64,000 nucleotides of DNA from Bifidobacterium asteroides DSM 20089. Its GTDB lineage: Bacteria > Actinomycetota > Actinomycetes > Actinomycetales > Bifidobacteriaceae. Where the stretch lies: assembly GCF_002715865.1 (NCBI RefSeq), contig NZ_CP017696.1, positions 1,612,001-1,676,000 on the forward strand. Reading direction: 5' to 3'. Under the pieces are notes generated by a model. The model did not search any database, was not told the DNA's origin, and saw only the letters and a list, made by a program, of their open reading frames with translations. The position numbers were made by a program, and so were the translations under genes. How positions within the stretch are numbered: position 1 is the stretch's first letter; each line of letters begins with the position of its first letter. Positions 1 to 64,000 of the stretch are shown piece after piece.

Positions 1-3000
1 CCGGGCCGAAGGGCCGATAGTTGGGGGCCACCTTGTTCACCAAGGCGCTCAGGTCGGTCATGCTGGCCTCGGCGGCGCCGTCCACGCTGGCCACGCCCAG
101 CTCGGAGCTGATGTCCATCAGCAGCTGGTTGCGCCTGGAGGAGACGCCGTTGGTCAGGGTGTCGGTGGTGTCGGTCTGCCCGATCTGCTCGGGGCGGATC
201 TTGGTGGAGTAGGCCAGCAGGACGGCGATGGCGTCCGAGGCCTTGAAGGGCAGGTCGGCCACCTCGGCACCCGAAGGGCCGCCGGTGGTCGGAGCCGGAG
301 CTGGAGCAGGAACCGAGTCCTCGGCTGCCGCCGGAGCCGGAGCGGGAACCGATGCAGGGGCTGGGGCAGGAGCAGCAGCCGGAGCAGGCTCAGGACTGGA
401 GTCCTGGACCGGAGCTGCGGACTCCTCCTCCACCACCGGGGCCATGGGATCAGTGTCGGTCAGATAGACCCGGCTCTCGTCCCTGCCCAGGTTGTAGACG
501 CTCACGTGACGCTCGCGGAAGTCGGGCAGCTTCAGGGTCTTGGCACCCAGGTTGGCCAAGGTGGGCGAGTGTCCCAGCCCTACCTCGATCAGCTGCTCCA
601 CGCCCAGGCCGCCCTGCTCGGGGGCATCGAACATGATTGCCTGGGTCTCGATCCAGCGCACCGGGGAGGCGAACTGCCAGGAGAGCAGCTCGGTCAGCAG
701 CAGACGGCCCAACTTCTGGTCGTCTGCCGCATACTGGTCCCAGACCCGGGGATCATCCAGAGCCTGCTTGATGCGTTCGGAAGGAACCACCTCCAGGATG
801 GAGGCCGCGAACTCCTTGGTCATCTGGAAGGGCCGTGCAACCAGGTTGGGTATGTAGCGACCCTCCAGGCGGGAGTAGTCGATGTGCTCGGGCAGCAGGG
901 CATCCAGGGTGTCTCGGAACTCGGGCACCCCCTTGCGCAGCAGGGTGGAGTGGAAGGGCACGTCAATGCCAGGCACGTACATGAAGGCCGGCTTGCCGCC
1001 CGCCTCCTTGGCCCGACGGTTGGCGTCGGCTCGCAGATACTCCAGACCGGCGATGGTTCCGGCCACGGCGTACTGCTGGCCGGCCAGGTTGTAGTTGACG
1101 ATCTCCAGGAATTCGCCGCATTCCTTGGATATGGACTCCACATACTGCTTGACGCCGGAGTCGCCCACGCCGAACTGGTTGGGACGCAGGGCGCCCATCC
1201 GGTAGTTGCTGCGCCCCTGCTCGTCGCGTTCGATCAGGGAGTGCATGGTGGATCCACGGTGGAAGACCAGCTCCAGGACCGTCTCCAGGGACATGACCCC
1301 GGCGAAGGAGCTCAGGGCGTTGTACTCGCCCAGGGAGTGGCCGGCGAAGTAGGCGGGCCAGATGTCCATGCCGGACTCGCGCAGGCGGGCGGTCTGGGCG
1401 AAGGCCACGGTGGCCAGGGCCACCTGGGTGAACTGGGTCAGGTTGAGCAGACCCTCAGGATGGTGGTAGGTGACCCCCTTGGCTGTAAGGGTGTGCGGGT
1501 TGTCACGCACCACGGCCAGGATGGAGAACCCAAGCTTGCTGCGGGTCAGGGCATCGGCCCGTTCCCAGGTCTCACGGGCGGCAGGCGACTTGGCCCGCTC
1601 GTCCAGGACCATGCCCTGCTGCTGGATCCCCTGGCCGGGGTAGACGTAGGCGGTCCTCGGGGCGCGGGCGATTGCCGTGCCGCGGGAGACCAGCTGTCCG
1701 TCGATCCTGCAGGTGACCTCCAGGACCAGGCCGCCATGGCGGACCTTGCCCACACGCTCCAGGCTGATCTCCACCTTGTCGCCCAGCTGGACCATGCCGT
1801 ACATGTTGTAGGTCCATCCGGCGATCTCGTAGTGGACGCCCTGCTCGTCAGTGGCCTGGGCCGCGTACTGTGCAGTGGCCGACAGCCACATGCCGTGCAC
1901 CAGCGGCGCAGACAGGCCGGAGACCGCAGCGCCTCGCTTGGAGGTGTGGATTGGGTTGAAGTCCCCGGAGGTGCGTGCAAAGGCGGTCATATCCGTGGGG
2001 GCGGTGACGGTGACGCGGCGCAGCAGCCTGCGGGGTGTGTCCACCGTGTCGGCGCGGATGCCGCCGTACTCGGGAGCCTCCTGGGGCAACTGGTCGCTGT
2101 AGGCGCGGCCACGGATGGCGAAGCGCTCGACCTCGCGGGCCAGCACGGTTCCGTCCTGGGCGGCGTGGACCACATGGATGGTCACCACCCGGCCGGAGGC
2201 GGACTCCTGGTAGGGCTCGGCCCAGCTGGTCAGTCCGATCCGCTGGCCGGTATGCTCCAGCAGGCGCTTCTCGGGGACCTCCAGCTCAATCAGATGGTCC
2301 AGATGGACCGCGTTGAGCAGTCCCTCGATGATGGGGAAGCCATTTACATAGACGGATCCCAGGGCTGCGTAGATGGCCGGCCAGGCCGGACCCACCAGGG
2401 CGTCTGGGGCGAAGCCGGAGGGGATCAGCGCATCAGGCAGGGCGCCACCGGTTGCCGCCTCATGGTCGAAGCCCAGGTTGGCTGCCAGGGTGTAGCCGCT
2501 GTGGGCCAGGCCGAAGGGGTGTTCCTGGTCGTCATCGTCCTTCTCGATGACAGGCATGGCCTCCAGCTTGTCGCCGGTGATGGTGGTGTTGCCGATGCCG
2601 GCTGTATCGGCCAGCAGGGCGTAGACGTCCTTGGGCAGGCGGCTACGGTCGACCACCGGGAAGAGACCGACCTGGTCGCTCTTGAGGGTCAGCGGCACGA
2701 CGATGTCACGCACCGCATGCCGGTCCAGGCCGCCGTCGGGATCGTCGTCCCAGTAAGTGTCCAGGTGGATGTCCAGGTCGTAGTGCTCGCCCTGGGCGTC
2801 CTGGCCGGTGGCGGTGATGGTGTAGTTGTGGTCGTCCATGGCCGTGCCGTAAGCCGGATTGGCCATCAGGTGGCCCACCCAGGAGATGTTGGGGCTGCGG
2901 CGGATGAACTCCTGCGCGTCAGCGGCGCCTGCCAGCTGGCTGTAGGCCTTGGCGGGACTACTGTCCAGGTCGCGCACCCGGTCGATGGCCGCCCGCTCGA

Positions 3001-5650
3001 ACCGTCCCAGGATGGAGGCCACCGGCTCGTCCACCGTGGTGATGCCCGCCACGGAGATGGGTCCGGGGATGGCCCTGACCGAGTCGGCGCCGTAGCGGGG
3101 GTCCTCTGACTGCCAGAGCTGATCCTGGCCCCACCAGCGCAGCAGATCGTTGTCGATGACCGGCACGAAGGGCATGGGCTTGGGGTACTCGCGCACCAGG
3201 ACGGGGAACCAGGCCACGTCGGTGGGCACCACCTTGAGCTCGGCTGCCTGGGGATAGGCCTCGTGCAGCCGTCGAAGCGCCTGCTCGGGCTCAGCCACAT
3301 CCTGCCTGGAGGCGAAGATGGAGTCGAACTCGCCGCTCTGACGCTCGCAGACACGGGCCTCAATGCGCCGCAGCAGGTGCAGGAAGCGGTCGATGTAGGT
3401 GTCATCGGCCCAGGGGTAGGCCAGGTCGGCGAAACGTTGGGCCCAGTCCTGGTAGGTCATGGTCTCCAGATCGCCGAAGTAGGGCTTGGCGGTCTTGTTC
3501 AGGGCCTCGATGATCTCTGCGCGGCGGGTCTCCAACTCCTCGGGGTGCTTCATGACCCGGACCAGCAGGCGGCCGCACTCGGCGGAGGAGTTCTCCATCT
3601 CGTAGATGTCGGCGTGCAGATGGCTCAGGCCGGAGCCCACGCCTCCCACGGATTTGCCGCTGGGCACCCACTTCTCACCCATGGGGGCGAAGGGGTCCGG
3701 ATCGGGGGTGGAGCTGTCGATGCCAGGGGTGGCCACCAGAGCCCGCTTGATCTCGGGATTGGTGTGGGCCTCCTTGGCGGTCATGGCCGCTGTGCCGACC
3801 ATGACGCCGTCCACGGGCATGTCCGGCAGGTGGTAGGCACGGGACCACTGACCACTAATGTAGTCGGCCGCCCGCTCAGGGGTGCCGATGCCGCCGCCAG
3901 CCACGAGCACGATGTTGGGGCAGGCACGAACCTCGGCATAGGTGGTCGAGAGCAGGTCGTCCAGGGACTCCCAGGAGTGGTGGCCTCCTGCGGCCCCGCC
4001 CTCGACCTCCATCAAAATGTGGGTGGGTGCGACCTTGCGGGCGATGGCCACGACCTGACGGATCTGGTCCACCGTACCGGGCTTGAAGGCCACGTAGGGG
4101 AAGCCTTCCTCGTTGAGCTGGTGGATCAGGGTCACGGCCTCGTCCAGCTCGGGAATACCGGCAGAGATGACCACCCCGTCGATGGGGGTGCCGGAGGCGC
4201 GCTCCTTGGGCACGATGTGCTGGCTGCCGAACTGGAGGTTCCACAGGTACCGGTCCATGAACATGGCGTTGAACTCGACCGTGCGGCCCTCCTGCAGCTG
4301 GTCCTCCAGCTGGGACACATGGCGGTCGAAGACCTCGGCGGTCACCTGGCCGCCGCCGGCAAGTTCGGCCCAGTAGCCTGCGTTGGCGGCTGCAGCCACG
4401 ATTTCAGGCTCCACGGTGGTCGGGGTCATGCCGGCCAGCATGACCGGGGGCTTGCCGGTCAACCGGCTGAAGGCCGTCTCCACCCTGGGACCGGCAGGGG
4501 TCTCAAGCAGACGGGGGGCCAGCTTGGACCAGTCCTGGGTTCGGGCCGGATCCTCCTCCATGGTGGACAGCTGCGCGCGCCGGGCCTGGTTGGAGGCCTC
4601 GACCACGCCGACACCGGTGCCCTGGACCAGGTTGTCCACCAGCTTGCCCAGGGTCTCGCCCGGGCCCAGATCCACCAGCCAGAGGGAGGCGGCATCCTGC
4701 TGGTCCATGACCTCAGCGATCCGGCCAGCCCAGTCGGCATGGTTGAGCAGAACCTCTTCGCCGAGAACCTGAGCACGCTCGGTGTCCAGACCGCAATGGG
4801 AGGCCCAGTCCACGCTCAGATCCACGGCTTCCTTCATGAGCGGGGAGTGGAAGGGCAGGGTCACATCCAGGTACTCCAGAACCGGCGAGAAGGCGGTTCC
4901 GCCGCGGACCTTGTCCTCGCGCAGTTGGCGCTGGTGCTCGCTCTCCTTGCCCGCCTCGATGGCAAAGGCGGCCAGATCCTCCGGATAGCCGGACAGGACC
5001 AGGTTGCGATCCGAATTGGTCACGGCCACGCTGATGGGGCCGCGAGCGCCAGGCACCCGGTCGACCAGAGCCTCCACCTGATGGCGGGTGGCCCCGCGCA
5101 CCGAAAGCATAGGGGTGGCCTCACCCTGGCGGTGGATACCCAGACGACGGGCCTGACGAGTGCCGGCCGTTCCAATCAGCATGGCGGTGGCCAGAATCTG
5201 GTCAATGGCGCCCTGGGCGGCCTTGAGGGATCCGGCAGCCTGAATCTCCTGGACCATGTGAACGCCGATGATTCCCTGGGAGTGTCCCAGCAGGGCCACC
5301 GGACGGGCCTGGGCCGCGTCGTAGCCCAGCTGGTCCATGTCCATGAGGGCGCCCAGCTGCACCAGGGCGATGCCGGGCACGCTGACCGCCGCGTCGGCGG
5401 CCGGCCCCAGCCTGACCGGGTCGGGCCTGTAGCCGAACATATCCAGCTGACGACCGTTGGTGGCCAGCAGGTCGGGCTTGACTGCCCTGAGCAGGTCAGT
5501 GGCCGCCGCCATGCGCTCCTTCAGGGCCTTGTCGATGTCGGGATCGCCCTGCAGATCGGCCAGGGCCACGGTCCAGGGGTTGGACTGGCCGGCGAACATG
5601 AGCGCGTGCGGCTGCTCGGCGAGACGGTTGATGAAGAATGTATTGGTCAT
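1..5650 (-). CDS. fas: Type I fatty acid synthase, multidomain (3' end beyond window)
   Basis: Giant single-chain fatty acid synthase that builds acyl-CoAs from acetyl- and malonyl-CoA with NADPH; only about the first 1,883 residues are present. Visible domains in order: acetyltransferase (GHSQG near residue 122), enoyl reductase (AGMTPTT near 402), hotdog dehydratase (FNPIH near 1231), malonyl/palmitoyl transferase (GHSLG near 1436), an Ala-Pro-rich linker (about 1740-1790) and an acyl carrier domain whose GVSS serine near 1834 matches the phosphopantetheine site of fungal and mycobacterial FAS I. Ketoreductase and ketosynthase should follow outside the window. The ATG at 5650 is followed by MTNTFFINRL; only a weak AGGAC ribosome site precedes it. 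The gene lies 51 nt downstream of accD on the same strand, so co-transcription with the carboxylase that makes its substrate is likely. Confidence 0.96.
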   Translation of the reverse strand, partial: MTNTFFINRLAEQPHALMFAGQSNPWTVALADLQGDPDIDKALKERMAAATDLLRAVKPDLLATNGRQLDMFGYRPDPVRLGPAADAAVSVPGIALVQLGALMDMDQLGYDAAQARPVALLGHSQGIIGVHMVQEIQAAGSLKAAQGAIDQILATAMLIGTAGTRQARRLGIHRQGEATPMLSVRGATRHQVEALVDRVPGARGPISVAVTNSDRNLVLSGYPEDLAAFAIEAGKESEHQRQLREDKVRGGTAFSPVLEYLDVTLPFHSPLMKEAVDLSVDWASHCGLDTERAQVLGEEVLLNHADWAGRIAEVMDQQDAASLWLVDLGPGETLGKLVDNLVQGTGVGVVEASNQARRAQLSTMEEDPARTQDWSKLAPRLLETPAGPRVETAFSRLTGKPPVMLAGMTPTTVEPEIVAAAANAGYWAELAGGGQVTAEVFDRHVSQLEDQLQEGRTVEFNAMFMDRYLWNLQFGSQHIVPKERASGTPIDGVVISAGIPELDEAVTLIHQLNEEGFPYVAFKPGTVDQIRQVVAIARKVAPTHILMEVEGGAAGGHHSWESLDDLLSTTYAEVRACPNIVLVAGGGIGTPERAADYISGQWSRAYHLPDMPVDGVMVGTAAMTAKEAHTNPEIKRALVATPGIDSSTPDPDPFAPMGEKWVPSGKSVGGVGSGLSHLHADIYEMENSSAECGRLLVRVMKHPEELETRRAEIIEALNKTAKPYFGDLETMTYQDWAQRFADLAYPWADDTYIDRFLHLLRRIEARVCERQSGEFDSIFASRQDVAEPEQALRRLHEAYPQAAELKVVPTDVAWFPVLVREYPKPMPFVPVIDNDLLRWWGQDQLWQSEDPRYGADSVRAIPGPISVAGITTVDEPVASILGRFERAAIDRVRDLDSSPAKAYSQLAGAADAQEFIRRSPNISWVGHLMANPAYGTAMDDHNYTITATGQDAQGEHYDLDIHLDTYWDDDPDGGLDRHAVRDIVVPLTLKSDQVGLFPVVDRSRLPKDVYALLADTAGIGNTTITGDKLEAMPVIEKDDDDQEHPFGLAHSGYTLAANLGFDHEAATGGALPDALIPSGFAPDALVGPAWPAIYAALGSVYVNGFPIIEGLLNAVHLDHLIELEVPEKRLLEHTGQRIGLTSWAEPYQESASGRVVTIHVVHAAQDGTVLAREVERFAIRGRAYSDQLPQEAPEYGGIRADTVDTPRRLLRRVTVTAPTDMTAFARTSGDFNPIHTSKRGAAVSGLSAPLVHGMWLSATAQYAAQATDEQGVHYEIAGWTYNMYGMVQLGDKVEISLERVGKVRHGGLVLEVTCRIDGQLVSRGTAIARAPRTAYVYPGQGIQQQGMVLDERAKSPAARETWERADALTRSKLGFSILAVVRDNPHTLTAKGVTYHHPEGLLNLTQFTQVALATVAFAQTARLRESGMDIWPAYFAGHSLGEYNALSSFAGVMSLETVLELVFHRGSTMHSLIERDEQGRSNYRMGALRPNQFGVGDSGVKQYVESISKECGEFLEIVNYNLAGQQYAVAGTIAGLEYLRADANRRAKEAGGKPAFMYVPGIDVPFHSTLLRKGVPEFRDTLDALLPEHIDYSRLEGRYIPNLVARPFQMTKEFAASILEVVPSERIKQALDDPRVWDQYAADDQKLGRLLLTELLSWQFASPVRWIETQAIMFDAPEQGGLGVEQLIEVGLGHSPTLANLGAKTLKLPDFRERHVSVYNLGRDESRVYLTDTDPMAPVVEEESAAPVQDSSPEPAPAAAPAPAPASVPAPAPAAAEDSVPAPAPAPTTGGPSGAEVADLPFKASDAIAVLLAYSTKIRPEQIGQTDTTDTLTNGVSSRRNQLLMDISSELGVASVDGAAEASMTDLSALVNKVAPNYRPFGP

Positions 5651-5701
5651 GATGTCCTATTCATAGAGAGTTGGGGATTGCTGATAATGACGAGGGGAAG
5701 C

Positions 5702-7273
5702 TCATAGAGGCTGGTTGCCGTGGTGCTTGTCGTTGACCCTGACGCGTTGCTTGTCTGCCAGGAGGTCCATGGCCTGGACCAGGACCGGCCTGGTCTGCTC
5801 GGGGTCGATCATGCCGTCCAGCTCGCCCATCTCCAGGGAGAGATTGGCGTTGACGGTGCTGGTTTCGTACTCCTGGGCCAGCCTGTTCCGCAGCTCATCC
5901 ACGTCCCGGCCGGCCTCCTTGGCCTCCTGCAGGTCGCGCCGGTGGATGATGTTGACCGCGCCCTGGGCTCCCAGCACGGCGATCTGCGAGGAGGGCCAGG
6001 CATAGTTGAGGTCCGCGCCGATGGCCTTGGAGCCCATGACGATGTAGGAGCCGCCAAAAGCCTTGCGCAGCACAATTGTGACCATGGGCACCTGGGCGTT
6101 GGCATAGGCGTAGATGACCTTGGCACCCCGGCGGATGATGCCGGCGTGCTCCTGGTCCGAACCCGGCTTGTAGCCGGGGGTGTCCACCAGGGTGATGACC
6201 GGCAGGTTGAAGGCGTCGCAGAGGCGGACGAAGCGGGCCAGTTTCTCGGAGGACTCCACATCCAGGCTGCCCGCGTCCACCATGGGCTGGTTGGCCACGA
6301 TTCCCACCGGCCGACCCTCCAGGCAGGCAAAGCCCACCACAATGGACCGGGCGTAGAGTTCCTGGACCTGGACCAGCTCGCCGTAGTCGACGATGGCATG
6401 GATGACGTCCAGCACGTCGTAGGGCTGTCGGTCATTTTCAGGAATGACCGTAGCCAGTCGCTTGGCGGCCTGGCGCTCTGCATGGCCGGAGATGAAGGCG
6501 TATCGGGGAGGCTCCTGACCGCTGTTTGCAGGCAGGTAGGCCAGGACGGTCCTGGCATAGTCGATGGCATCGGCCTCGTCCTCTCCCAGGTAGTGGGCCA
6601 CGCCAGAACGGGTGTTGTGCACGTAACCGCCGCCCAGCTGGTCCATGCTGATGGTTTCGCCGGTCGCCGCTTTGACCACGTCAGGACCGGTGACGAACAT
6701 GTCGGAGTTCTCCTTGGTCATGATGATCAGGTCGGTCAGGGCCGGGCAGTAGACGGCACCCCCTGCGCAGGGTCCCAGAATCAGGGAGATCTGCGGGACG
6801 AAGCCGCTGGCCTGGCAGGTCTTGCGAAAGATGCGGCCGTACTGGGTGAGGGCGGCCACACCCTCCTGGATGCGGGCGCCGCCCGAGTCGATCATGGCCA
6901 CGATGGGGACCTTGATCCGCAGGGCCATGTCCATGAGACGGCAGATCTTTTCGCCCTCTGCCCGTCCCAGGGTGCCGCCCCTGACGGAGAAGTCCTGGGC
7001 ATAGACGCCGACCTTGCGCCCGTAGACCAGGCCGAAGCCGGTGATGACGGCGGATCCCGCACGGTCCCCGGCGATGTCGCCGCCCGCAAAGCGCCCCACC
7101 TCTTCGAAGGTGTCCTTGTCGAAGAGCAGATCCAGGCGCTCCCGGGCGGTCTGCTTGCCCTTGGCATGCTGACGGTCGCGGGCGTGCTCCTCGGCCTGCT
7201 TGGCCAGGGCGGCGGCCCGGTGGATGCCCTGGCGCACCGGCTGGGAGCCCAAGGTGGATTCGGTGACGCTCAT
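5702..7273 (-). CDS. accD: Acyl-CoA carboxylase carboxyltransferase (beta) subunit
   Basis: A 523-residue carboxyltransferase of the PccB/AccD5 class found in actinobacteria. It moves the carboxyl group from carboxybiotin to acetyl-CoA (or propionyl-CoA), giving malonyl-CoA for the adjacent FAS I. Crotonase-fold signatures are clear: IDSGGARIQEGV near residue 127, GPCAGGAVY near 169, and a second-half TPGYKPGSDQEHAG motif near 370. Length is typical. Its ATG overlaps the accBC stop by 4 nt (ATGA), indicating translational coupling and a paired complex. Whether the physiological substrate is acetyl-CoA alone cannot be read from sequence, but the neighbouring fas makes malonyl-CoA supply the obvious role. 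Confidence 0.95.
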   Translation of the reverse strand: MSVTESTLGSQPVRQGIHRAAALAKQAEEHARDRQHAKGKQTARERLDLLFDKDTFEEVGRFAGGDIAGDRAGSAVITGFGLVYGRKVGVYAQDFSVRGGTLGRAEGEKICRLMDMALRIKVPIVAMIDSGGARIQEGVAALTQYGRIFRKTCQASGFVPQISLILGPCAGGAVYCPALTDLIIMTKENSDMFVTGPDVVKAATGETISMDQLGGGYVHNTRSGVAHYLGEDEADAIDYARTVLAYLPANSGQEPPRYAFISGHAERQAAKRLATVIPENDRQPYDVLDVIHAIVDYGELVQVQELYARSIVVGFACLEGRPVGIVANQPMVDAGSLDVESSEKLARFVRLCDAFNLPVITLVDTPGYKPGSDQEHAGIIRRGAKVIYAYANAQVPMVTIVLRKAFGGSYIVMGSKAIGADLNYAWPSSQIAVLGAQGAVNIIHRRDLQEAKEAGRDVDELRNRLAQEYETSTVNANLSLEMGELDGMIDPEQTRPVLVQAMDLLADKQRVRVNDKHHGNQPL

Positions 7274-9105
7274 GCCTTCTCCTCCCCGCCCAGATCCAGG
7301 GTGACCAGGGTCTGGCCCGGATCCACCCCTTGTGCCACGGACACATCGATGGTCTTCACACGGCCCTTGGCCGGGGCATAGACGTAGTTCTCCATCTTCA
7401 TGGACTCCAGAACCACCAGCAGGTCGCCCTTGTCCACCTCCTGGTCGGGGGCCACGTTGATGCGGGTGACCACCGCCTGCATGGTGGCTACGATGATGCC
7501 GGACCGGGCCGCATCCTGCCGGGGGGCGCCAGGCTCCTGATCGCGCAGCCCGCGCCCGCGCAGAGGCTGCCGGGGCCGGGAAATGCCGCCATGGCCGCCG
7601 ACGCCGCCCATGCCTCCCAGCAGTGACTGGGGCAGGGCCAACCTGACCCGCTTGTCGTCGATCTCCACGTTGTAGGTCTCCATGGGATCGCTGTCCCGGT
7701 CCTGTTCCTGGGCGGAGGCGCCGGAGACCGAGGCGGGCTGGCCACTGCCGTTGGAGGCAGGCTCCACGTTCAGGTAGACCCGTTCAAGCCACTTGGTGGA
7801 CACGTCGAAGGAGTGCCCGTCCTCGGCGGTGAACTCGGGGTTGGTGAAGATCTTCTGGAAGAGGCCGGCCGGTGTGGGGACCCCGCTGATGCTCATCTCG
7901 CGCAGGGCCCGACGAACCCTGGCCACGGCCGCCGGACGGTCCTGGGCGGTCACGATCAGCTTGCCCATCATGGAGTCGTCCCTGGGCGAGACCGTGTCAC
8001 CCACCTCGACGCCCGAGTCCACGCGGATGCCGGGGCCGGAGGGCCACTGAATCGACTCGATGGTCCCTGAGCTGGGGGTCAGGTTGGTGGCCGGGTCCTC
8101 GCTGGTGATGCGCAACTCGAAGCTGTGGCCTCGGGGCGGAGGCGCCACATTCAGGGAGCCGCCGTCGGCGATCCGTAGCTGCTCGCGGACAAGGTCCAGT
8201 CCGCAGACCTGCTCGCTGACCGTATGCTCCACCTGCAGCCGGGGGTTGACCTCCATGAAGTAGACGTCGTCCCTGGGGGTGACCAGAAACTCGCAGGTGC
8301 CCAGGCCCACATAGCCCACCGTGTCGAACAGACGGCGGGAGAACCCCTCAAGCTGGGCGACCACATCGTCGGACAGGAAGGGGGCCGGGGCCTCTTCCAC
8401 CAGCTTCTGGTTGCGGCGCTGGACCGAGCAGTCCCTGGTGGAGTAGACGGTGAACTGGCCGTGGCTGTCCCTGCCGGACTGGGTCTCCACGTGCCGGGCC
8501 CGATCCACGAACTTCTCGATGAAGTAGTCGCCCAGGTCGCCTCCCTGAAGGGCATCATGGTTCATGTAGAAGGTGCGCAGCTCGTCGCTGTCGTTGATCA
8601 GGGTTATCCCCCGGCCGCCGCCGCCGTCAGCCTTCTTCATCATGACCGGATAGCCGTGCTCGTCGGCGAAGTCGAGCAGGGGGCGCATGTCGGTGACGGG
8701 CTCGCTCAGTCCGGGCACCACGGGCACCCGGGCCCGCTCGGCCACCTTGCAGGCTGTGATCTTGTCGCCCAGCTCGTCCAGGACCTCCGGATCCGGCCCC
8801 ACCCAGGTGATGCCCGCCTCAATCACCTTCCGAGCGAAGGAGGAGAACTCAGACAGGAAGCCATAGCCCGGGTGAAGGGCGTCAGCGCCTGACCTGCGGG
8901 CGATGGAAACGATCAGATCCTCGTTCAGATAGGTCTCAATGTTGGTGTCCCCAGGCAAGAGGTAGGCCTCGTCCGCCATCTGGGCATAGGGGGCATCCCG
9001 ATCCTGGTCGGCATAGACGGCCACCGTGGCAATGCCCATCTCCTGGGCGGTGCGTACAACCCGCAGGGCTATCTCGCCGCGGTTGGCGATCAGCAGTTTT
9101 TTCAT
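7270..9105 (-). CDS. accA: Acyl-CoA carboxylase alpha subunit: biotin carboxylase fused to BCCP
   Basis: A 611-residue fusion. The N-terminal 450 residues are an ATP-grasp biotin carboxylase (MKKLLIANRGEIA start, HPGYGFLSE, the glycine-rich ATP loop KKADGGGGRGI, and EVNPRLQVEHTVSE). A Gly- and Arg-rich linker near residues 490-535 leads to a C-terminal biotinyl domain with the attachment lysine in ESMKM near residue 567. It carboxylates biotin with ATP and bicarbonate and hands it to the carboxyltransferase encoded immediately downstream (4-nt overlap). The ATG at 9105 has a GAGAGGGGA ribosome site. In actinobacteria this layout is called AccA/BccA. The birA gene 65 nt upstream encodes the enzyme needed to biotinylate it. 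Confidence 0.95.
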   Translation of the reverse strand: MKKLLIANRGEIALRVVRTAQEMGIATVAVYADQDRDAPYAQMADEAYLLPGDTNIETYLNEDLIVSIARRSGADALHPGYGFLSEFSSFARKVIEAGITWVGPDPEVLDELGDKITACKVAERARVPVVPGLSEPVTDMRPLLDFADEHGYPVMMKKADGGGGRGITLINDSDELRTFYMNHDALQGGDLGDYFIEKFVDRARHVETQSGRDSHGQFTVYSTRDCSVQRRNQKLVEEAPAPFLSDDVVAQLEGFSRRLFDTVGYVGLGTCEFLVTPRDDVYFMEVNPRLQVEHTVSEQVCGLDLVREQLRIADGGSLNVAPPPRGHSFELRITSEDPATNLTPSSGTIESIQWPSGPGIRVDSGVEVGDTVSPRDDSMMGKLIVTAQDRPAAVARVRRALREMSISGVPTPAGLFQKIFTNPEFTAEDGHSFDVSTKWLERVYLNVEPASNGSGQPASVSGASAQEQDRDSDPMETYNVEIDDKRVRLALPQSLLGGMGGVGGHGGISRPRQPLRGRGLRDQEPGAPRQDAARSGIIVATMQAVVTRINVAPDQEVDKGDLLVVLESMKMENYVYAPAKGRVKTIDVSVAQGVDPGQTLVTLDLGGEEKA

Positions 9106-9170
9106 TCCCCTCTCCTCACTGGTTGCTCAAGGGTGATCGGACTGACGGAAAGCATGAACAGGGTGGGAAT

Positions 9171-10280
9171 CTAGGCCCCCACAGCGGCCACTTCAGGCAG
9201 GACGCCCACATCTGCCGTAGACACGTCAACCTGGTCGCCGTCGGGCAGCCGTACCCGCAGGGAGGCGTCCGGATTGATCTGCAGGGCACGGCCCTCCACG
9301 GGCTCACCGGCTACGGGGACGACCCTGACCCGCCGGCCCAGCGTCCAGCTGAGTCCGGCAATCCTCGAGCGCAGTCCCTGGGGCCCGTTCAGGACCCGGC
9401 TCGGGGACCCGTCAAGGCCAAGGGGGGCCATCTCCCCGCTCAGGTGCCAGCTGATGGCATCGACCAGGTCGTCGCGCAGGGTCTGATAGTCGGGCAGATT
9501 CCGGTAGTGGAGCTGCAGGGAGGTGGACTCAGCGATGGGCAGCGCCTGCCGGGGCAGGAAGAGGTTGATGCCGATGCCGACAGTCAGGGCCGACCAGTCC
9601 TGATCCACCCGGACCAGTTCGCAGAGGATGCCCCCCAGCTTGGCCCCGCGGCAGAACAGATCGTTGGGCCACTTGAGCGTCAGGACTCGTTCAGGGTCGC
9701 CACCGTCGCTCAGAGTGCAGCCGTGATACTCAAGCACGTCCTGCAGGCCTTCCAAGGCAGCCAGTCCCGCCACCATGGGCATCCATCCACCGAAGGATCC
9801 TGTCAGCAGGCTGGTGGGCAGCGGCAGGGCCCAAGTGGCCAGCAGGGAGCATCGGGGCTGATTGACCCAGGTTCGGGCAAGACGACCGCGGCACCGGGAC
9901 TGCGCATCGGCAACCGCTACGCTCAGCGGCATGGTGCTCCCCCCGGCGCCCGGCCATCGCCGAATACCTTTACTTGCGACTCTTCCCTCGTATCGTGTAG
10001 TCGTAGAAATACCCTGACGGGCATTTTTTCGAGGCGTATCTTCGGCTTTTCCCCTTGTGCCAGAGACCAATCCCTTCACGGTCTCCGAGCTCGTTGTCGA
10101 TTCACCGCCCCCAAACAGCCGCTCGACCCGGTCGCGCGCATCCGAATAGGTCGAGGCTTCCAGAGCATGAGCCACGAGCGTATTGGTCGAATCGACGGTG
10201 TCGAGCACCATGATCGAGGAGATTACGCCACTGTCCAGCGATGCCGATGGCTGCCACTTGATATTCTGATGAGGCACGCG
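9171..10280 (-). CDS. birA: Biotin-[acetyl-CoA carboxylase] ligase with an unusual insertion
   Basis: Biotin protein ligase without an N-terminal DNA-binding domain; it should biotinylate the BCCP domain encoded just downstream. The family entry motif DTVDSTN is present, as are LKWPNDLF, KLGGILCE and a C-terminal SH3-like domain. Two things are odd. About 80 poorly conserved residues separate DTVDSTN from the biotin-loop motif, where relatives have about 30. The loop itself reads CRGRLAR rather than GRGRxGR. The start is uncertain: GTG at 10280 sits about where transcription from a TATAGT box (10285-10290) would begin, so the mRNA may be leaderless; ATG at 10211, or an upstream codon at 10325, are alternatives. 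Function as ligase is likely but activity with this loop is untested. Confidence 0.85.
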   Translation of the reverse strand, partial: RVPHQNIKWQPSASLDSGVISSIMVLDTVDSTNTLVAHALEASTYSDARDRVERLFGGGESTTSSETVKGLVSGTRGKAEDTPRKNARQGISTTTRYEGRVASKGIRRWPGAGGSTMPLSVAVADAQSRCRGRLARTWVNQPRCSLLATWALPLPTSLLTGSFGGWMPMVAGLAALEGLQDVLEYHGCTLSDGGDPERVLTLKWPNDLFCRGAKLGGILCELVRVDQDWSALTVGIGINLFLPRQALPIAESTSLQLHYRNLPDYQTLRDDLVDAISWHLSGEMAPLGLDGSPSRVLNGPQGLRSRIAGLSWTLGRRVRVVPVAGEPVEGRALQINPDASLRVRLPDGDQVDVSTADVGVLPEVAAVGA

Positions 10281-10454
10281 TTCCACTATACGGCACAAGG
10301 GGTCAGCCCCGGTAGCGAACCACACACAAAAGCGACGGCCGGTTTTTGTATCTTTTCACAGGGGACCCTTGGATAGCTCAGAGCGCATCCTCGGATGGGC
10401 ACTGGATAAAATGGGGAAGCCGTAGACCAGGCATGACCCGCGAAAGGGGTTCTT

Positions 10455-12347
10455 TTGAGCGCAGACAGCGGAAGGGCGCAAGCGAGAGAGGCGGGCGAAC
10501 AACCTGTGCAGACATCGGCCTTGCAGACCGGGAGACCCGGGTCTCGTGCATCCCGGACCGTCGGCCTGGTCCTGGCCCTGCTGGCCTGCCTCTGGATCGC
10601 CTTCTGCACTGGCCTGGGCCCCATCTACCGTCAGCAGGGATCGCTAGTGCAAGCGGGTTTGTCCCAGGTGCTGATCATGCTGGGCACCCTGGCCGTCTGT
10701 CTGACTGTAGTCCTGGTCTGCCGCCGGATTTTGCTGGGTCGCGAGCCTCTTAGGATGCCGCAGCGCTTGACTGCTCTGGCACAGGATCCGCGTATGCGTA
10801 CCTACACGGCCTTCATAACCCGACAAACCAGCGGCTGGCAGCCCATCATGCGTCTGCTCCTGCTGGGCTGGGCCTGGGCCTTTCTTACCCTGCTGGCCGC
10901 CTATGGGGCCGACCTGTACGCACAGGCCCAGGAGTGCGCCAACTTCCTGGCTCAGCTGCAGGGCGATCAGCCCCCCTACGGCGGCAATACCTTCACACAG
11001 ATGGACGTCTACCCCATCGGTCATTACCTGTGGCCGGACCACCCCGCCTTCCTGACCGACCAACACAACATGGTGCTGACCTTGTTCTACGGGATGACCA
11101 TCATGGCCTCCAACCATCTGACCGGATCCTATGACGCGGGCATCGTACTCCTGGCAGGGCTGCAGGTGATCTTCGCAGCCTTCTGCTGCGCCGTCACCGC
11201 AGACCGCTTCCTGCGCGGCAGCGGAAGCGAACAGGTTGGGGCCCTGGCCCGCACCCTGGTCATGCTTTTCTTCCTCCTCTCCCCCTTCGTGGTCTTCAGC
11301 ACCTTCAGCCTGACCAAGTCCCCACTCTTCGCCTTCGCCTTCATCTGGTGGTTCGGCATCTGGCACCAGCTGGAGTCAGTGGACAGGAACTCGCCGCTCT
11401 ACGCCAGCCAGGCGGCCCGACTGCGGCCCGCCCTCGCCCTGAGCACCCTGATCATGCTGATCAGCGCCAAGTACGCCCTCTACATCGTTCTGGCCCAGCT
11501 GGTCCTGGCACTGATCATCCACCGTCGCCAGTGGGCCACCATCCTGATAGGACTCCTGCTGCCTCTGATCCTGTTCACCGGGGTGACCGGGACCCTGACG
11601 GCCACGGGGACGGTCATCAAGGGTGACTCGGTGGAGAGCCGCAGCATCCAGCTGCAGCAGATCGCCCGGGTGGCCCAGCGCAACCCCCAGGGGATTCCGG
11701 CCCAGGCGAGAGCCGACCTTGAACCCATCATGGACCTGGACAATGCCGGCATCCAGTACACCCCCTGGGAGGCCGACCGGGTCAAGTCCTCGGGCAACCA
11801 GCCCAAACTGATCGTCTATCGCTGGAGGACCGTCACGCCCGAGCAACTGTCCCGGCTGAATCGGGCCTGGCTCCAGGTGGGACTGCATAACCCGGTGATC
11901 TACCTGGATGCCTTCATGGCCGAGTCCTACGGCTACTTCGACCCTGGCGACCCTGCCTACGTGGCCATGTCCTACTACCTCAACAACGGCTATGTGCAGA
12001 ACTCGGGCTCCTGGCTGGCGGCCTGGTGCCACGACTGGCGCAACGGGGTGACCGGATTCGTCAGAACCTGGGCCGATACCCCCCTCCTTGGCCTGGTGGC
12101 ACGGGCCAACTTCTGGGTGGTGGTCACCCTGCTGCTGATCGTCGCCCGCCTGGCAGCCGGTCACTGGCGTGGGGCCCTGTGCTGGTTCCCCCTCCTGCTG
12201 ATCATGGGGGTCATGATCACCGCCCCAGCCAACAACTTCGAACGGCACATGCTGCCGGTAGACATGGTGGTGCCCTTCCTGATCCTGGACATGGTCCGAC
12301 AGAGCCGCCGTGCCCGTGCCGAAAACCTGATGGACCGGCCGACATGA
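10455..12347 (+). CDS. Polytopic membrane protein of unknown function (DUF6020-like)
   Basis: A 630-residue integral membrane protein with about 10-12 hydrophobic helices spread along its length and a larger polar stretch around residues 375-520 that probably faces outside. It resembles the DUF6020 proteins common in bifidobacteria and, in general layout, GT-C type cell-envelope glycosyltransferases, but I see no catalytic signature, so no activity is assigned. The start is TTG at 10455, chosen because a strong AAAGGGG ribosome site lies 6 nt upstream. The stop overlaps the next gene's ATG by 4 nt, so it is co-translated with the PucR-type regulator. It is divergent from the birA-acc-fas block. 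Confidence 0.75.
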   Translation: MSADSGRAQAREAGEQPVQTSALQTGRPGSRASRTVGLVLALLACLWIAFCTGLGPIYRQQGSLVQAGLSQVLIMLGTLAVCLTVVLVCRRILLGREPLRMPQRLTALAQDPRMRTYTAFITRQTSGWQPIMRLLLLGWAWAFLTLLAAYGADLYAQAQECANFLAQLQGDQPPYGGNTFTQMDVYPIGHYLWPDHPAFLTDQHNMVLTLFYGMTIMASNHLTGSYDAGIVLLAGLQVIFAAFCCAVTADRFLRGSGSEQVGALARTLVMLFFLLSPFVVFSTFSLTKSPLFAFAFIWWFGIWHQLESVDRNSPLYASQAARLRPALALSTLIMLISAKYALYIVLAQLVLALIIHRRQWATILIGLLLPLILFTGVTGTLTATGTVIKGDSVESRSIQLQQIARVAQRNPQGIPAQARADLEPIMDLDNAGIQYTPWEADRVKSSGNQPKLIVYRWRTVTPEQLSRLNRAWLQVGLHNPVIYLDAFMAESYGYFDPGDPAYVAMSYYLNNGYVQNSGSWLAAWCHDWRNGVTGFVRTWADTPLLGLVARANFWVVVTLLLIVARLAAGHWRGALCWFPLLLIMGVMITAPANNFERHMLPVDMVVPFLILDMVRQSRRARAENLMDRPT

Positions 12348-13576
12348 TTGGCAAGTCGAAGCGGTCCGGGCCGAAGGGCGACGACCCTGCCGAAGCGCAG
12401 CAGGCTCGTCAGGCACCTCATGCGTCCGATGCCGCCATGGAGCAGATTCTTCTGAAGACACTGGATCATCTGGAGGAGGCACTGCCCTGGACCAGATCCG
12501 CGCCTGCCGATGGGCGCAGAACCTTGGAGGGGGCCATTCGAACAGCCCTGGACGACCTGTTGTCCCGACTTGACGCCCAGGGTTCGGAAGACAGCGAAGT
12601 CCCCTCCCCCGTGCCAGCCGAACTCTCCCGGAGCCTGGGACCGCACCGGGCCATGGAGCTGACCCGGGTCATTCTGGACATGCTTGAGGAGGCTGGCCGG
12701 ACCATGGGAGCGGAGGGGGAACGGTCCACGCTGGTCTACACCCGTCATGCAGCCACCGCAGCAGCCGCTCTCTACGCCGACCTGGCCGAGGCGAGGAACG
12801 GGCGCAAGGCCGCAGCGGAGTCGAGAATCATCCGGCATTTGATTGAGAACACAGCAGATACACGCACTGTTGACGATCTGGCCCGGTTGGGCTGGCCGAC
12901 CGAATTCGATTGCTTCGCCGTCGTCGGCGAGGCCCGGGGCAACGATGACGGACAGGGTATGGAGAACGCCCGTCAACCCATCCACACCACGGTGGCCCGT
13001 CAAGGCGGCAGAGCCCTAGTGGGCGAGAATGAAGGACTCATGGTGGCCCTGATCGACCCCAACCGGTCGGGCACTCCGGCAGATTTCTGCGCATCCACCC
13101 TGCGCTTCTTCGCCGACGAGTCAGCTGTCTGCCTGGGACCTCTCCACCATGGAATCTCCGGTGCGGGAGCCTCCATCCGAGCCGCCCTGAGCACGTACGC
13201 TGCAGCTCCAGCAGTGGCCGATCCCATCACCGCCGCGCTGCCCAGACCACTGCACGCCGACGACCTGCTGCCTGAACGGGCCCTCAACGGAGACACGGAC
13301 GCAGCCGACCAGCTCTACCAGGAAGTCTATCTGAGCCTGGCCGGACAGGACCCGGATGGGCCCCTGCCGACCACCCTGCTCACCTTCCTGCGCTCGGGCA
13401 ACTCGCTGGAGGTCACTGCCAAGAAGCTGGGCATCCATCCCAACACCGTGCGCTACCGGCTCAGGCGCTGCGTGGAGGTAACCGGCTGGGATGCCATGGA
13501 CCCACGAGAATCCTTCGTCCTCCAGGCAGCCCTGATCATCGGCAGAATCCGCAGGTCGCACCCGGGCACCGACTGA
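12344..13576 (+). CDS. PucR/CdaR-type helix-turn-helix transcriptional regulator
   Basis: A 410-residue protein with a GGDEF-like middle region and a C-terminal PucR-type helix-turn-helix near residues 350-395 (LEVTAKKLGIHPNTVRYRLRR followed by a conserved hydrophobic tail). The ATG at 12344 overlaps the stop of the membrane-protein gene (ATGA). The Streptomyces fatty-acid regulator FasR has this same architecture and lies beside fab genes. Here the regulator lies across an intergenic region from birA-accBC-accD-fas, so control of lipid synthesis is a reasonable inference but is not shown by sequence alone. No ligand is predicted. Confidence 0.85.
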   Translation: MIGKSKRSGPKGDDPAEAQQARQAPHASDAAMEQILLKTLDHLEEALPWTRSAPADGRRTLEGAIRTALDDLLSRLDAQGSEDSEVPSPVPAELSRSLGPHRAMELTRVILDMLEEAGRTMGAEGERSTLVYTRHAATAAAALYADLAEARNGRKAAAESRIIRHLIENTADTRTVDDLARLGWPTEFDCFAVVGEARGNDDGQGMENARQPIHTTVARQGGRALVGENEGLMVALIDPNRSGTPADFCASTLRFFADESAVCLGPLHHGISGAGASIRAALSTYAAAPAVADPITAALPRPLHADDLLPERALNGDTDAADQLYQEVYLSLAGQDPDGPLPTTLLTFLRSGNSLEVTAKKLGIHPNTVRYRLRRCVEVTGWDAMDPRESFVLQAALIIGRIRRSHPGTD

Positions 13577-13626
13577 CTGCTACCGGGCCAACTGGTGCCG
13601 GGACGAGTGCTGCCTGATCAAGATAC

Positions 13627-13658
13627 AAAAAGGCGGGAACCCGAAGGTCTCCCGCCTT
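13627..13658 (-). terminator. Rho-independent terminator after rplA
   Basis: A hairpin with a 9-bp AAGGCGGGA/TCCCGCCTT stem is followed, on the minus strand, by a T tract. It lies 23 nt past the rplA stop and ends the tRNA-Trp-secE-nusG-rplK-rplA transcript. It may also slow plus-strand transcription from the PucR gene. Confidence 0.85.
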
Positions 13659-13680
13659 GGAAGTATACAGCCGAACCGGC

Positions 13681-14370
13681 TCAGAGCACCGCGATGTCCA
13701 GGGGGACGCCCGGACCCATGGTGGTGGTGACGGTGGCCTTGGTGATGTAGCGACCCTTGACCGTGGCCGGCTTCAGACGCTTGATCTCCTCGTCGACCGC
13801 GTGGAAGTTCTCCTCCAGAGCCTGCTGCTCGAAGGAGACCTTGCCCACGGGGAAGCTCAGGTTGCCGTTCTTGTCCACACGGAACTCGATACGTCCAGCC
13901 TTGATCTCGGTGACCGCCTTGGCCACATCCATGGTCACGGTGCCAGTCTTGGGGTTGGGCATGAGGCCACGGGGACCCAGCACGCGGCCCAGACGGCCGA
14001 CCTTGCCCATCATGTCGGGGGTGGCCACCACGGCGTCGAAGTCCAGGTAGCCGCCGGCAACCTTGGTCACCAGCTCGTCGTCGCCCACCTCGTCGGCTCC
14101 GGCCTCAGCGGCTGCAGTCGCCTGGGGACCACGGGCGAAGACCAGGACGCGCACGGTCTTGCCGGTGCCGTTGGGCAGGCTGACGGTGCCGCGGACCAGC
14201 TGGTCGGCCTTGCGGGGATCCACGTTCAGACGGTAGACGGCCTCAACGGTCTCGTCAAACCCGCGCTTGGGCATGCTCTTGAGCAGGGCGATGCCCTCCT
14301 CGGGGGTGTACAGGTTGGTGCGATCGACCTTCTCGGCCGCCTCGCGGTACTTCTTGGAACGCTTGGTCAT
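13681..14370 (-). CDS. rplA: 50S ribosomal protein L1
   Basis: A 229-residue L1, normal length, with the family core [15 protein letters not shown] near residues 130-144. It forms the L1 stalk of the large subunit and binds 23S rRNA; in many bacteria it also represses translation of its own L11-L1 mRNA. The gene follows rplK by 64 nt. The ATG is preceded by GGAGAAGC. A clear terminator lies just downstream, so this is the last gene of the operon. Confidence 0.98.
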
Positions 14371-14434
14371 CTGCTTCTCCTATCAGCAGTCGCGGTGCGG
14401 GCAAGCGTATGCCCTACCGCTCACAACAAAAATT

Positions 14435-14866
14435 TCAGTCGGTGACGGTGATGCCCATGGAACGGGCGGTGCCTTCGATGATCTTCATCCCGGCCTCGAC
14501 GTCACGGGCCGACAGATCCTCCATCTTGGTCTGGGCAATCTCGCGGACCTGGGCCTTGGTGACGGATCCCACCTTGGTGGTCAGCGGGTTGCCGGCACCC
14601 TTGGAGACACCGGCCGCCTTGCGCAGCAGGTCGGCTGCCGGCGGAGTCTTGGTGATGAAGGTGAAGGAACGATCCTCGTAGACGGTGATGATGCAGGGGA
14701 TGACCTGGCCCATCTTGTCCTTGGTGGCATCGTTGTACTGCTTGCAGAAGTCCATGATGTTCACGCCGTGGGAACCCAGTGCAGGGCCCAGCGGGGGCGC
14801 AGGATTGGCCTTGCCGGCCTCTATCTGCACCTTGATCAGCGCGGTGACTTTCTTCTTTGCAGCCAT
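14435..14866 (-). CDS. rplK: 50S ribosomal protein L11
   Basis: A 143-residue L11 beginning [20 protein letters not shown], with the [18 protein letters not shown] segment and a C-terminal RNA-binding domain. It is part of the GTPase-associated centre with 23S rRNA and is needed for stringent-factor activation. The frame is open further upstream, but the ATG at 14866 matches the universal L11 N-terminus and has an AAGAAGAACCAG stretch before it, so the upstream extension is not used. It sits between nusG and rplA, the usual order. Confidence 0.98.
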
Positions 14867-15004
14867 ATGCTGGTTCTTCTTTCTACGAAGCGGTGATGTC
14901 GGAGACCATAGGTCCCCTCCCGCAACCTGTTCTTTCCAAATGCGCTCCACAAGGGAGCACAAGCTTGACGATTATCGCATCGACCAGGGACCGGCCGACG
15001 GCGC

Positions 15005-15862
15005 TCAGGCGATCTTTTCGACCTGATCGAAGCCCAGTTCCACCGGAGTGTCCCTGCCGAAGATGGAGACCAGAACGGTCAGCTTCTGCGTGGTGGGCTC
15101 CACGTCGGAGACCACGGCGGCCATGGTGGCGAAAGGTCCTTCGGTAACGGTGACCTGATCGCCGACGGCGTAGGAGACCTCCACCGTGCGCTTCTTGGCT
15201 GCCTCGGGCTTGTCCCCAGCGGCCTTCAGGGCCTCGGAGGCAATCATGGGGGCCATCATCTGGACGACCTCCTTGCGGGTCAGCGGAGCCGGCTCCTTGC
15301 TGGGGCCGACAAACCCGGTGACGCCTTCGGTGTCGCGGATGATGCGGCGGGCGTTCTCGTCGGGCCACATGCGAATCAGCACATAACCAGGCACACGCAC
15401 ACGGGTGACGACCTTCTTACCCTTGTCGGTGTGCTTCTCGACCTCCTCCATGGGAATCTCCACCTGGAAGACCTTGTCCTCCAAGCCGAAGGAGGCCACG
15501 CGGGACTCCACGTTGGCCTTGACGCGCTTCTCGTAGCCGGAGTAGGTGTGCAGAACGTACCACTTGCCCTCGAGGGTGCGCAGCTTCTTGGAGAACTCGT
15601 CCACGGCACGCTGACCGGGATCGTCCTGATCAGCCTGGTCATCGTCAGAGGAGCCGTCGGAATCGGAAGAATCGACCTGGGTGCCCTTGGCCTGGGCGGA
15701 TTCGGCGGGTGCGCTGTCCTGCTCGGCCTGCTCCGAAGAGGTTCCGAGCTGCTGATCCTGGACCTGGGCATCCTCCTGGGTGGGGACATCCTCGGACGCC
15801 GACGGGACCGACTCAGCGGCCTGATCGGGGTCCAGTCCCTCTCTGGTCAGATCATCACTCAT
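15005..15862 (-). CDS. nusG: Transcription termination/antitermination protein NusG
   Basis: A 285-residue NusG. The conserved part starts near residue 100 ([20 protein letters not shown]), carries the NGN domain, and ends with a KOW domain ([14 protein letters not shown] near 240). It binds RNA polymerase and modulates pausing, Rho action and coupling to ribosomes. The first about 95 residues are a low-complexity acidic tail rich in D, S, Q and E, longer than in E. coli but normal for actinobacteria. The gene follows secE by 30 nt. Confidence 0.97.
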
Positions 15863-15892
15863 GGATCACTCCACCTTCTACCTTGTCACGGC

Positions 15893-16123
15893 TCAGCCAA
15901 ATATCAGGAAGGCCAGTTTACCCAGCCCGAAGTCCATCACGGTCACGAAGACCATCAGCAGCAGCACAAAGATGAAGACGGCCACGGACCAGCCCACCAG
16001 CTCCTTGCCTGTGGGGGTCACGACCTTGCGAATCTCGTCGATGACCTGCTTGATGAAGAGCCCGATACGCATGAAGAAGTTCGGCCTGGCTTCCTCAGCC
16101 CCATCCTTCTGTGCCATGGTCAT
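15893..16123 (-). CDS. secE: Preprotein translocase subunit SecE
   Basis: A 76-residue single-spanning SecE: a polar N-terminus, the amphipathic segment FIKQVIDEIRKVVTPTGKEL, then one transmembrane helix near residues 46-66. It stabilises SecY in the export channel. Start may be ATG 16123 or the in-frame ATG 16117, which is better spaced from the AAGGAC ribosome site. It lies between tRNA-Trp and nusG, the standard arrangement. Confidence 0.96.
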   Translation of the reverse strand: MTMAQKDGAEEARPNFFMRIGLFIKQVIDEIRKVVTPTGKELVGWSVAVFIFVLLLMVFVTVMDFGLGKLAFLIFG

Positions 16124-16164
16124 CCGTCCTTCGTTTGTTCTGCATCATCTGCTGCAAGCCTTGG

Positions 16165-16237
16165 CAGGGAAGGCGGGACTCGAACCCACAACCTACGGTT
16201 TTGGAGACCGTTGCGCTACCAATTGCGCCACTTCCCT
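16165..16237 (-). tRNA. tRNA-Trp (CCA)
   Basis: A 73-nt cloverleaf without encoded CCA. The acceptor pairs AGGGAAG with CTTCCCT, the anticodon loop is CTCCAAA on an ACGGT/ACCGT stem, and the T arm contains GGTTCGAGTCC. It lies upstream of secE in the same orientation, probably co-transcribed. Confidence 0.97.
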
Positions 16238-16357
16238 ATCGGAACTTCCTACCAGCCTACTCGGCAGGGAGGAAAAACCGCCAAATCGCAAGTCTAGCCC
16301 AAAGGGTGGATTGCGTCCAACCGTGTTGCCCTGACAGCATTTCGCTCAGGAGCAGGA

Positions 16358-17572
16358 TCAGGCGCTGACCCAGCCCCCAAGGCGCCGCATGCCCTCGGCC
16401 AGGTCGTCGTCAGCCAGCGCGTAGGAAAAACGCAGGCAGCCGGGCGCGCCGAAGGCCTCGCCTGGCACGGCCGCCACCTGGATCTGTTCCAGGATGACCT
16501 CGGCCAGCTCACTCGAGGTAGCGCAGACCGTGCCTTGCGGACCCACTGGCCGATTCAGCAGGCCGGTCACGTCGGCAAAGGCATAGAAGGCACCCAGGGG
16601 TTCAGGGCAGCTCACCCCATCCGTGGCATTCAAGGCATCCACAATGGCCCGCCGACGCAGGGCGAAGGCCGACCGCATGGCCTCCACATCTTTCAGACCG
16701 CCGGTCAAGGCAGCCAAGGCCGCCTGCTGGGAGACATTGGCCACGTTGGAGGTCATATGCCCCTGAAGCTTGGCGGCCGCCTTGGCCACCGGCGCGGGGG
16801 CAATCAGCCAGCCCACCCGCCAGCCGGTCATGGCATAGGTCTTGGCCACACCATTGACCACGATCAGCTGATCGCGTACCTGGGGCACCAGAGCGCCTGG
16901 ATAGGGCGTGCGTGCCCCCTGGTAGGTCAGGTGCTCATAGATTTCGTCACTGATCACCCAGATCTGGTGCTCCATGGCCCAACGGTCCACGGCAGCCACC
17001 AGGTCGGCATCCCAGATTGCCCCGGTCGGATTGGCAGGCAGATTGAGGATGATGGCACGGGTGCGCTCGGTCCGGGCCGCCTCCAGCTGCTCCAGGCTGG
17101 GGATATAGCCCTGGTCGGCTCCGCTGAGCACCGGAACCGGCCGACCGCCAGCCAGCAGAACCATCTGGGGATAGCTGGTCCAGTAGGGTGCGGGAATGAT
17201 GACCTCATCACCGGGGTTCAAGAGGATCTGGAAGGTCTCATAGACGGCCTGCTTGCCGCCGTTGGTGACCACAATCTGATCCGGGTCAATCTGGTAACCC
17301 GAGTCGCGCAGGGTCTTGTCGGCGATGGCCTGCTTCAGTTGGGGCAGGCCCGCTGTGGGCGTATAGCGGTGGTTGCGCGGATCCAGGCAGGCGCGGGAAG
17401 CCGCCTGCACGATGTGGTCAGGCGTGGGAAAGTTGGGTTCGCCGGCACCGAAGCTGATCACATTCATGCCCTGGGCCTTCATGGCCTTGGCTTTTGAATC
17501 CACGGCCAGAGTGGCACTGGGGGCCACCGCATCTATGCGTCTGCTCAGGGTCTGCCATTGCGCCATAGTCAT
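16358..17572 (-). CDS. aspC: Aspartate aminotransferase (class I/II, PLP)
   Basis: A 404-residue fold-type I aminotransferase of the AspB subgroup. It shows FGAGEPNFPTP near residue 41, NLPANPTGAIW, and the PLP-binding lysine in NGVAKTYAMTGWRVGW near residue 240. It should interconvert aspartate and 2-oxoglutarate with oxaloacetate and glutamate, feeding the aspartate-family genes found further along (hom, lysA, dapE). Two ATG codons two residues apart could serve as start. It lies 37 nt downstream of proB. Exact amino-acid specificity is not determinable from sequence. Confidence 0.92.
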   Translation of the reverse strand: MTMAQWQTLSRRIDAVAPSATLAVDSKAKAMKAQGMNVISFGAGEPNFPTPDHIVQAASRACLDPRNHRYTPTAGLPQLKQAIADKTLRDSGYQIDPDQIVVTNGGKQAVYETFQILLNPGDEVIIPAPYWTSYPQMVLLAGGRPVPVLSGADQGYIPSLEQLEAARTERTRAIILNLPANPTGAIWDADLVAAVDRWAMEHQIWVISDEIYEHLTYQGARTPYPGALVPQVRDQLIVVNGVAKTYAMTGWRVGWLIAPAPVAKAAAKLQGHMTSNVANVSQQAALAALTGGLKDVEAMRSAFALRRRAIVDALNATDGVSCPEPLGAFYAFADVTGLLNRPVGPQGTVCATSSELAEVILEQIQVAAVPGEAFGAPGCLRFSYALADDDLAEGMRRLGGWVSA

Positions 17573-17609
17573 GTGGCCATGCTACCGCCCAGCACCCCCA
17601 GGGCTGTGC

Positions 17610-18752
17610 TCAGACCAGGACCAGAGAGTCCCGATGCACCAGCGGGTGGGCATAGTGGGCACCCAATCGGCGGCGGAGTTCCTTGGTGTTTAGGCCCAGC
17701 ATGTCCTGGGCCTCCTCGGAGTCGTAGCCGGACAGGCCCTTGGCCACCTGGTGACCGGACTCATCGTGGATCCAGACCGGATCCCCGGCCGAGAACTCAC
17801 CCTGGATCGATCTGGCACCAGCTGCCAGCAGGCTGGCACGACCGCCGCGCAAAGCCTTGACAGCCCCCTGATCCACCAGATAGCCGCCCCGGGGACGGGA
17901 GGCGAACTTGATCCAGAGCCGGTGCGAGGAGCCTCGTGGACGGATGGGGGCGAAGAGGGTGCCCACCTGGTCGCCGGCCAGAGCAGGGCCTGCAAGATCG
18001 GCGCGGGTCAGGACCACGGGCATGCCGGAGGCCGCAGCAATCCGTGCCGCCTCCAGCTTGGTGGCCATGCCCCCGGTTCCCAGCCCGGAGACGGACCCTT
18101 GGGCATCCACCTGGTCCATGATGGCCGCCACATCGGGCACAAAGCCGATCCTGCGCGCCCCTGGGCGGGACGGGGGCTCGGTGTAGAGGGCATCCACGTC
18201 AGTCAGCAGGACCAGGGCATCGGCGCTGACGATGTTGGCGATCAGTGCCGAAAGGTGGTCGTTGTCGCCGAAGCGGATCTCGTTGCTGGCCAGGGCATCG
18301 TTCTCATTGACGATGGGGATGACCCCCAGATCCAACAGACGGCAGAGGGTGCGCCGGGCGTTGCGGTACTGGACGGCATGGGTGGTGTCACGGGCGGTGA
18401 TCAGGATCTGGCCAACACGCAGAGCATAGCGGGCGAAGGCAGCCTCGTACTGGGCCATGAGCAGACCCTGGCCCACTGAGGCCGTTGCCTGCTGGGTGGC
18501 CACGTCATCAGGACGTTGGTCAAAACCCAGTGTGCCGAAGCCGGCAGCTATGGCCCCGGAGGTGACCAGTACCAGACGGGCGCCATCCACAGCCGCCGAG
18601 GCCAGGGCACCCACCAGCGAGCGAAGGCGATCCTGGTCCAGGCGCCCATGGGAATCAGTCAAAGAACTGGTGCCCACCTTGACCACCATGGTGCGGGCCT
18701 GGGCCACCCGGGAGCGAACCTCAGCCTCGTCGGATTCCTCCCGACCGGTCAT
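17610..18752 (-). CDS. proB: Glutamate 5-kinase
   Basis: First enzyme of proline synthesis: phosphorylates the gamma-carboxyl of glutamate with ATP. The 380 residues begin with the amino-acid-kinase motif [11 protein letters not shown], include [17 protein letters not shown] near residue 156 and GTGGMATK near 228, and end in a PUA domain (RASLLAAG onward) typical of full-length bacterial ProB. The ATG overlaps the obgE stop by 4 nt, so obgE and proB are translationally coupled. proA is not in the window. Confidence 0.97.
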
Positions 18753-20428
18753 TGCCCGGCCTCCTCCGAACTGGCCGGATCCGTATCCCCGCGCCCCAGC
18801 AGGCCCTGCCTGTCGTGGGGATCATCATCCACGGAGGGGTCGGCCCAGTGCCCCTGGCGCCGCTCCTGCTCCATGACCTGACGCACCGCCTGCCGGGCGT
18901 CCATCATCTGGTGGTACTGGCGGCGGCGTTCGCTGTTGGTGCGGCGGCGGCTGAGCCCCTGGCTCTCCTCCAGACGCAGGTCACGGCCCCGGGCCACCTT
19001 GGGGGTGCCGTCCAGCATTTCGGCACCGGCCGCCACGCTCGGATCCCAGTCGAAGGCCACCGGATCGTCGCCAGGACCGATGCGGACCTCGTCACCTGGC
19101 CTGGCTCCGGCCTTGCGCAGGGCATCCTCCACACCCATCCTGGCCAGGCAGTCGGCCAGGTAGCCCACGGCCTCCTCGTTGTCAAAGTTGGTCTGGCGCA
19201 CCCAGCGCTCGGGCTTGGCTCCGCAGACCCTGAACCAGGTCTGTCCGGAACGGGTCTGATGCCGCTCAAGAGTGAAGTCGGCGGACTGGTCCCCATTCCT
19301 GCGCCGCCGCTCCAGGGGGCGGATGACCACGCGCTCCTCCTGGCTGGCCTCCTGCTGCTCATGCAGCTGCCTGCGCAGGCGGTCCACCAGATCGGCAAGG
19401 TAATAGCCCAGCTCCCTGAGTCCCTGATGCGAGGCTGTGGAGACCACAAAGACCTTGAGGCCCAGAGCCTCAAAGTCGGGCCTGACGAATTCAGCCAGTT
19501 CGCGAGCCTCCGGCAGGTCAGCCTTGTTGAGGATGATCACCCTGGGCCGCTCGGCCATAGGGATGACCCCCAGCGGAAGCTCCAGGCGGTCGGCATAGCG
19601 GGAAAGCTCCTCTTCCAGGGCCTGATAGTCGCTCATGGGGTCACGATCCGGCTCCAAGGTGGCGCAGTCGATGACATGGGCGATGATCTCAGTACGCTCG
19701 ATGTGCCTCAGGAACTCCAGCCCCAGGCCCTTGCCCTGGGAGGCCCCCGGAATCAGCCCTGGCACGTCGGCCATAGTGAAGCGGCTCTCCCCTGCCTGAA
19801 CCACGCCCAGGTTGGGCACCAGGGTGGTAAATGGATAGTCGGCGATCTTGGGCCGGGCCGCGCTCATGGCCGCCACCAGGCTGGACTTGCCAGAGCTGGG
19901 AAAACCGACCAGGGCCACGTCGGCGATGGATTTGAGCTCCAGTACCAGGTCGCGCTCCTGCCCGGGGTCCCCCAGCAGCGCGAAGCCGGGAGCCCGCCTG
20001 GCCTTGGTGGCCAGGGAGCGATTGCCCAGGCCGCCCACGCCTCCCTGGGCCGCCACGAACCGGTCCCCCACATGAGCCAGGTCGGCCAGACGCTCGCCCG
20101 GCTGTTTGCGCTCGCCTTGACCCCCCCTGGCGGTAAAGATCACAGTGCCCACAGGTACCGGCAAGATCAGATCCCGGCCACGGCTGCCATCCTTGTCGCC
20201 GCCCAGACCCATGGTGCCTGATTCGGCCTGGCGGTGTGGCAGGAAGCGGTAGTCCAGCAGGCTGGTGGCGTTGGCATCGGCCTGAAGAATGACCGAACCG
20301 CCCTGGCCACCATCGCCCCCATCGGGCCCGGCCAGGGGCTTGTACTTCTCGCGGCGGATGGAGGAAGCCCCATTGCCGCCGTCGCCACCCTTGACATGGA
20401 CGGTGACCTGATCCACAAATGCGCTCAT
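18749..20428 (-). CDS. obgE: GTPase Obg/CgtA
   Basis: A 559-residue ribosome-assembly GTPase. The glycine-rich OBG fold occupies residues 1-160, the G domain carries GFPSSGKSS (G1), DVPGL (G3) and NKAD (G4), and an OCT domain typical of Gram-positive Obg proteins lies near residues 350-430. A charged C-terminal tail of about 100 residues rich in Q, R and D is extra. It acts in 50S maturation and stress signalling. It follows rpmA after a terminator-like hairpin and overlaps proB by 4 nt. Confidence 0.97.
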
Positions 20429-20503
20429 AGGGGCCCATGGTACTCAATCCGGCCTGACATGCGGCCCCTGAGAGCTGAATGCCCGGCATCTCCATACATA
20501 TCG

Positions 20504-20536
20504 AAAAAGGCCACCCCATGAACAGGGATGGCCTTT
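20504..20536 (-). terminator. Terminator between rpmA and obgE
   Basis: On the minus strand an AAGGCCATCCC stem pairs (with one mismatch) with GGGGTGGCCTT around a 7-nt loop and is followed by a T run. It lies 22 nt after the rpmA stop, so most rplU-rpmA transcripts should end here, with some read-through or a new start for obgE-proB. Confidence 0.75.
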
Positions 20537-20558
20537 GGCCGATGCCGATAAAGGGCAA

Positions 20559-20810
20559 TCAGGCTGTAAGCACGTCAACGACCTTGCGGTCACGCCGGTT
20601 GGCGAACCGAACTGTTCCGTCCGTCAGGGCAAAGAGGGTGTGGTCCTTGCCCAGGCCGACGTTCTGGCCGGGATGGAACTTGGTGCCACGCTGGCGAACA
20701 ATGATGTTGCCGGCCACTACGGCCTCGCCGCCGAACTTCTTGACGCCCAGGTACTGTGCATTCGAATCGCGCCCGTTGCGTGAGCTGGACGCGCCCTTCT
20801 TATGTGCCAT
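20559..20810 (-). CDS. rpmA: 50S ribosomal protein L27
   Basis: An 83-residue L27 starting [19 protein letters not shown], with the basic N-terminal tail that reaches the peptidyl-transferase centre. There is no cleavable Firmicutes-type N-terminal extension. The start has an AAAGGAAC ribosome site. It follows rplU by 32 nt, the conserved order. Confidence 0.98.
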
Positions 20811-20842
20811 GTCTGGTTCCTTTCCTACCTCGACCTAGGCCC

Positions 20843-21151
20843 TCAGGCGATGGCCGTGATCCTGACCACGGTCTGCTTCTGGCGGTGGCCCTTGCGGCGC
20901 GCCACGCCGGTCTTGTTCTTGAACTTCTGGATGTTGATCTTGGGGCCCTTGGCCTCGTCGTCCACGACCTCGCCCTTGACGGAGATCTTGGCCAGATCCT
21001 TGGCGGCCATGGTCACCTTGGATCCATCGACGACCAGCGCGACCGGAAACTCGACCGACTCGCCCTTCCTGGCAGCCAGACGGTTGACCGTGATCTGGTC
21101 ACCGACCTCGACCTTCTCCTGATGGCCTCCGGCCTTCACAATCGCGTACAT
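20843..21151 (-). CDS. rplU: 50S ribosomal protein L21
   Basis: A 102-residue L21 beginning [14 protein letters not shown] and ending with the basic [15 protein letters not shown] segment that binds 23S rRNA. The frame is open upstream, but the ATG at 21151 matches the invariant L21 N-terminus. First gene of the rplU-rpmA pair; 155 nt separate it from the upstream RNase E/G stop. Confidence 0.98.
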
Positions 21152-21306
21152 AGCCCTACCTTGCCTGTTGTCCAAAGCTGTATGCGCCCGGCATCCGGGT
21201 CTCGCCATGCAATTGACGAACCCGTCCAGACACCAGCTAACCAGTATAGAAGCAAACACACCGCGTCGTCAAATGTGCCTGCCCCGCCGACAAAACGAAA
21301 TTCAGT

Positions 21307-23976
21307 TTATGACTCCTTGGCGACATCCGCCGTCTCAGCCTGGGCTTCATCCTCATCCGATGCCGCCTGGGCCGCCGCAGCGATCCTGGCCAGCTTGGCC
21401 TTGACTGCAGGCGTCGAGCCGGTGGACAGGGTCTCCTTGGCAGAGGAGCCATGACCATGCTTGTTGGTCTTGACGAAGGGGTCGCCGCCCTTGACCGCAT
21501 AGGGGTCGGCATAGGAGGCGGAGATGGTCGGCTTGTCGTGGAGGATGAAGCCTCGGCCATGGCAGGTGGGGCACTCCTCGGAGAAGGCCTCGACCAGCCC
21601 CTGGCCCACCCGCTTGCGGGTCATCTGGACCAGACCCAGGGAGGTGACCTCGGCCACCTGATGCTTGGTGCGGTCCCGGGCCAGGCACTCCACCAGACGG
21701 CGCAGGACCAGGTCGCGGTTGGCCGGCATGACCATATCCACATAGTCGATCATGATCATGCCGCCGATGTCGCGCAGACGCAACTGCCGGGCGATCTCCT
21801 CGGAGGCCTCCAGGTTGCAACGGGTCACCGTCTCCTCCAGGGACTTGCCCTTGCCTATGAAGCGGCCGGTGTTCACATCGATGGTGGTCATGGCCTCGGT
21901 GCGGTCGATGACCAGGGAGCCGCCGGATGGCAGGTAGACCTGACGCTCCATGCCCTTGCGCAGCTGGCTGTCGATGCTCCAACGGTCGAAGACGTCCTTG
22001 CCCTGGTGCTCGGCCGGATCCCAATGCTCAAGCTTCTCCTCCAGGTCGGGGGCCATGGTCTCCAGGTAATTGCGGACCCTCTCGTAGACCCCCTCGCCCT
22101 GGACCACCAGCTTGGCGAAGTCGTCATTGAAGATGTCGCGGACCACGCGGATGGCCACGTCCGGCTCGCCCTGCAGAAGCTTGGGACGCTTGCCGTGCAG
22201 GAACTCCTTGCGCTTGTCCTCGATCTTGCTCCACTGACGCTGCAGGTTCTCCAGGTCCTTGGTCAGGGCCTCTTCGCTGGCCCCCTCGGCCGCGGTGCGG
22301 ATGATGACCCCCATGTCCTTGGGAGCCACCCTGGAGACGATGCTCTTGAGGCGGGAACGCTCGCGGTCGGGCAGCTTGCGGCTGACGCCGGTCATGCCGC
22401 CCGAGGGGACCAGGACCAGGAAACGGCCGGCCAGCGTGACCTGCGAGGTCAGGCGGGCGCCCTTGTGGCCGATGGGATCCTTGGTGACCTGGACCAGCAC
22501 GGGATCGCCGGATTTGAAGGCCAGTTCGATCCGGCGTGGCTGGCCCTCCAGACGGGTGGAGTCCCAGTTGACCTCGCCGGCGTAGAGCACACCGTTGCGG
22601 GCCTGGCCTATGTCCACGAATGCGGCCTCCATGCTGGGAAGGACGTTTTGGACCCGGCCCAGGTAGATGTTGCCGACAGTGGAGACCTCCTGGATGTCGG
22701 AGACGTAGTGCTCGACCAGGATGTCGTCCTCGATGACCGAGATCTGGGTGTGGTGCTCCTTTTCGCGCACCACCATCAGACGGTTGACGTTTTCGCGGCG
22801 GGCAAGGAAGTCCTGCTCGACCAGCTGGGACTGGCGGGAGCGCTCGCGGCGGTTGTCCCGTCGGCGCTGCTTCTTGGCCTCCAGGCGGGTGGAGCCCTCC
22901 ACGTCGGTGATCTCGTCAATATACTGCTGCTTGCGTGAACGGCGGGTGCTGGACTCCTCTGGCTCGCCCTCAGCGGACTTGGAGCCCCTGCGACGGCGAC
23001 GACGACGGGTCAGCGGGGCCTCGTCCTCGTCATCCTTGTCTTTCTCCTGCTCGTGCCCGCGACGGCGACGACGAGTGGAAACGGTCTTCTCAGTGTCCTC
23101 ATCATCGCTCTTGGCACGGCGACGGCGACGGGTGCGGGTGCCGGATTCCTGCTGATCCTCGTCCTGCTCCTGATCATCGTCGACCACGAAAGTGATACCC
23201 TCGTGATCCAGATCCTCCTCGATGCGTTCCACCTCGTCGGCGGCCCTGCGCTCCTCGGCGTTGAGCCTGCGGGAACGGCGCGAGCCGCCCTCCGAAGCGT
23301 TCCTGGACCTGCCGCGACGGGAGGTCTTGGACGATTGCTCGACTTCCTCGTCCTCATCATCCCGTTCCTGGCGCTCATCCTGCTCAGGCCGGGAGGCGGG
23401 TATGACCGGCTCCTGGAAGAGCAGGGATGTCATAGGACGGGGACGGGATGCGCGTGGACGCTCATCCTGCTCCTGGGCCTTCCGGCCGGTCCTCTGGCTG
23501 CGGCCTGAGGTCAGAGCCTCCACAGCCTCAAGGGCACGCTCCTGACGGTCTTGATCAGGTTCGCCCTCCTGGGCATGCTCCTCGGTGCGTCGACGGGTGG
23601 CAGTTCTGGTGCGACGACGAGTGGTCGTCCTGGTTGGCTTGGACTCGCTCCCATCATCTTGGGCATCCTGGCCGGAGTGGTCCTGCACGCTCTGATCGGC
23701 CGTCTGATCCTCCTTGGACTTGCGGGTGCGACGGCGACGGGTGGAGGAGGGCTCGGACTCATCGTCCTCCTCCTTGGCCCTGCGGGAGGTCTTGCGCTTC
23801 TCGGCCTCGACTTTCACGGGCACGTCGGCACCAGCTGCGCCGGCCACCCTGACCACACGCCGTCCAGCACGGCGACGGGTACCGGAACCGGCGGTCTCCT
23901 GGACCTGCCGCTCCTGCCCATTCCCACTGGCGGACCTACTATCCTGGGTATCCTCATTATTCGTTTTTTCGGGCAC
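21307..23976 (-). CDS. rne: Ribonuclease E/G family endoribonuclease
   Basis: Central mRNA and rRNA processing nuclease. The catalytic part fills the C-terminal half: S1 domain (VGNIYLGRVQNVLPSMEAAFVDIG), catalytic aspartates in TIDVNTGRFIGKG and MIMIDYVDM, and a Zn-link CPTCHGRG. The first about 400 residues are disordered, alternating acidic stretches with runs of four to seven arginines (TRRRRR-like blocks), as in actinobacterial RNase E where such arms bind RNA and partners. I prefer GTG 23976 because AAGGAG lies 4 nt before it; GTG 24033 would add 19 residues. It lies upstream of rplU on the same strand, as in many actinobacteria. Confidence 0.94.
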   Translation of the reverse strand: MPEKTNNEDTQDSRSASGNGQERQVQETAGSGTRRRAGRRVVRVAGAAGADVPVKVEAEKRKTSRRAKEEDDESEPSSTRRRRTRKSKEDQTADQSVQDHSGQDAQDDGSESKPTRTTTRRRTRTATRRRTEEHAQEGEPDQDRQERALEAVEALTSGRSQRTGRKAQEQDERPRASRPRPMTSLLFQEPVIPASRPEQDERQERDDEDEEVEQSSKTSRRGRSRNASEGGSRRSRRLNAEERRAADEVERIEEDLDHEGITFVVDDDQEQDEDQQESGTRTRRRRRAKSDDEDTEKTVSTRRRRRGHEQEKDKDDEDEAPLTRRRRRRRGSKSAEGEPEESSTRRSRKQQYIDEITDVEGSTRLEAKKQRRRDNRRERSRQSQLVEQDFLARRENVNRLMVVREKEHHTQISVIEDDILVEHYVSDIQEVSTVGNIYLGRVQNVLPSMEAAFVDIGQARNGVLYAGEVNWDSTRLEGQPRRIELAFKSGDPVLVQVTKDPIGHKGARLTSQVTLAGRFLVLVPSGGMTGVSRKLPDRERSRLKSIVSRVAPKDMGVIIRTAAEGASEEALTKDLENLQRQWSKIEDKRKEFLHGKRPKLLQGEPDVAIRVVRDIFNDDFAKLVVQGEGVYERVRNYLETMAPDLEEKLEHWDPAEHQGKDVFDRWSIDSQLRKGMERQVYLPSGGSLVIDRTEAMTTIDVNTGRFIGKGKSLEETVTRCNLEASEEIARQLRLRDIGGMIMIDYVDMVMPANRDLVLRRLVECLARDRTKHQVAEVTSLGLVQMTRKRVGQGLVEAFSEECPTCHGRGFILHDKPTISASYADPYAVKGGDPFVKTNKHGHGSSAKETLSTGSTPAVKAKLARIAAAAQAASDEDEAQAETADVAKES

Positions 23977-24212
23977 AATGCTCCTTGCGGCACGCCGCCT
24001 CGTGCCGCTCTCACGGTTCCGATCCGTCCTCACGCTGCACTCTCACTGCAGCCGCGCACCTGCGTGCGCCTGATCGAAACGCCTTGGCAAAAAGTCTTCC
24101 TGACGCAGGCGGACACCGACGCCCGTACGAATCACTGGGTCTCCATACGGGGGGATCAACGCCTACGCTGCAAGTAGTCAGGCAGAACCACCGTCCTCTA
24201 GTATGGCACAGA

Positions 24213-25442
24213 TCAGCGGCCGTCAGGTCCATTGAGCCACTCGACCAGTATTGCTTCCAGCCGGACCAGGTCATCCAGGGGCACCTGTTCGTCGGCCTTG
24301 TGGGCCAGCAGGGGGTTCCCTGCGCCCAGGTTGACGGCCGGTAGGCCAAGGGCTGAAAACCGCGCCACATCGGTCCACCCAAGCTTGGCGCGAGGCTGTT
24401 GGCCCGTGGTCCGAGCGACCAGATCCGCCAGCGAACGGGCCCAAGGCGAGTCCAGACCCGGACTGGCTGCGGGCGATTCGTCGCACATGCGCACCGAGAA
24501 TCCCTGGAAGACCCCGCCGCAGGCCATATGCTCGCCATTGCCCAGCTCTGCACCTGTCCCCTGACCCATCATGAGCTCCTTGGCCTGGGCCAGGCTCTTG
24601 TCGGGGGCGAACCGGTAGTTGACATGCACCCGGCAGCGGTCGGGGATGACGTTAGTGCCCAGGCCGCCCTCGATCATGGTGGCGTTGAGCCCCTCCCGGT
24701 AGTCCAGACCATCCACCCGCACCGTGGCCGGACGGTACTGCTCCAGCCGGTCCAGAATGGGCGCGGCAGCGTGGATGGCGTTGCTGCCCATCCAGGCCCG
24801 GGCAGAGTGGGCCGTCGTGCCGTGGGTGATCAGGTCAAAACGCATGGTTCCATTGCAACCGGCTTCGATGGCGCAGTCCGTGGGCTCGCCGATGATGGCG
24901 AAATCCCCCTGAACCCAGTCAGGGTGGGCAGCCACCACCCGACCCAGCCCGTTCAGATCGGCCTGGACCTCCTCATGGTCATAGAAGACGAAGGTCAGGT
25001 CATAGACCGGCTCCCGAAGGGTGAGCGCCAGGTGGAGAAAGACGGTATCCGAAGCCTTCATATCGGCGGTGCCCCTGCCGTAGAGCACCCGGGATCCGGG
25101 GTGGGCGGCGGACAGGTCGGCCCGAATGTCCGGGTCGCCGGGCTCCAGCCAGCGCGGAGGCATGTTCCCATCCACGGGCACGGTGTCCAGATGCCCGGCA
25201 AGGACGATGCGATGGGGACGGCCCAGCCGGGTGGAGGCCACGACCGTGTCGCCCAGCCGTCGGACCAAGAGGTCGGCCCGTGAGGACAGGGCCCTCTGGA
25301 CGGCATCAGCCAGGGCGCCCTCCTGGCCGCTGACCGAGGGCAGGGCGGTCATGGCCTCCAGTATCCTTGCCATGTCCTGGGCAGGTTCAGTCCCCCGGAC
25401 GCCGGAAAGAAGATTAATATCCGTCTGTGTGTTCTTGGCCAT
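24213..25442 (-). CDS. dapE: Succinyl-diaminopimelate desuccinylase
   Basis: A 409-residue M20 metallopeptidase-fold enzyme that hydrolyses N-succinyl-LL-diaminopimelate to LL-DAP for lysine and peptidoglycan. Metal and catalytic residues are visible: LAGHLDTVPVDGN (His, Asp), RGTADMK, the YDHEEV pair, EPTD, and a late GAGNPLLAHKADE histidine. Length suits actinobacterial DapE. The gene is divergent from the AEC transporter, with 144 nt between starts, and could be co-transcribed with rne 236 nt downstream. The lysine genes lysA and hom lie 5-6 kb away. Confidence 0.93.
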   Translation of the reverse strand: MAKNTQTDINLLSGVRGTEPAQDMARILEAMTALPSVSGQEGALADAVQRALSSRADLLVRRLGDTVVASTRLGRPHRIVLAGHLDTVPVDGNMPPRWLEPGDPDIRADLSAAHPGSRVLYGRGTADMKASDTVFLHLALTLREPVYDLTFVFYDHEEVQADLNGLGRVVAAHPDWVQGDFAIIGEPTDCAIEAGCNGTMRFDLITHGTTAHSARAWMGSNAIHAAAPILDRLEQYRPATVRVDGLDYREGLNATMIEGGLGTNVIPDRCRVHVNYRFAPDKSLAQAKELMMGQGTGAELGNGEHMACGGVFQGFSVRMCDESPAASPGLDSPWARSLADLVARTTGQQPRAKLGWTDVARFSALGLPAVNLGAGNPLLAHKADEQVPLDDLVRLEAILVEWLNGPDGR

Positions 25443-25586
25443 AGTGCCATGCTAGCGGGCCGAGGGAGCGCGGATGGAACTACAGCCGCAAGCATGAGGT
25501 CCGGGTGGCACAATGGGGACGACGGAAGCGGTGGCACTCCGCCTGGAAAGCCGCCGTCCACCATGCGAGACGAGGAGGATGCCGGA

Positions 25587-26531
25587 GTGCCTGGACTGCT
25601 CAGTGCCATGGAAGGGTTCTTCATCATCGGCGTGGTCATCGCCGTGGGCTATGTGGCCGCACGCTTCCACGTAGGCGGTCCCACGGCCCAGCTGGTGCTC
25701 AACAAATACTCTTTCTTTGTATCAACGCCCTGCCTGATGTTCGCCATCCTCTCCAAGCAGAAGCTGTCGGTCATCTTCCACCCCAGCATCATCGTGGCCT
25801 TCCTGTCGGCGGCGGCCGTGGGTCTGCTCTTCGTGGCCCTTAACGCAACCAGCTTCCACCTGCCGGCCGCCGAAGCCACCATCGGCGCTCTTGACGCCCT
25901 GTATCTGAACTCCAACAACATCGGGCTGCCTGTCGCCACCTATATTCTGGGCAATCCCACATTGGTGGCGCCCATCCTGGTCATGCAACAGGCCCTGTTC
26001 ACCCCTATCGGGCTGACCGTTCTGGACGCGACCACCAGCGGCAGGCTCTCAGTCAAGACCATCCTCAAACAGCCTCTGAAGCAGCCCATCCTCATCGGCT
26101 CCCTGGGCGGCATAGTGATCTCGGCCATCAGCGCCCAGGCCGGCCATTTCGTCATCCCCGACTTCGTCTACAAGCCCATCGACATGATCGGGCAGTCGGC
26201 AGTGCCCATGATCCTCATGGCCTTCGGCATGTCCCTGCGGGGTTCACGGCCCATGGGCCGGGGGACGGACCGCCGGGCCACCCTCTGCGCGGTCATTCTG
26301 AAGAATCTGGTCATGCCCATAATCGCCTACCTGCTGGCCCGGTTCATGATGGGCTTCAGCGGGGCGGAGCTGTACGGGTGCGTGGTTCTGGCGGCCCTGC
26401 CCACCGGCCAGAACGTCTACAACTACGCAGCCCGCTACGGGGTGGGAACCACTTTCGCCAGGGACGCCATCCTGCTGAGCACGATCAGCTCGCCCGTGAT
26501 CATCGCCCTGGTCGCCTTGCTGCTGAGCTGA
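25587..26531 (+). CDS. AEC (auxin efflux carrier) family permease
   Basis: A 314-residue inner-membrane transporter with about 10 helices arranged as two repeats, with the family features YLNSNNIGLPVATYILG near residue 110 and LPTGQNVYNYAARYGVG near residue 270. Bacterial members export or exchange organic acids such as malate or malonate, but the substrate here is unknown. GTG 25587 is preferred because a perfect AGGAGG lies 8 nt upstream; an ATG at 25563 and an earlier one at 25449 lack good ribosome sites. It is divergent from dapE and convergent with the Maf-Nudix gene. Confidence 0.88.
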   Translation: MPGLLSAMEGFFIIGVVIAVGYVAARFHVGGPTAQLVLNKYSFFVSTPCLMFAILSKQKLSVIFHPSIIVAFLSAAAVGLLFVALNATSFHLPAAEATIGALDALYLNSNNIGLPVATYILGNPTLVAPILVMQQALFTPIGLTVLDATTSGRLSVKTILKQPLKQPILIGSLGGIVISAISAQAGHFVIPDFVYKPIDMIGQSAVPMILMAFGMSLRGSRPMGRGTDRRATLCAVILKNLVMPIIAYLLARFMMGFSGAELYGCVVLAALPTGQNVYNYAARYGVGTTFARDAILLSTISSPVIIALVALLLS

Positions 26532-26553
26532 TACGCCCGAACAGGCTTCCCGC

Positions 26554-27903
26554 TCAGCCTTCGGCCGCGAGGGTCTCCAAGCGTTGCCGGAAGTGCGGCC
26601 AGTCCTGTCCGAAAGCCTTCAGAAGAGGTAGGCCCGAGACCTTGTCCAGGTCCACCCATTCCAGGGCAATGCTCTCGTCGTCATTCATGCGGGGGTCGAC
26701 ATGGTGGCCGGGACGCTCGAAGGCCAGGATGGTCGTGTAACCCCAGGGACCATGGTCCTCCAGGTAGGACCCCACCACCTGAATGTCCTCCGGGCGGATG
26801 TTGGCCTCCTCATAACTCTCGCGCAGACCGCCCTCCAGGGGGTTCTCCCCGTCGGAGATGGCACCGCCCGGCACACCCCAGGTGCCGCCCTCAGCGCTCC
26901 AACGTACCCGATGCTGCAGAAGCACACTGACCGGCGCGCCGCTGCGGACATCACGCCGGGCCAGCAAGACACCGGCAGCCCCATTGAGCCCCCAGTGCCG
27001 CTTGCCGCAGGCGCAGTCCACCCATCCGTCGCCAGGCTGATGGACGTTCTCCGCGGGGGCGGCCAGTCCTTCAGGACCATGCGTCGATCCGTCGGCCGGC
27101 TGACGCTCGGGCATGACCCGTTCGGCCCAAAGGTCAGACCAGGAGACACCCAGCTCCTGGGCCAGGGCGCGCAGGGTGGGCATGCTCAATCCCATCACCC
27201 CGCTGGGGTCGCCTTCGACGCCCTGAATGAAAGCGCTGCCCAACCCCTCCAAGGTGAAGGATCCGGCCACCTCCAAGGGTTCGCCGGTGGCTACATAGGC
27301 CTGCATGGTGGCCCGGTCGTAGTCTCCGAAGATCACTTGAGCACTGCTGACCGCCCGGGCCCGATGTCCGGTGGCCAAATCGATCAGGCAGTGGCCGGTG
27401 ACCAGGGTGCCGGTTCGGCCACGCATGGCCATAAGCCGCTCCAGAGCACGCTCCGGCTTGTGAGGCTTGCCCATGACGACCCCGTCCATACTGAATAGCG
27501 AATCACATCCCAGCAGGAGGGGTCCGCGCTCGGCATCGATCATCCCGCCCCAGGCCCCAAGGACCTGGCTCATGGGATTCCGGGAGGATGCACCGGAATC
27601 GCTCTGGTTCAGAGGCCTGAACGTGACCAGTTCGCCCCGCGAGCGCCTTTCGGCATCCTTGACGGCATCCATGGTCGCTTGGACAGCCGAGGCCTTGGCC
27701 TCAGCCAAGACACCGACCCGTTCGCACGCATCCAGGTCATCCAGGTGACGACCTGATTTTCCGGCCTGTTCAGCCAGGACGGCTGGCTCATCCACCTTTG
27801 AGGGTCGAATGATGGGGTCAATGCCTGCTTGGACCAGAAGCCGACGCCTGGAGGGGGAGGATGAGGCCAGGATGAGCGGAATATGCCTGTCTTCAGTGTT
27901 CAC
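26554..27903 (-). CDS. Maf nucleotide pyrophosphatase fused to a Nudix hydrolase
   Basis: A 449-residue two-enzyme fusion. The N-terminal part is a Maf/YhdE pyrophosphatase (ILASSSPSRRRLL near the start, GCDSLFSMDG, QGVEGDPSGVMGLSMP) that hydrolyses noncanonical or surplus nucleoside triphosphates. After a linker come a short zinc-ribbon-like CACGKRHWG and a Nudix domain with a G-x5-E-x7-REsxEE box (GAISDGENPLEGGLRESYEE). Both halves would clean nucleotide pools. The Maf half has an extra 40-residue insertion before GCDSLF. The GTG start at 27903 overlaps the thrB stop by 11 nt and has an AGGAAGG ribosome site; the frame's upstream extension is not coding. Confidence 0.9.
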   Translation of the reverse strand: MNTEDRHIPLILASSSPSRRRLLVQAGIDPIIRPSKVDEPAVLAEQAGKSGRHLDDLDACERVGVLAEAKASAVQATMDAVKDAERRSRGELVTFRPLNQSDSGASSRNPMSQVLGAWGGMIDAERGPLLLGCDSLFSMDGVVMGKPHKPERALERLMAMRGRTGTLVTGHCLIDLATGHRARAVSSAQVIFGDYDRATMQAYVATGEPLEVAGSFTLEGLGSAFIQGVEGDPSGVMGLSMPTLRALAQELGVSWSDLWAERVMPERQPADGSTHGPEGLAAPAENVHQPGDGWVDCACGKRHWGLNGAAGVLLARRDVRSGAPVSVLLQHRVRWSAEGGTWGVPGGAISDGENPLEGGLRESYEEANIRPEDIQVVGSYLEDHGPWGYTTILAFERPGHHVDPRMNDDESIALEWVDLDKVSGLPLLKAFGQDWPHFRQRLETLAAEG

Positions 27904-28948
27904 GATTGCCTTCCTGGTCCCGTTCCACCTGAACCCCCTGGCAGTCCACATCCAGGGGCAGAATCCGCCAGCGACCGGAATCCAGATAGTCCTTGGCAAG
28001 GGTCCGCAACTGATTTTCAGCATCCCCGTAGTGCAGGACGATAATGCACGGTCCAGCCCCTGAGACGGCCGCCGCGTAACCCTGACGGCGCAGGAGCTGC
28101 AGGAGCTTGGTCGAAGAGGGCATGAGCCCGGCCCGGTATGGCTGATGGAGCCGATCCTGGGTGGCTACGAAAAGCAGGGCGTTGGCCCTGGCAGCCTGCC
28201 CGGCTGCCTCGGTCCCCAGGTCATCCAGTGAGCCGGGGTTCAGAGCGCCGGGAATCAGGGCAGCCCGCGAGAGGTTATGAACGGCATCCGCGTAAGGCAC
28301 CCGGTTGGGCAGGGCCTGTCGGGCCTTCTGCGTGGACAGATGAGCACCAGGGACGAAGACTGTGGCTTTGATGGCCGGATCCACCTTGTAGCGCAGGGTA
28401 TGGTAACCGCCCTCCAGGGGTGCGCCCTCGGCTATGGGCAGGGAACCCACCCCTTCGCCAGTGGCCAGATCATAGGAGACGGTCAGTCCCCCGTAGACTG
28501 CAGGCGCCACATTGTCGGGATGTCCCTCGATCTGGGCGGCCAGCGCGAAGACGGCATCACGGCGCAGAGGGCCGGCGTGGGCGAAGGCCGCAGCCGCCGC
28601 AATCCCGGCCACGATGGCCTCAGCGCTGGATCCCAACCCCCTTGCCTGGGGAATACGATTGACGGCGCGCATGATGAAGCCGAACTTTGGCAGACCAAAG
28701 ACCTGGCAGGCCCGCCGGAAGGCGGAGACGACCAAGTGGGTCTCGTCTCGGGGCAGGGTTCGCTCCCCCTCCCCCTTGATGACCACATAGGCGGTGGTGT
28801 CGCCGGGGTCCACGGAACGGGTGAAGACGATCTCGTCGTGGTAGTCCAATGCCAGGCCGACCGCATCGAACCCCGAACCCAGGTTGGCGCTGGTGGCCGG
28901 CACACGCACCCGCACGGTGGACGGACTCTCTGTGGCAGACGTCATCAT
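27893..28948 (-). CDS. thrB: Homoserine kinase
   Basis: A 351-residue GHMP kinase that phosphorylates homoserine for threonine synthesis. VPATSANLGSGFDAVGLALDYHDE near residue 15 and the ATP loop ARGLGSSAEAIVAG near residue 105 are diagnostic. The ATG at 28948 overlaps the hom stop (ATGA), so hom and thrB are coupled; a second ATG follows immediately. thrC is not in the window, as in genomes where it lies elsewhere. Confidence 0.96.
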   Translation of the reverse strand: MMTSATESPSTVRVRVPATSANLGSGFDAVGLALDYHDEIVFTRSVDPGDTTAYVVIKGEGERTLPRDETHLVVSAFRRACQVFGLPKFGFIMRAVNRIPQARGLGSSAEAIVAGIAAAAAFAHAGPLRRDAVFALAAQIEGHPDNVAPAVYGGLTVSYDLATGEGVGSLPIAEGAPLEGGYHTLRYKVDPAIKATVFVPGAHLSTQKARQALPNRVPYADAVHNLSRAALIPGALNPGSLDDLGTEAAGQAARANALLFVATQDRLHQPYRAGLMPSSTKLLQLLRRQGYAAAVSGAGPCIIVLHYGDAENQLRTLAKDYLDSGRWRILPLDVDCQGVQVERDQEGNREH

Positions 28949-30285
28949 TGGGCCTGCCGATCGAAGACGCGCAGGATGGAAGCCTGCCCGGTGACCGAAT
29001 CGAAGGTGGAGATCCGCTTGACTACCTGTCGCAGGGTCACCTCGTCGCACAGGTGGGTGACCACGCGCAGCTGCTGAATCTCGCCGCTGTAGCCCGGGTC
29101 ATGCAGGGTGGGCTTGATGTCCTGGTTGACTCCGTTGATGGAGATGCCCGCCTCGGAGAAGACCTGGGCGATGGCCGCCAACACGCCAGGCTTGTCGTGA
29201 ATCAGGAAACGGACGGCAAAGGCAGCCCGAGATGCATCCAGCGGAGCCATGGGAATGTTGGCGTACATGGGAATCACCGGACCCATGCCATGCTGGACGA
29301 TGTGGCGGGCCTCGGTGACCACGTCCCCCACAACGGCCGACGCTGTGGGCGCTCCGCCGGCACCCCGACCGTAGAACATGAGGTCGTCGGCGGCCTTGGC
29401 GGTGACGAAGACCGCGTTGAAGCTGCCATGGACCGAGGCCAGGGGGTGGCTGTCGGGGATCAGCGCCGGGTAGACCCGGGCGGAGATGCCCTGCTCGCCA
29501 TGTTCAGCAACGGCCAGAAGCTTGATGACCCGGTGCTCGGTCTGTGCGGCCGCGATATCGTCGGCGGTGATGGCGCGGATGCCCTCCACGGGGACATCAT
29601 CCAGACGCACATCGGTGTGGAAGGCCAGTGTGGCCATAATGGCGGCCTTGGCGGCTGCATCCAGCCCGTCCACATCGGCGGTTGGATCCGCCTCAGCGAA
29701 GCCCTTGGCCTGGGCGTCGCGCAGGGCCTGGTCGAATTGAAGACCCTTGGTGGTCATCTCATCCAGAATGTAGTTGGTGGTCCCGTTGACAATGCCCACC
29801 AGGCTGGTGATGCCGTCGCCCACCAGGGATTCTCGCAGGGGCCGCACAATGGGGATGGCCCCGCCCACGGCCGCCTCGAAGTAGATGTCGACTCCACGCT
29901 CTTCGGCGGCCCGGTAGAGCTCAGGGCCATGCTGGGCCAGAAGGGCCTTGTTGGCGGTGACCACGCTGGCACCGGACTCGATGGCCCTGAGCAGCAGGGT
30001 GCGGGCCGGCTCGATGCCGCCGATCAGTTCGATGACGATGTCCGCTTTAGTGACTAAGTCGGCTGAGTCTGTGGTCAGCAGGGACGGATCAATCCAATCA
30101 GCCTTGACCTTGTCAGGATGGAGGACGGCGATACCTACCAGCTGCAGGGGACGGCCCACTCGACTGGCCAGATCCTGGCTCTGCTCCACCAAGAGGCGGG
30201 CAGTCTGGGAACCCACGGTCCCGGCTCCCAGAAGTGCTACGCGGATGGGCCTGACGGCCTCCTGCTGCTGCATGCGTTCAGGCAT
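28945..30285 (-). CDS. hom: Homoserine dehydrogenase (ACT domain)
   Basis: A 446-residue NAD(P)H-dependent enzyme reducing aspartate semialdehyde to homoserine, at the branch to threonine and methionine. The Rossmann motif LLGAGTVGSQTARLL opens the protein; VTANKALLAQHG and NGTTNYILDEM mark the catalytic core; a C-terminal ACT domain (HDKPGVLAAIAQVFSEAGISI) suggests threonine feedback. I choose ATG 30285 because GGAGG lies 5 nt before it; ATG 30297 or 30273 are possible. It sits between lysA and thrB in an argS-lysA-hom-thrB-maf series. Confidence 0.96.
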   Translation of the reverse strand: MPERMQQQEAVRPIRVALLGAGTVGSQTARLLVEQSQDLASRVGRPLQLVGIAVLHPDKVKADWIDPSLLTTDSADLVTKADIVIELIGGIEPARTLLLRAIESGASVVTANKALLAQHGPELYRAAEERGVDIYFEAAVGGAIPIVRPLRESLVGDGITSLVGIVNGTTNYILDEMTTKGLQFDQALRDAQAKGFAEADPTADVDGLDAAAKAAIMATLAFHTDVRLDDVPVEGIRAITADDIAAAQTEHRVIKLLAVAEHGEQGISARVYPALIPDSHPLASVHGSFNAVFVTAKAADDLMFYGRGAGGAPTASAVVGDVVTEARHIVQHGMGPVIPMYANIPMAPLDASRAAFAVRFLIHDKPGVLAAIAQVFSEAGISINGVNQDIKPTLHDPGYSGEIQQLRVVTHLCDEVTLRQVVKRISTFDSVTGQASILRVFDRQAQ

Positions 30286-30395
30286 ATGGTCCTCCATCCG
30301 CCCCAACGGGGCCTGTCACCGGGTGTTGCTCCATCTTAGAAAGCCAATCCGACACCCCTACTCACCCGAGCGGCTGGTTCCACCGGGGGCGAGGC

Positions 30396-31967
30396 TCATC
30401 CCTGGTCCAGGGCCAGCAGGTCATCCATGGTCTGCCGCCGCAGCATCAGATGGGCACCGGACTGGTCCAGACCCACCACAGGAGGGATCAGAGCCTGGTT
30501 GTAGTTGCTGGCCATGGTCCGCCCGTAGGCACCGGTCACCGGCACAAGGAGCAGGTCACCCCGGCGAATGTCCGCAGGCAGAGGCACATCCTGCACCAGG
30601 ATATCCCCCGATTCACAGTGCTTGCCCACCACACGGGCCTGGATCCGGTCCGCGCTGCCATGTCGGTCGGCCAGAACAGCCGTGTATTCAGCTCCGTAAA
30701 GGGCCGGACGGATGTTGTCGCTCATGCCGCCGTCAACTGAAACGTAGGTGCGCACGCTTCCGTCAGACAGGGGGACGGGCTTGACGGTGCCCACCCGGTA
30801 CAGGCTCATGCCACAGGGGGCCACGATCCAGCGGCCGGGCTCGAAGGCGATGACCGGCATGGGCATGCCCAGGCGACGGTTGATGGCGACCATGTCAGTC
30901 CCCAGGCTGGTCAATGTCCGGTCCAGATCCATCCGATCCTCATCCGGGGTGTAGGGCACGGAGAAGCCGCCACCCAGATCCACCTCGGGCATAAGGTATC
31001 CATCGGTGGCCCAGAAGGTGTGCCGCAGCAGCATCATGCGCCGGGCGGCCTCGATGAAGGCCGAAGGGTCATGGATCTGGGAGCCGATATGGGTATGGAT
31101 GCCTACCAGTTCCAGTTCCTTCTCGTAAGAGCGAATCTCCTTGAGCAGGGCAATGGCCGGTCCGTCGGCCAGAGCGGACATGGCTTTGATCCGGGCGGGA
31201 TCAGCCTGCTCAGCGGGCCCGTTGGCAGCCGAATAAAGGGCCGAGGAGGACGGTGAGACCACGGAATCGCCAAAAGCCGAGGAGATGTCACCCTTTGTGG
31301 CCGCCGAAGCCGCTGCCCCGGCCTGCTCTGAGGTTCCAGGCTCAGGCCCAAGGTCCAGCAGGCCCACGTCGGTGCCCTGGGGCAGCAGGGGGATGCCGAA
31401 CTTCTGATCCTCATGTGCCGTGGAGATGTACTCGTGGCCGCCGGCGTGCACGCCCACGGTCACCCGGAGCATGACCCTGGCACGACGCCCTTGTGCCCTT
31501 GCAGCAGCGGCGATACGGGCCGGATCGTCAGGCGCATCGATGACGATGGCCCTGTAGCCCTCCCTCACAGCCAGGTCGATCTCCTGGTCGGACTTGTTGT
31601 TGCCGTGCAGGACCAGACGGCGGCCGGGGGCACCGGCGGCCCGGGCGATCAACATCTCGCCCAGGGAACAGGTGTCGATATCCAGCCCCTGGCGCAGCAT
31701 GATCCGCACGGCCTCCTTGCTGAGGAAGGCCTTACCGGCGTAGCTGACCCTGGTTGTCGCACCGCCCAGGTCTTGCAGGGCCGCCTGACGGAAGGCCGAG
31801 GCCCGTTCCGCCATCATCGCGGTGTCCATCAGATACAAAGGGGTGCCATAACGCTTGGCCAGGTCCCCCATGGAGCATCCATGCATGATCATCATGCCCT
31901 GGTGATCCCGCTGCAGAGCCCCGGGCCAGAACCCATCGGACCCCAGCCCGCACATTCCTGTTTCCAT
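30396..31967 (-). CDS. lysA: Diaminopimelate decarboxylase with an internal low-complexity insertion
   Basis: PLP enzyme (alanine-racemase fold) making lysine from meso-DAP. The PLP lysine is in YAGKAFLSKEA near residue 77, HTHIGSQI, LGGGFSVPY and EPGRWIV follow, CESGDIL supplies the partner-subunit cysteine, and GAYGRTMASNYN closes the site. Between QKFGIPLL and the next core helix there are about 60 extra residues rich in A, S, G and P (near 205-265). They look like a surface loop and do not break the frame. ATG 31967 follows GGGAGG with 6-nt spacing. argS ends 27 nt upstream, the usual actinobacterial order. Confidence 0.95.
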   Translation of the reverse strand: METGMCGLGSDGFWPGALQRDHQGMMIMHGCSMGDLAKRYGTPLYLMDTAMMAERASAFRQAALQDLGGATTRVSYAGKAFLSKEAVRIMLRQGLDIDTCSLGEMLIARAAGAPGRRLVLHGNNKSDQEIDLAVREGYRAIVIDAPDDPARIAAAARAQGRRARVMLRVTVGVHAGGHEYISTAHEDQKFGIPLLPQGTDVGLLDLGPEPGTSEQAGAAASAATKGDISSAFGDSVVSPSSSALYSAANGPAEQADPARIKAMSALADGPAIALLKEIRSYEKELELVGIHTHIGSQIHDPSAFIEAARRMMLLRHTFWATDGYLMPEVDLGGGFSVPYTPDEDRMDLDRTLTSLGTDMVAINRRLGMPMPVIAFEPGRWIVAPCGMSLYRVGTVKPVPLSDGSVRTYVSVDGGMSDNIRPALYGAEYTAVLADRHGSADRIQARVVGKHCESGDILVQDVPLPADIRRGDLLLVPVTGAYGRTMASNYNQALIPPVVGLDQSGAHLMLRRQTMDDLLALDQG

Positions 31968-31993
31968 CAACGACCTCCCGGCGACCTTCAGGC

Positions 31994-33751
31994 TTACATA
32001 CGGTCCGGGGCCTGGACGCCCAGCAGCTCCAGACCGTTGGCGATGACCTGCTGCACGGCGTCATTGAGCCGTAGACGCGCCGCCGCCCGAGCCGGCTGTG
32101 GATTCCTGTCCTCGTCCTGGTCCAGATCCGTCCGGCCGGTCGGCTCCATGGGCACCACGCGCTCCAGGTTGTACCAGCGGTGATAGACCCCGGCCAGCTG
32201 TTCCAGGTAGTGGGCCACCCGGTGGGGGGCCTTCTGATCGCCGGCAGTCTGAACCACATTGGGATAGAGGGCCAGGACGCCCAGAACTTCGTTGTCGGCG
32301 GCAGTGTCCAACAGGGACAGATCGGCCCCTGAGCGGTCGATGCCCGCCTGGGCCGCGTTCCGATCCACGTTTTTGGAGCGAGCGTGCGCGTACTGCACGT
32401 AGTAGACGGGGTTGTCGTTGGTATGCGAGGCCAGCAGGTCCAGGTCGATGTCAACACTCTGGTTGTAATCGGTGCGGGCCAGGGAATACCGGGCGGCATC
32501 CACGCCCACGGCATCCACCAGATCGTCGATGGTGACCACGTTGCCTGCCCGCTTGCTCATGCGTACGGCCTGGCCGTCCTTGATGACGTTGACCATCTGG
32601 CCGATCAGAATCTGCATGTTCACTCCGGGAGTGTCCCCGAAGGCCGCGCAGATGGCCATCATCCGGCCGATGTAGCCGTGATGGTCGGCACCCAGCATGT
32701 AGATGGCCTCGTCGCAGGGATCATTGGGCCTGCGCCGCTTGTTCAGGTAGTAGGCGATGTCGGCGGCCACATAGGCTGCGTGGCCGTCGGACTTGATGAT
32801 CACCCGGTCCTTGTCGTCGCCGTAGGTGGTGGAGCGGAACCAGGTAGCCCCATCCTTCTCGAAGATGTCGCCCTTGGCCCTCAGCTCGTCAATGGCCCGG
32901 TCCACCTGGCCGGACTCATACAGGCTGTTCTCGTGGAACCAGACATCGAAGTTGACCCGGAAGTCACGCATGGACTGCTGGATCTCCGCGAACATCATGG
33001 GCACAGCCCGAGTGCGAAAGGCCTCGCGCTGGGGACTGTCACCCTCGGCGCCGTCCTCGTCGCGCACCCTGGGCATGGCCAGGATGTCCTGCCCTTCATC
33101 GGCAGCCTCCTTGACCACCCGGGAGGCAATCTCATCAATGTAGGAGCCCTTGTAGCCGTCGGCGGGCACGGGCTCGCCATGGGCCGCCGCCACCAACGAT
33201 CGGGAGAAGCGGTCGATCTGCGTGCCGTGATCGTTGAAGTAGTATTCCCTGACCACCTTGGCACCGTTTGCCTCCAGGACGCGGGCCATGGAATCGCCCA
33301 CAGCCGCCCACCGTGTGCCGCCGATGTGGATGGGACCCGTGGGGTTGGCCGAGACGAATTCCAGATTGAGCGTGCGCCCGCTCAGGTGATCGTTGCTTCC
33401 GAAGGCGGATCCCGCCTCCAGGACCGCATCGACCACAGCGGCCGCCGAGGCCGAATCCAAGGTTATGTTGATGAAGCCAGGCCCGGCCACATCCACCTGG
33501 GCGATCCCGTCTGCCTCTCGCAGGTCTTCAGCCAAGGCCTGCCCCAGTTCGACAGGCCTCATGCCAGCCTTCTTGGCCAGCTGCATGGCGATGTTGGTGG
33601 ACCAGTCCCCGTGGGAGCGGTCCTTGGGGCGCATGACCGCCAGATGGTCGGCGTCAGGAACCATGTCGGGCTCCAGACTTCCCAGGCGGCCTGACTGGGC
33701 CATCTGGACGGCGGTCGAAGAGATAATACGGGCAAGTGCTTCAGGACTCAT
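31994..33751 (-). CDS. argS: Arginyl-tRNA synthetase
   Basis: A 585-residue class I synthetase. The nucleotide-binding signature reads HIGG (NPTGPIHIGGTRWAAVGDS near residue 130) and the second is MSKRAGN; a C-terminal DALR anticodon domain ends the protein. The frame extends upstream but ATG 33751 (MSPEALARI) fits the family and avoids overlap with ridA. It charges tRNA-Arg such as the CCG isoacceptor encoded 2.6 kb away. Confidence 0.96.
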   Translation of the reverse strand: MSPEALARIISSTAVQMAQSGRLGSLEPDMVPDADHLAVMRPKDRSHGDWSTNIAMQLAKKAGMRPVELGQALAEDLREADGIAQVDVAGPGFINITLDSASAAAVVDAVLEAGSAFGSNDHLSGRTLNLEFVSANPTGPIHIGGTRWAAVGDSMARVLEANGAKVVREYYFNDHGTQIDRFSRSLVAAAHGEPVPADGYKGSYIDEIASRVVKEAADEGQDILAMPRVRDEDGAEGDSPQREAFRTRAVPMMFAEIQQSMRDFRVNFDVWFHENSLYESGQVDRAIDELRAKGDIFEKDGATWFRSTTYGDDKDRVIIKSDGHAAYVAADIAYYLNKRRRPNDPCDEAIYMLGADHHGYIGRMMAICAAFGDTPGVNMQILIGQMVNVIKDGQAVRMSKRAGNVVTIDDLVDAVGVDAARYSLARTDYNQSVDIDLDLLASHTNDNPVYYVQYAHARSKNVDRNAAQAGIDRSGADLSLLDTAADNEVLGVLALYPNVVQTAGDQKAPHRVAHYLEQLAGVYHRWYNLERVVPMEPTGRTDLDQDEDRNPQPARAAARLRLNDAVQQVIANGLELLGVQAPDRM

Positions 33752-33794
33752 GCCCTCAAGTCTAGCGACGGCGGGGACCAGTATCCGGCCTGTC

Positions 33795-34184
33795 TCAGGC
33801 CAGAGCCACGACCTCGATCTCAACCAGGGCCCCCTTGGGGATGTCCGCGCCGCCGAAAGCCACGCGGGCCGGCCGCACCGAACCGATGAAAACCTGGGAG
33901 TAGGCCTGGTCCACCTGGGTGAAATCCTCCACCCGCCGCATAAGGATGGTGGCCTTGACCACCTTTTCCATGCCGCTACCGGCTGCATCCAGGATATTCT
34001 TGACGTTCTTCAGGGCCTGGGTGGCCTGGTCGGCCGCAGTGCCCTCCACCAGCTCGCCGGTGTCCGGGTCAATGCCCAACTGTCCGGAGACAAAAACAAA
34101 GCCCCCGGCCTTCACAGCCTGACTATAGGCTCCCAAGGCCTGGGGCGCATATGGCGTGCCGATCTCTTCCGGTCCATCTTCCAT
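33795..34184 (-). CDS. ridA: RidA/YjgF family enamine/imine deaminase
   Basis: A 129-residue RidA-fold protein. YSQAVKAGGFVFVSGQLGIDP near residue 22, the conserved arginine in GSVRPARVAF and the glutamate in PKGALVEIEVVA are present, so it probably hydrolyses reactive enamines released by PLP enzymes such as threonine dehydratase. ATG 34184 has AAAGGACGGAC upstream. The 5' leader (34185-34260) can fold into a GTCCGCC/GGCGGAC hairpin. It lies between poxB and argS. Confidence 0.93.
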   Translation of the reverse strand: MEDGPEEIGTPYAPQALGAYSQAVKAGGFVFVSGQLGIDPDTGELVEGTAADQATQALKNVKNILDAAGSGMEKVVKATILMRRVEDFTQVDQAYSQVFIGSVRPARVAFGGADIPKGALVEIEVVALA

Positions 34185-34287
34185 GAGTCCGTCCTTTCTA
34201 CAGGTCCGCCGCACCCATGTCGGGCCGAAGCCCCGGGCGGACACCGTCCACTATAGGAGTGCCCGCCCAGCAGAAGCGGTACCAGTC

Positions 34288-36042
34288 TCAGCCCTTGCGA
34301 GCCTCCTGACCCATCCAGTAGGCCAGGGAGCGCAGGTCGCCGGCCTCGTAGGTCTTGACGAATTTCTCGACCTGGTCCGGATCCGAGCAGGTCTCCGGGA
34401 ACCGCATATAGCGGGTATCCAGAGGGCTGGCTCCTGTCAGCTTGATGTCAATGACCGAGGACCTGTCGGCCTTGCGAGCCTCTGAGAAGGCATGACGGGC
34501 ATCGGCCACCGTGCGCACGGTGAAGCCCAGGGCGCCCATGCCCTCGCCGACCTTGGCCCAATCGGTGTCGGGCAGGTCCACTCCGCTCAGGGGCTGATGG
34601 CTGTCGTCGCGCTGCTCGGCCTCGATGTAGCCCAAGGACTGATTGGAGAAGACCACGTTGATGACCGGTGCATGGTACTTGAGCTGGGCCAGCACCTCTT
34701 CGCCGAGCATGGCGAATCCGCCGTCGCCGCTCAGGGAGTAGACGGTCGATTCCGGATGCTCCAGCTTGGCGGCCAAGGCGGCCGGCACGGCGTAGCCCAT
34801 GGTGGCGTGCTTGCCGGAGACTGTCCAGCGGTTGGTGGGCTTCAGATGCAGCAGACGCAGGAAGTCGATGTCCACATTGCCCACGTCGGGGATGACAATG
34901 TCATTGTCCTCAAGCTGCTGATCGATGATGTGGTAGACGGGCTCGGGCCTCAAGGGCGTGCGGGTGTCTTCGTTGAAGGAGGCCAGCCACTGGTCCCAGT
35001 TCTCCTTGCTGCGCAGGCAGGCCCGGTAGAAGACGGACTCCTCCTGGTCCTGGCCGGCGGCGGTTATTGCCTTGAGGGCCTCGCGGGCGTCGGCCTGGAT
35101 GGCCAGAACCACGTTGGCCTGGAAGCGCTTGCCCAGCTTGACCGGGTTCAGGTCGATCTGGATGACCTTGGTGTTGGGAGTGACGAACATGGACCCGAAG
35201 GGGTTGTCCGAACCCACCCAGACCGTCAGATCCGAGGTGTAGATGGCCTCCGTGGCGGTCTTGGTGGCCACACGGCCGGCCGACTGCAGGTAGGCAGGAT
35301 AGGTGTCCTCCACGATCCCCTTGGCCGGGAATGTGGAAACCATGGGCATCTTGAAACGCTCGGACATGGCGACCAGTTCATCGCGGGCCCCGGCAGCGCC
35401 CTGGCCGAAGTAGAGCAGCGGCGCCTTGGCGGACTGAATGATCTCAACCGCCTTGCTGACCTGGTCGGCCGCAGGCTTCAGCGGCTCCGGCTTGCGGAAG
35501 TTAGGCGCAGATGCCACCGGGCGGTCGTCGATCTCGGCCCAGGCCAGATCCTTGGGGATGATGACCACGGAGACCCCGTGGCTGGCATAGGCGCGGCGTA
35601 TGGCCTCGTCCACCAGGGCCGGCAGACCTTGGGCGTTGGTGGCGGCCCGGGCGAATACGGCCACTTCGGTAAAGATAGGCACCTCGTCCATGGCCTGGAA
35701 GAAGTCCATGTTCATAAAGGCCTGGGGCACCTCACCCACCAGAGCCAGCACCGGTACGCCGTCCTCACGGGCATCATAGAGGCCGTTGAGCAGGTGGACG
35801 GCACCGGGACCCGACGATCCGAAGCAGACACCGATCCGGCCGGTCAGCTTGGCCTCGCCGGCGGCTGCCAGGGCTCCGGCCTCCTCATGACGAACCTGGA
35901 TGAAATCGATGCGCTCGCGCTCATTGTGGATGGCGTTCATCATGGAGTCGAAGGAACCGCCGGGCAGGCCATAGATGCGCGGCACCCCCCACTGCTCCAG
36001 GACGTGAAGGACAGCATCCCCTGCATTGATTCGATTGGCCAT
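34288..36042 (-). CDS. poxB: Pyruvate oxidase-type thiamine-diphosphate enzyme
   Basis: A 584-residue TPP/FAD enzyme. N-terminal pyrimidine domain: LPGGSFDSMMNAI and QVRHEEAGALAAAGEAKLTG with the catalytic glutamate; central FAD-type domain; C-terminal TPP motif GDGGFAMLGEEVLAQ ending in SNQSLGY. Closest in layout to Lactobacillus and Streptococcus pyruvate oxidase (SpxB/PoxB), which makes acetyl-phosphate, CO2 and hydrogen peroxide. A quinone-linked pyruvate dehydrogenase or an acetolactate-synthase relative is less likely but not excluded. ATG 36042 has AAAGGAG 6 nt upstream. Acetyl-phosphate could feed the bifid shunt acetate kinase step. Confidence 0.88.
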   Translation of the reverse strand: MANRINAGDAVLHVLEQWGVPRIYGLPGGSFDSMMNAIHNERERIDFIQVRHEEAGALAAAGEAKLTGRIGVCFGSSGPGAVHLLNGLYDAREDGVPVLALVGEVPQAFMNMDFFQAMDEVPIFTEVAVFARAATNAQGLPALVDEAIRRAYASHGVSVVIIPKDLAWAEIDDRPVASAPNFRKPEPLKPAADQVSKAVEIIQSAKAPLLYFGQGAAGARDELVAMSERFKMPMVSTFPAKGIVEDTYPAYLQSAGRVATKTATEAIYTSDLTVWVGSDNPFGSMFVTPNTKVIQIDLNPVKLGKRFQANVVLAIQADAREALKAITAAGQDQEESVFYRACLRSKENWDQWLASFNEDTRTPLRPEPVYHIIDQQLEDNDIVIPDVGNVDIDFLRLLHLKPTNRWTVSGKHATMGYAVPAALAAKLEHPESTVYSLSGDGGFAMLGEEVLAQLKYHAPVINVVFSNQSLGYIEAEQRDDSHQPLSGVDLPDTDWAKVGEGMGALGFTVRTVADARHAFSEARKADRSSVIDIKLTGASPLDTRYMRFPETCSDPDQVEKFVKTYEAGDLRSLAYWMGQEARKG

Positions 36043-36128
36043 GTGAACTCCTTTGCTTCGCCGCGGAAAGGAGCCTCCGCCACAACGCGGAAGCGTCGAT
36101 CCTTCCCGACGTTCGGTCTTACCCTTTC

Positions 36129-36156
36129 ACTATGGCACCTGGAAACGAAGACACAA
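36129..36156 (-). promoter_or_regulatory. Candidate promoter of poxB
   Basis: On the minus strand TTGTGT and CATAGT hexamers are spaced 16 nt apart, giving a leader of about 80 nt that carries a GC-rich segment and the AAAGGAG ribosome site. Confidence 0.45.
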
Positions 36157-36283
36157 GCGGGCCGAGGGCCATGTTCCTCAAAAGCTTAGTGATTCACCAC
36201 ACATATCGTGACGCCAGGAGTGCGCTTACGTCATCCAGTAGATGCCGCAATCTCGGTCATTGTGACAGACAAGATCGTCTAAA

Positions 36284-36317
36284 GAAAAATCCCTGCGCTC
36301 TCCCTGCTGCAGGGATT
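36284..36317 (-). terminator. Terminator downstream of tRNA-Arg
   Basis: A 9-bp AATCCCTGC/GCAGGGATT stem on the minus strand followed by a T run, 10 nt past the tRNA 3' end. Confidence 0.85.
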
Positions 36318-36326
36318 GTATCCTGG

Positions 36327-36399
36327 TGGGCTCGAAGGGATTCGAACCCTCGACCTTCTGTTCCGGAGACAGACGCTCTATCCGCTGAGCTACGAACCC
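36327..36399 (-). tRNA. tRNA-Arg (CCG)
   Basis: A 73-nt cloverleaf: GGGTTCG acceptor pairs with CGAGCCC, the anticodon stem TCTGT/ACAGA holds loop CTCCGGA (anticodon CCG), and the T arm has GGTTCGAATCC. CCA is not encoded. Terminated independently. Confidence 0.96.
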
Positions 36400-36758
36400 G
36401 ACAACCACTTTCCAGTGGACAACAGAGACCATACTAGGACATTTTGCACAGTTTCGCACCCATGCGCGTCTTCACGTGTCGGTTAAGCTCATGCCGACAT
36501 CGGCGTGTTACCCCAGGATTTCAGGCGTTTCGTGGGTATCGTGATGGCAAGGCTTCGTGCCACCGCCCCGGTTGCGCCATTGCATCCTCATGCGGTGGCG
36601 CGAAGCCGCCAACATTCCCGGATGATCTTCTCTCGGGATAGACTCCACTGTAGTTCCTTCACCCAGCCATCACAAGCGGCCTTCACATACCTGGACAACC
36701 CGAATGGGTCATGAACAGCAGATGGTGGCCGCGCCCGGCCTACCGTACCATGGGATGC
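36400..36758. other. Intergenic region between tRNA-Arg and the CYTH gene
   Basis: About 360 nt without a convincing gene. A small CCACT/AGTGG hairpin (36405-36418) lies just upstream of the tRNA, and TAGTAT near 36433-36438 on the minus strand could be the tRNA -10 box. The rest shows no pattern I recognise. Confidence 0.4.
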
Positions 36759-37394
36759 ATGGGCGTGAATGAAGACGAGGACGATTTCGAGTTCGAGCGC
36801 AGATTCTTCTGCCGGGACCTTCCCCGGGAGCTGCTCGGGGAGAGCCGACCGACCCTGATTGTGCAGAGCTACTACGTGCATGAGGACAACTTCGCTCTTC
36901 GTGTGCGTCTGCAGGGCCAGGTGGATCCGGTGGTGCCCATGACGGCCCGGACCGATGCCCTCCACACCCTGCTTGAGGAAGGCGACCACTTCGACGCTGC
37001 CTCAATGACGGCCAAGGGGCCCTCCGTCGGCGGCACCCGCTACGAGGCTGAACGGGCCATCGATCCGGGAATCGCCCTGGAGCTGATCCTGCGGGGCGGC
37101 ATTCCCATCGTCAAGAACCGGTATGGGGTCTGGCTGGATGAGGATTGGTGGAACCTGGATGTCTTCGGGGATGGGAACGCCCCCCTGGTGGTGGCCGAGG
37201 TGGAGCGGACCGGGCCGGTGACCGACCTGACCATCCCTGATTTTTGCGCCACGGAAATCACCGACGACCCGCGGTTCTCCAACGACGGACTGGCTGACCA
37301 CCCCTTCGGCAACTGGGCGGCTGATTTCGACCGGGAGCTAAAGGCCAGCGGACCACGCTTCCTTACCAACTTCGACGGGAACCGAGAATCCTGA
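36759..37394 (+). CDS. CYTH-domain (triphosphate tunnel) protein
   Basis: About 211 residues. The FEFERRFF start matches the CYTH ExExK/R signature, and later RYEAER, VKNRYGVW, WNLDVFGDGNAPLVVAEVE and IPDFCATEITDDPRFSN follow the acidic/basic strand pattern of these tunnel-fold enzymes. Characterised relatives bind triphosphate substrates (thiamine triphosphate, tripolyphosphate) with divalent metal; the true substrate is unknown. Start is uncertain: ATG 36759, ATG 36750 or ATG 36711, none with a strong ribosome site. The stop codon forms the edge of a 15-bp palindrome shared with the convergent next gene. Confidence 0.85.
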   Translation: MGVNEDEDDFEFERRFFCRDLPRELLGESRPTLIVQSYYVHEDNFALRVRLQGQVDPVVPMTARTDALHTLLEEGDHFDAASMTAKGPSVGGTRYEAERAIDPGIALELILRGGIPIVKNRYGVWLDEDWWNLDVFGDGNAPLVVAEVERTGPVTDLTIPDFCATEITDDPRFSNDGLADHPFGNWAADFDRELKASGPRFLTNFDGNRES

Positions 37395-37434
37395 TCAGGC
37401 TACCGGCCAATGCCAGTACCCGGTAGCCTGATCA
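37392..37434. terminator. Bidirectional hairpin containing both convergent stop codons
   Basis: A perfect 15-bp inverted repeat, TGATCAGGCTACCGG and its complement, with a 13-nt loop. The outermost triplets are the TGA stops of the CYTH gene (plus) and the thioredoxin/TPR gene (minus). No T run follows, so it may stabilise 3' ends or act as a non-canonical terminator. Confidence 0.7.
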
Positions 37435-38397
37435 GTACATCAGCGTGGACAGACGACGACGGGCCTTGGCCAGCCGAGGATCGGTCGGTTCAGGAATGAC
37501 GAAGTACTCCAGCAGACGGCGGCGGATGGGATCGGTCTGATCCCGATGCCCGGCCAGAAAATCGAGCAGGCGATCGAAGGCGTCCTGGATCTGGCCGCCG
37601 ATCATGTCCACATCGGCCACATCCAACTGAGCCTGCAAGTCGTCAGGGGCATCGGCAGCCGCCTGACGAACCTTGCGAACATCGGCCTGGGCTGACCGGG
37701 CCATCAGCAGGCACTTGGCCTGTTCACGCTTGGCCAGATCGTCGGTCGAATCTGCCTGGACCAGCTTGCCGTAAGCCTTGGCTGCAGCTGCATAGTCGCC
37801 CTCCTGGGCCAGCCGGTGGGCCTCTTGATGGGCAGGCGGGATGGCATCGGCCGCTGCCTGACCAGCCTGCTGGTCCTGTGCCTGGTCGTTGGTCTCCTGG
37901 TAGGGGGCGCTGCCGGTGATGCCGGCCTTCTGCGCCATCTGGACCACCTGTGGGATGAGCTGATCGGTGATCTGGTTCATTTCCTCATCGGTGGGCAGTC
38001 CTTGCAGGATGGGCATGGGCCTGCCGGCCAACAGGGCAAAGAGGGCCGGGGCATCCTGCACCTGGAAGGTCTGGGCGATCTGCGGATTGGTCGCGATGTC
38101 GATACGGGAGAGCTGAATGCGCCCCTCCAGGGCGTTGACGGCCTGGGCCAGGCGTGTGGCCAGGGGGAAGAGGCGGTCATCGGTGGGTACCCAGAGCAGA
38201 ATCAGAATGGGGAAGGTGGCAGAGGTCTGAACCATGGCCTGGAAACTGGCCTCGGTTGTATCGATAACGTAGCCGCCGGCAGCGGGCGCCCCTCCCTGCT
38301 GGCCTGGCTCGGCATCAACCTGGTGCTTGAGTGCGCCCAGGTCGACTGCTCCTGCCAGCGAGACGCCCGGCTGCCCCTGCCCGTTTTTGTTCGCCAT
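37432..38397 (-). CDS. Thioredoxin-fold/TPR protein lacking CxxC (CnoX/YbbN-like)
   Basis: A 321-residue protein with a thioredoxin-like domain (residues about 50-155: FPILILLWVPTDDRL, SRIDIATNPQIAQTFQVQDAPALFALLAGRP) and C-terminal TPR-like helices (AHRLAQEGDYAAAAKAYGKLVQADSTDDLAKREQAKCLLM). Where thioredoxins have WCxxC this one has WVPTDD, so it cannot act as a dithiol oxidoreductase. E. coli CnoX/YbbN has this architecture and works as a chaperone-holdase feeding GroEL; that role is inferred here. It has no signal peptide and is likely cytoplasmic. Confidence 0.87.
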   Translation of the reverse strand: MANKNGQGQPGVSLAGAVDLGALKHQVDAEPGQQGGAPAAGGYVIDTTEASFQAMVQTSATFPILILLWVPTDDRLFPLATRLAQAVNALEGRIQLSRIDIATNPQIAQTFQVQDAPALFALLAGRPMPILQGLPTDEEMNQITDQLIPQVVQMAQKAGITGSAPYQETNDQAQDQQAGQAAADAIPPAHQEAHRLAQEGDYAAAAKAYGKLVQADSTDDLAKREQAKCLLMARSAQADVRKVRQAAADAPDDLQAQLDVADVDMIGGQIQDAFDRLLDFLAGHRDQTDPIRRRLLEYFVIPEPTDPRLAKARRRLSTLMY

Positions 38398-38514
38398 GTC
38401 AGTCCTCCTTAACCTGGCGGCCGCCGACTGCAGCTTCGGTCCGCCCTCGAATGCAAACTCCTGGAAGCCAATCTAGTCTAAAGTCCGGGCTTTCACCCAG
38501 CGCAATCCCGCCGT

Positions 38515-39546
38515 TCAGACCGCTTCCACCTTAATGGGCTCACGCTCGGCGCCCACGGCCCTGATGGGCTCATGCGAGTCCGCCGAGGGCACGTAGAGGG
38601 CGATCACGTTGACATAGGTGACCTTCATGGTGCTGGTGGGCTTGCCCTGTCCAAAGAGGGCCTTCTCGGCATCCGATGCGGGCGAGGACTCGCGGCCCTC
38701 ACCCGCCTGCCTGATCCAAACCGAATCGATCCGGGCCACAACCAGGTCGCCTCCATCGGAGGAGTGCATGACCCGCAGCTGTCCCTGCGCCGGCGTGAAG
38801 GTCTGCGACTGGCTGCCCTTGTTGGCTTGAATCCCCTGCTGGACCACCTGAGTCAGCGTACCCAGGGAATTGCGGAAGTCATCCTGGGCGAACTCTTTGG
38901 CATACTTGCTGCCCTGGGGATTCTGCAGGAGGTCGGCATAGCGGCGCACGGCCTCCACCGGCGTGGCCTTGAGACCCTGATCGTCGCCCTGCCCCATCCT
39001 GGCACCGATGGTGGCCACCGGGAACTTGGGCAGCTGGGCTCCTTGGAAGAGCCGTGCCACACCCCAGAGCTTGTAGTTCTCATGGGCGGACTCCTGGTCC
39101 AGAACCAGGAGGCGCTTGGACTGCTGATCCTGTGTGGTGGTGGTAATCGAGAAAACCGAACGTGGCCAGCCCGGATCGCCGGGAATGACCGTCTGGGCGA
39201 TGGTGGTGGGGATGGTCGTCTTGGGATCCAACTGCCCGGTGGCCTGGGCTATGGTCAGCTCGCTGGTGCGGATCTCCAACTGGGGGCCGCTGACCCGCTG
39301 GTCCAACCCGGCCGGGTCTTTGGCCTCGTTGGCCTGATCCAGAACAGCCCCGATGTTCTTACGGATACGGGCCTCCTGGGCCGGGGTCAGGTTGGGCGCG
39401 GGAGCTGTGGTTGCAGTGCTCTGAGGTTCGGTCCGGCTGGTTTGCGGAACCTGCCCTTCGCAGGCGGATAGCCCCGGCAAAAGGACCAGGGACAAGGCCA
39501 GTGCCGCTGCAACCCCTACCCTATTCATCGGCTTGTTCATACTCAT
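38515..39546 (-). CDS. Lipoprotein of unknown function
   Basis: A 343-residue predicted lipoprotein with a signal sequence and a lipobox LSAC at residues 26-29, then a T/A/P-rich spacer and a long soluble domain. I do not recognise a catalytic motif; similar uncharacterised lipoproteins occur in actinobacteria. Its ATG overlaps the stop of the upstream membrane-protein gene by 4 nt (ATGA), so the two products are coupled and probably act together at the cell surface. Confidence 0.8.
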   Translation of the reverse strand: MSMNKPMNRVGVAAALALSLVLLPGLSACEGQVPQTSRTEPQSTATTAPAPNLTPAQEARIRKNIGAVLDQANEAKDPAGLDQRVSGPQLEIRTSELTIAQATGQLDPKTTIPTTIAQTVIPGDPGWPRSVFSITTTTQDQQSKRLLVLDQESAHENYKLWGVARLFQGAQLPKFPVATIGARMGQGDDQGLKATPVEAVRRYADLLQNPQGSKYAKEFAQDDFRNSLGTLTQVVQQGIQANKGSQSQTFTPAQGQLRVMHSSDGGDLVVARIDSVWIRQAGEGRESSPASDAEKALFGQGKPTSTMKVTYVNVIALYVPSADSHEPIRAVGAEREPIKVEAV

Positions 39547-40601
39547 GGGCGCTCCTCCTCCCCCTCGTGGGCAAGCCTGGCCAGGTAGGAGGCCATCTCC
39601 TGACTGCTGATGACCCTGGTGGACGACTCATCGTCGGCTCTCCGGTCGCCGCCCTCCTGTTGGTCAGCGACCAGATTCCGGTTGCGCGGATCAATCACCA
39701 CCGGCGGCCTGGGCGGGGGTCCTGGATCCCCCTGCCGTGCCTGGCCACGAGCGTGACGAAGACGTCGCCCTGAAGCCGGACTATGCCGATTTCCGAGACC
39801 AGGCAGAATGGCGCTGCCCAGGGCCTGGATCACACTGACCTCAGGAGGCTCCTCAGTCTCCTGTTCAGGTTCGGTTTGTTTGCGGCGCTTGACCGGATCC
39901 ATGGCGAAGACCGTGGCTGAAAGAACGGCCAGCAGGGCCAGAAGCCCGCCGGCGAAGTAGAAAGGCATGGCGAAGTTGGGCAGCTTGTCCCGCTCCCAAA
40001 GCATCTCCAGCCCAAGGGAGGGGGAACCCTGGGAAACTGCCACCAGCAGAACTGCCTGCGGATCATCGGTCTTCAGGGACATGGAAACGCTGCTGTCGGA
40101 GCAGGTGACCTGCTTCCACATGTCCGAATCCTGAAAAGCCACGCCCGGATCACTTTTGACGGCCTTGCCAGGGCTGGTGTCCCTGCCGACGGACAGGGTC
40201 TGCCAATCATCCAGACCGCGCACCCGGGCCACATCATGTCCGGCCGTCCAACCAGCCGCATCCTTGGCAGTGGTCAGGGCCATACAGACGGTAGGCTTCT
40301 GCGAATTCTGATCTGCGGCCGCGGCGGTTCCAGTCGACGCCGCATCCACACGCATGGTCACTCTGTTGTCCACCAGGGGAAGCACACCTGGATCGGTCAC
40401 TACGTAGGCTGCCTTCGTACGCGCATGCGCATCAACATGAGTCGAAGGCTTCCAGACCGTGCCGTTGAGAATACCCAGCACAATGGCCGTTACAGCCAGC
40501 AGCCCGAAGATGGGGGTGACGATGCCGCGCATGATCATGCTGTGACGCGATGGCTTGTCAGGCCGCGTCATCTCATCTTTTTCCTCGGGTACTTGCTCCA
40601 T
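39543..40601 (-). CDS. Membrane protein of unknown function, paired with a lipoprotein
   Basis: A 352-residue protein with one N-terminal transmembrane helix (residues about 26-46), an extracellular domain of about 150 residues containing two cysteines, a second helix near residues 215-235, and a cytoplasmic tail of about 110 residues rich in charged residues and Pro. Topology is in-out-in. No enzymatic motif seen. It is coupled to the downstream lipoprotein gene by a 4-nt overlap, and divergent from the FKBP gene with 82 nt between starts. Confidence 0.78.
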   Translation of the reverse strand: MEQVPEEKDEMTRPDKPSRHSMIMRGIVTPIFGLLAVTAIVLGILNGTVWKPSTHVDAHARTKAAYVVTDPGVLPLVDNRVTMRVDAASTGTAAAADQNSQKPTVCMALTTAKDAAGWTAGHDVARVRGLDDWQTLSVGRDTSPGKAVKSDPGVAFQDSDMWKQVTCSDSSVSMSLKTDDPQAVLLVAVSQGSPSLGLEMLWERDKLPNFAMPFYFAGGLLALLAVLSATVFAMDPVKRRKQTEPEQETEEPPEVSVIQALGSAILPGLGNRHSPASGRRLRHARGQARQGDPGPPPRPPVVIDPRNRNLVADQQEGGDRRADDESSTRVISSQEMASYLARLAHEGEEERP

Positions 40602-40683
40602 ATTATCGACATTCTACCGTCGGCACCCTATGAGATGGTTTCCAGCACCGGGAAATCACCCATAAGCCCTAAACTGGTCTTCC

Positions 40684-41619
40684 ATGACCATCATCGCAAG
40701 AAAATCAGGCAGCAAGCGTCTGTTGGGCGCCATAACCGCTCTGACTCTATGTCTTGGACTGTCGGCCTGTAGCGGTAAAGCCGACGGAGGCGGGCACTCG
40801 GGCGACACCATGCAGGGCGTATCAGCCAGTGGCAAACCTGGCAGCAAGCCCGACATCAGCTTCAAGACTCCTTTTAAGGTCGAGAACCAGACCCATCAGG
40901 TCATCCAGGAGGGCAATGGCGAGGTCATCCGCGATGGGGATCGCGTATGCACAAGGAGCCTGGCCCTGGACGCCAAGACCGGCAAGGTGATCAACTCCAC
41001 CTGGGACAACAGCAGCCCGGAGTGCTCCATCGTCGTCAGCAAGAAAGCCATCCCGGCCTACTATGACACCTTCAAGGGCCTCAAGGTCAACTCCACCGTG
41101 GCCGTGGGCATAGATGAGTCGGGCTCCGGCAGCAGCCAGGCGACCGACTCCTATATCATGGCCCTGACCTTCGTCTCCCGGTCCAAGAACCTGACCCGTG
41201 CCCAGGGTCAGAAGGTGACCGACCTGCCCAGCGACCTGCCCAAGATAAGCCTTGACGACAAGGGCAAGCCCTCTCTGGACCTCAACGGCTACCAGCCCAA
41301 GGGAGGACTGGTCGTCCAGACCCTGATCAAGGGCGAGGGGGCCAAGGTCGGCGAGCATCAGAGCGTCAGCGCCAACTATACCGGCTGGCTGGCATCCGAC
41401 GGCAAGCAGTTCGACTCCTCCTGGGACCGGGGGCAGGCCAGCGACTTCAGCCTGGATCAGGTGGTCAAGGGCTGGCAGCAGGGTCTGGCCGGCCAGACGG
41501 TAGGTTCTCAGGTCCTTCTGGTCATTCCGCCCGAGCTGGGCTACGGCAGCCAGAAACAGCAGAGCATCCCAGCCAATTCGACCCTGATTTTCGTGGTCGA
41601 TATCCTGGCCGCCTACTGA
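40684..41619 (+). CDS. FKBP-type peptidyl-prolyl isomerase lipoprotein
   Basis: A 311-residue secreted lipoprotein (lipobox LSAC near residue 23). The C-terminal domain is a good FKBP: VSANYTGWLASDGKQFDSSWDRG, VVKGWQQGLAGQTVGSQVLLVIPPELGYG and the closing LIFVVDIL. The preceding region (residues about 55-190) looks like a second, degenerate FKBP domain without the catalytic pocket residues, as in other actinobacterial surface isomerases. It would assist folding of exported proteins. Confidence 0.92.
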   Translation: MTIIARKSGSKRLLGAITALTLCLGLSACSGKADGGGHSGDTMQGVSASGKPGSKPDISFKTPFKVENQTHQVIQEGNGEVIRDGDRVCTRSLALDAKTGKVINSTWDNSSPECSIVVSKKAIPAYYDTFKGLKVNSTVAVGIDESGSGSSQATDSYIMALTFVSRSKNLTRAQGQKVTDLPSDLPKISLDDKGKPSLDLNGYQPKGGLVVQTLIKGEGAKVGEHQSVSANYTGWLASDGKQFDSSWDRGQASDFSLDQVVKGWQQGLAGQTVGSQVLLVIPPELGYGSQKQQSIPANSTLIFVVDILAAY

Positions 41620-41643
41620 TCCGGCAATCCCACAACTCAGACA

Positions 41644-41695
41644 GACAGGGGCCCGCATCCATCCAGTCGCATTCGGATGGGTACGGGCCCCTGTC
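41644..41695. terminator. Bidirectional terminator between FKBP and the ABC-transporter genes
   Basis: A 12-bp GC-rich stem GACAGGGGCCCG/CGGGCCCCTGTC with an additional inner CATCC/GGATG pairing lies between convergent genes. Confidence 0.8.
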
Positions 41696-41713
41696 ATAAA
41701 CCAGACGGTCGGG

Positions 41714-42625
41714 TCAGTCCTTGCCGCCCTCGACCACGATCTCGTCGGGGTTGGCCGCGCTGCCGTAGACCGGCTCCAGGGTCTTGCGATAGTCCTCATG
41801 GAAGAACCGCTCCTGGCCCAGCTTGACCAGCTCCTTGTTGATGTAGTCCAGCAGGGGCTTGTTCCCCTTGCGCACGGCCGGGGCGATGACCGCCTCGTCC
41901 CCAAGCTTGGTGATGCCCACCGAGAAGCCCTTGTTGGCCTTGGCCCATGCCAGCACCTCGGTGTTGTCGGTGCTCATGGCATCGCCGCGGTGGTCCAGCA
42001 GAGCGTTGTAGGCATCGGCGTACTGGTCATACTTCTGCAGCTTGACTTCCGGGTAGTGCTGCTCGAAGTAGGGCTCAGCCGTGGTCCCCTTGGCGATGAT
42101 CAGGGTCTTGCCGTTCAGCTCCTTGACATCTTTGATCGGCGCCGAATCCGGGGAGACCACGCCCAGGAAGACCTTCATATAGGGCTTGGCGAAGTCCACC
42201 TTGCGAGCGCGATCATCGGTGACGGTGAAATTGGCCAGAACCACGTCCACCTTGTTGCTGGACAGCACGTCCACCCGGGCGGCCGGATCCACCGATGTGT
42301 ATTCGGGCTTGACGCCCAGGTCCTTGGCCAGGCGCTCGGCCAGGACCACGTCGTAGCCCTGGTTCTTGCCGTCCTTGTCCACGTAGCCGAAGGGGGCCTT
42401 GTCGGTGAAGACCGCCACCTTGAGCTTGCCGGACTTGGTGATCTGCTCCGGGGTGCGCGCGGACCCGGATGCCGCCGAAGAGCCGGAGCTGCCCCCCGAG
42501 CCGCTTCCAGCGTCACTGGGGGTGGCCGCCGAAGGGCCGCAGGCCGCCATGGAAGCCATCATCGCAATCGTCGCCCCTGTGGCCAGCGCCGTCCGTATCA
42601 ATCGGTTCATTACCCTTGCGGTCAT
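41714..42625 (-). CDS. Polar amino acid ABC transporter substrate-binding lipoprotein
   Basis: A 303-residue solute-binding protein of the GlnH/ArtJ class: signal sequence with lipobox MAAC near residue 28, then a Ser/Gly-rich tether, GKLKVAVFTDKAPFGYVDKDGKNQGYDVVLAERLAKDLG and the two-lobe pattern ending in a NKELVKLGQERFF region. It presents an amino acid to the two permeases encoded upstream. ATG 42625 has AAGAGGGATC before it. It is the last gene of the four-gene operon. Substrate (glutamate, cystine, arginine or other) is not decidable. Confidence 0.92.
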   Translation of the reverse strand: MTARVMNRLIRTALATGATIAMMASMAACGPSAATPSDAGSGSGGSSGSSAASGSARTPEQITKSGKLKVAVFTDKAPFGYVDKDGKNQGYDVVLAERLAKDLGVKPEYTSVDPAARVDVLSSNKVDVVLANFTVTDDRARKVDFAKPYMKVFLGVVSPDSAPIKDVKELNGKTLIIAKGTTAEPYFEQHYPEVKLQKYDQYADAYNALLDHRGDAMSTDNTEVLAWAKANKGFSVGITKLGDEAVIAPAVRKGNKPLLDYINKELVKLGQERFFHEDYRKTLEPVYGSAANPDEIVVEGGKD

Positions 42626-42708
42626 GATCCCTCTTTTCCTGTTCTCTTTCCTATGGCCGCCCCTGGGGACGGTTCCGGCGAAGGCCGCCGGACGAATATG
42701 CGCAGTCC

Positions 42709-43584
42709 TCATTGGGACTCCTGATCCTGGTCCTGATCCCGCCTGCGCTCGTAGGTGAAGGTGGACAGGAAGCGCTGCGCCCGGTCAGTGGCCGGATGGG
42801 TGAAGAAGGCCTCCGGGTCGTCGGACTGCTCAACCAAGGCGCCTCCATCAAGAAGGACGATGTGGTCGGCGATGCCCCTGGCGAAGGCCATCTCGTGGGT
42901 GACGATCATCATGGTCAGCCCCTGGTCGGCCAACTCCAGAATGACCTGGAGGACCTCGCGTACCATCTCAGGGTCCAGAGCCGCGGTCACCTCGTCGAAG
43001 AGCATGATCTCGGGGTGGAGGATGAGGGCCCGGCAGATGGCCACCCTTTGCCGCTGACCTCCCGAAAGCTGGCTGGGCCAGGCATCCCGGCGGTCGGCCA
43101 GACCCACCCGATCCAGCAGCTCCAGTGCCTCCTGACGTGCCTGGTCCCGCTTGCGCTTCTGGACCAGGACGGGCGCCAGGGTCACGTTGTCCAGCACGGT
43201 CCTGTTGGGGAAGAGGTCGTAGCTCTGAAAGACCATACCGATCCTGGTACGCAGGTCGGAGCTGCGGCTGCCCGACATCAGGCCTCCAGCACCTCCCCTG
43301 TGCTTGCCCAGGGGGTGACCGGTCTCCACCACTTGACCGTCCAGAAGGATCCGGCCGCCCTGTATGGGCTCCAGCCCGGCAATGGTCCGCAGCAGGGTGG
43401 ACTTGCCTGAGCCAGAGGGTCCCAGGACCACAAAGACCTTGCCCTTGGGCACCTGGAAGGAGATGTCATTGAGCACAGGGCTCTGCGCCTGCGGATACTG
43501 CTTGACCAGATGCTCGACGGTCAGCACCGCCCGCTCCTCCTCTTTGTCCTGTGGCTGGTTCGCCGTCGTTTGCCCCTCAGTCAT
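42709..43584 (-). CDS. Polar amino acid ABC transporter ATP-binding protein
   Basis: A 291-residue GlnQ-type ATPase: Walker A GPSGSGKST near residue 56, LSGGQRQRV signature, Walker B IMLFDEVTAALDP and the H-loop IVTHEMAFA. Between the first beta strand region and the Q-loop (MVFQSYDLFPN) there is an extra glycine-rich insertion of roughly 20 residues, uncommon in this class. The start overlaps the end of the upstream permease gene by 8 nt. Confidence 0.93.
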   Translation of the reverse strand: MTEGQTTANQPQDKEEERAVLTVEHLVKQYPQAQSPVLNDISFQVPKGKVFVVLGPSGSGKSTLLRTIAGLEPIQGGRILLDGQVVETGHPLGKHRGGAGGLMSGSRSSDLRTRIGMVFQSYDLFPNRTVLDNVTLAPVLVQKRKRDQARQEALELLDRVGLADRRDAWPSQLSGGQRQRVAICRALILHPEIMLFDEVTAALDPEMVREVLQVILELADQGLTMMIVTHEMAFARGIADHIVLLDGGALVEQSDDPEAFFTHPATDRAQRFLSTFTYERRRDQDQDQESQ

Positions 43585-44251
43585 GGGCCCACCTCTTTTC
43601 CAGATGCCGGGCCACCAGGGACAGGGGCCAGCAGATGAAGAAATACATGAAGAAGATCACCCCGTAGATCCAGAGGGTCGCCTGGGGATAGGCGAAACGG
43701 TTGGCGTCGATGATCTGCTGACCGACCTTGATGACCTCGATGACGCCCAGCAGGGCGGCCAGGGAGGTGGTCTTGACAATCCTGGTGGCCAGGTTGACGC
43801 TTGCCGGCAACAGCCGGCGCAGGGCCTGGGGAAGGATGATCCTGGAGAAGGTCTGCCAGGACCCCAGTCCCAGCACGTAGGCCGACTCCACCTGGGTGCG
43901 GGGGATGGACTCCAGGGCCCCGCGAACCAGATCGCCCAGCTCGGCCCCGCCCCAGAGCACAAAGACCAGCAGGCAGGCGCCGGTGGCATCCAGATTCAGG
44001 TTCCATGCCCTGGACAGCCCGTAGAAGGCGATGAAGAGCAGAGCCAGCTGGGGCATGATGCGGATGAAGTCCAGATAGATCCTCATCAGGAAGCGAATCA
44101 GGGGGTTACGCAGGGTCATCAGCCATCCGACCACCAACCCCAGGGGCAGGGAGAGCAGGACCGAGACGCCGGCTATCCAGACGGTCACCCAGAGACCCTG
44201 GAAGAGCCTGGGCATGACGCCTGGCTGGAAGAGCACCTCAACGCCGTGCAT
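43577..44251 (-). CDS. Polar amino acid ABC transporter permease 2
   Basis: A 224-residue HisM/GlnP-type permease with about five membrane helices and the EAA-like loop ELGDLVRGALESIPRTQVESAYVLGLGSWQTFSRIILPQALRRLLP that docks the ATPase. ATG 44251 is preferred, with GGAGG 7 nt upstream; this overlaps the end of permease 1 by 14 nt. Coupled to the ATPase gene downstream. Confidence 0.93.
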   Translation of the reverse strand: MHGVEVLFQPGVMPRLFQGLWVTVWIAGVSVLLSLPLGLVVGWLMTLRNPLIRFLMRIYLDFIRIMPQLALLFIAFYGLSRAWNLNLDATGACLLVFVLWGGAELGDLVRGALESIPRTQVESAYVLGLGSWQTFSRIILPQALRRLLPASVNLATRIVKTTSLAALLGVIEVIKVGQQIIDANRFAYPQATLWIYGVIFFMYFFICWPLSLVARHLEKRWAHD

Positions 44252-44891
44252 AGTCGAACCTCCGTTCAAGAACGGTGCCGATGACGGAGATGGGCAGCAG
44301 GATGACCAGATAGGTGACGATGAGCAGGGTCAGCGACTCGTAGGTGTCGTAGGAGGTGCCCATCAGATCCTTGGTGACATACATGACATCGGCCAGAGCT
44401 ATGGCCGAGACCACCGAGGATTCCTTGATAAGGAAGATGATGTTGGCCACCACGCCCGGTATGGCGCTGCTCAGGGCCTGGGGCAACACGATCCTGGACA
44501 GGGTCTGAGCTCGCGTGAATCCCAGGACGCGGGCTGACTCGATCTGCACCTGAGGCACCGCTTCCAGCCCGCCACGCATGGCCTCGGCCATGTAGGAGCC
44601 ACCCAGGAAGGCCAGCCCGACGATGGCGCAGGTCTGGGCGCTCCAGTTGACCCCAAGCTTGGGCAACCCGAAATAGAGAAAGTAGAGCTGAACCAGGAGC
44701 GGGGTGTTTCTTGACAGCTCGATGTATATCCTGGCCGCCTGCGAGAGCAGGGGGATCCTGAAGACCTCCAGCCCGGCACAGACCAGCCCGATCAGCATGG
44801 AAAACACCACGCCAAAGAAGGAGATGAAGGCAGTTACATAGGCCGCGTTGACGAAGAAGTGCAGATTCTGCGCCATGAAGGTCCAATTCAT
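44238..44891 (-). CDS. Polar amino acid ABC transporter permease 1
   Basis: A 217-residue permease of the same family as its neighbour, with the motif AMRGGLEAVPQVQIESARVLGFTRAQTLSRIVLPQAL in the cytoplasmic loop. First gene of the operon (permease, permease, ATPase, binding protein). The ATG follows a GGGAGGTGAGGGC ribosome site. Confidence 0.93.
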   Translation of the reverse strand: MNWTFMAQNLHFFVNAAYVTAFISFFGVVFSMLIGLVCAGLEVFRIPLLSQAARIYIELSRNTPLLVQLYFLYFGLPKLGVNWSAQTCAIVGLAFLGGSYMAEAMRGGLEAVPQVQIESARVLGFTRAQTLSRIVLPQALSSAIPGVVANIIFLIKESSVVSAIALADVMYVTKDLMGTSYDTYESLTLLIVTYLVILLPISVIGTVLERRFDYARR

Positions 44892-45297
44892 GCCCTCACC
44901 TCCCTACTTGCTCGCGTCCTGTGCATCGTTTCCTCTTCACTGCTTCTCGCCCGCTTACCGCTGACTGTGGCACATGGTCGACAATCCTAGAGAAGACGAG
45001 CCGCTTTTCTCTGCTTTTGGATATACGAATACCGGATACCGCGTTATCATCCGCTATCACAGCAACCTGGACGGCGATTCGCAATCATGCTGAAGCCATC
45101 CGGGCTGCCGGCAATTCATACAGCAACTGGACGGTACGAACGAGATGGCCCAGGTCGGCAAAGGCTGACCGACACCTGCAGATCGTACCTGCCGAAAACT
45201 TGTAGGCGCGCACCGGGTTTTTATGAACCCGACTGCTCACCAAGTCATCAAAAAAGCCCGATTCACATATTCGTGAACCGGGCTCCGAGTGCTTTGA
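44892..45297. other. Intergenic region upstream of the ABC-transporter operon
   Basis: About 400 nt without a gene. It carries the nrdH terminator at its right end and a second small hairpin CGGGTT/AACCCG at about 45213-45230. GGATA repeats (near 45019-45040) lie where the minus-strand transporter promoter would be. No tRNA or riboswitch pattern was recognised. Confidence 0.4.
45250..45284 (-). terminator. Terminator after nrdH
   Basis: Minus-strand hairpin AGCCCGGTTCAC/GTGAATCGGGCT (one G-T pair) with a six-base loop, followed by a six-T run. Confidence 0.88.
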
Positions 45298-45540
45298 TCA
45301 GGCAAAAACCTTGGCGCTCTGTGCTACCTTCCTGATCAGATCGGGGCGATACCCGCTCCACGTCTCCTGGTCAGTGACTACGATTGGGGTCTGCTTGAAT
45401 CCCTGGGCGATGAACTGGTCGATCAAGGTCTGATCCTCGGTCAAATCCACCTGCTCGAACTCCAGCCCCTGCTTGGTCAGCTGACGCTTGGTGGCATCAC
45501 ACTGGGGACAGTGCGCCTTGGTGTAGACCGTGATGGACAT
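45298..45540 (-). CDS. nrdH: Glutaredoxin-like protein NrdH
   Basis: An 80-residue redoxin with the active site CPQCDATK at residues 11-18 and the NrdH-type C-terminal WSGYRPDLI motif. It normally supplies electrons from thioredoxin reductase to class Ib ribonucleotide reductase. Here it stands alone with its own terminator; nrdI, nrdE and nrdF are not adjacent, unlike the classic operon. It may also serve other disulfide reductions. Confidence 0.92.
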   Translation of the reverse strand: MSITVYTKAHCPQCDATKRQLTKQGLEFEQVDLTEDQTLIDQFIAQGFKQTPIVVTDQETWSGYRPDLIRKVAQSAKVFA

Positions 45541-45766
45541 GATCGCCTCTCCCTTAAATGCAGCCGTGATGTTCCGAGCTCTATAGCCCTCTGCTCGGAA
45601 CCTGATGATTGCACTCTACACACTCCCAGGCGCTGGCACAATACCACCTGTAGTGGCGTGTCAGGCCACCAACCCCAATATCTAGTAGTCTTTCAAGTCT
45701 TTCAGGCCTAAGAGAGGATATATGTGAGCTATCTTACATACATGTTGTTTAAGACCGAAAACCGGC

Positions 45767-46570
45767 TTAGAAGAGGGTCAGTTCGTCGCTGTCAGCGCCC
45801 TTCATGGCCTCGTAGTCCAGGATCAGGCACTCGAATCCCCTGTCCTCGGCAAGAACCCTGGCCTGGGGGGTGATGGTCTGGGCCGCGAAGATCCCGCGGA
45901 CCGGGGCCAGCAGGGGGTCGCGGTTGAGCAGGCGGCAGTAGCGGGTCAGCTGTTCCACCCCGTCAATGCCGCCATGCCGCTTAATCTCGATGGCTACATG
46001 CCGTCCCTGGCCGTCCACGGCCATGATGTCCACCGGGCCGATGGGCGTGGGATACTCCCGGCGAACCAGGGTGGCTCCTGGGCCGATCCGGTCGATCTGT
46101 TCGGCCAGATAGCGCTGCAGGTGTGCTTCCACACCGTCCTTGACCAATCCGGGGTCCACGCCAAGGTCATAGCTGTCGTCGGCATAGACCCGGTAAAGCC
46201 TGATGGTCAGCACGTCGCTGGATTTCACGGCCGAAACACGCAGAACCTTACGGACAGGCCGAGCCTGGTCCTGATCCTGCTCCTGGGCGATCAGCGCATC
46301 GGGCGCGGCAGCTTCGGCTACCTCGTCCGGCCCCGTTCCGGCCACTGAATCAGCCTTGACACCCAAGACGTCCTCGCTTGTCTCCTCGGGTTCGATCTCC
46401 CTGATGGTGCAGGGGGCGCACATCCAGTTCAGGGGTTTGTATGAGCCCAGTTCCGAAAAGATCAGACAGCTCATGTCGGCCTTGATCAGCAGAACGCGCC
46501 TGGCCGGCGGCAGGCTGGCATTGAGACGCCCGGAGTATTCGGCGGAGCAGTCGGCAACAATGATTCGCAC
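45767..46570 (-). CDS. nucS: Endonuclease NucS (EndoMS), noncanonical mismatch repair
   Basis: About 267 residues. The N-terminal DNA-binding part matches actinobacterial NucS (RIIVADCSAEYSGRL, LLIKADMSCLIF, YKPLNWMCAPC); the C-terminal nuclease has the PD-(D/E)xK residues in GPVDIMAVDGQGRHVAIEIKRHGGIDGVEQLTRY. It cuts both strands at mismatches and replaces MutS/MutL in actinobacteria. The last residues ELTLF resemble a sliding-clamp binding peptide. Between the two domains there is an insertion of about 50 acidic and Q-rich residues. GTG 46570 is preceded by a TATA-like box rather than a ribosome site, suggesting a leaderless mRNA; TTG 46579 is the alternative. Confidence 0.92.
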   Translation of the reverse strand: MRIIVADCSAEYSGRLNASLPPARRVLLIKADMSCLIFSELGSYKPLNWMCAPCTIREIEPEETSEDVLGVKADSVAGTGPDEVAEAAAPDALIAQEQDQDQARPVRKVLRVSAVKSSDVLTIRLYRVYADDSYDLGVDPGLVKDGVEAHLQRYLAEQIDRIGPGATLVRREYPTPIGPVDIMAVDGQGRHVAIEIKRHGGIDGVEQLTRYCRLLNRDPLLAPVRGIFAAQTITPQARVLAEDRGFECLILDYEAMKGADSDELTLF

Positions 46571-46606
46571 AGGTGCCAATATATCAGTCGCCGTTCCGGC
46601 CGAGAA

Positions 46607-46643
46607 AGAAAAAGCCCGGCCGATGCGAGTGCGCCAGCCGGGC
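46607..46643 (-). terminator. Terminator of the ATP synthase operon
   Basis: Minus-strand stem GCCCGGC/GCCGGGC followed by a T-rich run, 17 nt after the atpC stop. Confidence 0.82.
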
Positions 46644-46659
46644 GGAAGAGGAAAGGAAG

Positions 46660-46956
46660 TCAGGACTGCTGTCCCTGATCGGCATCCTCCAGGTAGTGGT
46701 CCACGGCCACGGTCAGCTTATTGCTGTCGAAAGAGGCGAATCCGCTATCCACATGGAAGGACTGACGACCGCCATCGGTGGCCTGAACCCGGATGTTGCC
46801 CTCCTGCAGCAGGGCCAGCACCGGCTCGTGGTCGGGCATGATGCCCATGGACCCCTGGGTGCCGGGCACGGTGACCGACCGCGCCTGGCCCGACCAGATC
46901 GGCCTGTCCGCCGAGACGATGTTGACCTGCATGGAGGCCTTGCCTGTGTCCGCCAT
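46660..46956 (-). CDS. atpC: F1F0 ATP synthase epsilon subunit
   Basis: A 98-residue epsilon subunit consisting of the N-terminal beta-sandwich (VNIVSADRPIWSGQARSVTVPGTQGSMGIMPDHEPVLALL). The C-terminal helical hairpin that inhibits E. coli ATPase is essentially missing, as usual for short bifidobacterial forms. Last gene of the atp operon, 2 nt after atpD. Confidence 0.96.
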   Translation of the reverse strand: MADTGKASMQVNIVSADRPIWSGQARSVTVPGTQGSMGIMPDHEPVLALLQEGNIRVQATDGGRQSFHVDSGFASFDSNKLTVAVDHYLEDADQGQQS

Positions 46957-46958
46957 GA

Positions 46959-49402
<2,444 letters not shown>

Positions 49403-49405
49403 GGT

Positions 49406-51064
<1,659 letters not shown>

Positions 51065-51110
51065 GATCACTCCTTATTTCTGTTCTTGTTCAAGTCTGTC
51101 GGTTCTCCGC

Positions 51111-51938
51111 TCATCCTGCCACGGCCATCCGCCGCTTCAGGTGCTTGAGCTGGGTGGCCACCGTGCCATCGGTGGAGACCGAGCCGTACTGGACCTTCAT
51201 GCCGCCTATAACCGAGGGGTCAACCACCGAGTTGATGTGGACCGGCTTGCCCAGCTTGCGCCCGTAGACCTCCTGCAGGCGGCTGATCTGCTCGTCCTTC
51301 ATGGAGACCGCCGTGGTGACGGTGACCATGACCTGGTCCATGTGTTCCGAGAAACGATCCACCAGCCAAACGATGGTGTCAGGGAAGCGACGTCCACGCA
51401 GATCGATGGTGGCATTCAGGGCCATCTGCTCGGTGACCGGATGCATATGCTGCCCAGCCAGGAGAGCCCTGAGCAGGTCGGCTCGAGCCCTGGAATCGCT
51501 GTATTCGTCCGAGAGCCGGAAGAGCACCAGAGGCATCCCGAGCAGGGCCGAGTGAATCTCAGCCAGCTCGCCGGCTACCTGGTTGGTGATGCCCAAAGCA
51601 TCGGCGTAATAGGCGGTGGCATCCACGGACATATCCTCGGCCGCATTGGCGATGTGCACTACACGGCTCCACTGATGATTGGTCAGGTCATGGAGGATGT
51701 CTACGGTCAGCGGATCGGCTTTGTCGGCCAGGATGGTGTCGATCACCCGCCACTTGTCCTCAGCCGGACGGGAAGGGTCGGTCAGCGCACGCTCCAGGGG
51801 CCTGTTGGCATCGAGCAGGGTCACGAAGGTATAGAGCTCCATGGCCACGCGGAGGGCATCCTTCCCCTTGCTCTTGAGCAAAGGGGCATACTTGGCCCTG
51901 GTCTCCTTGTCGGAGCTCAGCGAAGTCTCTCCTCGCAT
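51111..51938 (-). CDS. atpH: F1F0 ATP synthase delta subunit
   Basis: A 275-residue delta (OSCP-like) stator subunit, long as in other actinobacteria. The C-terminal half has the conserved V-T-V-TTAVSM and G-K-P-V-H-I-N-S-VVDPSVIGGMKVQYG segments. ATG 51938 follows GGGGAGGTGAC. It joins the peripheral stalk to the alpha-beta head. Confidence 0.97.
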   Translation of the reverse strand: MRGETSLSSDKETRAKYAPLLKSKGKDALRVAMELYTFVTLLDANRPLERALTDPSRPAEDKWRVIDTILADKADPLTVDILHDLTNHQWSRVVHIANAAEDMSVDATAYYADALGITNQVAGELAEIHSALLGMPLVLFRLSDEYSDSRARADLLRALLAGQHMHPVTEQMALNATIDLRGRRFPDTIVWLVDRFSEHMDQVMVTVTTAVSMKDEQISRLQEVYGRKLGKPVHINSVVDPSVIGGMKVQYGSVSTDGTVATQLKHLKRRMAVAG

Positions 51939-51986
51939 GTCACCTCCCCTTTCGCGGAATCAACGTACCCATCGTCCGCCAATCAG

Positions 51987-52532
51987 TCATCGTGCCTGCC
52001 GCTTGTCCGAGGACTGCCCGCCCTGGTCCGCAATGATCGAGTCGATCATGGAGGACTGCACGGCATCATCCTGAAGCTGCGAGCCCAGGATTTTGCCGGC
52101 AAGAGCCGTAGCCAGCGTGCCCACCTCGCCCTTGAGCGAGACCAGCGCCTGCTGCTGCTGGGACTTGAGGGATCTCTGGGCGTTCTCGGTGATCTGGTTG
52201 GCCTCGGTCTCGGCACGGGTCCTGGCATCCGCCACGATCCTGGAGGCCTCAGCGCGGGCGTCATCCCGGATCTGGGAAGCCTCAACACGAGCCTTGCTCA
52301 GCTGATCCTGATACTGCTTGCGGGCCTGATCCGCATCTTCACGAGCCTTGGCGGCCTTCTGGATGTTGCCCTCGATCTTGGACGAGCGCTCATCGAAGAT
52401 GGCCTGGAACTTGGGCATGAAGAACTTGTAGAAGAAGACGGCCAGAATGACCAGGATGACCAGCGACCAGAAGATGTCGTAAATCGGAGGAATAAACAGC
52501 TTGATCCCTTTGCCTGCCGCTAGAGCGTACAT
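51987..52532 (-). CDS. atpF: F1F0 ATP synthase b subunit
   Basis: A 181-residue peripheral-stalk subunit: a single transmembrane helix near residues 18-40 (WSLVILVILAVFFYKFF) and then a long charged coiled coil rich in A, R, Q, E. Located between atpE and atpH, as expected. Confidence 0.97.
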   Translation of the reverse strand: MYALAAGKGIKLFIPPIYDIFWSLVILVILAVFFYKFFMPKFQAIFDERSSKIEGNIQKAAKAREDADQARKQYQDQLSKARVEASQIRDDARAEASRIVADARTRAETEANQITENAQRSLKSQQQQALVSLKGEVGTLATALAGKILGSQLQDDAVQSSMIDSIIADQGGQSSDKRQAR

Positions 52533-52582
52533 TGGCTCCTCCTTTCCTTTATCGAAGCCGGATCATGCAGGAATCGCACGGC

Positions 52583-52810
<228 letters not shown>

Positions 52811-52941
52811 TTATTTTCCTTTCCTCCACCGTTGCCGGTTCTTGGATTGTGGTTCGGCCCCGACCCCCGTCTACCGGTCGGAACCGACGAATATATGGGC
52901 TGCGACCGCCTGAAGCGCCGGCCGCGGCTTGTTCTTTTCGC

Positions 52942-53757
52942 TCAACCTTCTTCAGGGTAACTCATGGAGATGTAAACCGTGGTCAGGATGGCGAAGATAT
53001 AGGCCTGAAGGGCCGCCACGAAGATTTCAAAGGCCGTCAGGGCGAAGCCCAGAACGAACCAGCCCACGCCAGCCAGGGCCAAGAGCTTGTTGCTGGCCTC
53101 GATGATGTAGAACTGGGTGAAGGCCAGACTGACCGCCACCAGCAGATGGCCGGCGATCATGTTGGCAAAGAGTCGGATGGTCAGAGAGGCCGGCTTGACG
53201 ATGACCATCTCCAGCAACTGGATGGGCGTCAGAATAATATAGAGAGGCCATGGCACACCCGCTGGGAAGAGCTCCGACTTGAAGTAGCCCCAGACGCCCT
53301 GCTCCCGGAATCCCGTTACCATGTACTGGCAGAAAGTCCAGATGGCGAAGACCAGAGGCATGGTGATAGTGGCCGTGGCCGCTATGTTCATGCCTGGCAC
53401 GATGCCACAGAGATTGAAGACCAGGATGGTCAAGAAAATTGTCGTGATCATGGGCACGTAGCGCTTGCCCCGAATTTCGCCCAGGGTGTCATAGACGACC
53501 GAGTCACGGATGAACTCAATGACCCACTCGATGGCCCCCTGCCAGCGGGAGGGAATCAGCTTGGCCCTTGCCGCCGTGATTCCCAGCACCAAAAGGATAA
53601 TGACCATGGCCACGAACCTGATCAGGATGATCCGGTTCATGGCAAAGGGCGTTCCCTGGAAAAGAATCTCAGGAGGCAGGAAATCTTCGATGGTGGGCAG
53701 CTCGCTCGGCTTGGCCATGGCCAGACTGAAAGCTTCACTTCCCATTGCCTCTAGCAT
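52942..53757 (-). CDS. atpB: F1F0 ATP synthase a subunit
   Basis: A 271-residue membrane stator subunit with five to six helices and the essential arginine in SLTIRLFANMIAGHLL near residue 190. It provides the proton half-channels. ATG 53757 has a perfect AGGAGG 6 nt upstream. First gene of atpBEFHAGDC; no atpI is seen upstream. A TATAGT box near 53786-53791 (minus strand) may be its promoter. Confidence 0.98.
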   Translation of the reverse strand: MLEAMGSEAFSLAMAKPSELPTIEDFLPPEILFQGTPFAMNRIILIRFVAMVIILLVLGITAARAKLIPSRWQGAIEWVIEFIRDSVVYDTLGEIRGKRYVPMITTIFLTILVFNLCGIVPGMNIAATATITMPLVFAIWTFCQYMVTGFREQGVWGYFKSELFPAGVPWPLYIILTPIQLLEMVIVKPASLTIRLFANMIAGHLLVAVSLAFTQFYIIEASNKLLALAGVGWFVLGFALTAFEIFVAALQAYIFAILTTVYISMSYPEEG

Positions 53758-53785
53758 CTATCGCCTCCTGAACGACACAGTGAAC

Positions 53786-53791
53786 ACTATA
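53786..53791 (-). promoter_or_regulatory. Candidate -10 box of the atp operon
   Basis: TATAGT on the minus strand about 30 nt before the atpB start, preceded by a GC-rich stretch without a clear -35 box. Confidence 0.35.
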
Positions 53792-53948
53792 GCGCGCACG
53801 CGACTCATGGCTGCACCGTATGGGTAGTGTAGCCCACACCAAGAGCCACGGTAACCATGGATTCATCCAGTGTGTCACAGATAGTGGCCACACGTCGAAT
53901 CCGCCCCGCGGTGTGGACAGGTTGATAACGGATTTAATCCAAACGTCA

Positions 53949-54995
53949 TTAACTATTAACAACGCCGGGAATAAGCCCGTACCCGTCACCAGACAAGGGA
54001 CGATATCCGTCGGCGCGTGGACATCCAGGAGCGTGTCTGATGGATCGGTCGGTGCCTAGTTGACCCGCCGCCCGTAGAGTCGGCACCTGGTCCAGATCAT
54101 AAGGGGTGGTCTCGTATACCCAGTTCAGCCAGTTGCGCCAGAGCAGGTTGGCGTGGGCCCGCCAGGAGAAGACCGGCTCCAATGTCGGATCGTCGTGAGG
54201 GTAGTAGTTGACCGGGAAAGGCACCTGACCCAGGCCCTTGGCCATGTCACGCTGGTACTCGTGGGCCAGTGTGCCACGGTCGTACTCCCAGTGGCCCAGC
54301 ACGAAGATCTCCGAGAAATCCTGGGTGCAGATAAGCCCTGAACCCGACTGGGGACCCCAGGTCAGTACCTGCAGATCAGGACAGGCCCGCACCTGGTCCT
54401 CGTCCACCCCGGCCCAGCGGGAGTGGGGCTGCAGGGCTATCTCGTCGAAGCCATTGGTGATGAAGCAGTACTCGTCCTGCAGATACTGAGGAAAGACCCC
54501 GAAGACCTTGCGATCCAGGTCGCGCTTGGCGATGCCGTGGCGGTAGTAGAGCCCGGCCATGGCCCCCCAGCACAGATACATAGTGGAGAAAACATGGGTA
54601 GAGGCCCAGTCCAGAATGCGGGTCAGTTCCTCCCAGTAATCGACCTGCTCGAAGTCCATCTGCTCCACTGGGGCACCCGTCACGACAAGACCGTCATAAC
54701 AGTTGTCCTTGAAGGAATCCAGATTCTCGTAGAACTTGACCAAGTGATCCATGCTGGTGTGCACGGCCTGATGAGTGGAGGTCTTCATGAAGTCGATCTC
54801 CACCTGAAGCGGTGACTTGGAGATCAGCCGCAACAGCTGGGTCTCGGTCTCCACCTTGGTAGGCATCAGATTGAGGATGACCAGCCTGAGCGGACGCATC
54901 TCCTGGCGCTCCGCCTCGTGGCTTTCCAGGGCGAAGATGCGCTCCGAATCCAGGATGGATCTGGCCGGCAATCCAGTGGGGATGGTGATAGGCAT
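53949..54995 (-). CDS. metA: Homoserine O-acyltransferase (MetA), predicted acetyl-CoA dependent
   Basis: A 348-residue MetA-family enzyme acylating homoserine at the start of methionine synthesis, drawing on the product of hom in this window. The catalytic cysteine is in YLCWGAMAGLYY, with the histidine/glutamate pair in LGHWEYDRGTLAHEY. At the position that in characterised MetA proteins sets donor choice this one reads TGAPVE (glutamate, as in acetyl-CoA users) rather than TGAPLG. ATG 54995 (MPITIPTGLPA) is the conserved family start; the frame is open further up but not conserved. It is annotated in many genomes as a succinyltransferase, which I think is wrong here. Confidence 0.93.
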   Translation of the reverse strand: MPITIPTGLPARSILDSERIFALESHEAERQEMRPLRLVILNLMPTKVETETQLLRLISKSPLQVEIDFMKTSTHQAVHTSMDHLVKFYENLDSFKDNCYDGLVVTGAPVEQMDFEQVDYWEELTRILDWASTHVFSTMYLCWGAMAGLYYRHGIAKRDLDRKVFGVFPQYLQDEYCFITNGFDEIALQPHSRWAGVDEDQVRACPDLQVLTWGPQSGSGLICTQDFSEIFVLGHWEYDRGTLAHEYQRDMAKGLGQVPFPVNYYPHDDPTLEPVFSWRAHANLLWRNWLNWVYETTPYDLDQVPTLRAAGQLGTDRSIRHAPGCPRADGYRPLSGDGYGLIPGVVNS

Positions 54996-55090
54996 GATTC
55001 CATTATGGCCCAGCGTAGGCCTTCCCACACACGGGCTTGACAAGTGCGCTGGAATCCGTAACATAGGTAACTGCTGTGTTAAATAGCCGA

Positions 55091-55167
55091 CGCGGGGTGG
55101 AGCAGTTCGGTAGCTCGCTGGGCTCATAACCCAGAGGTCTCAGGTTCAAATCCTGACCCCGCTACCA
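55091..55167 (+). tRNA. Initiator tRNA-fMet (CAT)
   Basis: A 77-nt cloverleaf with encoded CCA. Initiator marks are present: unpaired C1-T72 and three G-C pairs at the bottom of the anticodon stem (CTGGG/CCCAG) around CTCATAA. It ends 193 nt before the restriction gene and lies at the edge of the AT-rich island. Confidence 0.97.
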
Positions 55168-55169
55168 GT

Positions 55170-55206
55170 AAGGCTCGGAATCGTTTGGATTCCGAGCCTT
55201 TGTTTG
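55170..55206 (+). terminator. Terminator after tRNA-fMet
   Basis: A 12-bp stem AGGCTCGGAATC/GATTCCGAGCCT with a T-rich tail right after the tRNA. Confidence 0.88.
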
Positions 55207-55225
55207 TCTTACACTCGATGAAGCT

Positions 55226-55238
55226 TTCTTAGTAAGAA
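55226..55238. promoter_or_regulatory. 13-bp palindrome upstream of the restriction gene
   Basis: TTCTTAGTAAGAA, six-base arms about a central G, lies about 125 nt before the restriction endonuclease start. It could be an operator or part of the previous terminator; it differs in sequence from the methyltransferase-side palindrome. Confidence 0.35.
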
Positions 55239-55275
55239 TCTGTTATCAATAATACAAAACCTCGTTTTCAATACT

Positions 55276-55281
55276 TATACT
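55276..55281 (+). promoter_or_regulatory. Candidate -10 box of the restriction gene
   Basis: TATACT about 80 nt upstream of the start codon; the -35 side is AT-rich but has no clear hexamer. Confidence 0.3.
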
Positions 55282-55360
55282 TATTTGTGTAATTGAGGTC
55301 ATTTCAGAACAGCTTCCCATGCCGTTCGATTGACGAGTTGAAAAAGTCATAGGAGACACT

Positions 55361-56620
55361 ATGAAATTGCTGAACCAGCCTCTTGACGGGGCACTGGGAG
55401 ATAAATTAAAATCACTGCTTCGATCTGGAGAATTTAGTAAATTAAATATTGTTGTAGCTTTCGCAAAAAACAGCGGCGTACAGAGGTTGATCAATGACTT
55501 TGATGATTTTATCAAGAGCGGTGGAGAGATCAATGTATATGTAGGGGTTGATTTCGATGGTACAACTTACGAAGCATTATCAGCATTACTGCCGCGAACA
55601 ACTTCACTTTTTATTATTCACGCAGAAAATGAACAAACATTCCACAGCAAAATATATAACTTCACCGGTGAGGATAAAAACCTCTTGATAGTTGGCTCCA
55701 ACAACTTTACCCGTGGAGGCCTGTGGACGAATATGGAAAGCTCCCTGATCGTTTCGTCGGATAAGAAAGATGATACGACGGTACAAGACGAGTTTATCTC
55801 CTACATTCAAAGCCTCAGATCATTAAACAAATCTAAATCTTGCATGCAAATCAATAGTCAAAATGATATCGACCTACTACTTAGAAACGGCTATATAAAA
55901 ACAGAAATCGAGACTTTAATTAAGAACAAAAGCAAGAAATATGGGGGCTCAAGAAACGTCCATCCATTATTCGGCAATGGCGTCCGTGCAAAGCTTCCGA
56001 GCTTGATAAAAGGGCCAGATTCCAATTCCTCAATATCGCCATTTCCTGACTCTCGGCTCGAGAGTAAAACTGACGCGTTCACCTCTACTGGAGCAGACGA
56101 TGAGACAGATGAGACAATTTGGCTTGAAACACGTAAGATGACAGGCGGGTCAAGAAACATTCTTGATTTGTCAGCAAAATCTTTACTTTACTCCGGCAAT
56201 CCGGAAGGTACCGTTTATGACATTGGAACAGAAAACTATATTAGTGGGGCAGTGCGATTCTTCGGAATTGATCCGATCAATACGAAAATTAGCAAAGACA
56301 TAATTATTAATTATAATGGAATCGACTATTATGGGAACACTATTTTATTTCCAAAAGGCAAAAAAGCAAATGGTACTTGGCGTTTACAGCTTAAAGGAAG
56401 GGATGCCTCAGGAAACAAAATCACCGGACAATTAAAACTCAATGGGAACCCTTCCCTGCCACATAAAATAATTACCTTCACAAGAGTTAGAGATGATTGC
56501 TATTCAATGTCGATCTTCCCGGATTCCAAACTTAGTCGTTTCGAAAAAGTTTCTTGGCTTCTAGCTTTTAATGGTTCAACTAATAAGGCCAGACGGTTAG
56601 GGATTATCAAAAACGACTGA
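55361..56620 (+). CDS. Predicted restriction endonuclease, phospholipase D fold (BfiI/NgoFVII-like)
   Basis: A 419-residue protein. The N-terminal half has the single-copy PLD-nuclease motif, HSK at residues 95-97 followed by GSNNFTRGG at 112-120, which in BfiI and NgoFVII forms a metal-independent active site at a dimer interface. The C-terminal half (from about residue 250, ETRKMTGGSRNILDLS) resembles the B3-like DNA-recognition domain of these enzymes. ATG 55361 has AGGAG 5 nt upstream. It converges with two DNA adenine methyltransferase genes and overlaps the end of the nearer by 14 nt. The region is visibly AT-rich compared with flanks, consistent with recent transfer. Recognition sequence is unknown. 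Confidence 0.88.
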   Translation: MKLLNQPLDGALGDKLKSLLRSGEFSKLNIVVAFAKNSGVQRLINDFDDFIKSGGEINVYVGVDFDGTTYEALSALLPRTTSLFIIHAENEQTFHSKIYNFTGEDKNLLIVGSNNFTRGGLWTNMESSLIVSSDKKDDTTVQDEFISYIQSLRSLNKSKSCMQINSQNDIDLLLRNGYIKTEIETLIKNKSKKYGGSRNVHPLFGNGVRAKLPSLIKGPDSNSSISPFPDSRLESKTDAFTSTGADDETDETIWLETRKMTGGSRNILDLSAKSLLYSGNPEGTVYDIGTENYISGAVRFFGIDPINTKISKDIIINYNGIDYYGNTILFPKGKKANGTWRLQLKGRDASGNKITGQLKLNGNPSLPHKIITFTRVRDDCYSMSIFPDSKLSRFEKVSWLLAFNGSTNKARRLGIIKND

Positions 56621-57443
56621 TCCATTCCTGATGTTTGCCAACTCTGGAACCACTTATACCGCCTTTAGGACCTCCAAAATGGAGTTGTATCGCATTATCG
56701 CTCAAAGGAACCTTTTCCGACACAAAAATAGGTGCCTTTGTTTTCAAACGTAAGCAGTCCACGAATTGGCGAACATCAAATCCGAATGCGTATCCTGTAG
56801 CGCCAGAGTAAGGGGGATCGATATATATAACTGCGCTAGATGAAATTTCATGATCAAGTAGCTGCCATATATCGGTCGCCATACAACGAACTCCATACAT
56901 ATTCTGCATTAAGTTACAAATTCTACTCCGAAGTTCCACAGGAGATGGCTGCATGGGATTTGCTGGGCTGCGTCGAACACTCGTCGCGGTTGGTTCCCAA
57001 TAGTTACGGAAAAATGCATTTTCCCATTTTCCTGCATTTCTCCATATTTGTTTACCGCCGAAAGAGCTCGCTTGCAAAATAGGATATATTTCAGCCTCAT
57101 GCTCATTCACTGGCGCAATACTTAATTGCTTCATATGGTCTTTAACCAGTCGTTTGTCCTTAGGCAAAGATGCTAGCAACGAATCAAAATAATCTATATC
57201 AAAATGACCCGCGCCTATTGCATTCCAAAACCGGCCCCAAGAACTGCAATCAAGCATCACAATATGACTGGGCGGCACTCCACGGTTAATAAGTTCTACA
57301 GAAATAGCGCCAGAGCCACAGCATAGGTCATAAAAGGTAACATCTTTATCATCAGACGCCAGCAATAACCTATCTACAATCTGCTTAGCAACTCTTTGTT
57401 TCCCCCCCTGATAGGCGCATGGGACGCGCAAACCAGCGGTCAA
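56607..57443 (-). CDS. D12-class (Dam-like) adenine-specific DNA methyltransferase
   Basis: A 278-residue N6-adenine methyltransferase with the alpha-class order: SAM-binding AYQGGKQRVA near residue 10 and YDLCCGSGAISVEL near residue 40, then catalytic DPPYSGATGY near residue 208. Its start overlaps the stop of the upstream EcoRI-type methyltransferase gene by 4 nt, and its end overlaps the converging restriction gene by 14 nt. Two methyltransferases with one PLD endonuclease fit a type IIS system with an asymmetric site, each enzyme modifying one strand. Confidence 0.88.
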   Translation of the reverse strand: MTAGLRVPCAYQGGKQRVAKQIVDRLLLASDDKDVTFYDLCCGSGAISVELINRGVPPSHIVMLDCSSWGRFWNAIGAGHFDIDYFDSLLASLPKDKRLVKDHMKQLSIAPVNEHEAEIYPILQASSFGGKQIWRNAGKWENAFFRNYWEPTATSVRRSPANPMQPSPVELRSRICNLMQNMYGVRCMATDIWQLLDHEISSSAVIYIDPPYSGATGYAFGFDVRQFVDCLRLKTKAPIFVSEKVPLSDNAIQLHFGGPKGGISGSRVGKHQEWISRF

Positions 57444-58699
57444 GAATCCCTCCTGCGAATGATCACACGAGCGTATACACGTTTATTATTAATAATACCA
57501 ACTCCACCACGATCATTTGGATGGCGAGTATACCCTACCCGTGTCAGTGTAGCGTCATCAACGCTTGTACGCGCATTTCCATTCGCTAACATGACAATCT
57601 CGAACTGTTCAGGGCAATACTTATCTAGAAATGTAATCGGCACCCCCATATATCCAAAGTAGTCAGCTGGTATATTCGTGGTTTTATTTACTTCGATTGC
57701 GTTATAGTTCGCATATTGCGGATAAAATGACGGATCATAATTGCGAGTAAGGCATAGGGCTTTATGACGACGGCCGTTGTCAATATTAGTAAACCACCTC
57801 ACGCCTTTTACACGAATAAACTTTCTCCCATTTAACTCAACACCACAGTTAGCTGCTTTAAGCGGGTAATCATCAGGAACATAGAATTTGCGATCACCTG
57901 AGTGAATGGTATCGCCATACCAAACTTTATCGTCTCGAAATAGTGGAAATACTTCTTTATAGGTTGATGCGTTAATGTTACCTAAAATTATATACTTTTT
58001 ATGATATTTTTGTAACAATTTTATAAATTCACGGAATAAGCTGAAGGGGGGATTGGTGACCACTACATCTGCCTTTTTCAACAATGAAACACACTCCGAG
58101 GAACGAAAATCCCCATCACCATCTAGACGCTGCAGCTTATTACCTTGAATAGCAAGCAATGATTCCAGATCCAAGGAACCATCCGGACGTTCTAGAAAGA
58201 CCTCCGGAACTTCATTTACTTCTGCCTCGTATGCGCCTGCGCCGTCTTCAAGAGGATATTCACTACCCGCTAAAGTGGAATTCGAATAGCACGTGGATGA
58301 TAACTTCTCCAGCCCCAGGTCGTTAAAATGCTTGACGAAATATCGAAAAAAGGCTGATTCAAAAGGATCATCACAATTGCACAGTACGTGTTTTCCTTGG
58401 AAAATATCTTTGTAGCATTTCATTTCTTTAGCTACATCTGTATATTCCGTATAAAACTCGTCCCTTTTCGCAGCATATGCATGATTTAACGTCACATTTT
58501 TAGCGATTACTTTTGCTTTCTCGTTTGCCTTAATAGGTTCAGCTTTCATTTTAAAAGGTATCCCGTTTTCCCGAATTACCGCCCTGAGGAAAGCGTTAAC
58601 AGCCGCAGACATGCTGATTCCAATTTGGTCAAAAATATCACTGGCTGCTTTTTTTACTCTCGGATCAATCCTGATCGTTGTTGTAGGCCCAGTTCCCAT
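57440..58699 (-). CDS. RelB/DinJ-like ribbon-helix-helix domain fused to EcoRI-type adenine methyltransferase
   Basis: A 419-residue two-part protein. Residues about 6-50 (TTTIRIDPRVKKAASDIF, ISMSAAVNAFLRAVIRE, then GIPF) match the RelB/DinJ antitoxin ribbon-helix-helix family. From residue about 75 it follows EcoRI methylase: KRDEFYTEYTDVAKEMKCY, VLCNCDDP, catalytic NPPF near residue 215, and KFYVPDDYPL. The start ATG 58699 is chosen over the open upstream frame because GGAGAA lies 7 nt before it. A perfect 17-bp palindrome lies 33-49 nt upstream. I infer that the N-terminal domain binds this site and represses its own promoter, a role played by HTH extensions in some other methyltransferases. 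Not demonstrated. Confidence 0.88.
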   Translation of the reverse strand: MGTGPTTTIRIDPRVKKAASDIFDQIGISMSAAVNAFLRAVIRENGIPFKMKAEPIKANEKAKVIAKNVTLNHAYAAKRDEFYTEYTDVAKEMKCYKDIFQGKHVLCNCDDPFESAFFRYFVKHFNDLGLEKLSSTCYSNSTLAGSEYPLEDGAGAYEAEVNEVPEVFLERPDGSLDLESLLAIQGNKLQRLDGDGDFRSSECVSLLKKADVVVTNPPFSLFREFIKLLQKYHKKYIILGNINASTYKEVFPLFRDDKVWYGDTIHSGDRKFYVPDDYPLKAANCGVELNGRKFIRVKGVRWFTNIDNGRRHKALCLTRNYDPSFYPQYANYNAIEVNKTTNIPADYFGYMGVPITFLDKYCPEQFEIVMLANGNARTSVDDATLTRVGYTRHPNDRGGVGIINNKRVYARVIIRRRDS

Positions 58700-58731
58700 T
58701 TGTACTTCTCCATAGCTAATTAAGTTACAGC

Positions 58732-58748
58732 GTGCTACATTGTAGCAC
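58732..58748. promoter_or_regulatory. 17-bp palindromic operator candidate of the methyltransferase operon
   Basis: GTGCTACATTGTAGCAC: two 8-bp arms around one T, perfect symmetry. It sits 33-49 nt upstream of the methyltransferase start, between TTCAAT and an AT-rich TGTAACTTAATT stretch that could be -35 and -10 elements. Ribbon-helix-helix repressors bind palindromes of this size. Confidence 0.6.
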
Positions 58749-59202
58749 ATTGAATATTATTTTCCATTTTCCTTAATTTCGATAAAGTAGAAGTTTATGC
58801 ATTCTACTATTTAGCTATATTTCTTTACCATTTCTCTGAATATAAGGGCTACTGCGCCTCATTATTAGAACTACAGCAATGCTGGAGTCTACTGATAAGT
58901 AATCGATTCCATTTGAAAGAAAATCTTAAAGTGAACACAAGACTCTCAGACGCTGGGACAGTCCATACGAATCACATAGCTCGCTTCATTGCCATTTTTA
59001 ATCTGAAATTTTAGGATCAGCAGAATTATTCATTCTTATGAGTAGGTCCGTCTAGCAAACTTGCACGTAAGGTACGTTCTTAAAACAAAGAAGTCCATAT
59101 AGGTTATTAATGCAAACTATCTATTCAACTTGTTTCATCAACCCAATTCCTCATGAAGGGCTTAACCTCGGGACCATTAACAATTTAAACAACTAATCGT
59201 CT

Positions 59203-59220
59203 GATCATTGATCAATGATC
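59203..59220. repeat. 18-bp perfect palindrome with three GATC sites
   Basis: GATCATTGATCAATGATC is its own reverse complement and contains GATC at both ends and in the centre. Function unknown. Confidence 0.7.
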
Positions 59221-59297
59221 TTTACTACAGTCTATACATTCGAAACTCGAAGTAATGACATTTTCGGCACTCGAAACAGTCACTCTAGTTACATACA

Positions 59298-59498
59298 TTT
59301 GAAATCTTCTGCTTCCACGCCATTTTATACTGAGCCGCTTTGTAAAGACCTGCATACATAATCAAGACTCTGACTTTTGTCCGGATGCCGATATCATTCA
59401 GGCACTACACCTTGCACATCAAGAATTTTCTCAAATTTTATCTGATTAAACCTGTTAAAGGTCAGCACATCCAAATTACACGCATATTTGAAATCTTC
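59298..59498 (+). repeat. Pair of 12-nt direct repeats
   Basis: TTTGAAATCTTC occurs at 59298-59309 and 59487-59498, within otherwise featureless AT-rich sequence. Could be incidental. Confidence 0.4.
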
Positions 59499-59552
59499 AA
59501 TTTCCCACAATTCGTGAATCAAACTTCCACCAACTCGAACTTGCTAGCATGA

Positions 59553-60596
<1,044 letters not shown>

Positions 60597-60810
60597 CACC
60601 ACCAACCACCACCTCCACCCACGCGTCAGGACTTTCTGCAGCAGACACTCCGAGGCCGACTTCCCCAGTCGTACGGAGATCAGAAGCACTGCAGAACTGA
60701 CATCAGTAGGCCAAGCACGGGACGGATGCCCCGCTGAGGGATCGTCCACCTCAACCGTTGGATGCTTTCAGTGAGGTACCAACAGCTCAATCATTTGCTT
60801 ACTTGAGGGT

Positions 60811-60960
60811 TCACTTTGTGTGGTACTCGTCGTAGGCCTCCTGCTTCAACCTGATGTTCTGGTTTAGATAGGCTTTCTTGGGGGGGGGGGGGGGGGTATC
60901 CAGGTACTGATCCCAGTCGGAGCTCGCCTCCTGCCAGTTGTTCGACAGCCGCACTCCTTC
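60811..60960 (-). pseudogene. C-terminal remnant of a carbohydrate ABC substrate-binding protein
   Basis: On the minus strand a short open stretch encodes LSNNWQEASSDWDQYLDT, five prolines, KKAYLNQNIRLKQEAYDEY and a stop, which looks like the C-terminal helices of a sugar-binding lipoprotein. Upstream the frame soon meets stop codons and the rest of the gene is absent. The prolines come from an uninterrupted 17-nt C tract (60880-60896) that keeps the frame. Assignment rests on pattern similarity only. Confidence 0.5.
60880..60896. repeat. 17-nt homopolymeric G tract
   Basis: Seventeen consecutive G on the plus strand inside the binding-protein remnant. Such tracts are prone to slippage during replication and to sequencing error, so its length may be variable or inexact. 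Confidence 0.85.
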
Positions 60961-61317
60961 TCGGCCTACACAGGCCTGGCCTTCTTGGGCATCCTCTATG
61001 TCAGAGGGTGCTTAGCCACAAAACGACTGCAGGCATCACCATCGCCCACAAGGACCAGCAACGATGAGCAGAGCATATTCACCATGCTCTGACAAAGGCG
61101 CCGACGCCTGCGAAAGTGCTGATTCCACCGGAACCGGAATGAGCCGCAATCTCCGCCCAATGCATCCTTGTGCAGTGGTCATGAAATGCACCTTCTCCAT
61201 TGAGTGGGATATGCAGACGTTGAAAGGAATGACCTCGTCCACACTGGAAACCGGACCAGACAGCCTGCGGCCCTAATTCCTAGCGACCACTCCGACACTG
61301 GCCATGGTAAGAGAAAG

Positions 61318-61330
61318 TTTGTTAAACAAA
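61318..61330. promoter_or_regulatory. Palindrome downstream of lacI
   Basis: TTTGTTAAACAAA has six-base arms about a central A. It lies 90 nt past the regulator stop and upstream of the binding-protein remnant on the minus strand. Possible LacI-family operator or weak terminator. Confidence 0.35.
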
Positions 61331-61419
61331 AAAGTTGCTAAAAGTTAGAGGGCGAAAGCTTCGCTTGTGTCAGTGAGATCTGGATTGTACGACCTTCGGA
61401 AATCTGCTGACGAACGGCC

Positions 61420-62424
61420 TTACAAGGGCATTCTGGTAGAGGCGCGCTGGACCAGTGTGCCCTTGACGCATTCGATACCTTGGTGACCTCGGCCGTCCAG
61501 CATATCAGCCAGGCAGCTGGCCGCCCTGGTGCCAATGGCCTTCAGATTCAGATCGACGCTGGTCAGCGGAGGACGCGAGTTGCCGACAATGGCCGTCCGA
61601 TTGTCAACCCCGACCACCGATACCCTATCCGGCACGGAAACATGCCGGTCATGCAGAATATCCAGGCACCCCCGGGCTATCTCGTCGTTGCCGCAAGCCA
61701 CCCCGTCGAAGTCGACTCCCTCATCCAGCAGGCTAATCATGGTGCGGCGTCCGGTCTCTTCGTTCCAGCCCCCATACCGAACGGTACGCACGGCAGCCAA
61801 ACCACGGCTATCCAGTTCGGCCATCTCGCCCTTAAGTCGCCTGATCGAGGACTGGAAGGCTGGATCGCCGGCGATCAGCACGATTTTTTTGGATCCTCCC
61901 TCGACCAGATGCCGGACCATAAGCCGCCCGATATCTTCGTTGTCGGTGACGACCGAGCAGTCATGGGGATTCAAGGACGCCTGGTTGGCATAGACAACCG
62001 GCACCGGGCAACTGGTTAGCGTAGGCCGTGGATCGGTGCGCCACCCGACCATCAGCAGACCTTTGACGCCATAGGCCAGCAGATTATCTATATGGTGCTG
62101 TTCAAGAGCCGGGTCTCTGCCGGCGTTGCAGAGAAAAACAGGAATGGACTCGACCCCGAAGTAGCTTTCCGCGCCGATCAGAATAGGCATGGAGAACTGA
62201 CCGTCCAGGTCTGAAGTGACCAGGCCCACCGACTTGGGCAGGCTGGGAGGCTGGGACTGTTTCTGACGCTCATTGAGCGAAAAGGAGAGCTCCGCCGCGG
62301 CCTTGAACACCTTGGCCCTTGTCGGGCCGCTGACCTGTGCGCTGTTGCGCAGCGCCTTGGAGGCTGTGGACACCGCAACCCCCGCCTTGGCAGCCACGTC
62401 GGCCAGCGTCACTTTCTTGCTCAT
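61420..62424 (-). CDS. LacI-family transcriptional regulator
   Basis: A 334-residue repressor: N-terminal helix-turn-helix TLADVAAKAGVAVSTASKALRN and hinge, then a periplasmic-binding-protein-like ligand domain (VGLVTSDLDGQFSMPILIGAESYFG, GVDNRTAIVGNSRPPLTSVDLNLKAIG). It presumably responds to a sugar or glycan fragment and controls the divergent GH115 gene, 192 nt away. A candidate operator with GAAAATTTTC lies between them at 62525-62540. Confidence 0.93.
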   Translation of the reverse strand: MSKKVTLADVAAKAGVAVSTASKALRNSAQVSGPTRAKVFKAAAELSFSLNERQKQSQPPSLPKSVGLVTSDLDGQFSMPILIGAESYFGVESIPVFLCNAGRDPALEQHHIDNLLAYGVKGLLMVGWRTDPRPTLTSCPVPVVYANQASLNPHDCSVVTDNEDIGRLMVRHLVEGGSKKIVLIAGDPAFQSSIRRLKGEMAELDSRGLAAVRTVRYGGWNEETGRRTMISLLDEGVDFDGVACGNDEIARGCLDILHDRHVSVPDRVSVVGVDNRTAIVGNSRPPLTSVDLNLKAIGTRAASCLADMLDGRGHQGIECVKGTLVQRASTRMPL

Positions 62425-62524
62425 CGAATCGCCTCCCGGATCTGCTGGACTGCGAGCATCTCCAACTATGGTAATTGAAAGAGACGGCTATCGAGTCCTT
62501 CCAGTCCGATCTATTTTTCTACCA

Positions 62525-62540
62525 TTGAAAATTTTCCTAA
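62525..62540. promoter_or_regulatory. Candidate LacI-type operator
   Basis: TTGAAAATTTTCCTAA contains the perfect 10-bp palindrome GAAAATTTTC and resembles LacI-family boxes. It lies between the divergent regulator and GH115 genes, about 80 nt before the GH115 start. Confidence 0.45.
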
Positions 62541-62616
62541 TCTGGTGCTAGCCTTTGGGTGTCCGAACACAGGCGGCAAAGCATCCGCCTGGTAAACAGA
62601 CAATTGGAGCGCCACT

Positions 62617-64000
62617 ATGGTCACCCTGTTTCATCCCCAGCCCGGAAACATCCCAGTGACCGCCGGATCGGGAGCAGTCCTGGCCGACTCAGGGGTCCGA
62701 CCAAATTGGCTGCTGGAGCATGGTGAGGATTCGGCCGTGCAGATTGCGACCGGCAACCTGATGCGGGATTTTGCGGCCGTGACAGGCCGTACCCAGAGGC
62801 GGGCTAATCTGATCGATGAGGGCAGCCCGACCATTTGCTTGGGTACTCTAGGCCATTCCAGCTGGATCAATTCAGCCGTCCGCAACGACCAGCTCGATCT
62901 TACCCCGCTCGAAGACCCCCAAGGGGAGTATCGCTGGGAAGGCTTCACCTTGCAGGTCGTCGACGGCACACTTTATGTTGTCGGAACCGACCGGCGCGGA
63001 ACCATCTACGGAATCTACGCCCTTAGCCGGGCCATTGGCATCTCACCCCTGCACTGGTGGGGAAACGTGCCAGTCCGTCACCATGAACGGATATGCCTGC
63101 CCGGCGACCTGCGCGTCTTCGACTGGCCCTCTGTCAAATACCGGGGCTTCTTCATCAACGACGAGGAGGAGCTGGACGACTGGGCCCGCCTGCACACCCC
63201 GGATGGAACCATCGGACCAACGACCTACGAAAAGGTCTTTGACCTGATCCTACGGCTGGGCGGCAACTATCTGTGGCCGGCCATGCACGTCAACGCCTTC
63301 AATGCCGACCCGCGCAACGGCAGGCTTGCCCAGAGCATGGGGGTCGTCATCGGGAGCAGTCACTGCGACATGCTTCTACGGAGCAACCAGCATGAGTGGG
63401 ACCCCTGGGTGGCCTCGCAGGGCGGACATGTGGACTATGACTATTCGCTGCCTGGACGCAACCGGGACATGATTCGGCGCTACTGGTCGCAGAGCGTGGA
63501 CATGAACCGGAACTACGAGGTCACCTGGACCCTGGGCATGCGCGGCATTCACGACACAGGCCTGACCACGCGCGCCATCGACGAGGATCCGAACCTGGAC
63601 CGGAAGGACCGCCTGCAAGCGCGGGTCGATCTGCTCGGTCGGGTCATTCACGACCAGAGAAGCATCCTGCGTCAGCACCTGGGCCGACCTCCACAGGAGG
63701 TCCCCCAGCTCTTCATTCCCTATAAGGAGGTGCTGCCCCTCTACGACGCGGGCCTGGACCTGCCAGAAGACGTGACCATCATGTGGGTCAACGACAACTA
63801 CGGGTATATGCGCCGCTTCCCCAATCAGGCCGAACGGGCACGCAGCGGAGGCAATGGGGTCTACTACCATAGCTCCTACTGGGCGCCGCCGAGGACCAGC
63901 TACCGCTGCACTTCATCCACCCCCCTGACTCTGATGAACGACCAGCTGGGTAAGTGCTGGAATCGGGGCATCCGCCGGGTGTGGGTGGATAATCTGGGGG
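62617..64000 (+). CDS. Glycoside hydrolase family 115 alpha-glucuronidase (3' end beyond window)
   Basis: The first about 461 residues of a GH115-type enzyme, which releases (4-O-methyl-)glucuronic acid from glucuronoxylan or arabinogalactan. Family features: YRGFFINDEEELDDWAR near residue 171, YEKVFDLILRLGGNYLWPAMHVNAFNADPRN near 206, WTLGMRGIHDTG near 305, and MWVNDNYGYMRRFPNQAERARSGGNGVYYHSSYW near 388. No signal peptide is seen, so it may be cytoplasmic and act on imported oligosaccharides. ATG 62617 has GGAG 8 nt upstream. Divergent from a LacI regulator. Confidence 0.92.
   Translation, partial: MVTLFHPQPGNIPVTAGSGAVLADSGVRPNWLLEHGEDSAVQIATGNLMRDFAAVTGRTQRRANLIDEGSPTICLGTLGHSSWINSAVRNDQLDLTPLEDPQGEYRWEGFTLQVVDGTLYVVGTDRRGTIYGIYALSRAIGISPLHWWGNVPVRHHERICLPGDLRVFDWPSVKYRGFFINDEEELDDWARLHTPDGTIGPTTYEKVFDLILRLGGNYLWPAMHVNAFNADPRNGRLAQSMGVVIGSSHCDMLLRSNQHEWDPWVASQGGHVDYDYSLPGRNRDMIRRYWSQSVDMNRNYEVTWTLGMRGIHDTGLTTRAIDEDPNLDRKDRLQARVDLLGRVIHDQRSILRQHLGRPPQEVPQLFIPYKEVLPLYDAGLDLPEDVTIMWVNDNYGYMRRFPNQAERARSGGNGVYYHSSYWAPPRTSYRCTSSTPLTLMNDQLGKCWNRGIRRVWVDNLG

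Follow-up and report, generated by a model that had tools for sequence, protein, structure and literature searches.

Restriction-modification and toxin-antitoxin systems are often compared, both being addictive modules made of a damaging and a protective part. The known methyltransferases that also act as repressors (Ecl18kI, SsoII, and EcoRII) are cytosine-5 enzymes. According to two reviews (PMC12707154, PMC3874152), these three proteins consist of an N-terminal DNA-binding domain fused to a methyltransferase, with an operator in the promoter of their own methyltransferase gene and no separate controller gene. The M1 protein analyzed here has the same architecture, and a candidate operator likewise lies in its promoter, but its domain is a RelB/DinJ ribbon-helix-helix (RHH) on an EcoRI-type adenine enzyme, whereas that of the three known proteins is a helix-turn-helix (HTH). 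In addition, the M and R promoters of Ecl18kI overlap, whereas the nuclease gene of the M1 module is convergent and without the site. No description of a RelB/DinJ-type RHH domain paired with a methyltransferase was found in the literature.

M1 is encoded in the window, the whole stretch of 64,000 nucleotides of Bifidobacterium asteroides DSM 20089 that was analyzed, as follows:

57440..58699, minus strand: gene of the RHH-fused EcoRI-type adenine methyltransferase (M1), 419 aa (ORF, PF13651 and RelB/DinJ profiles; start placed by comparison with 17 relatives)
58499..58684, minus strand: RelB/DinJ RHH domain of M1, residues 6-67 (TIGR02384, PDB DinJ matches, model)
57452..58489, minus strand: EcoRI-type methyltransferase domain of M1, residues 71-416 (PF13651, E 3.5e-130)

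The sequence-only reading had proposed a RelB/DinJ RHH domain at the N-terminus of M1 and an EcoRI methylase in the remainder, and both assignments were upheld. With hmmscan, residues 6-67 matched TIGR02384 (RelB_DinJ; E 4e-16, 59.0 bits against a cut-off of 45.65), residues 9-73 matched PF04221 (RelB; E 1.9e-9, 37.7 bits against a cut-off of 22.4), and PF13651 (EcoRI_methylase) was matched in full length, from profile position 2 to 344 of 345. A profile of 15 fused proteins (A2) matched three DinJ chains in the PDB (9lew, 4q2u, and 4ml0; E 2e-8 to 1e-7), in which DinJ Arg10 was aligned with an arginine, M1 Arg10, that is present in all 18 fused proteins. The accessible part of a study on L. 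paracasei DinJ reports that R13A, the equivalent of M1 Arg10, abolishes DNA binding (PMC9592637). The monomer model of M1 placed two helices (13-26 and 30-43) behind an extended stretch to which no strand was assigned. The full-length model was of low confidence (pLDDT 65.7), and a PDB fold search with it gave no hit at E ≤ 0.001. Residue 1 of M1 is encoded by an ATG at 58699, and the start codon was found at the same place in 17/17 relatives (ATG in 16, GTG in L089). With the start of a longer ORF of 436 aa, at 58750, the palindrome described below would become coding.

Two further features are located in front of M1:

58732..58748, no strand: perfect 17-bp palindrome GTGCTACATTGTAGCAC, putative operator, with the conserved core TACANTGTA
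58739..58766, minus strand: promoter-like site, TGGAAA-16-TACAAT, its second hexamer preceded by TG (consensus match; 0.8 expected by chance)

A perfect palindrome at the place expected for the M1 promoter had been noticed from the sequence alone, and it proved to be exact, with 8-bp arms and a 1-bp center, 32 bp from the M1 start codon. Within the 64-kb window, it was the sole match at three mismatches or fewer (chance expectation 0.12). The whole genome contained one exact copy and three other places with 3 mismatches each, and a backwards control pattern gave 6 matches per strand there, versus 4 for the palindrome. The promoter-like site, whose second hexamer TACAAT falls inside the palindrome, was the only such match in 58690-58900; the chance value of 0.8 comes from shuffles.

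The site was then surveyed in relatives. At least 17 further loci, spread over several bacterial phyla, a Psychrobacter plasmid, and viral contigs, code for a fused M1 with 58-66% identity. A single origin of the fusion was found in a tree that took in 27 of the 112 RHH-less relatives (SH-aLRT 99), and since 13 of the 18 fused proteins fall in one clade, the 18 loci are not independent cases and represent perhaps five or six lineages. In agreement with the expectation that homologues bearing the domain also carry an upstream palindromic site, the exact TACANTGTA core was found at most 65 bp from the start codon in 17 of the 18 fused loci versus none of 110 RHH-less relatives (shuffles: mean 0.05, maximum 1), the control loci being not all independent and their regions being the 220 bp before the start of the tblastn match, not before the true starts. 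Two of the 112 relatives, with <200 bp upstream, were left out of this count. The eighteenth fused locus, L088, has two overlapping one-mismatch copies. The conserved unit was the core with an outer GTGC...CAC, and only the window, L063, and L089, among the 17 core-bearing loci, had a palindrome that was perfect over 17 bp. Over these 17 loci, mean pairwise identity was 0.80 at the 19-bp site, where choosing the core had already set 8 columns and the other 11 gave 0.65 by themselves, versus 0.27 in the 30 bp upstream; the flanking DNA was not conserved. The longer site GTGCTACANTGTA gave 13 matches at 12 places in 10 of the 13 carrier genomes, all corresponding by coordinates to the genome's own M1 promoter, and was not found in the other three; its backwards control gave 3 matches in the 13 genomes.

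An element conserved at this place could be a promoter only, of the extended -10 type (TGnTACAWT), with the RHH domain merely dimerizing the enzyme or tethering it to DNA. TGCTACA(A/T)T is indeed present in the site of most loci, an RHH domain could plausibly bring about an M1-M1 dimer as a by-product, and in 15 of the 18 fused loci the site is overlapped by the best consensus promoter, a biased count given the likeness of the site to an extended -10 element. However, the right half TGTA, which a -10 element does not need, joins the left half in 17/18 loci, and two loci with different outer bases, L083 (core 64 bp from the start) and L086, lose the TG yet keep the palindromic core. Second site copies upstream of the first (exact in L080, L085, and L161), together with the lack of the core in the 110 RHH-less relatives and its enrichment at stand-alone RelB/DinJ genes, also argue against this explanation, which we consider unlikely. 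In L083 and L086, the predicted beta-strand reads ATSVRID and ITAVRID, respectively, with ATACA in the site, whereas the others have TTTIRID or TTTVRID with CTACA. A co-variation of the strand with the outer operator bases would be suggestive; it was not counted as evidence because there are two cases only and L271 (TTTIRID) has GTACA.

The core was also found at genes that are not fused. With one mismatch allowed, it was present at 12 of 34 stand-alone RelB/DinJ loci (mean 2.84 and maximum 8 in shuffles) and not at the other 22, in a set from which near-duplicates (L240, L243, and L250) and L233, L238, L245, and L261 (contig edges or otherwise unused) were left out. Each half of the core agrees with positions 1-5 of the E. 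coli RelB hexad [A/T]TGT[A/C]A, as given in the accessible text of PMC2812701. In 2 of the 29 other loci of the window's family (L009-L037), namely L013 and L029, a separate RHH gene of 62 aa, whose core at -36 has one mismatch, lies 107 bp upstream of an unfused EcoRI-type methyltransferase gene, and these pairs hint at the origin of the fusion. In L263-L271, whose RHH proteins are closely related to a 65-aa one from Collinsella, an N6 or C5 methyltransferase gene is directly next in 6 of 9 loci; the stand-alone RHH proteins before unrelated methyltransferase genes have 56-65 aa. L110, one of the 110 RHH-less controls, has an RHH gene 3.5 kb away.

Eleven of the 12 loci formed by L263-L271, L013, L029, and L110 are right behind an IS1595-type transposase gene (the exception is L271), and in four of these 11 (L110, L264, L265, and L270) no methyltransferase gene directly follows the RHH gene. 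The RHH gene could thus belong to a transposon, and the view of stand-alone RHH genes as purely methyltransferase-linked is weakened by the transposase in front. No evident methyltransferase gene was next to 33 other RelB/DinJ loci (11 + 22, with one place counted twice as L272 and L316) on inspection by eye, and for the 22 also by motif. Toxin-less RHH proteins of the RelB/DinJ type may nevertheless form a recurrent, unnamed class of restriction-modification controllers, derived from toxin-antitoxin operons and either fused or stand-alone, although we regard this as somewhat doubtful.

Other candidates were set aside. In Anaerotignum and related Clostridia (L092 etc.), the apparent fusion resolved into two overlapping genes, a small Arc/CopG-like ORF and that of the methyltransferase. 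GTGCTACANTGTAGCAC was found in 12 viral-contig stretches, none of them before an ORF recognized as RelB/DinJ; by itself, the perfect 17-mer therefore does not diagnose RelB/DinJ, and it was rejected as a signature. Several of these viral sites lie before a gene that we take to be dusA or beside an integrase-like gene, and in L071, a 60-aa ORF about 22 bp behind the site had a weak CopG-type RHH match below the cut-off (E 0.022). No case was confirmed when viral sequences were scanned with the L271 domain.

The other genes of the module are the following:

56607..57443, minus strand: second methyltransferase gene (M2), D12/Dam-like, 278 aa, TTG start (ORF; PF02086, E 8.9e-7)
55361..56620, plus strand: convergent BfiI-like restriction endonuclease gene (R), PLD and C-terminal domain (PF09565, E 1.2e-7)

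The start of M2 overlaps the M1 stop by 4 bp, and the 3' end of R overlaps M2 by 14 bp. In profile searches, R matched BfiI (PDB 2c1l, E 8.8e-7), ranked after SauUSI (7clg, E 3.4e-7). Its fold matches were BfiI (2c1l, E 1.1e-13, 15% identity) and the C-terminal recognition domain of BfiI (3zi5, E 3.7e-5), with low TM-scores (0.35 and 0.23 by query) and a model of pLDDT 69.7 and pTM 0.45. A D12-type methyltransferase gene is the neighbor of M1 in 18/18 loci, and each locus also has a convergent BfiI-like nuclease gene, which is partial, divergent, or interrupted in five. M2, the BfiI-like nuclease gene, and the wide conservation were absent from the sequence-only reading. A search for further members in 396 genomes of the window's phylum gave a single full-length match at E ≤ 1e-100, the window, and one other match, which starts at position 60 of 415; an EcoRI-type methyltransferase was present in 21 of 189 genomes of the window's family, and neither M2 nor R was found in the flanks of the 29 other family loci. 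In 394 genomes of the order of G194, three M1 carriers were found, all among the loci already known, and the L082 module gave no megablast match in complete E. coli genomes. The module is probably a mobile restriction-modification system of a Type IIS-like kind.

The gene content also bears on a second alternative, in which the methyltransferases of the module themselves recognize the element and its methylation governs the promoter, as in AhdI. The accessible text of PMC12707154 describes methyltransferase genes that are controlled through promoter methylation, and the site has adenines on both strands. However, two different adenine methyltransferases and a BfiI-like nuclease suggest an asymmetric site, whereas the core is palindromic; the outer GCTAC is lost in L083 and L086, and the RHH domain would be left unexplained. 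Such a control is very unlikely here.

The possibility of cross-talk, in which the RHH domain works as a true antitoxin and neutralizes, or is controlled by, a RelE-type toxin, had been raised from the sequence alone and found no support. M1 falls within the RelB/DinJ profile, and two RelB genes are present in the genome of the window, both with a RelE-like ORF behind them (by eye). However, neither of these genes has the core, and no copy of the longer site was seen away from the M1 promoter in this genome or the 13 carrier genomes. No toxin gene adjoins M1 in the window or in pA3H10, and methyltransferase genes follow elsewhere. The match of M1 to TIGR02384 ends at position 64 of 85, and that to PF04221 at 69 of 82, with the methyltransferase starting at residue 71 and only about 20 variable residues lying between the RHH part and the enzyme in the fused proteins; some stand-alone RelB/DinJ proteins are likewise matched only to about position 54-61 of the profile. 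A role as antitoxin is thus highly improbable. Least probable of all is that the palindrome acts in the leader of M1 as an RNA hairpin, for attenuation or the control of translation: the 17 nt can fold a 7-bp hairpin of -7.9 kcal/mol in the window, L063, and L089, but the arms have 1-3 mismatches (-4.8 to -0.5 kcal/mol) in 14 of the 17 core-bearing loci, so that the DNA core is kept and the stem is not.

Self-repression by M1 is the best-supported explanation because the RHH matches exceed their cut-offs, the upstream site is conserved, and no separate controller gene was seen. As suspected from the sequence, the module has no separate controller protein: no small HTH gene was present at the window and pA3H10, the two loci inspected. 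The presence of an antitoxin-type domain and a matching promoter site, conserved together in very different bacteria, argues that M1 probably switches its own gene off. Domain, site, their co-conservation, and gene order are read directly from the DNA; from them, we infer dimerization, binding, repression, co-transcription, and an effect on the nuclease. Since an RHH fold forms only as a dimer, the RelB/DinJ-type domain of M1 would dimerize, seat its two beta-strands on the TACANTGTA site of its promoter, and block RNA polymerase; an M1 dimer would in this way repress the two-methyltransferase operon. In a new cell containing no M1 protein, M1 and the co-transcribed M2 would be made at full rate and the DNA would be protected, and the accumulation of M1 would then shut down its own operon and keep the methyltransferase low.

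The proposal that the methyltransferase represses itself and thereby times methylation against the endonuclease is supported in its first part, by the domain and the conserved site, but not as direct timing: the exact core was upstream of none of the 13 nuclease promoters covered (13 of 18 loci), and therefore any restriction timing must be indirect. Because R is convergent and its 3' end overlaps M2, early strong M transcription may interfere with R until M1 represses itself. This effect on nuclease expression is the weakest step, and we propose it only tentatively.

The protective enzyme of a restriction-modification system appears to have acquired the promoter-binding domain of an antitoxin together with its type of site. 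If binding is confirmed, M1 would bring a second DNA-binding fold into the class of methyltransferase-repressors, would explain how a widely transferred module that lacks a controller gene becomes established in a new host, and would represent a compact system with an exchangeable domain and operator. Such enzymes may be labeled as antitoxins in automatic annotation: the Psychrobacter M1 is named a RelB/DinJ antitoxin.

Compared with Type II systems that have a C protein, the M1 module would share autogenous control, but has no separate HTH controller and no site upstream of the nuclease gene. R has the PLD catalytic domain of BfiI and NgoAVII, but unlike these, it is partnered by two adenine methyltransferases, of the EcoRI and D12 types; two dissimilar methyltransferases are suggestive, and only suggestive, of an asymmetric recognition site as in BfiI-like systems. 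The system of Psychrobacter pA3H10 is a member of the module, with a 64% identical M1 bearing the RHH domain, the identical 17-bp palindrome, and the same gene order. The accessible text on it reports two adenine methyltransferases, a nuclease on the opposite strand, and an unsuccessful specificity test, and holds no remark on the RHH domain or an operator (PMC10457243). M1 differs from RelB/DinJ antitoxins in that no toxin gene adjoins it, it appears to have little or no space for a toxin-binding tail, and it is fused to an enzyme; it shares with them an RHH with the conserved arginine and a palindromic site in its own promoter, the core being related at part of these antitoxins. Self-repressing methyltransferases with another type of domain are already known, and M1 would add an RHH form to them.

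Within positions 50000-64000, G+C was about 0.37-0.44 from a tRNA-Met gene to about 59500 and about 0.56-0.64 in the flanks, which fits the expectation for an acquired island. The island, in a host genome of 2.19 Mb assembled as a single contig, contains three genes encoding a BfiI-like nuclease (R), a D12/Dam-like methyltransferase (M2), and the 419-residue EcoRI-type adenine methyltransferase singled out by the sequence-only reading (M1):

55091-55167, tRNA-Met gene, next to the AT-rich island
55361-56620, plus strand, R, PLD-type nuclease gene
56607-57443, minus strand, M2, D12/Dam-like methyltransferase gene
57440-58699, minus strand, M1, methyltransferase gene of the sequence-only reading

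The M1 and M2 genes share 4 bp, and the convergent M2 and R share 14 bp at their 3' ends. The AT-rich stretch adjoining the tRNA-Met gene in this GC-rich genome (55091-59500) also holds about 800 bp upstream of M1 without a clear gene.

The N-terminus of M1 had been read as a RelB/DinJ ribbon-helix-helix (RHH) domain and the remainder as an EcoRI methylase, and profile searches bore out both assignments: TIGR02384 (RelB_DinJ) scored 59.0 bits over residues 6-67 (cut-off 45.65), PF04221 (RelB) matched residues 9-73, and PF13651 matched residues 71-416 (E 3.5e-130). A profile of 15 fused proteins found the DinJ structures 9lew, 4q2u, and 4ml0 in the PDB. M1 Arg10, conserved in 18/18 fused proteins, was aligned on Arg10 of E. 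coli DinJ in a pairwise alignment, and replacement of the equivalent residue in L. paracasei DinJ (R13A) was reported to abolish DNA binding (PMC9592637). The full-protein model of M1, with a low overall pLDDT (65.7), contained two helices (13-26 and 30-43) and, at 50-82, a stretch of low confidence. As the antitoxin profile matches end early (position 64/85 of TIGR02384 and 69/82 of PF04221) and the RHH and enzyme parts of the fused proteins are only about 20 variable residues apart, little space remains for a toxin-binding tail; however, this is not decisive, since some stand-alone RelB/DinJ proteins likewise match only to about position 54-61.

A tblastn search of plasmids found a Psychrobacter protein, encoded on pA3H10, that is 64% identical to M1 over its full length and annotated as a RelB/DinJ antitoxin. 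At least 13 further full-length fused proteins, 58-66% identical, were found in a scan of genome contigs (L079-L091), in records including Ferrovibrio, Alloalcanivorax, a Rhizobiales bacterium, E. coli SCPM-O-B-8794, Avisuccinivibrio, Brenneria, a Chloroflexi bin, a Succinivibrionaceae bin, a mussel symbiont, Kocuria, Pseudidiomarina, a Spirochaetaceae bin, and Serratia. The Chloroflexi label may be a binning error, as this protein lies among gammaproteobacterial ones in the tree. Three more came from viral contigs (L159-L161), giving at least 18 fused loci with the window. An M2 relative adjoins M1 in all 18, and a PLD nuclease relative lies beyond in convergent orientation, its gene being cut by the contig end in L083, L085, and L160. 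A 4-bp overlap between M1 and M2 is seen in 13/18 loci, and one of 4-50 bp between the M2 and R 3' ends in 15/18, the exceptions being L083 (4-bp gap), L161 (75-bp gap), and L087. A divergent nuclease (25% identity) stands beside typical M1 and M2 in L161, and the M2 and R frames are interrupted in L087. In a tree of the methyltransferase part, built from the 18 fused proteins and 27 of 112 RHH-less relatives, the fused proteins formed one side of a branch (SH-aLRT 99), and thus a single origin of the fusion, followed by its spread, is probable.

The palindrome of 17 bp that had been placed in the M1 promoter (GTGCTACATTGTAGCAC, 58732-58748) is exact, and no other exact copy exists in the genome. 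Located 32 bp ahead of the M1 ATG, it contains a TG-preceded TACAAT and occurs identically before the start codon of the pA3H10 fused gene. The proposal that fused homologues would carry a conserved upstream site was also upheld: searched within 150 bp upstream of the start, 17/18 loci have the exact core TACANTGTA, at -25 to -65, and the remaining one (L088) has two overlapping one-mismatch copies. Dinucleotide shuffles of these regions gave the core in a mean of 0.05 loci (maximum 1). Of 110 RHH-less relatives, none had it in the roughly 220 bp that precede the tblastn match start, from which true starts may differ. Among the 17 core-bearing loci, the left outer bases GTGC are kept in 15-16, and four of six right outer bases in 12-15. 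Mean pairwise identity was 0.80 at the 19-bp site vs 0.27 over the 30 bp further upstream, and 0.65 at the 11 site columns independent of the core choice. The palindrome is perfect in only 3/17 core-bearing loci; since the arms mismatch in the other 14, the conserved feature is not an RNA hairpin. In 13 carrier genomes, the longer string GTGCTACANTGTA matched 13 times, at 12 places spread over 10 of them, always at the M1 promoter by coordinates, and its backwards control pattern matched 3 times; L083, L086, and L088, without a match, have variant sites. A best-promoter scan, biased towards the site itself, overlapped it in 15/18 loci. Of 13 nuclease genes tested, none has the exact core upstream, and two have a one-mismatch copy there.

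The perfect palindrome, GTGCTACANTGTAGCAC, was also observed in viral contigs (L067, L068, L072, L073, L075, and L077), where it is possibly an attachment or promoter site. It stands there ahead of a dusA-like gene and/or beside one that resembles an integrase gene.

Within about 100 bp upstream of 34 stand-alone RelB/DinJ loci, the exact core was found in 4 (shuffles: mean 0.14, maximum 1) and the core within one mismatch in 12 (mean 2.84, maximum 8), being absent from 22; both RelB genes of the window's genome lack it. The first five positions of the hexad [A/T]TGT[A/C]A, recognised by E. coli RelB (PMC2812701), fit each core half. This fit, and the enrichment at part of the stand-alone loci, suggest that the fused domain retained a kind of site bound by the RelB/DinJ family. 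Separately, a RelB/DinJ-type domain lies in frame with nucleotidyltransferase-like sequence in L253 and begins a longer protein of unknown kind in L244, L249, and L250.

The nearest stand-alone domain relative in plasmids is a 65-aa Collinsella protein (64.6%), whose gene abuts an N-6 methylase gene. Close relatives were found at nine loci (L263-L271) from 65 genomes of that family, and a methyltransferase gene (N6 or C5) directly follows the RHH gene in six (L263, L266-L269, L271) and not in three. Such short, toxin-less RelB/DinJ-type RHH genes of Collinsella-type genomes include that of L222 (2884-6841); methyltransferase type was assigned by profile for L222, L268, L269, and L271 and by similar sequence for the others. 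Of the nine loci, L271 has the exact core at -33, and none was seen in the rest even with one mismatch allowed. In the window's own family, two genomes (L013, L029) encode nearly identical 62-aa RelB/DinJ proteins (in L013, TIGR02384 56.8 bits, over the cut-off), with a one-mismatch core at -36 and, 107 bp downstream, an EcoRI-type methyltransferase gene followed by an overlapping gene that by eye resembles DUF262 proteins. This row is an unfused version of the RHH-methyltransferase pair. In these two genomes the gene order is IS1595-type transposase, 62-aa RHH, EcoRI-type methyltransferase, and DUF262-like gene (L013 42-2727, L029, L319, L320). A similar RHH gene in L110 (7400-8641) has the exact core at -44 and no methyltransferase directly after it.

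Because an IS1595-type transposase gene directly precedes nearly all these RHH genes (L263-L270, L013, L029, and L110, not L271), IS1595-like elements seem to carry the pairs along as cargo; alternatively, the RHH gene may regulate the transposon. A tblastn search found no IS1595-type transposase at any of the 18 fused loci (50001-64000 of the window, L063, L079-L091, L159-L161). As to the pairs themselves, the window's fused M1 may descend from an unfused one. In clostridial L092, L093, L095, L096, L098, L101, and L102, an ORF of 50-83 aa resembling an Arc/CopG-type RHH overlaps or closely precedes an EcoRI-type methyltransferase gene, the two tested having Pfam scores below the cut-off, and small HTH genes (Cro/C1-type or MerR-like) occupy that position in some other RHH-less relatives.

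R matched SauUSI (7clg, E 3.4e-7), BfiI (2c1l, E 8.8e-7), and NgoAVII (4rct, E 0.0016) by profile. Its model (pLDDT 69.7, pTM 0.45) had BfiI as best fold match (E 1.1e-13, 439 columns, TM-score 0.35 by query) and also matched the BfiI C-terminal recognition domain (3zi5, E 3.7e-5); agreement is thus closer for the single domains than for the way they are arranged in the model. An asymmetric site would suit the two dissimilar adenine methyltransferases, and a 2025 review lists a pair of methyltransferases among the solutions of Type IIS systems (PMC12707154). When the pA3H10 methyltransferases were expressed from separate plasmids, protection was not seen, and the authors proposed that both are needed (PMC10457243). 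A PLD nuclease gene of 38% identity lies on an Enterococcus gallinarum plasmid (L287, 3501-8230), convergent with a 766-aa hypothetical gene (12-bp overlap) that adjoins an N-6 methylase gene; this nuclease family thus also occurs near other methyltransferase genes.

Taken at the level of sequence, M1 combines an RHH domain with a site of the matching family in its promoter region, both being jointly conserved, and none of the tested nuclease promoters has the exact core. An M1 dimer would bind the predicted site and repress M1 and M2, and, the overlapping 3' ends of M2 and R being conserved, early M transcription may interfere with R. Searches of open-licence full texts gave no mention of an RHH or RelB/DinJ methyltransferase-repressor; "ribbon" and "RelB" are absent from the available text of the 2025 review (PMC12707154), and that of the pA3H10 paper names RelB a single time, where the toxin-antitoxin systems of Psychrobacter plasmids are counted (PMC10457243). 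Such a self-repression circuit has been described for methyltransferases with an N-terminal HTH (PMC3874152; PMC12707154). Methyltransferase-repressor fusions are therefore already known, but whereas the known ones carry an N-terminal HTH, M1 carries an N-terminal RelB/DinJ RHH, and this version appears to be new.
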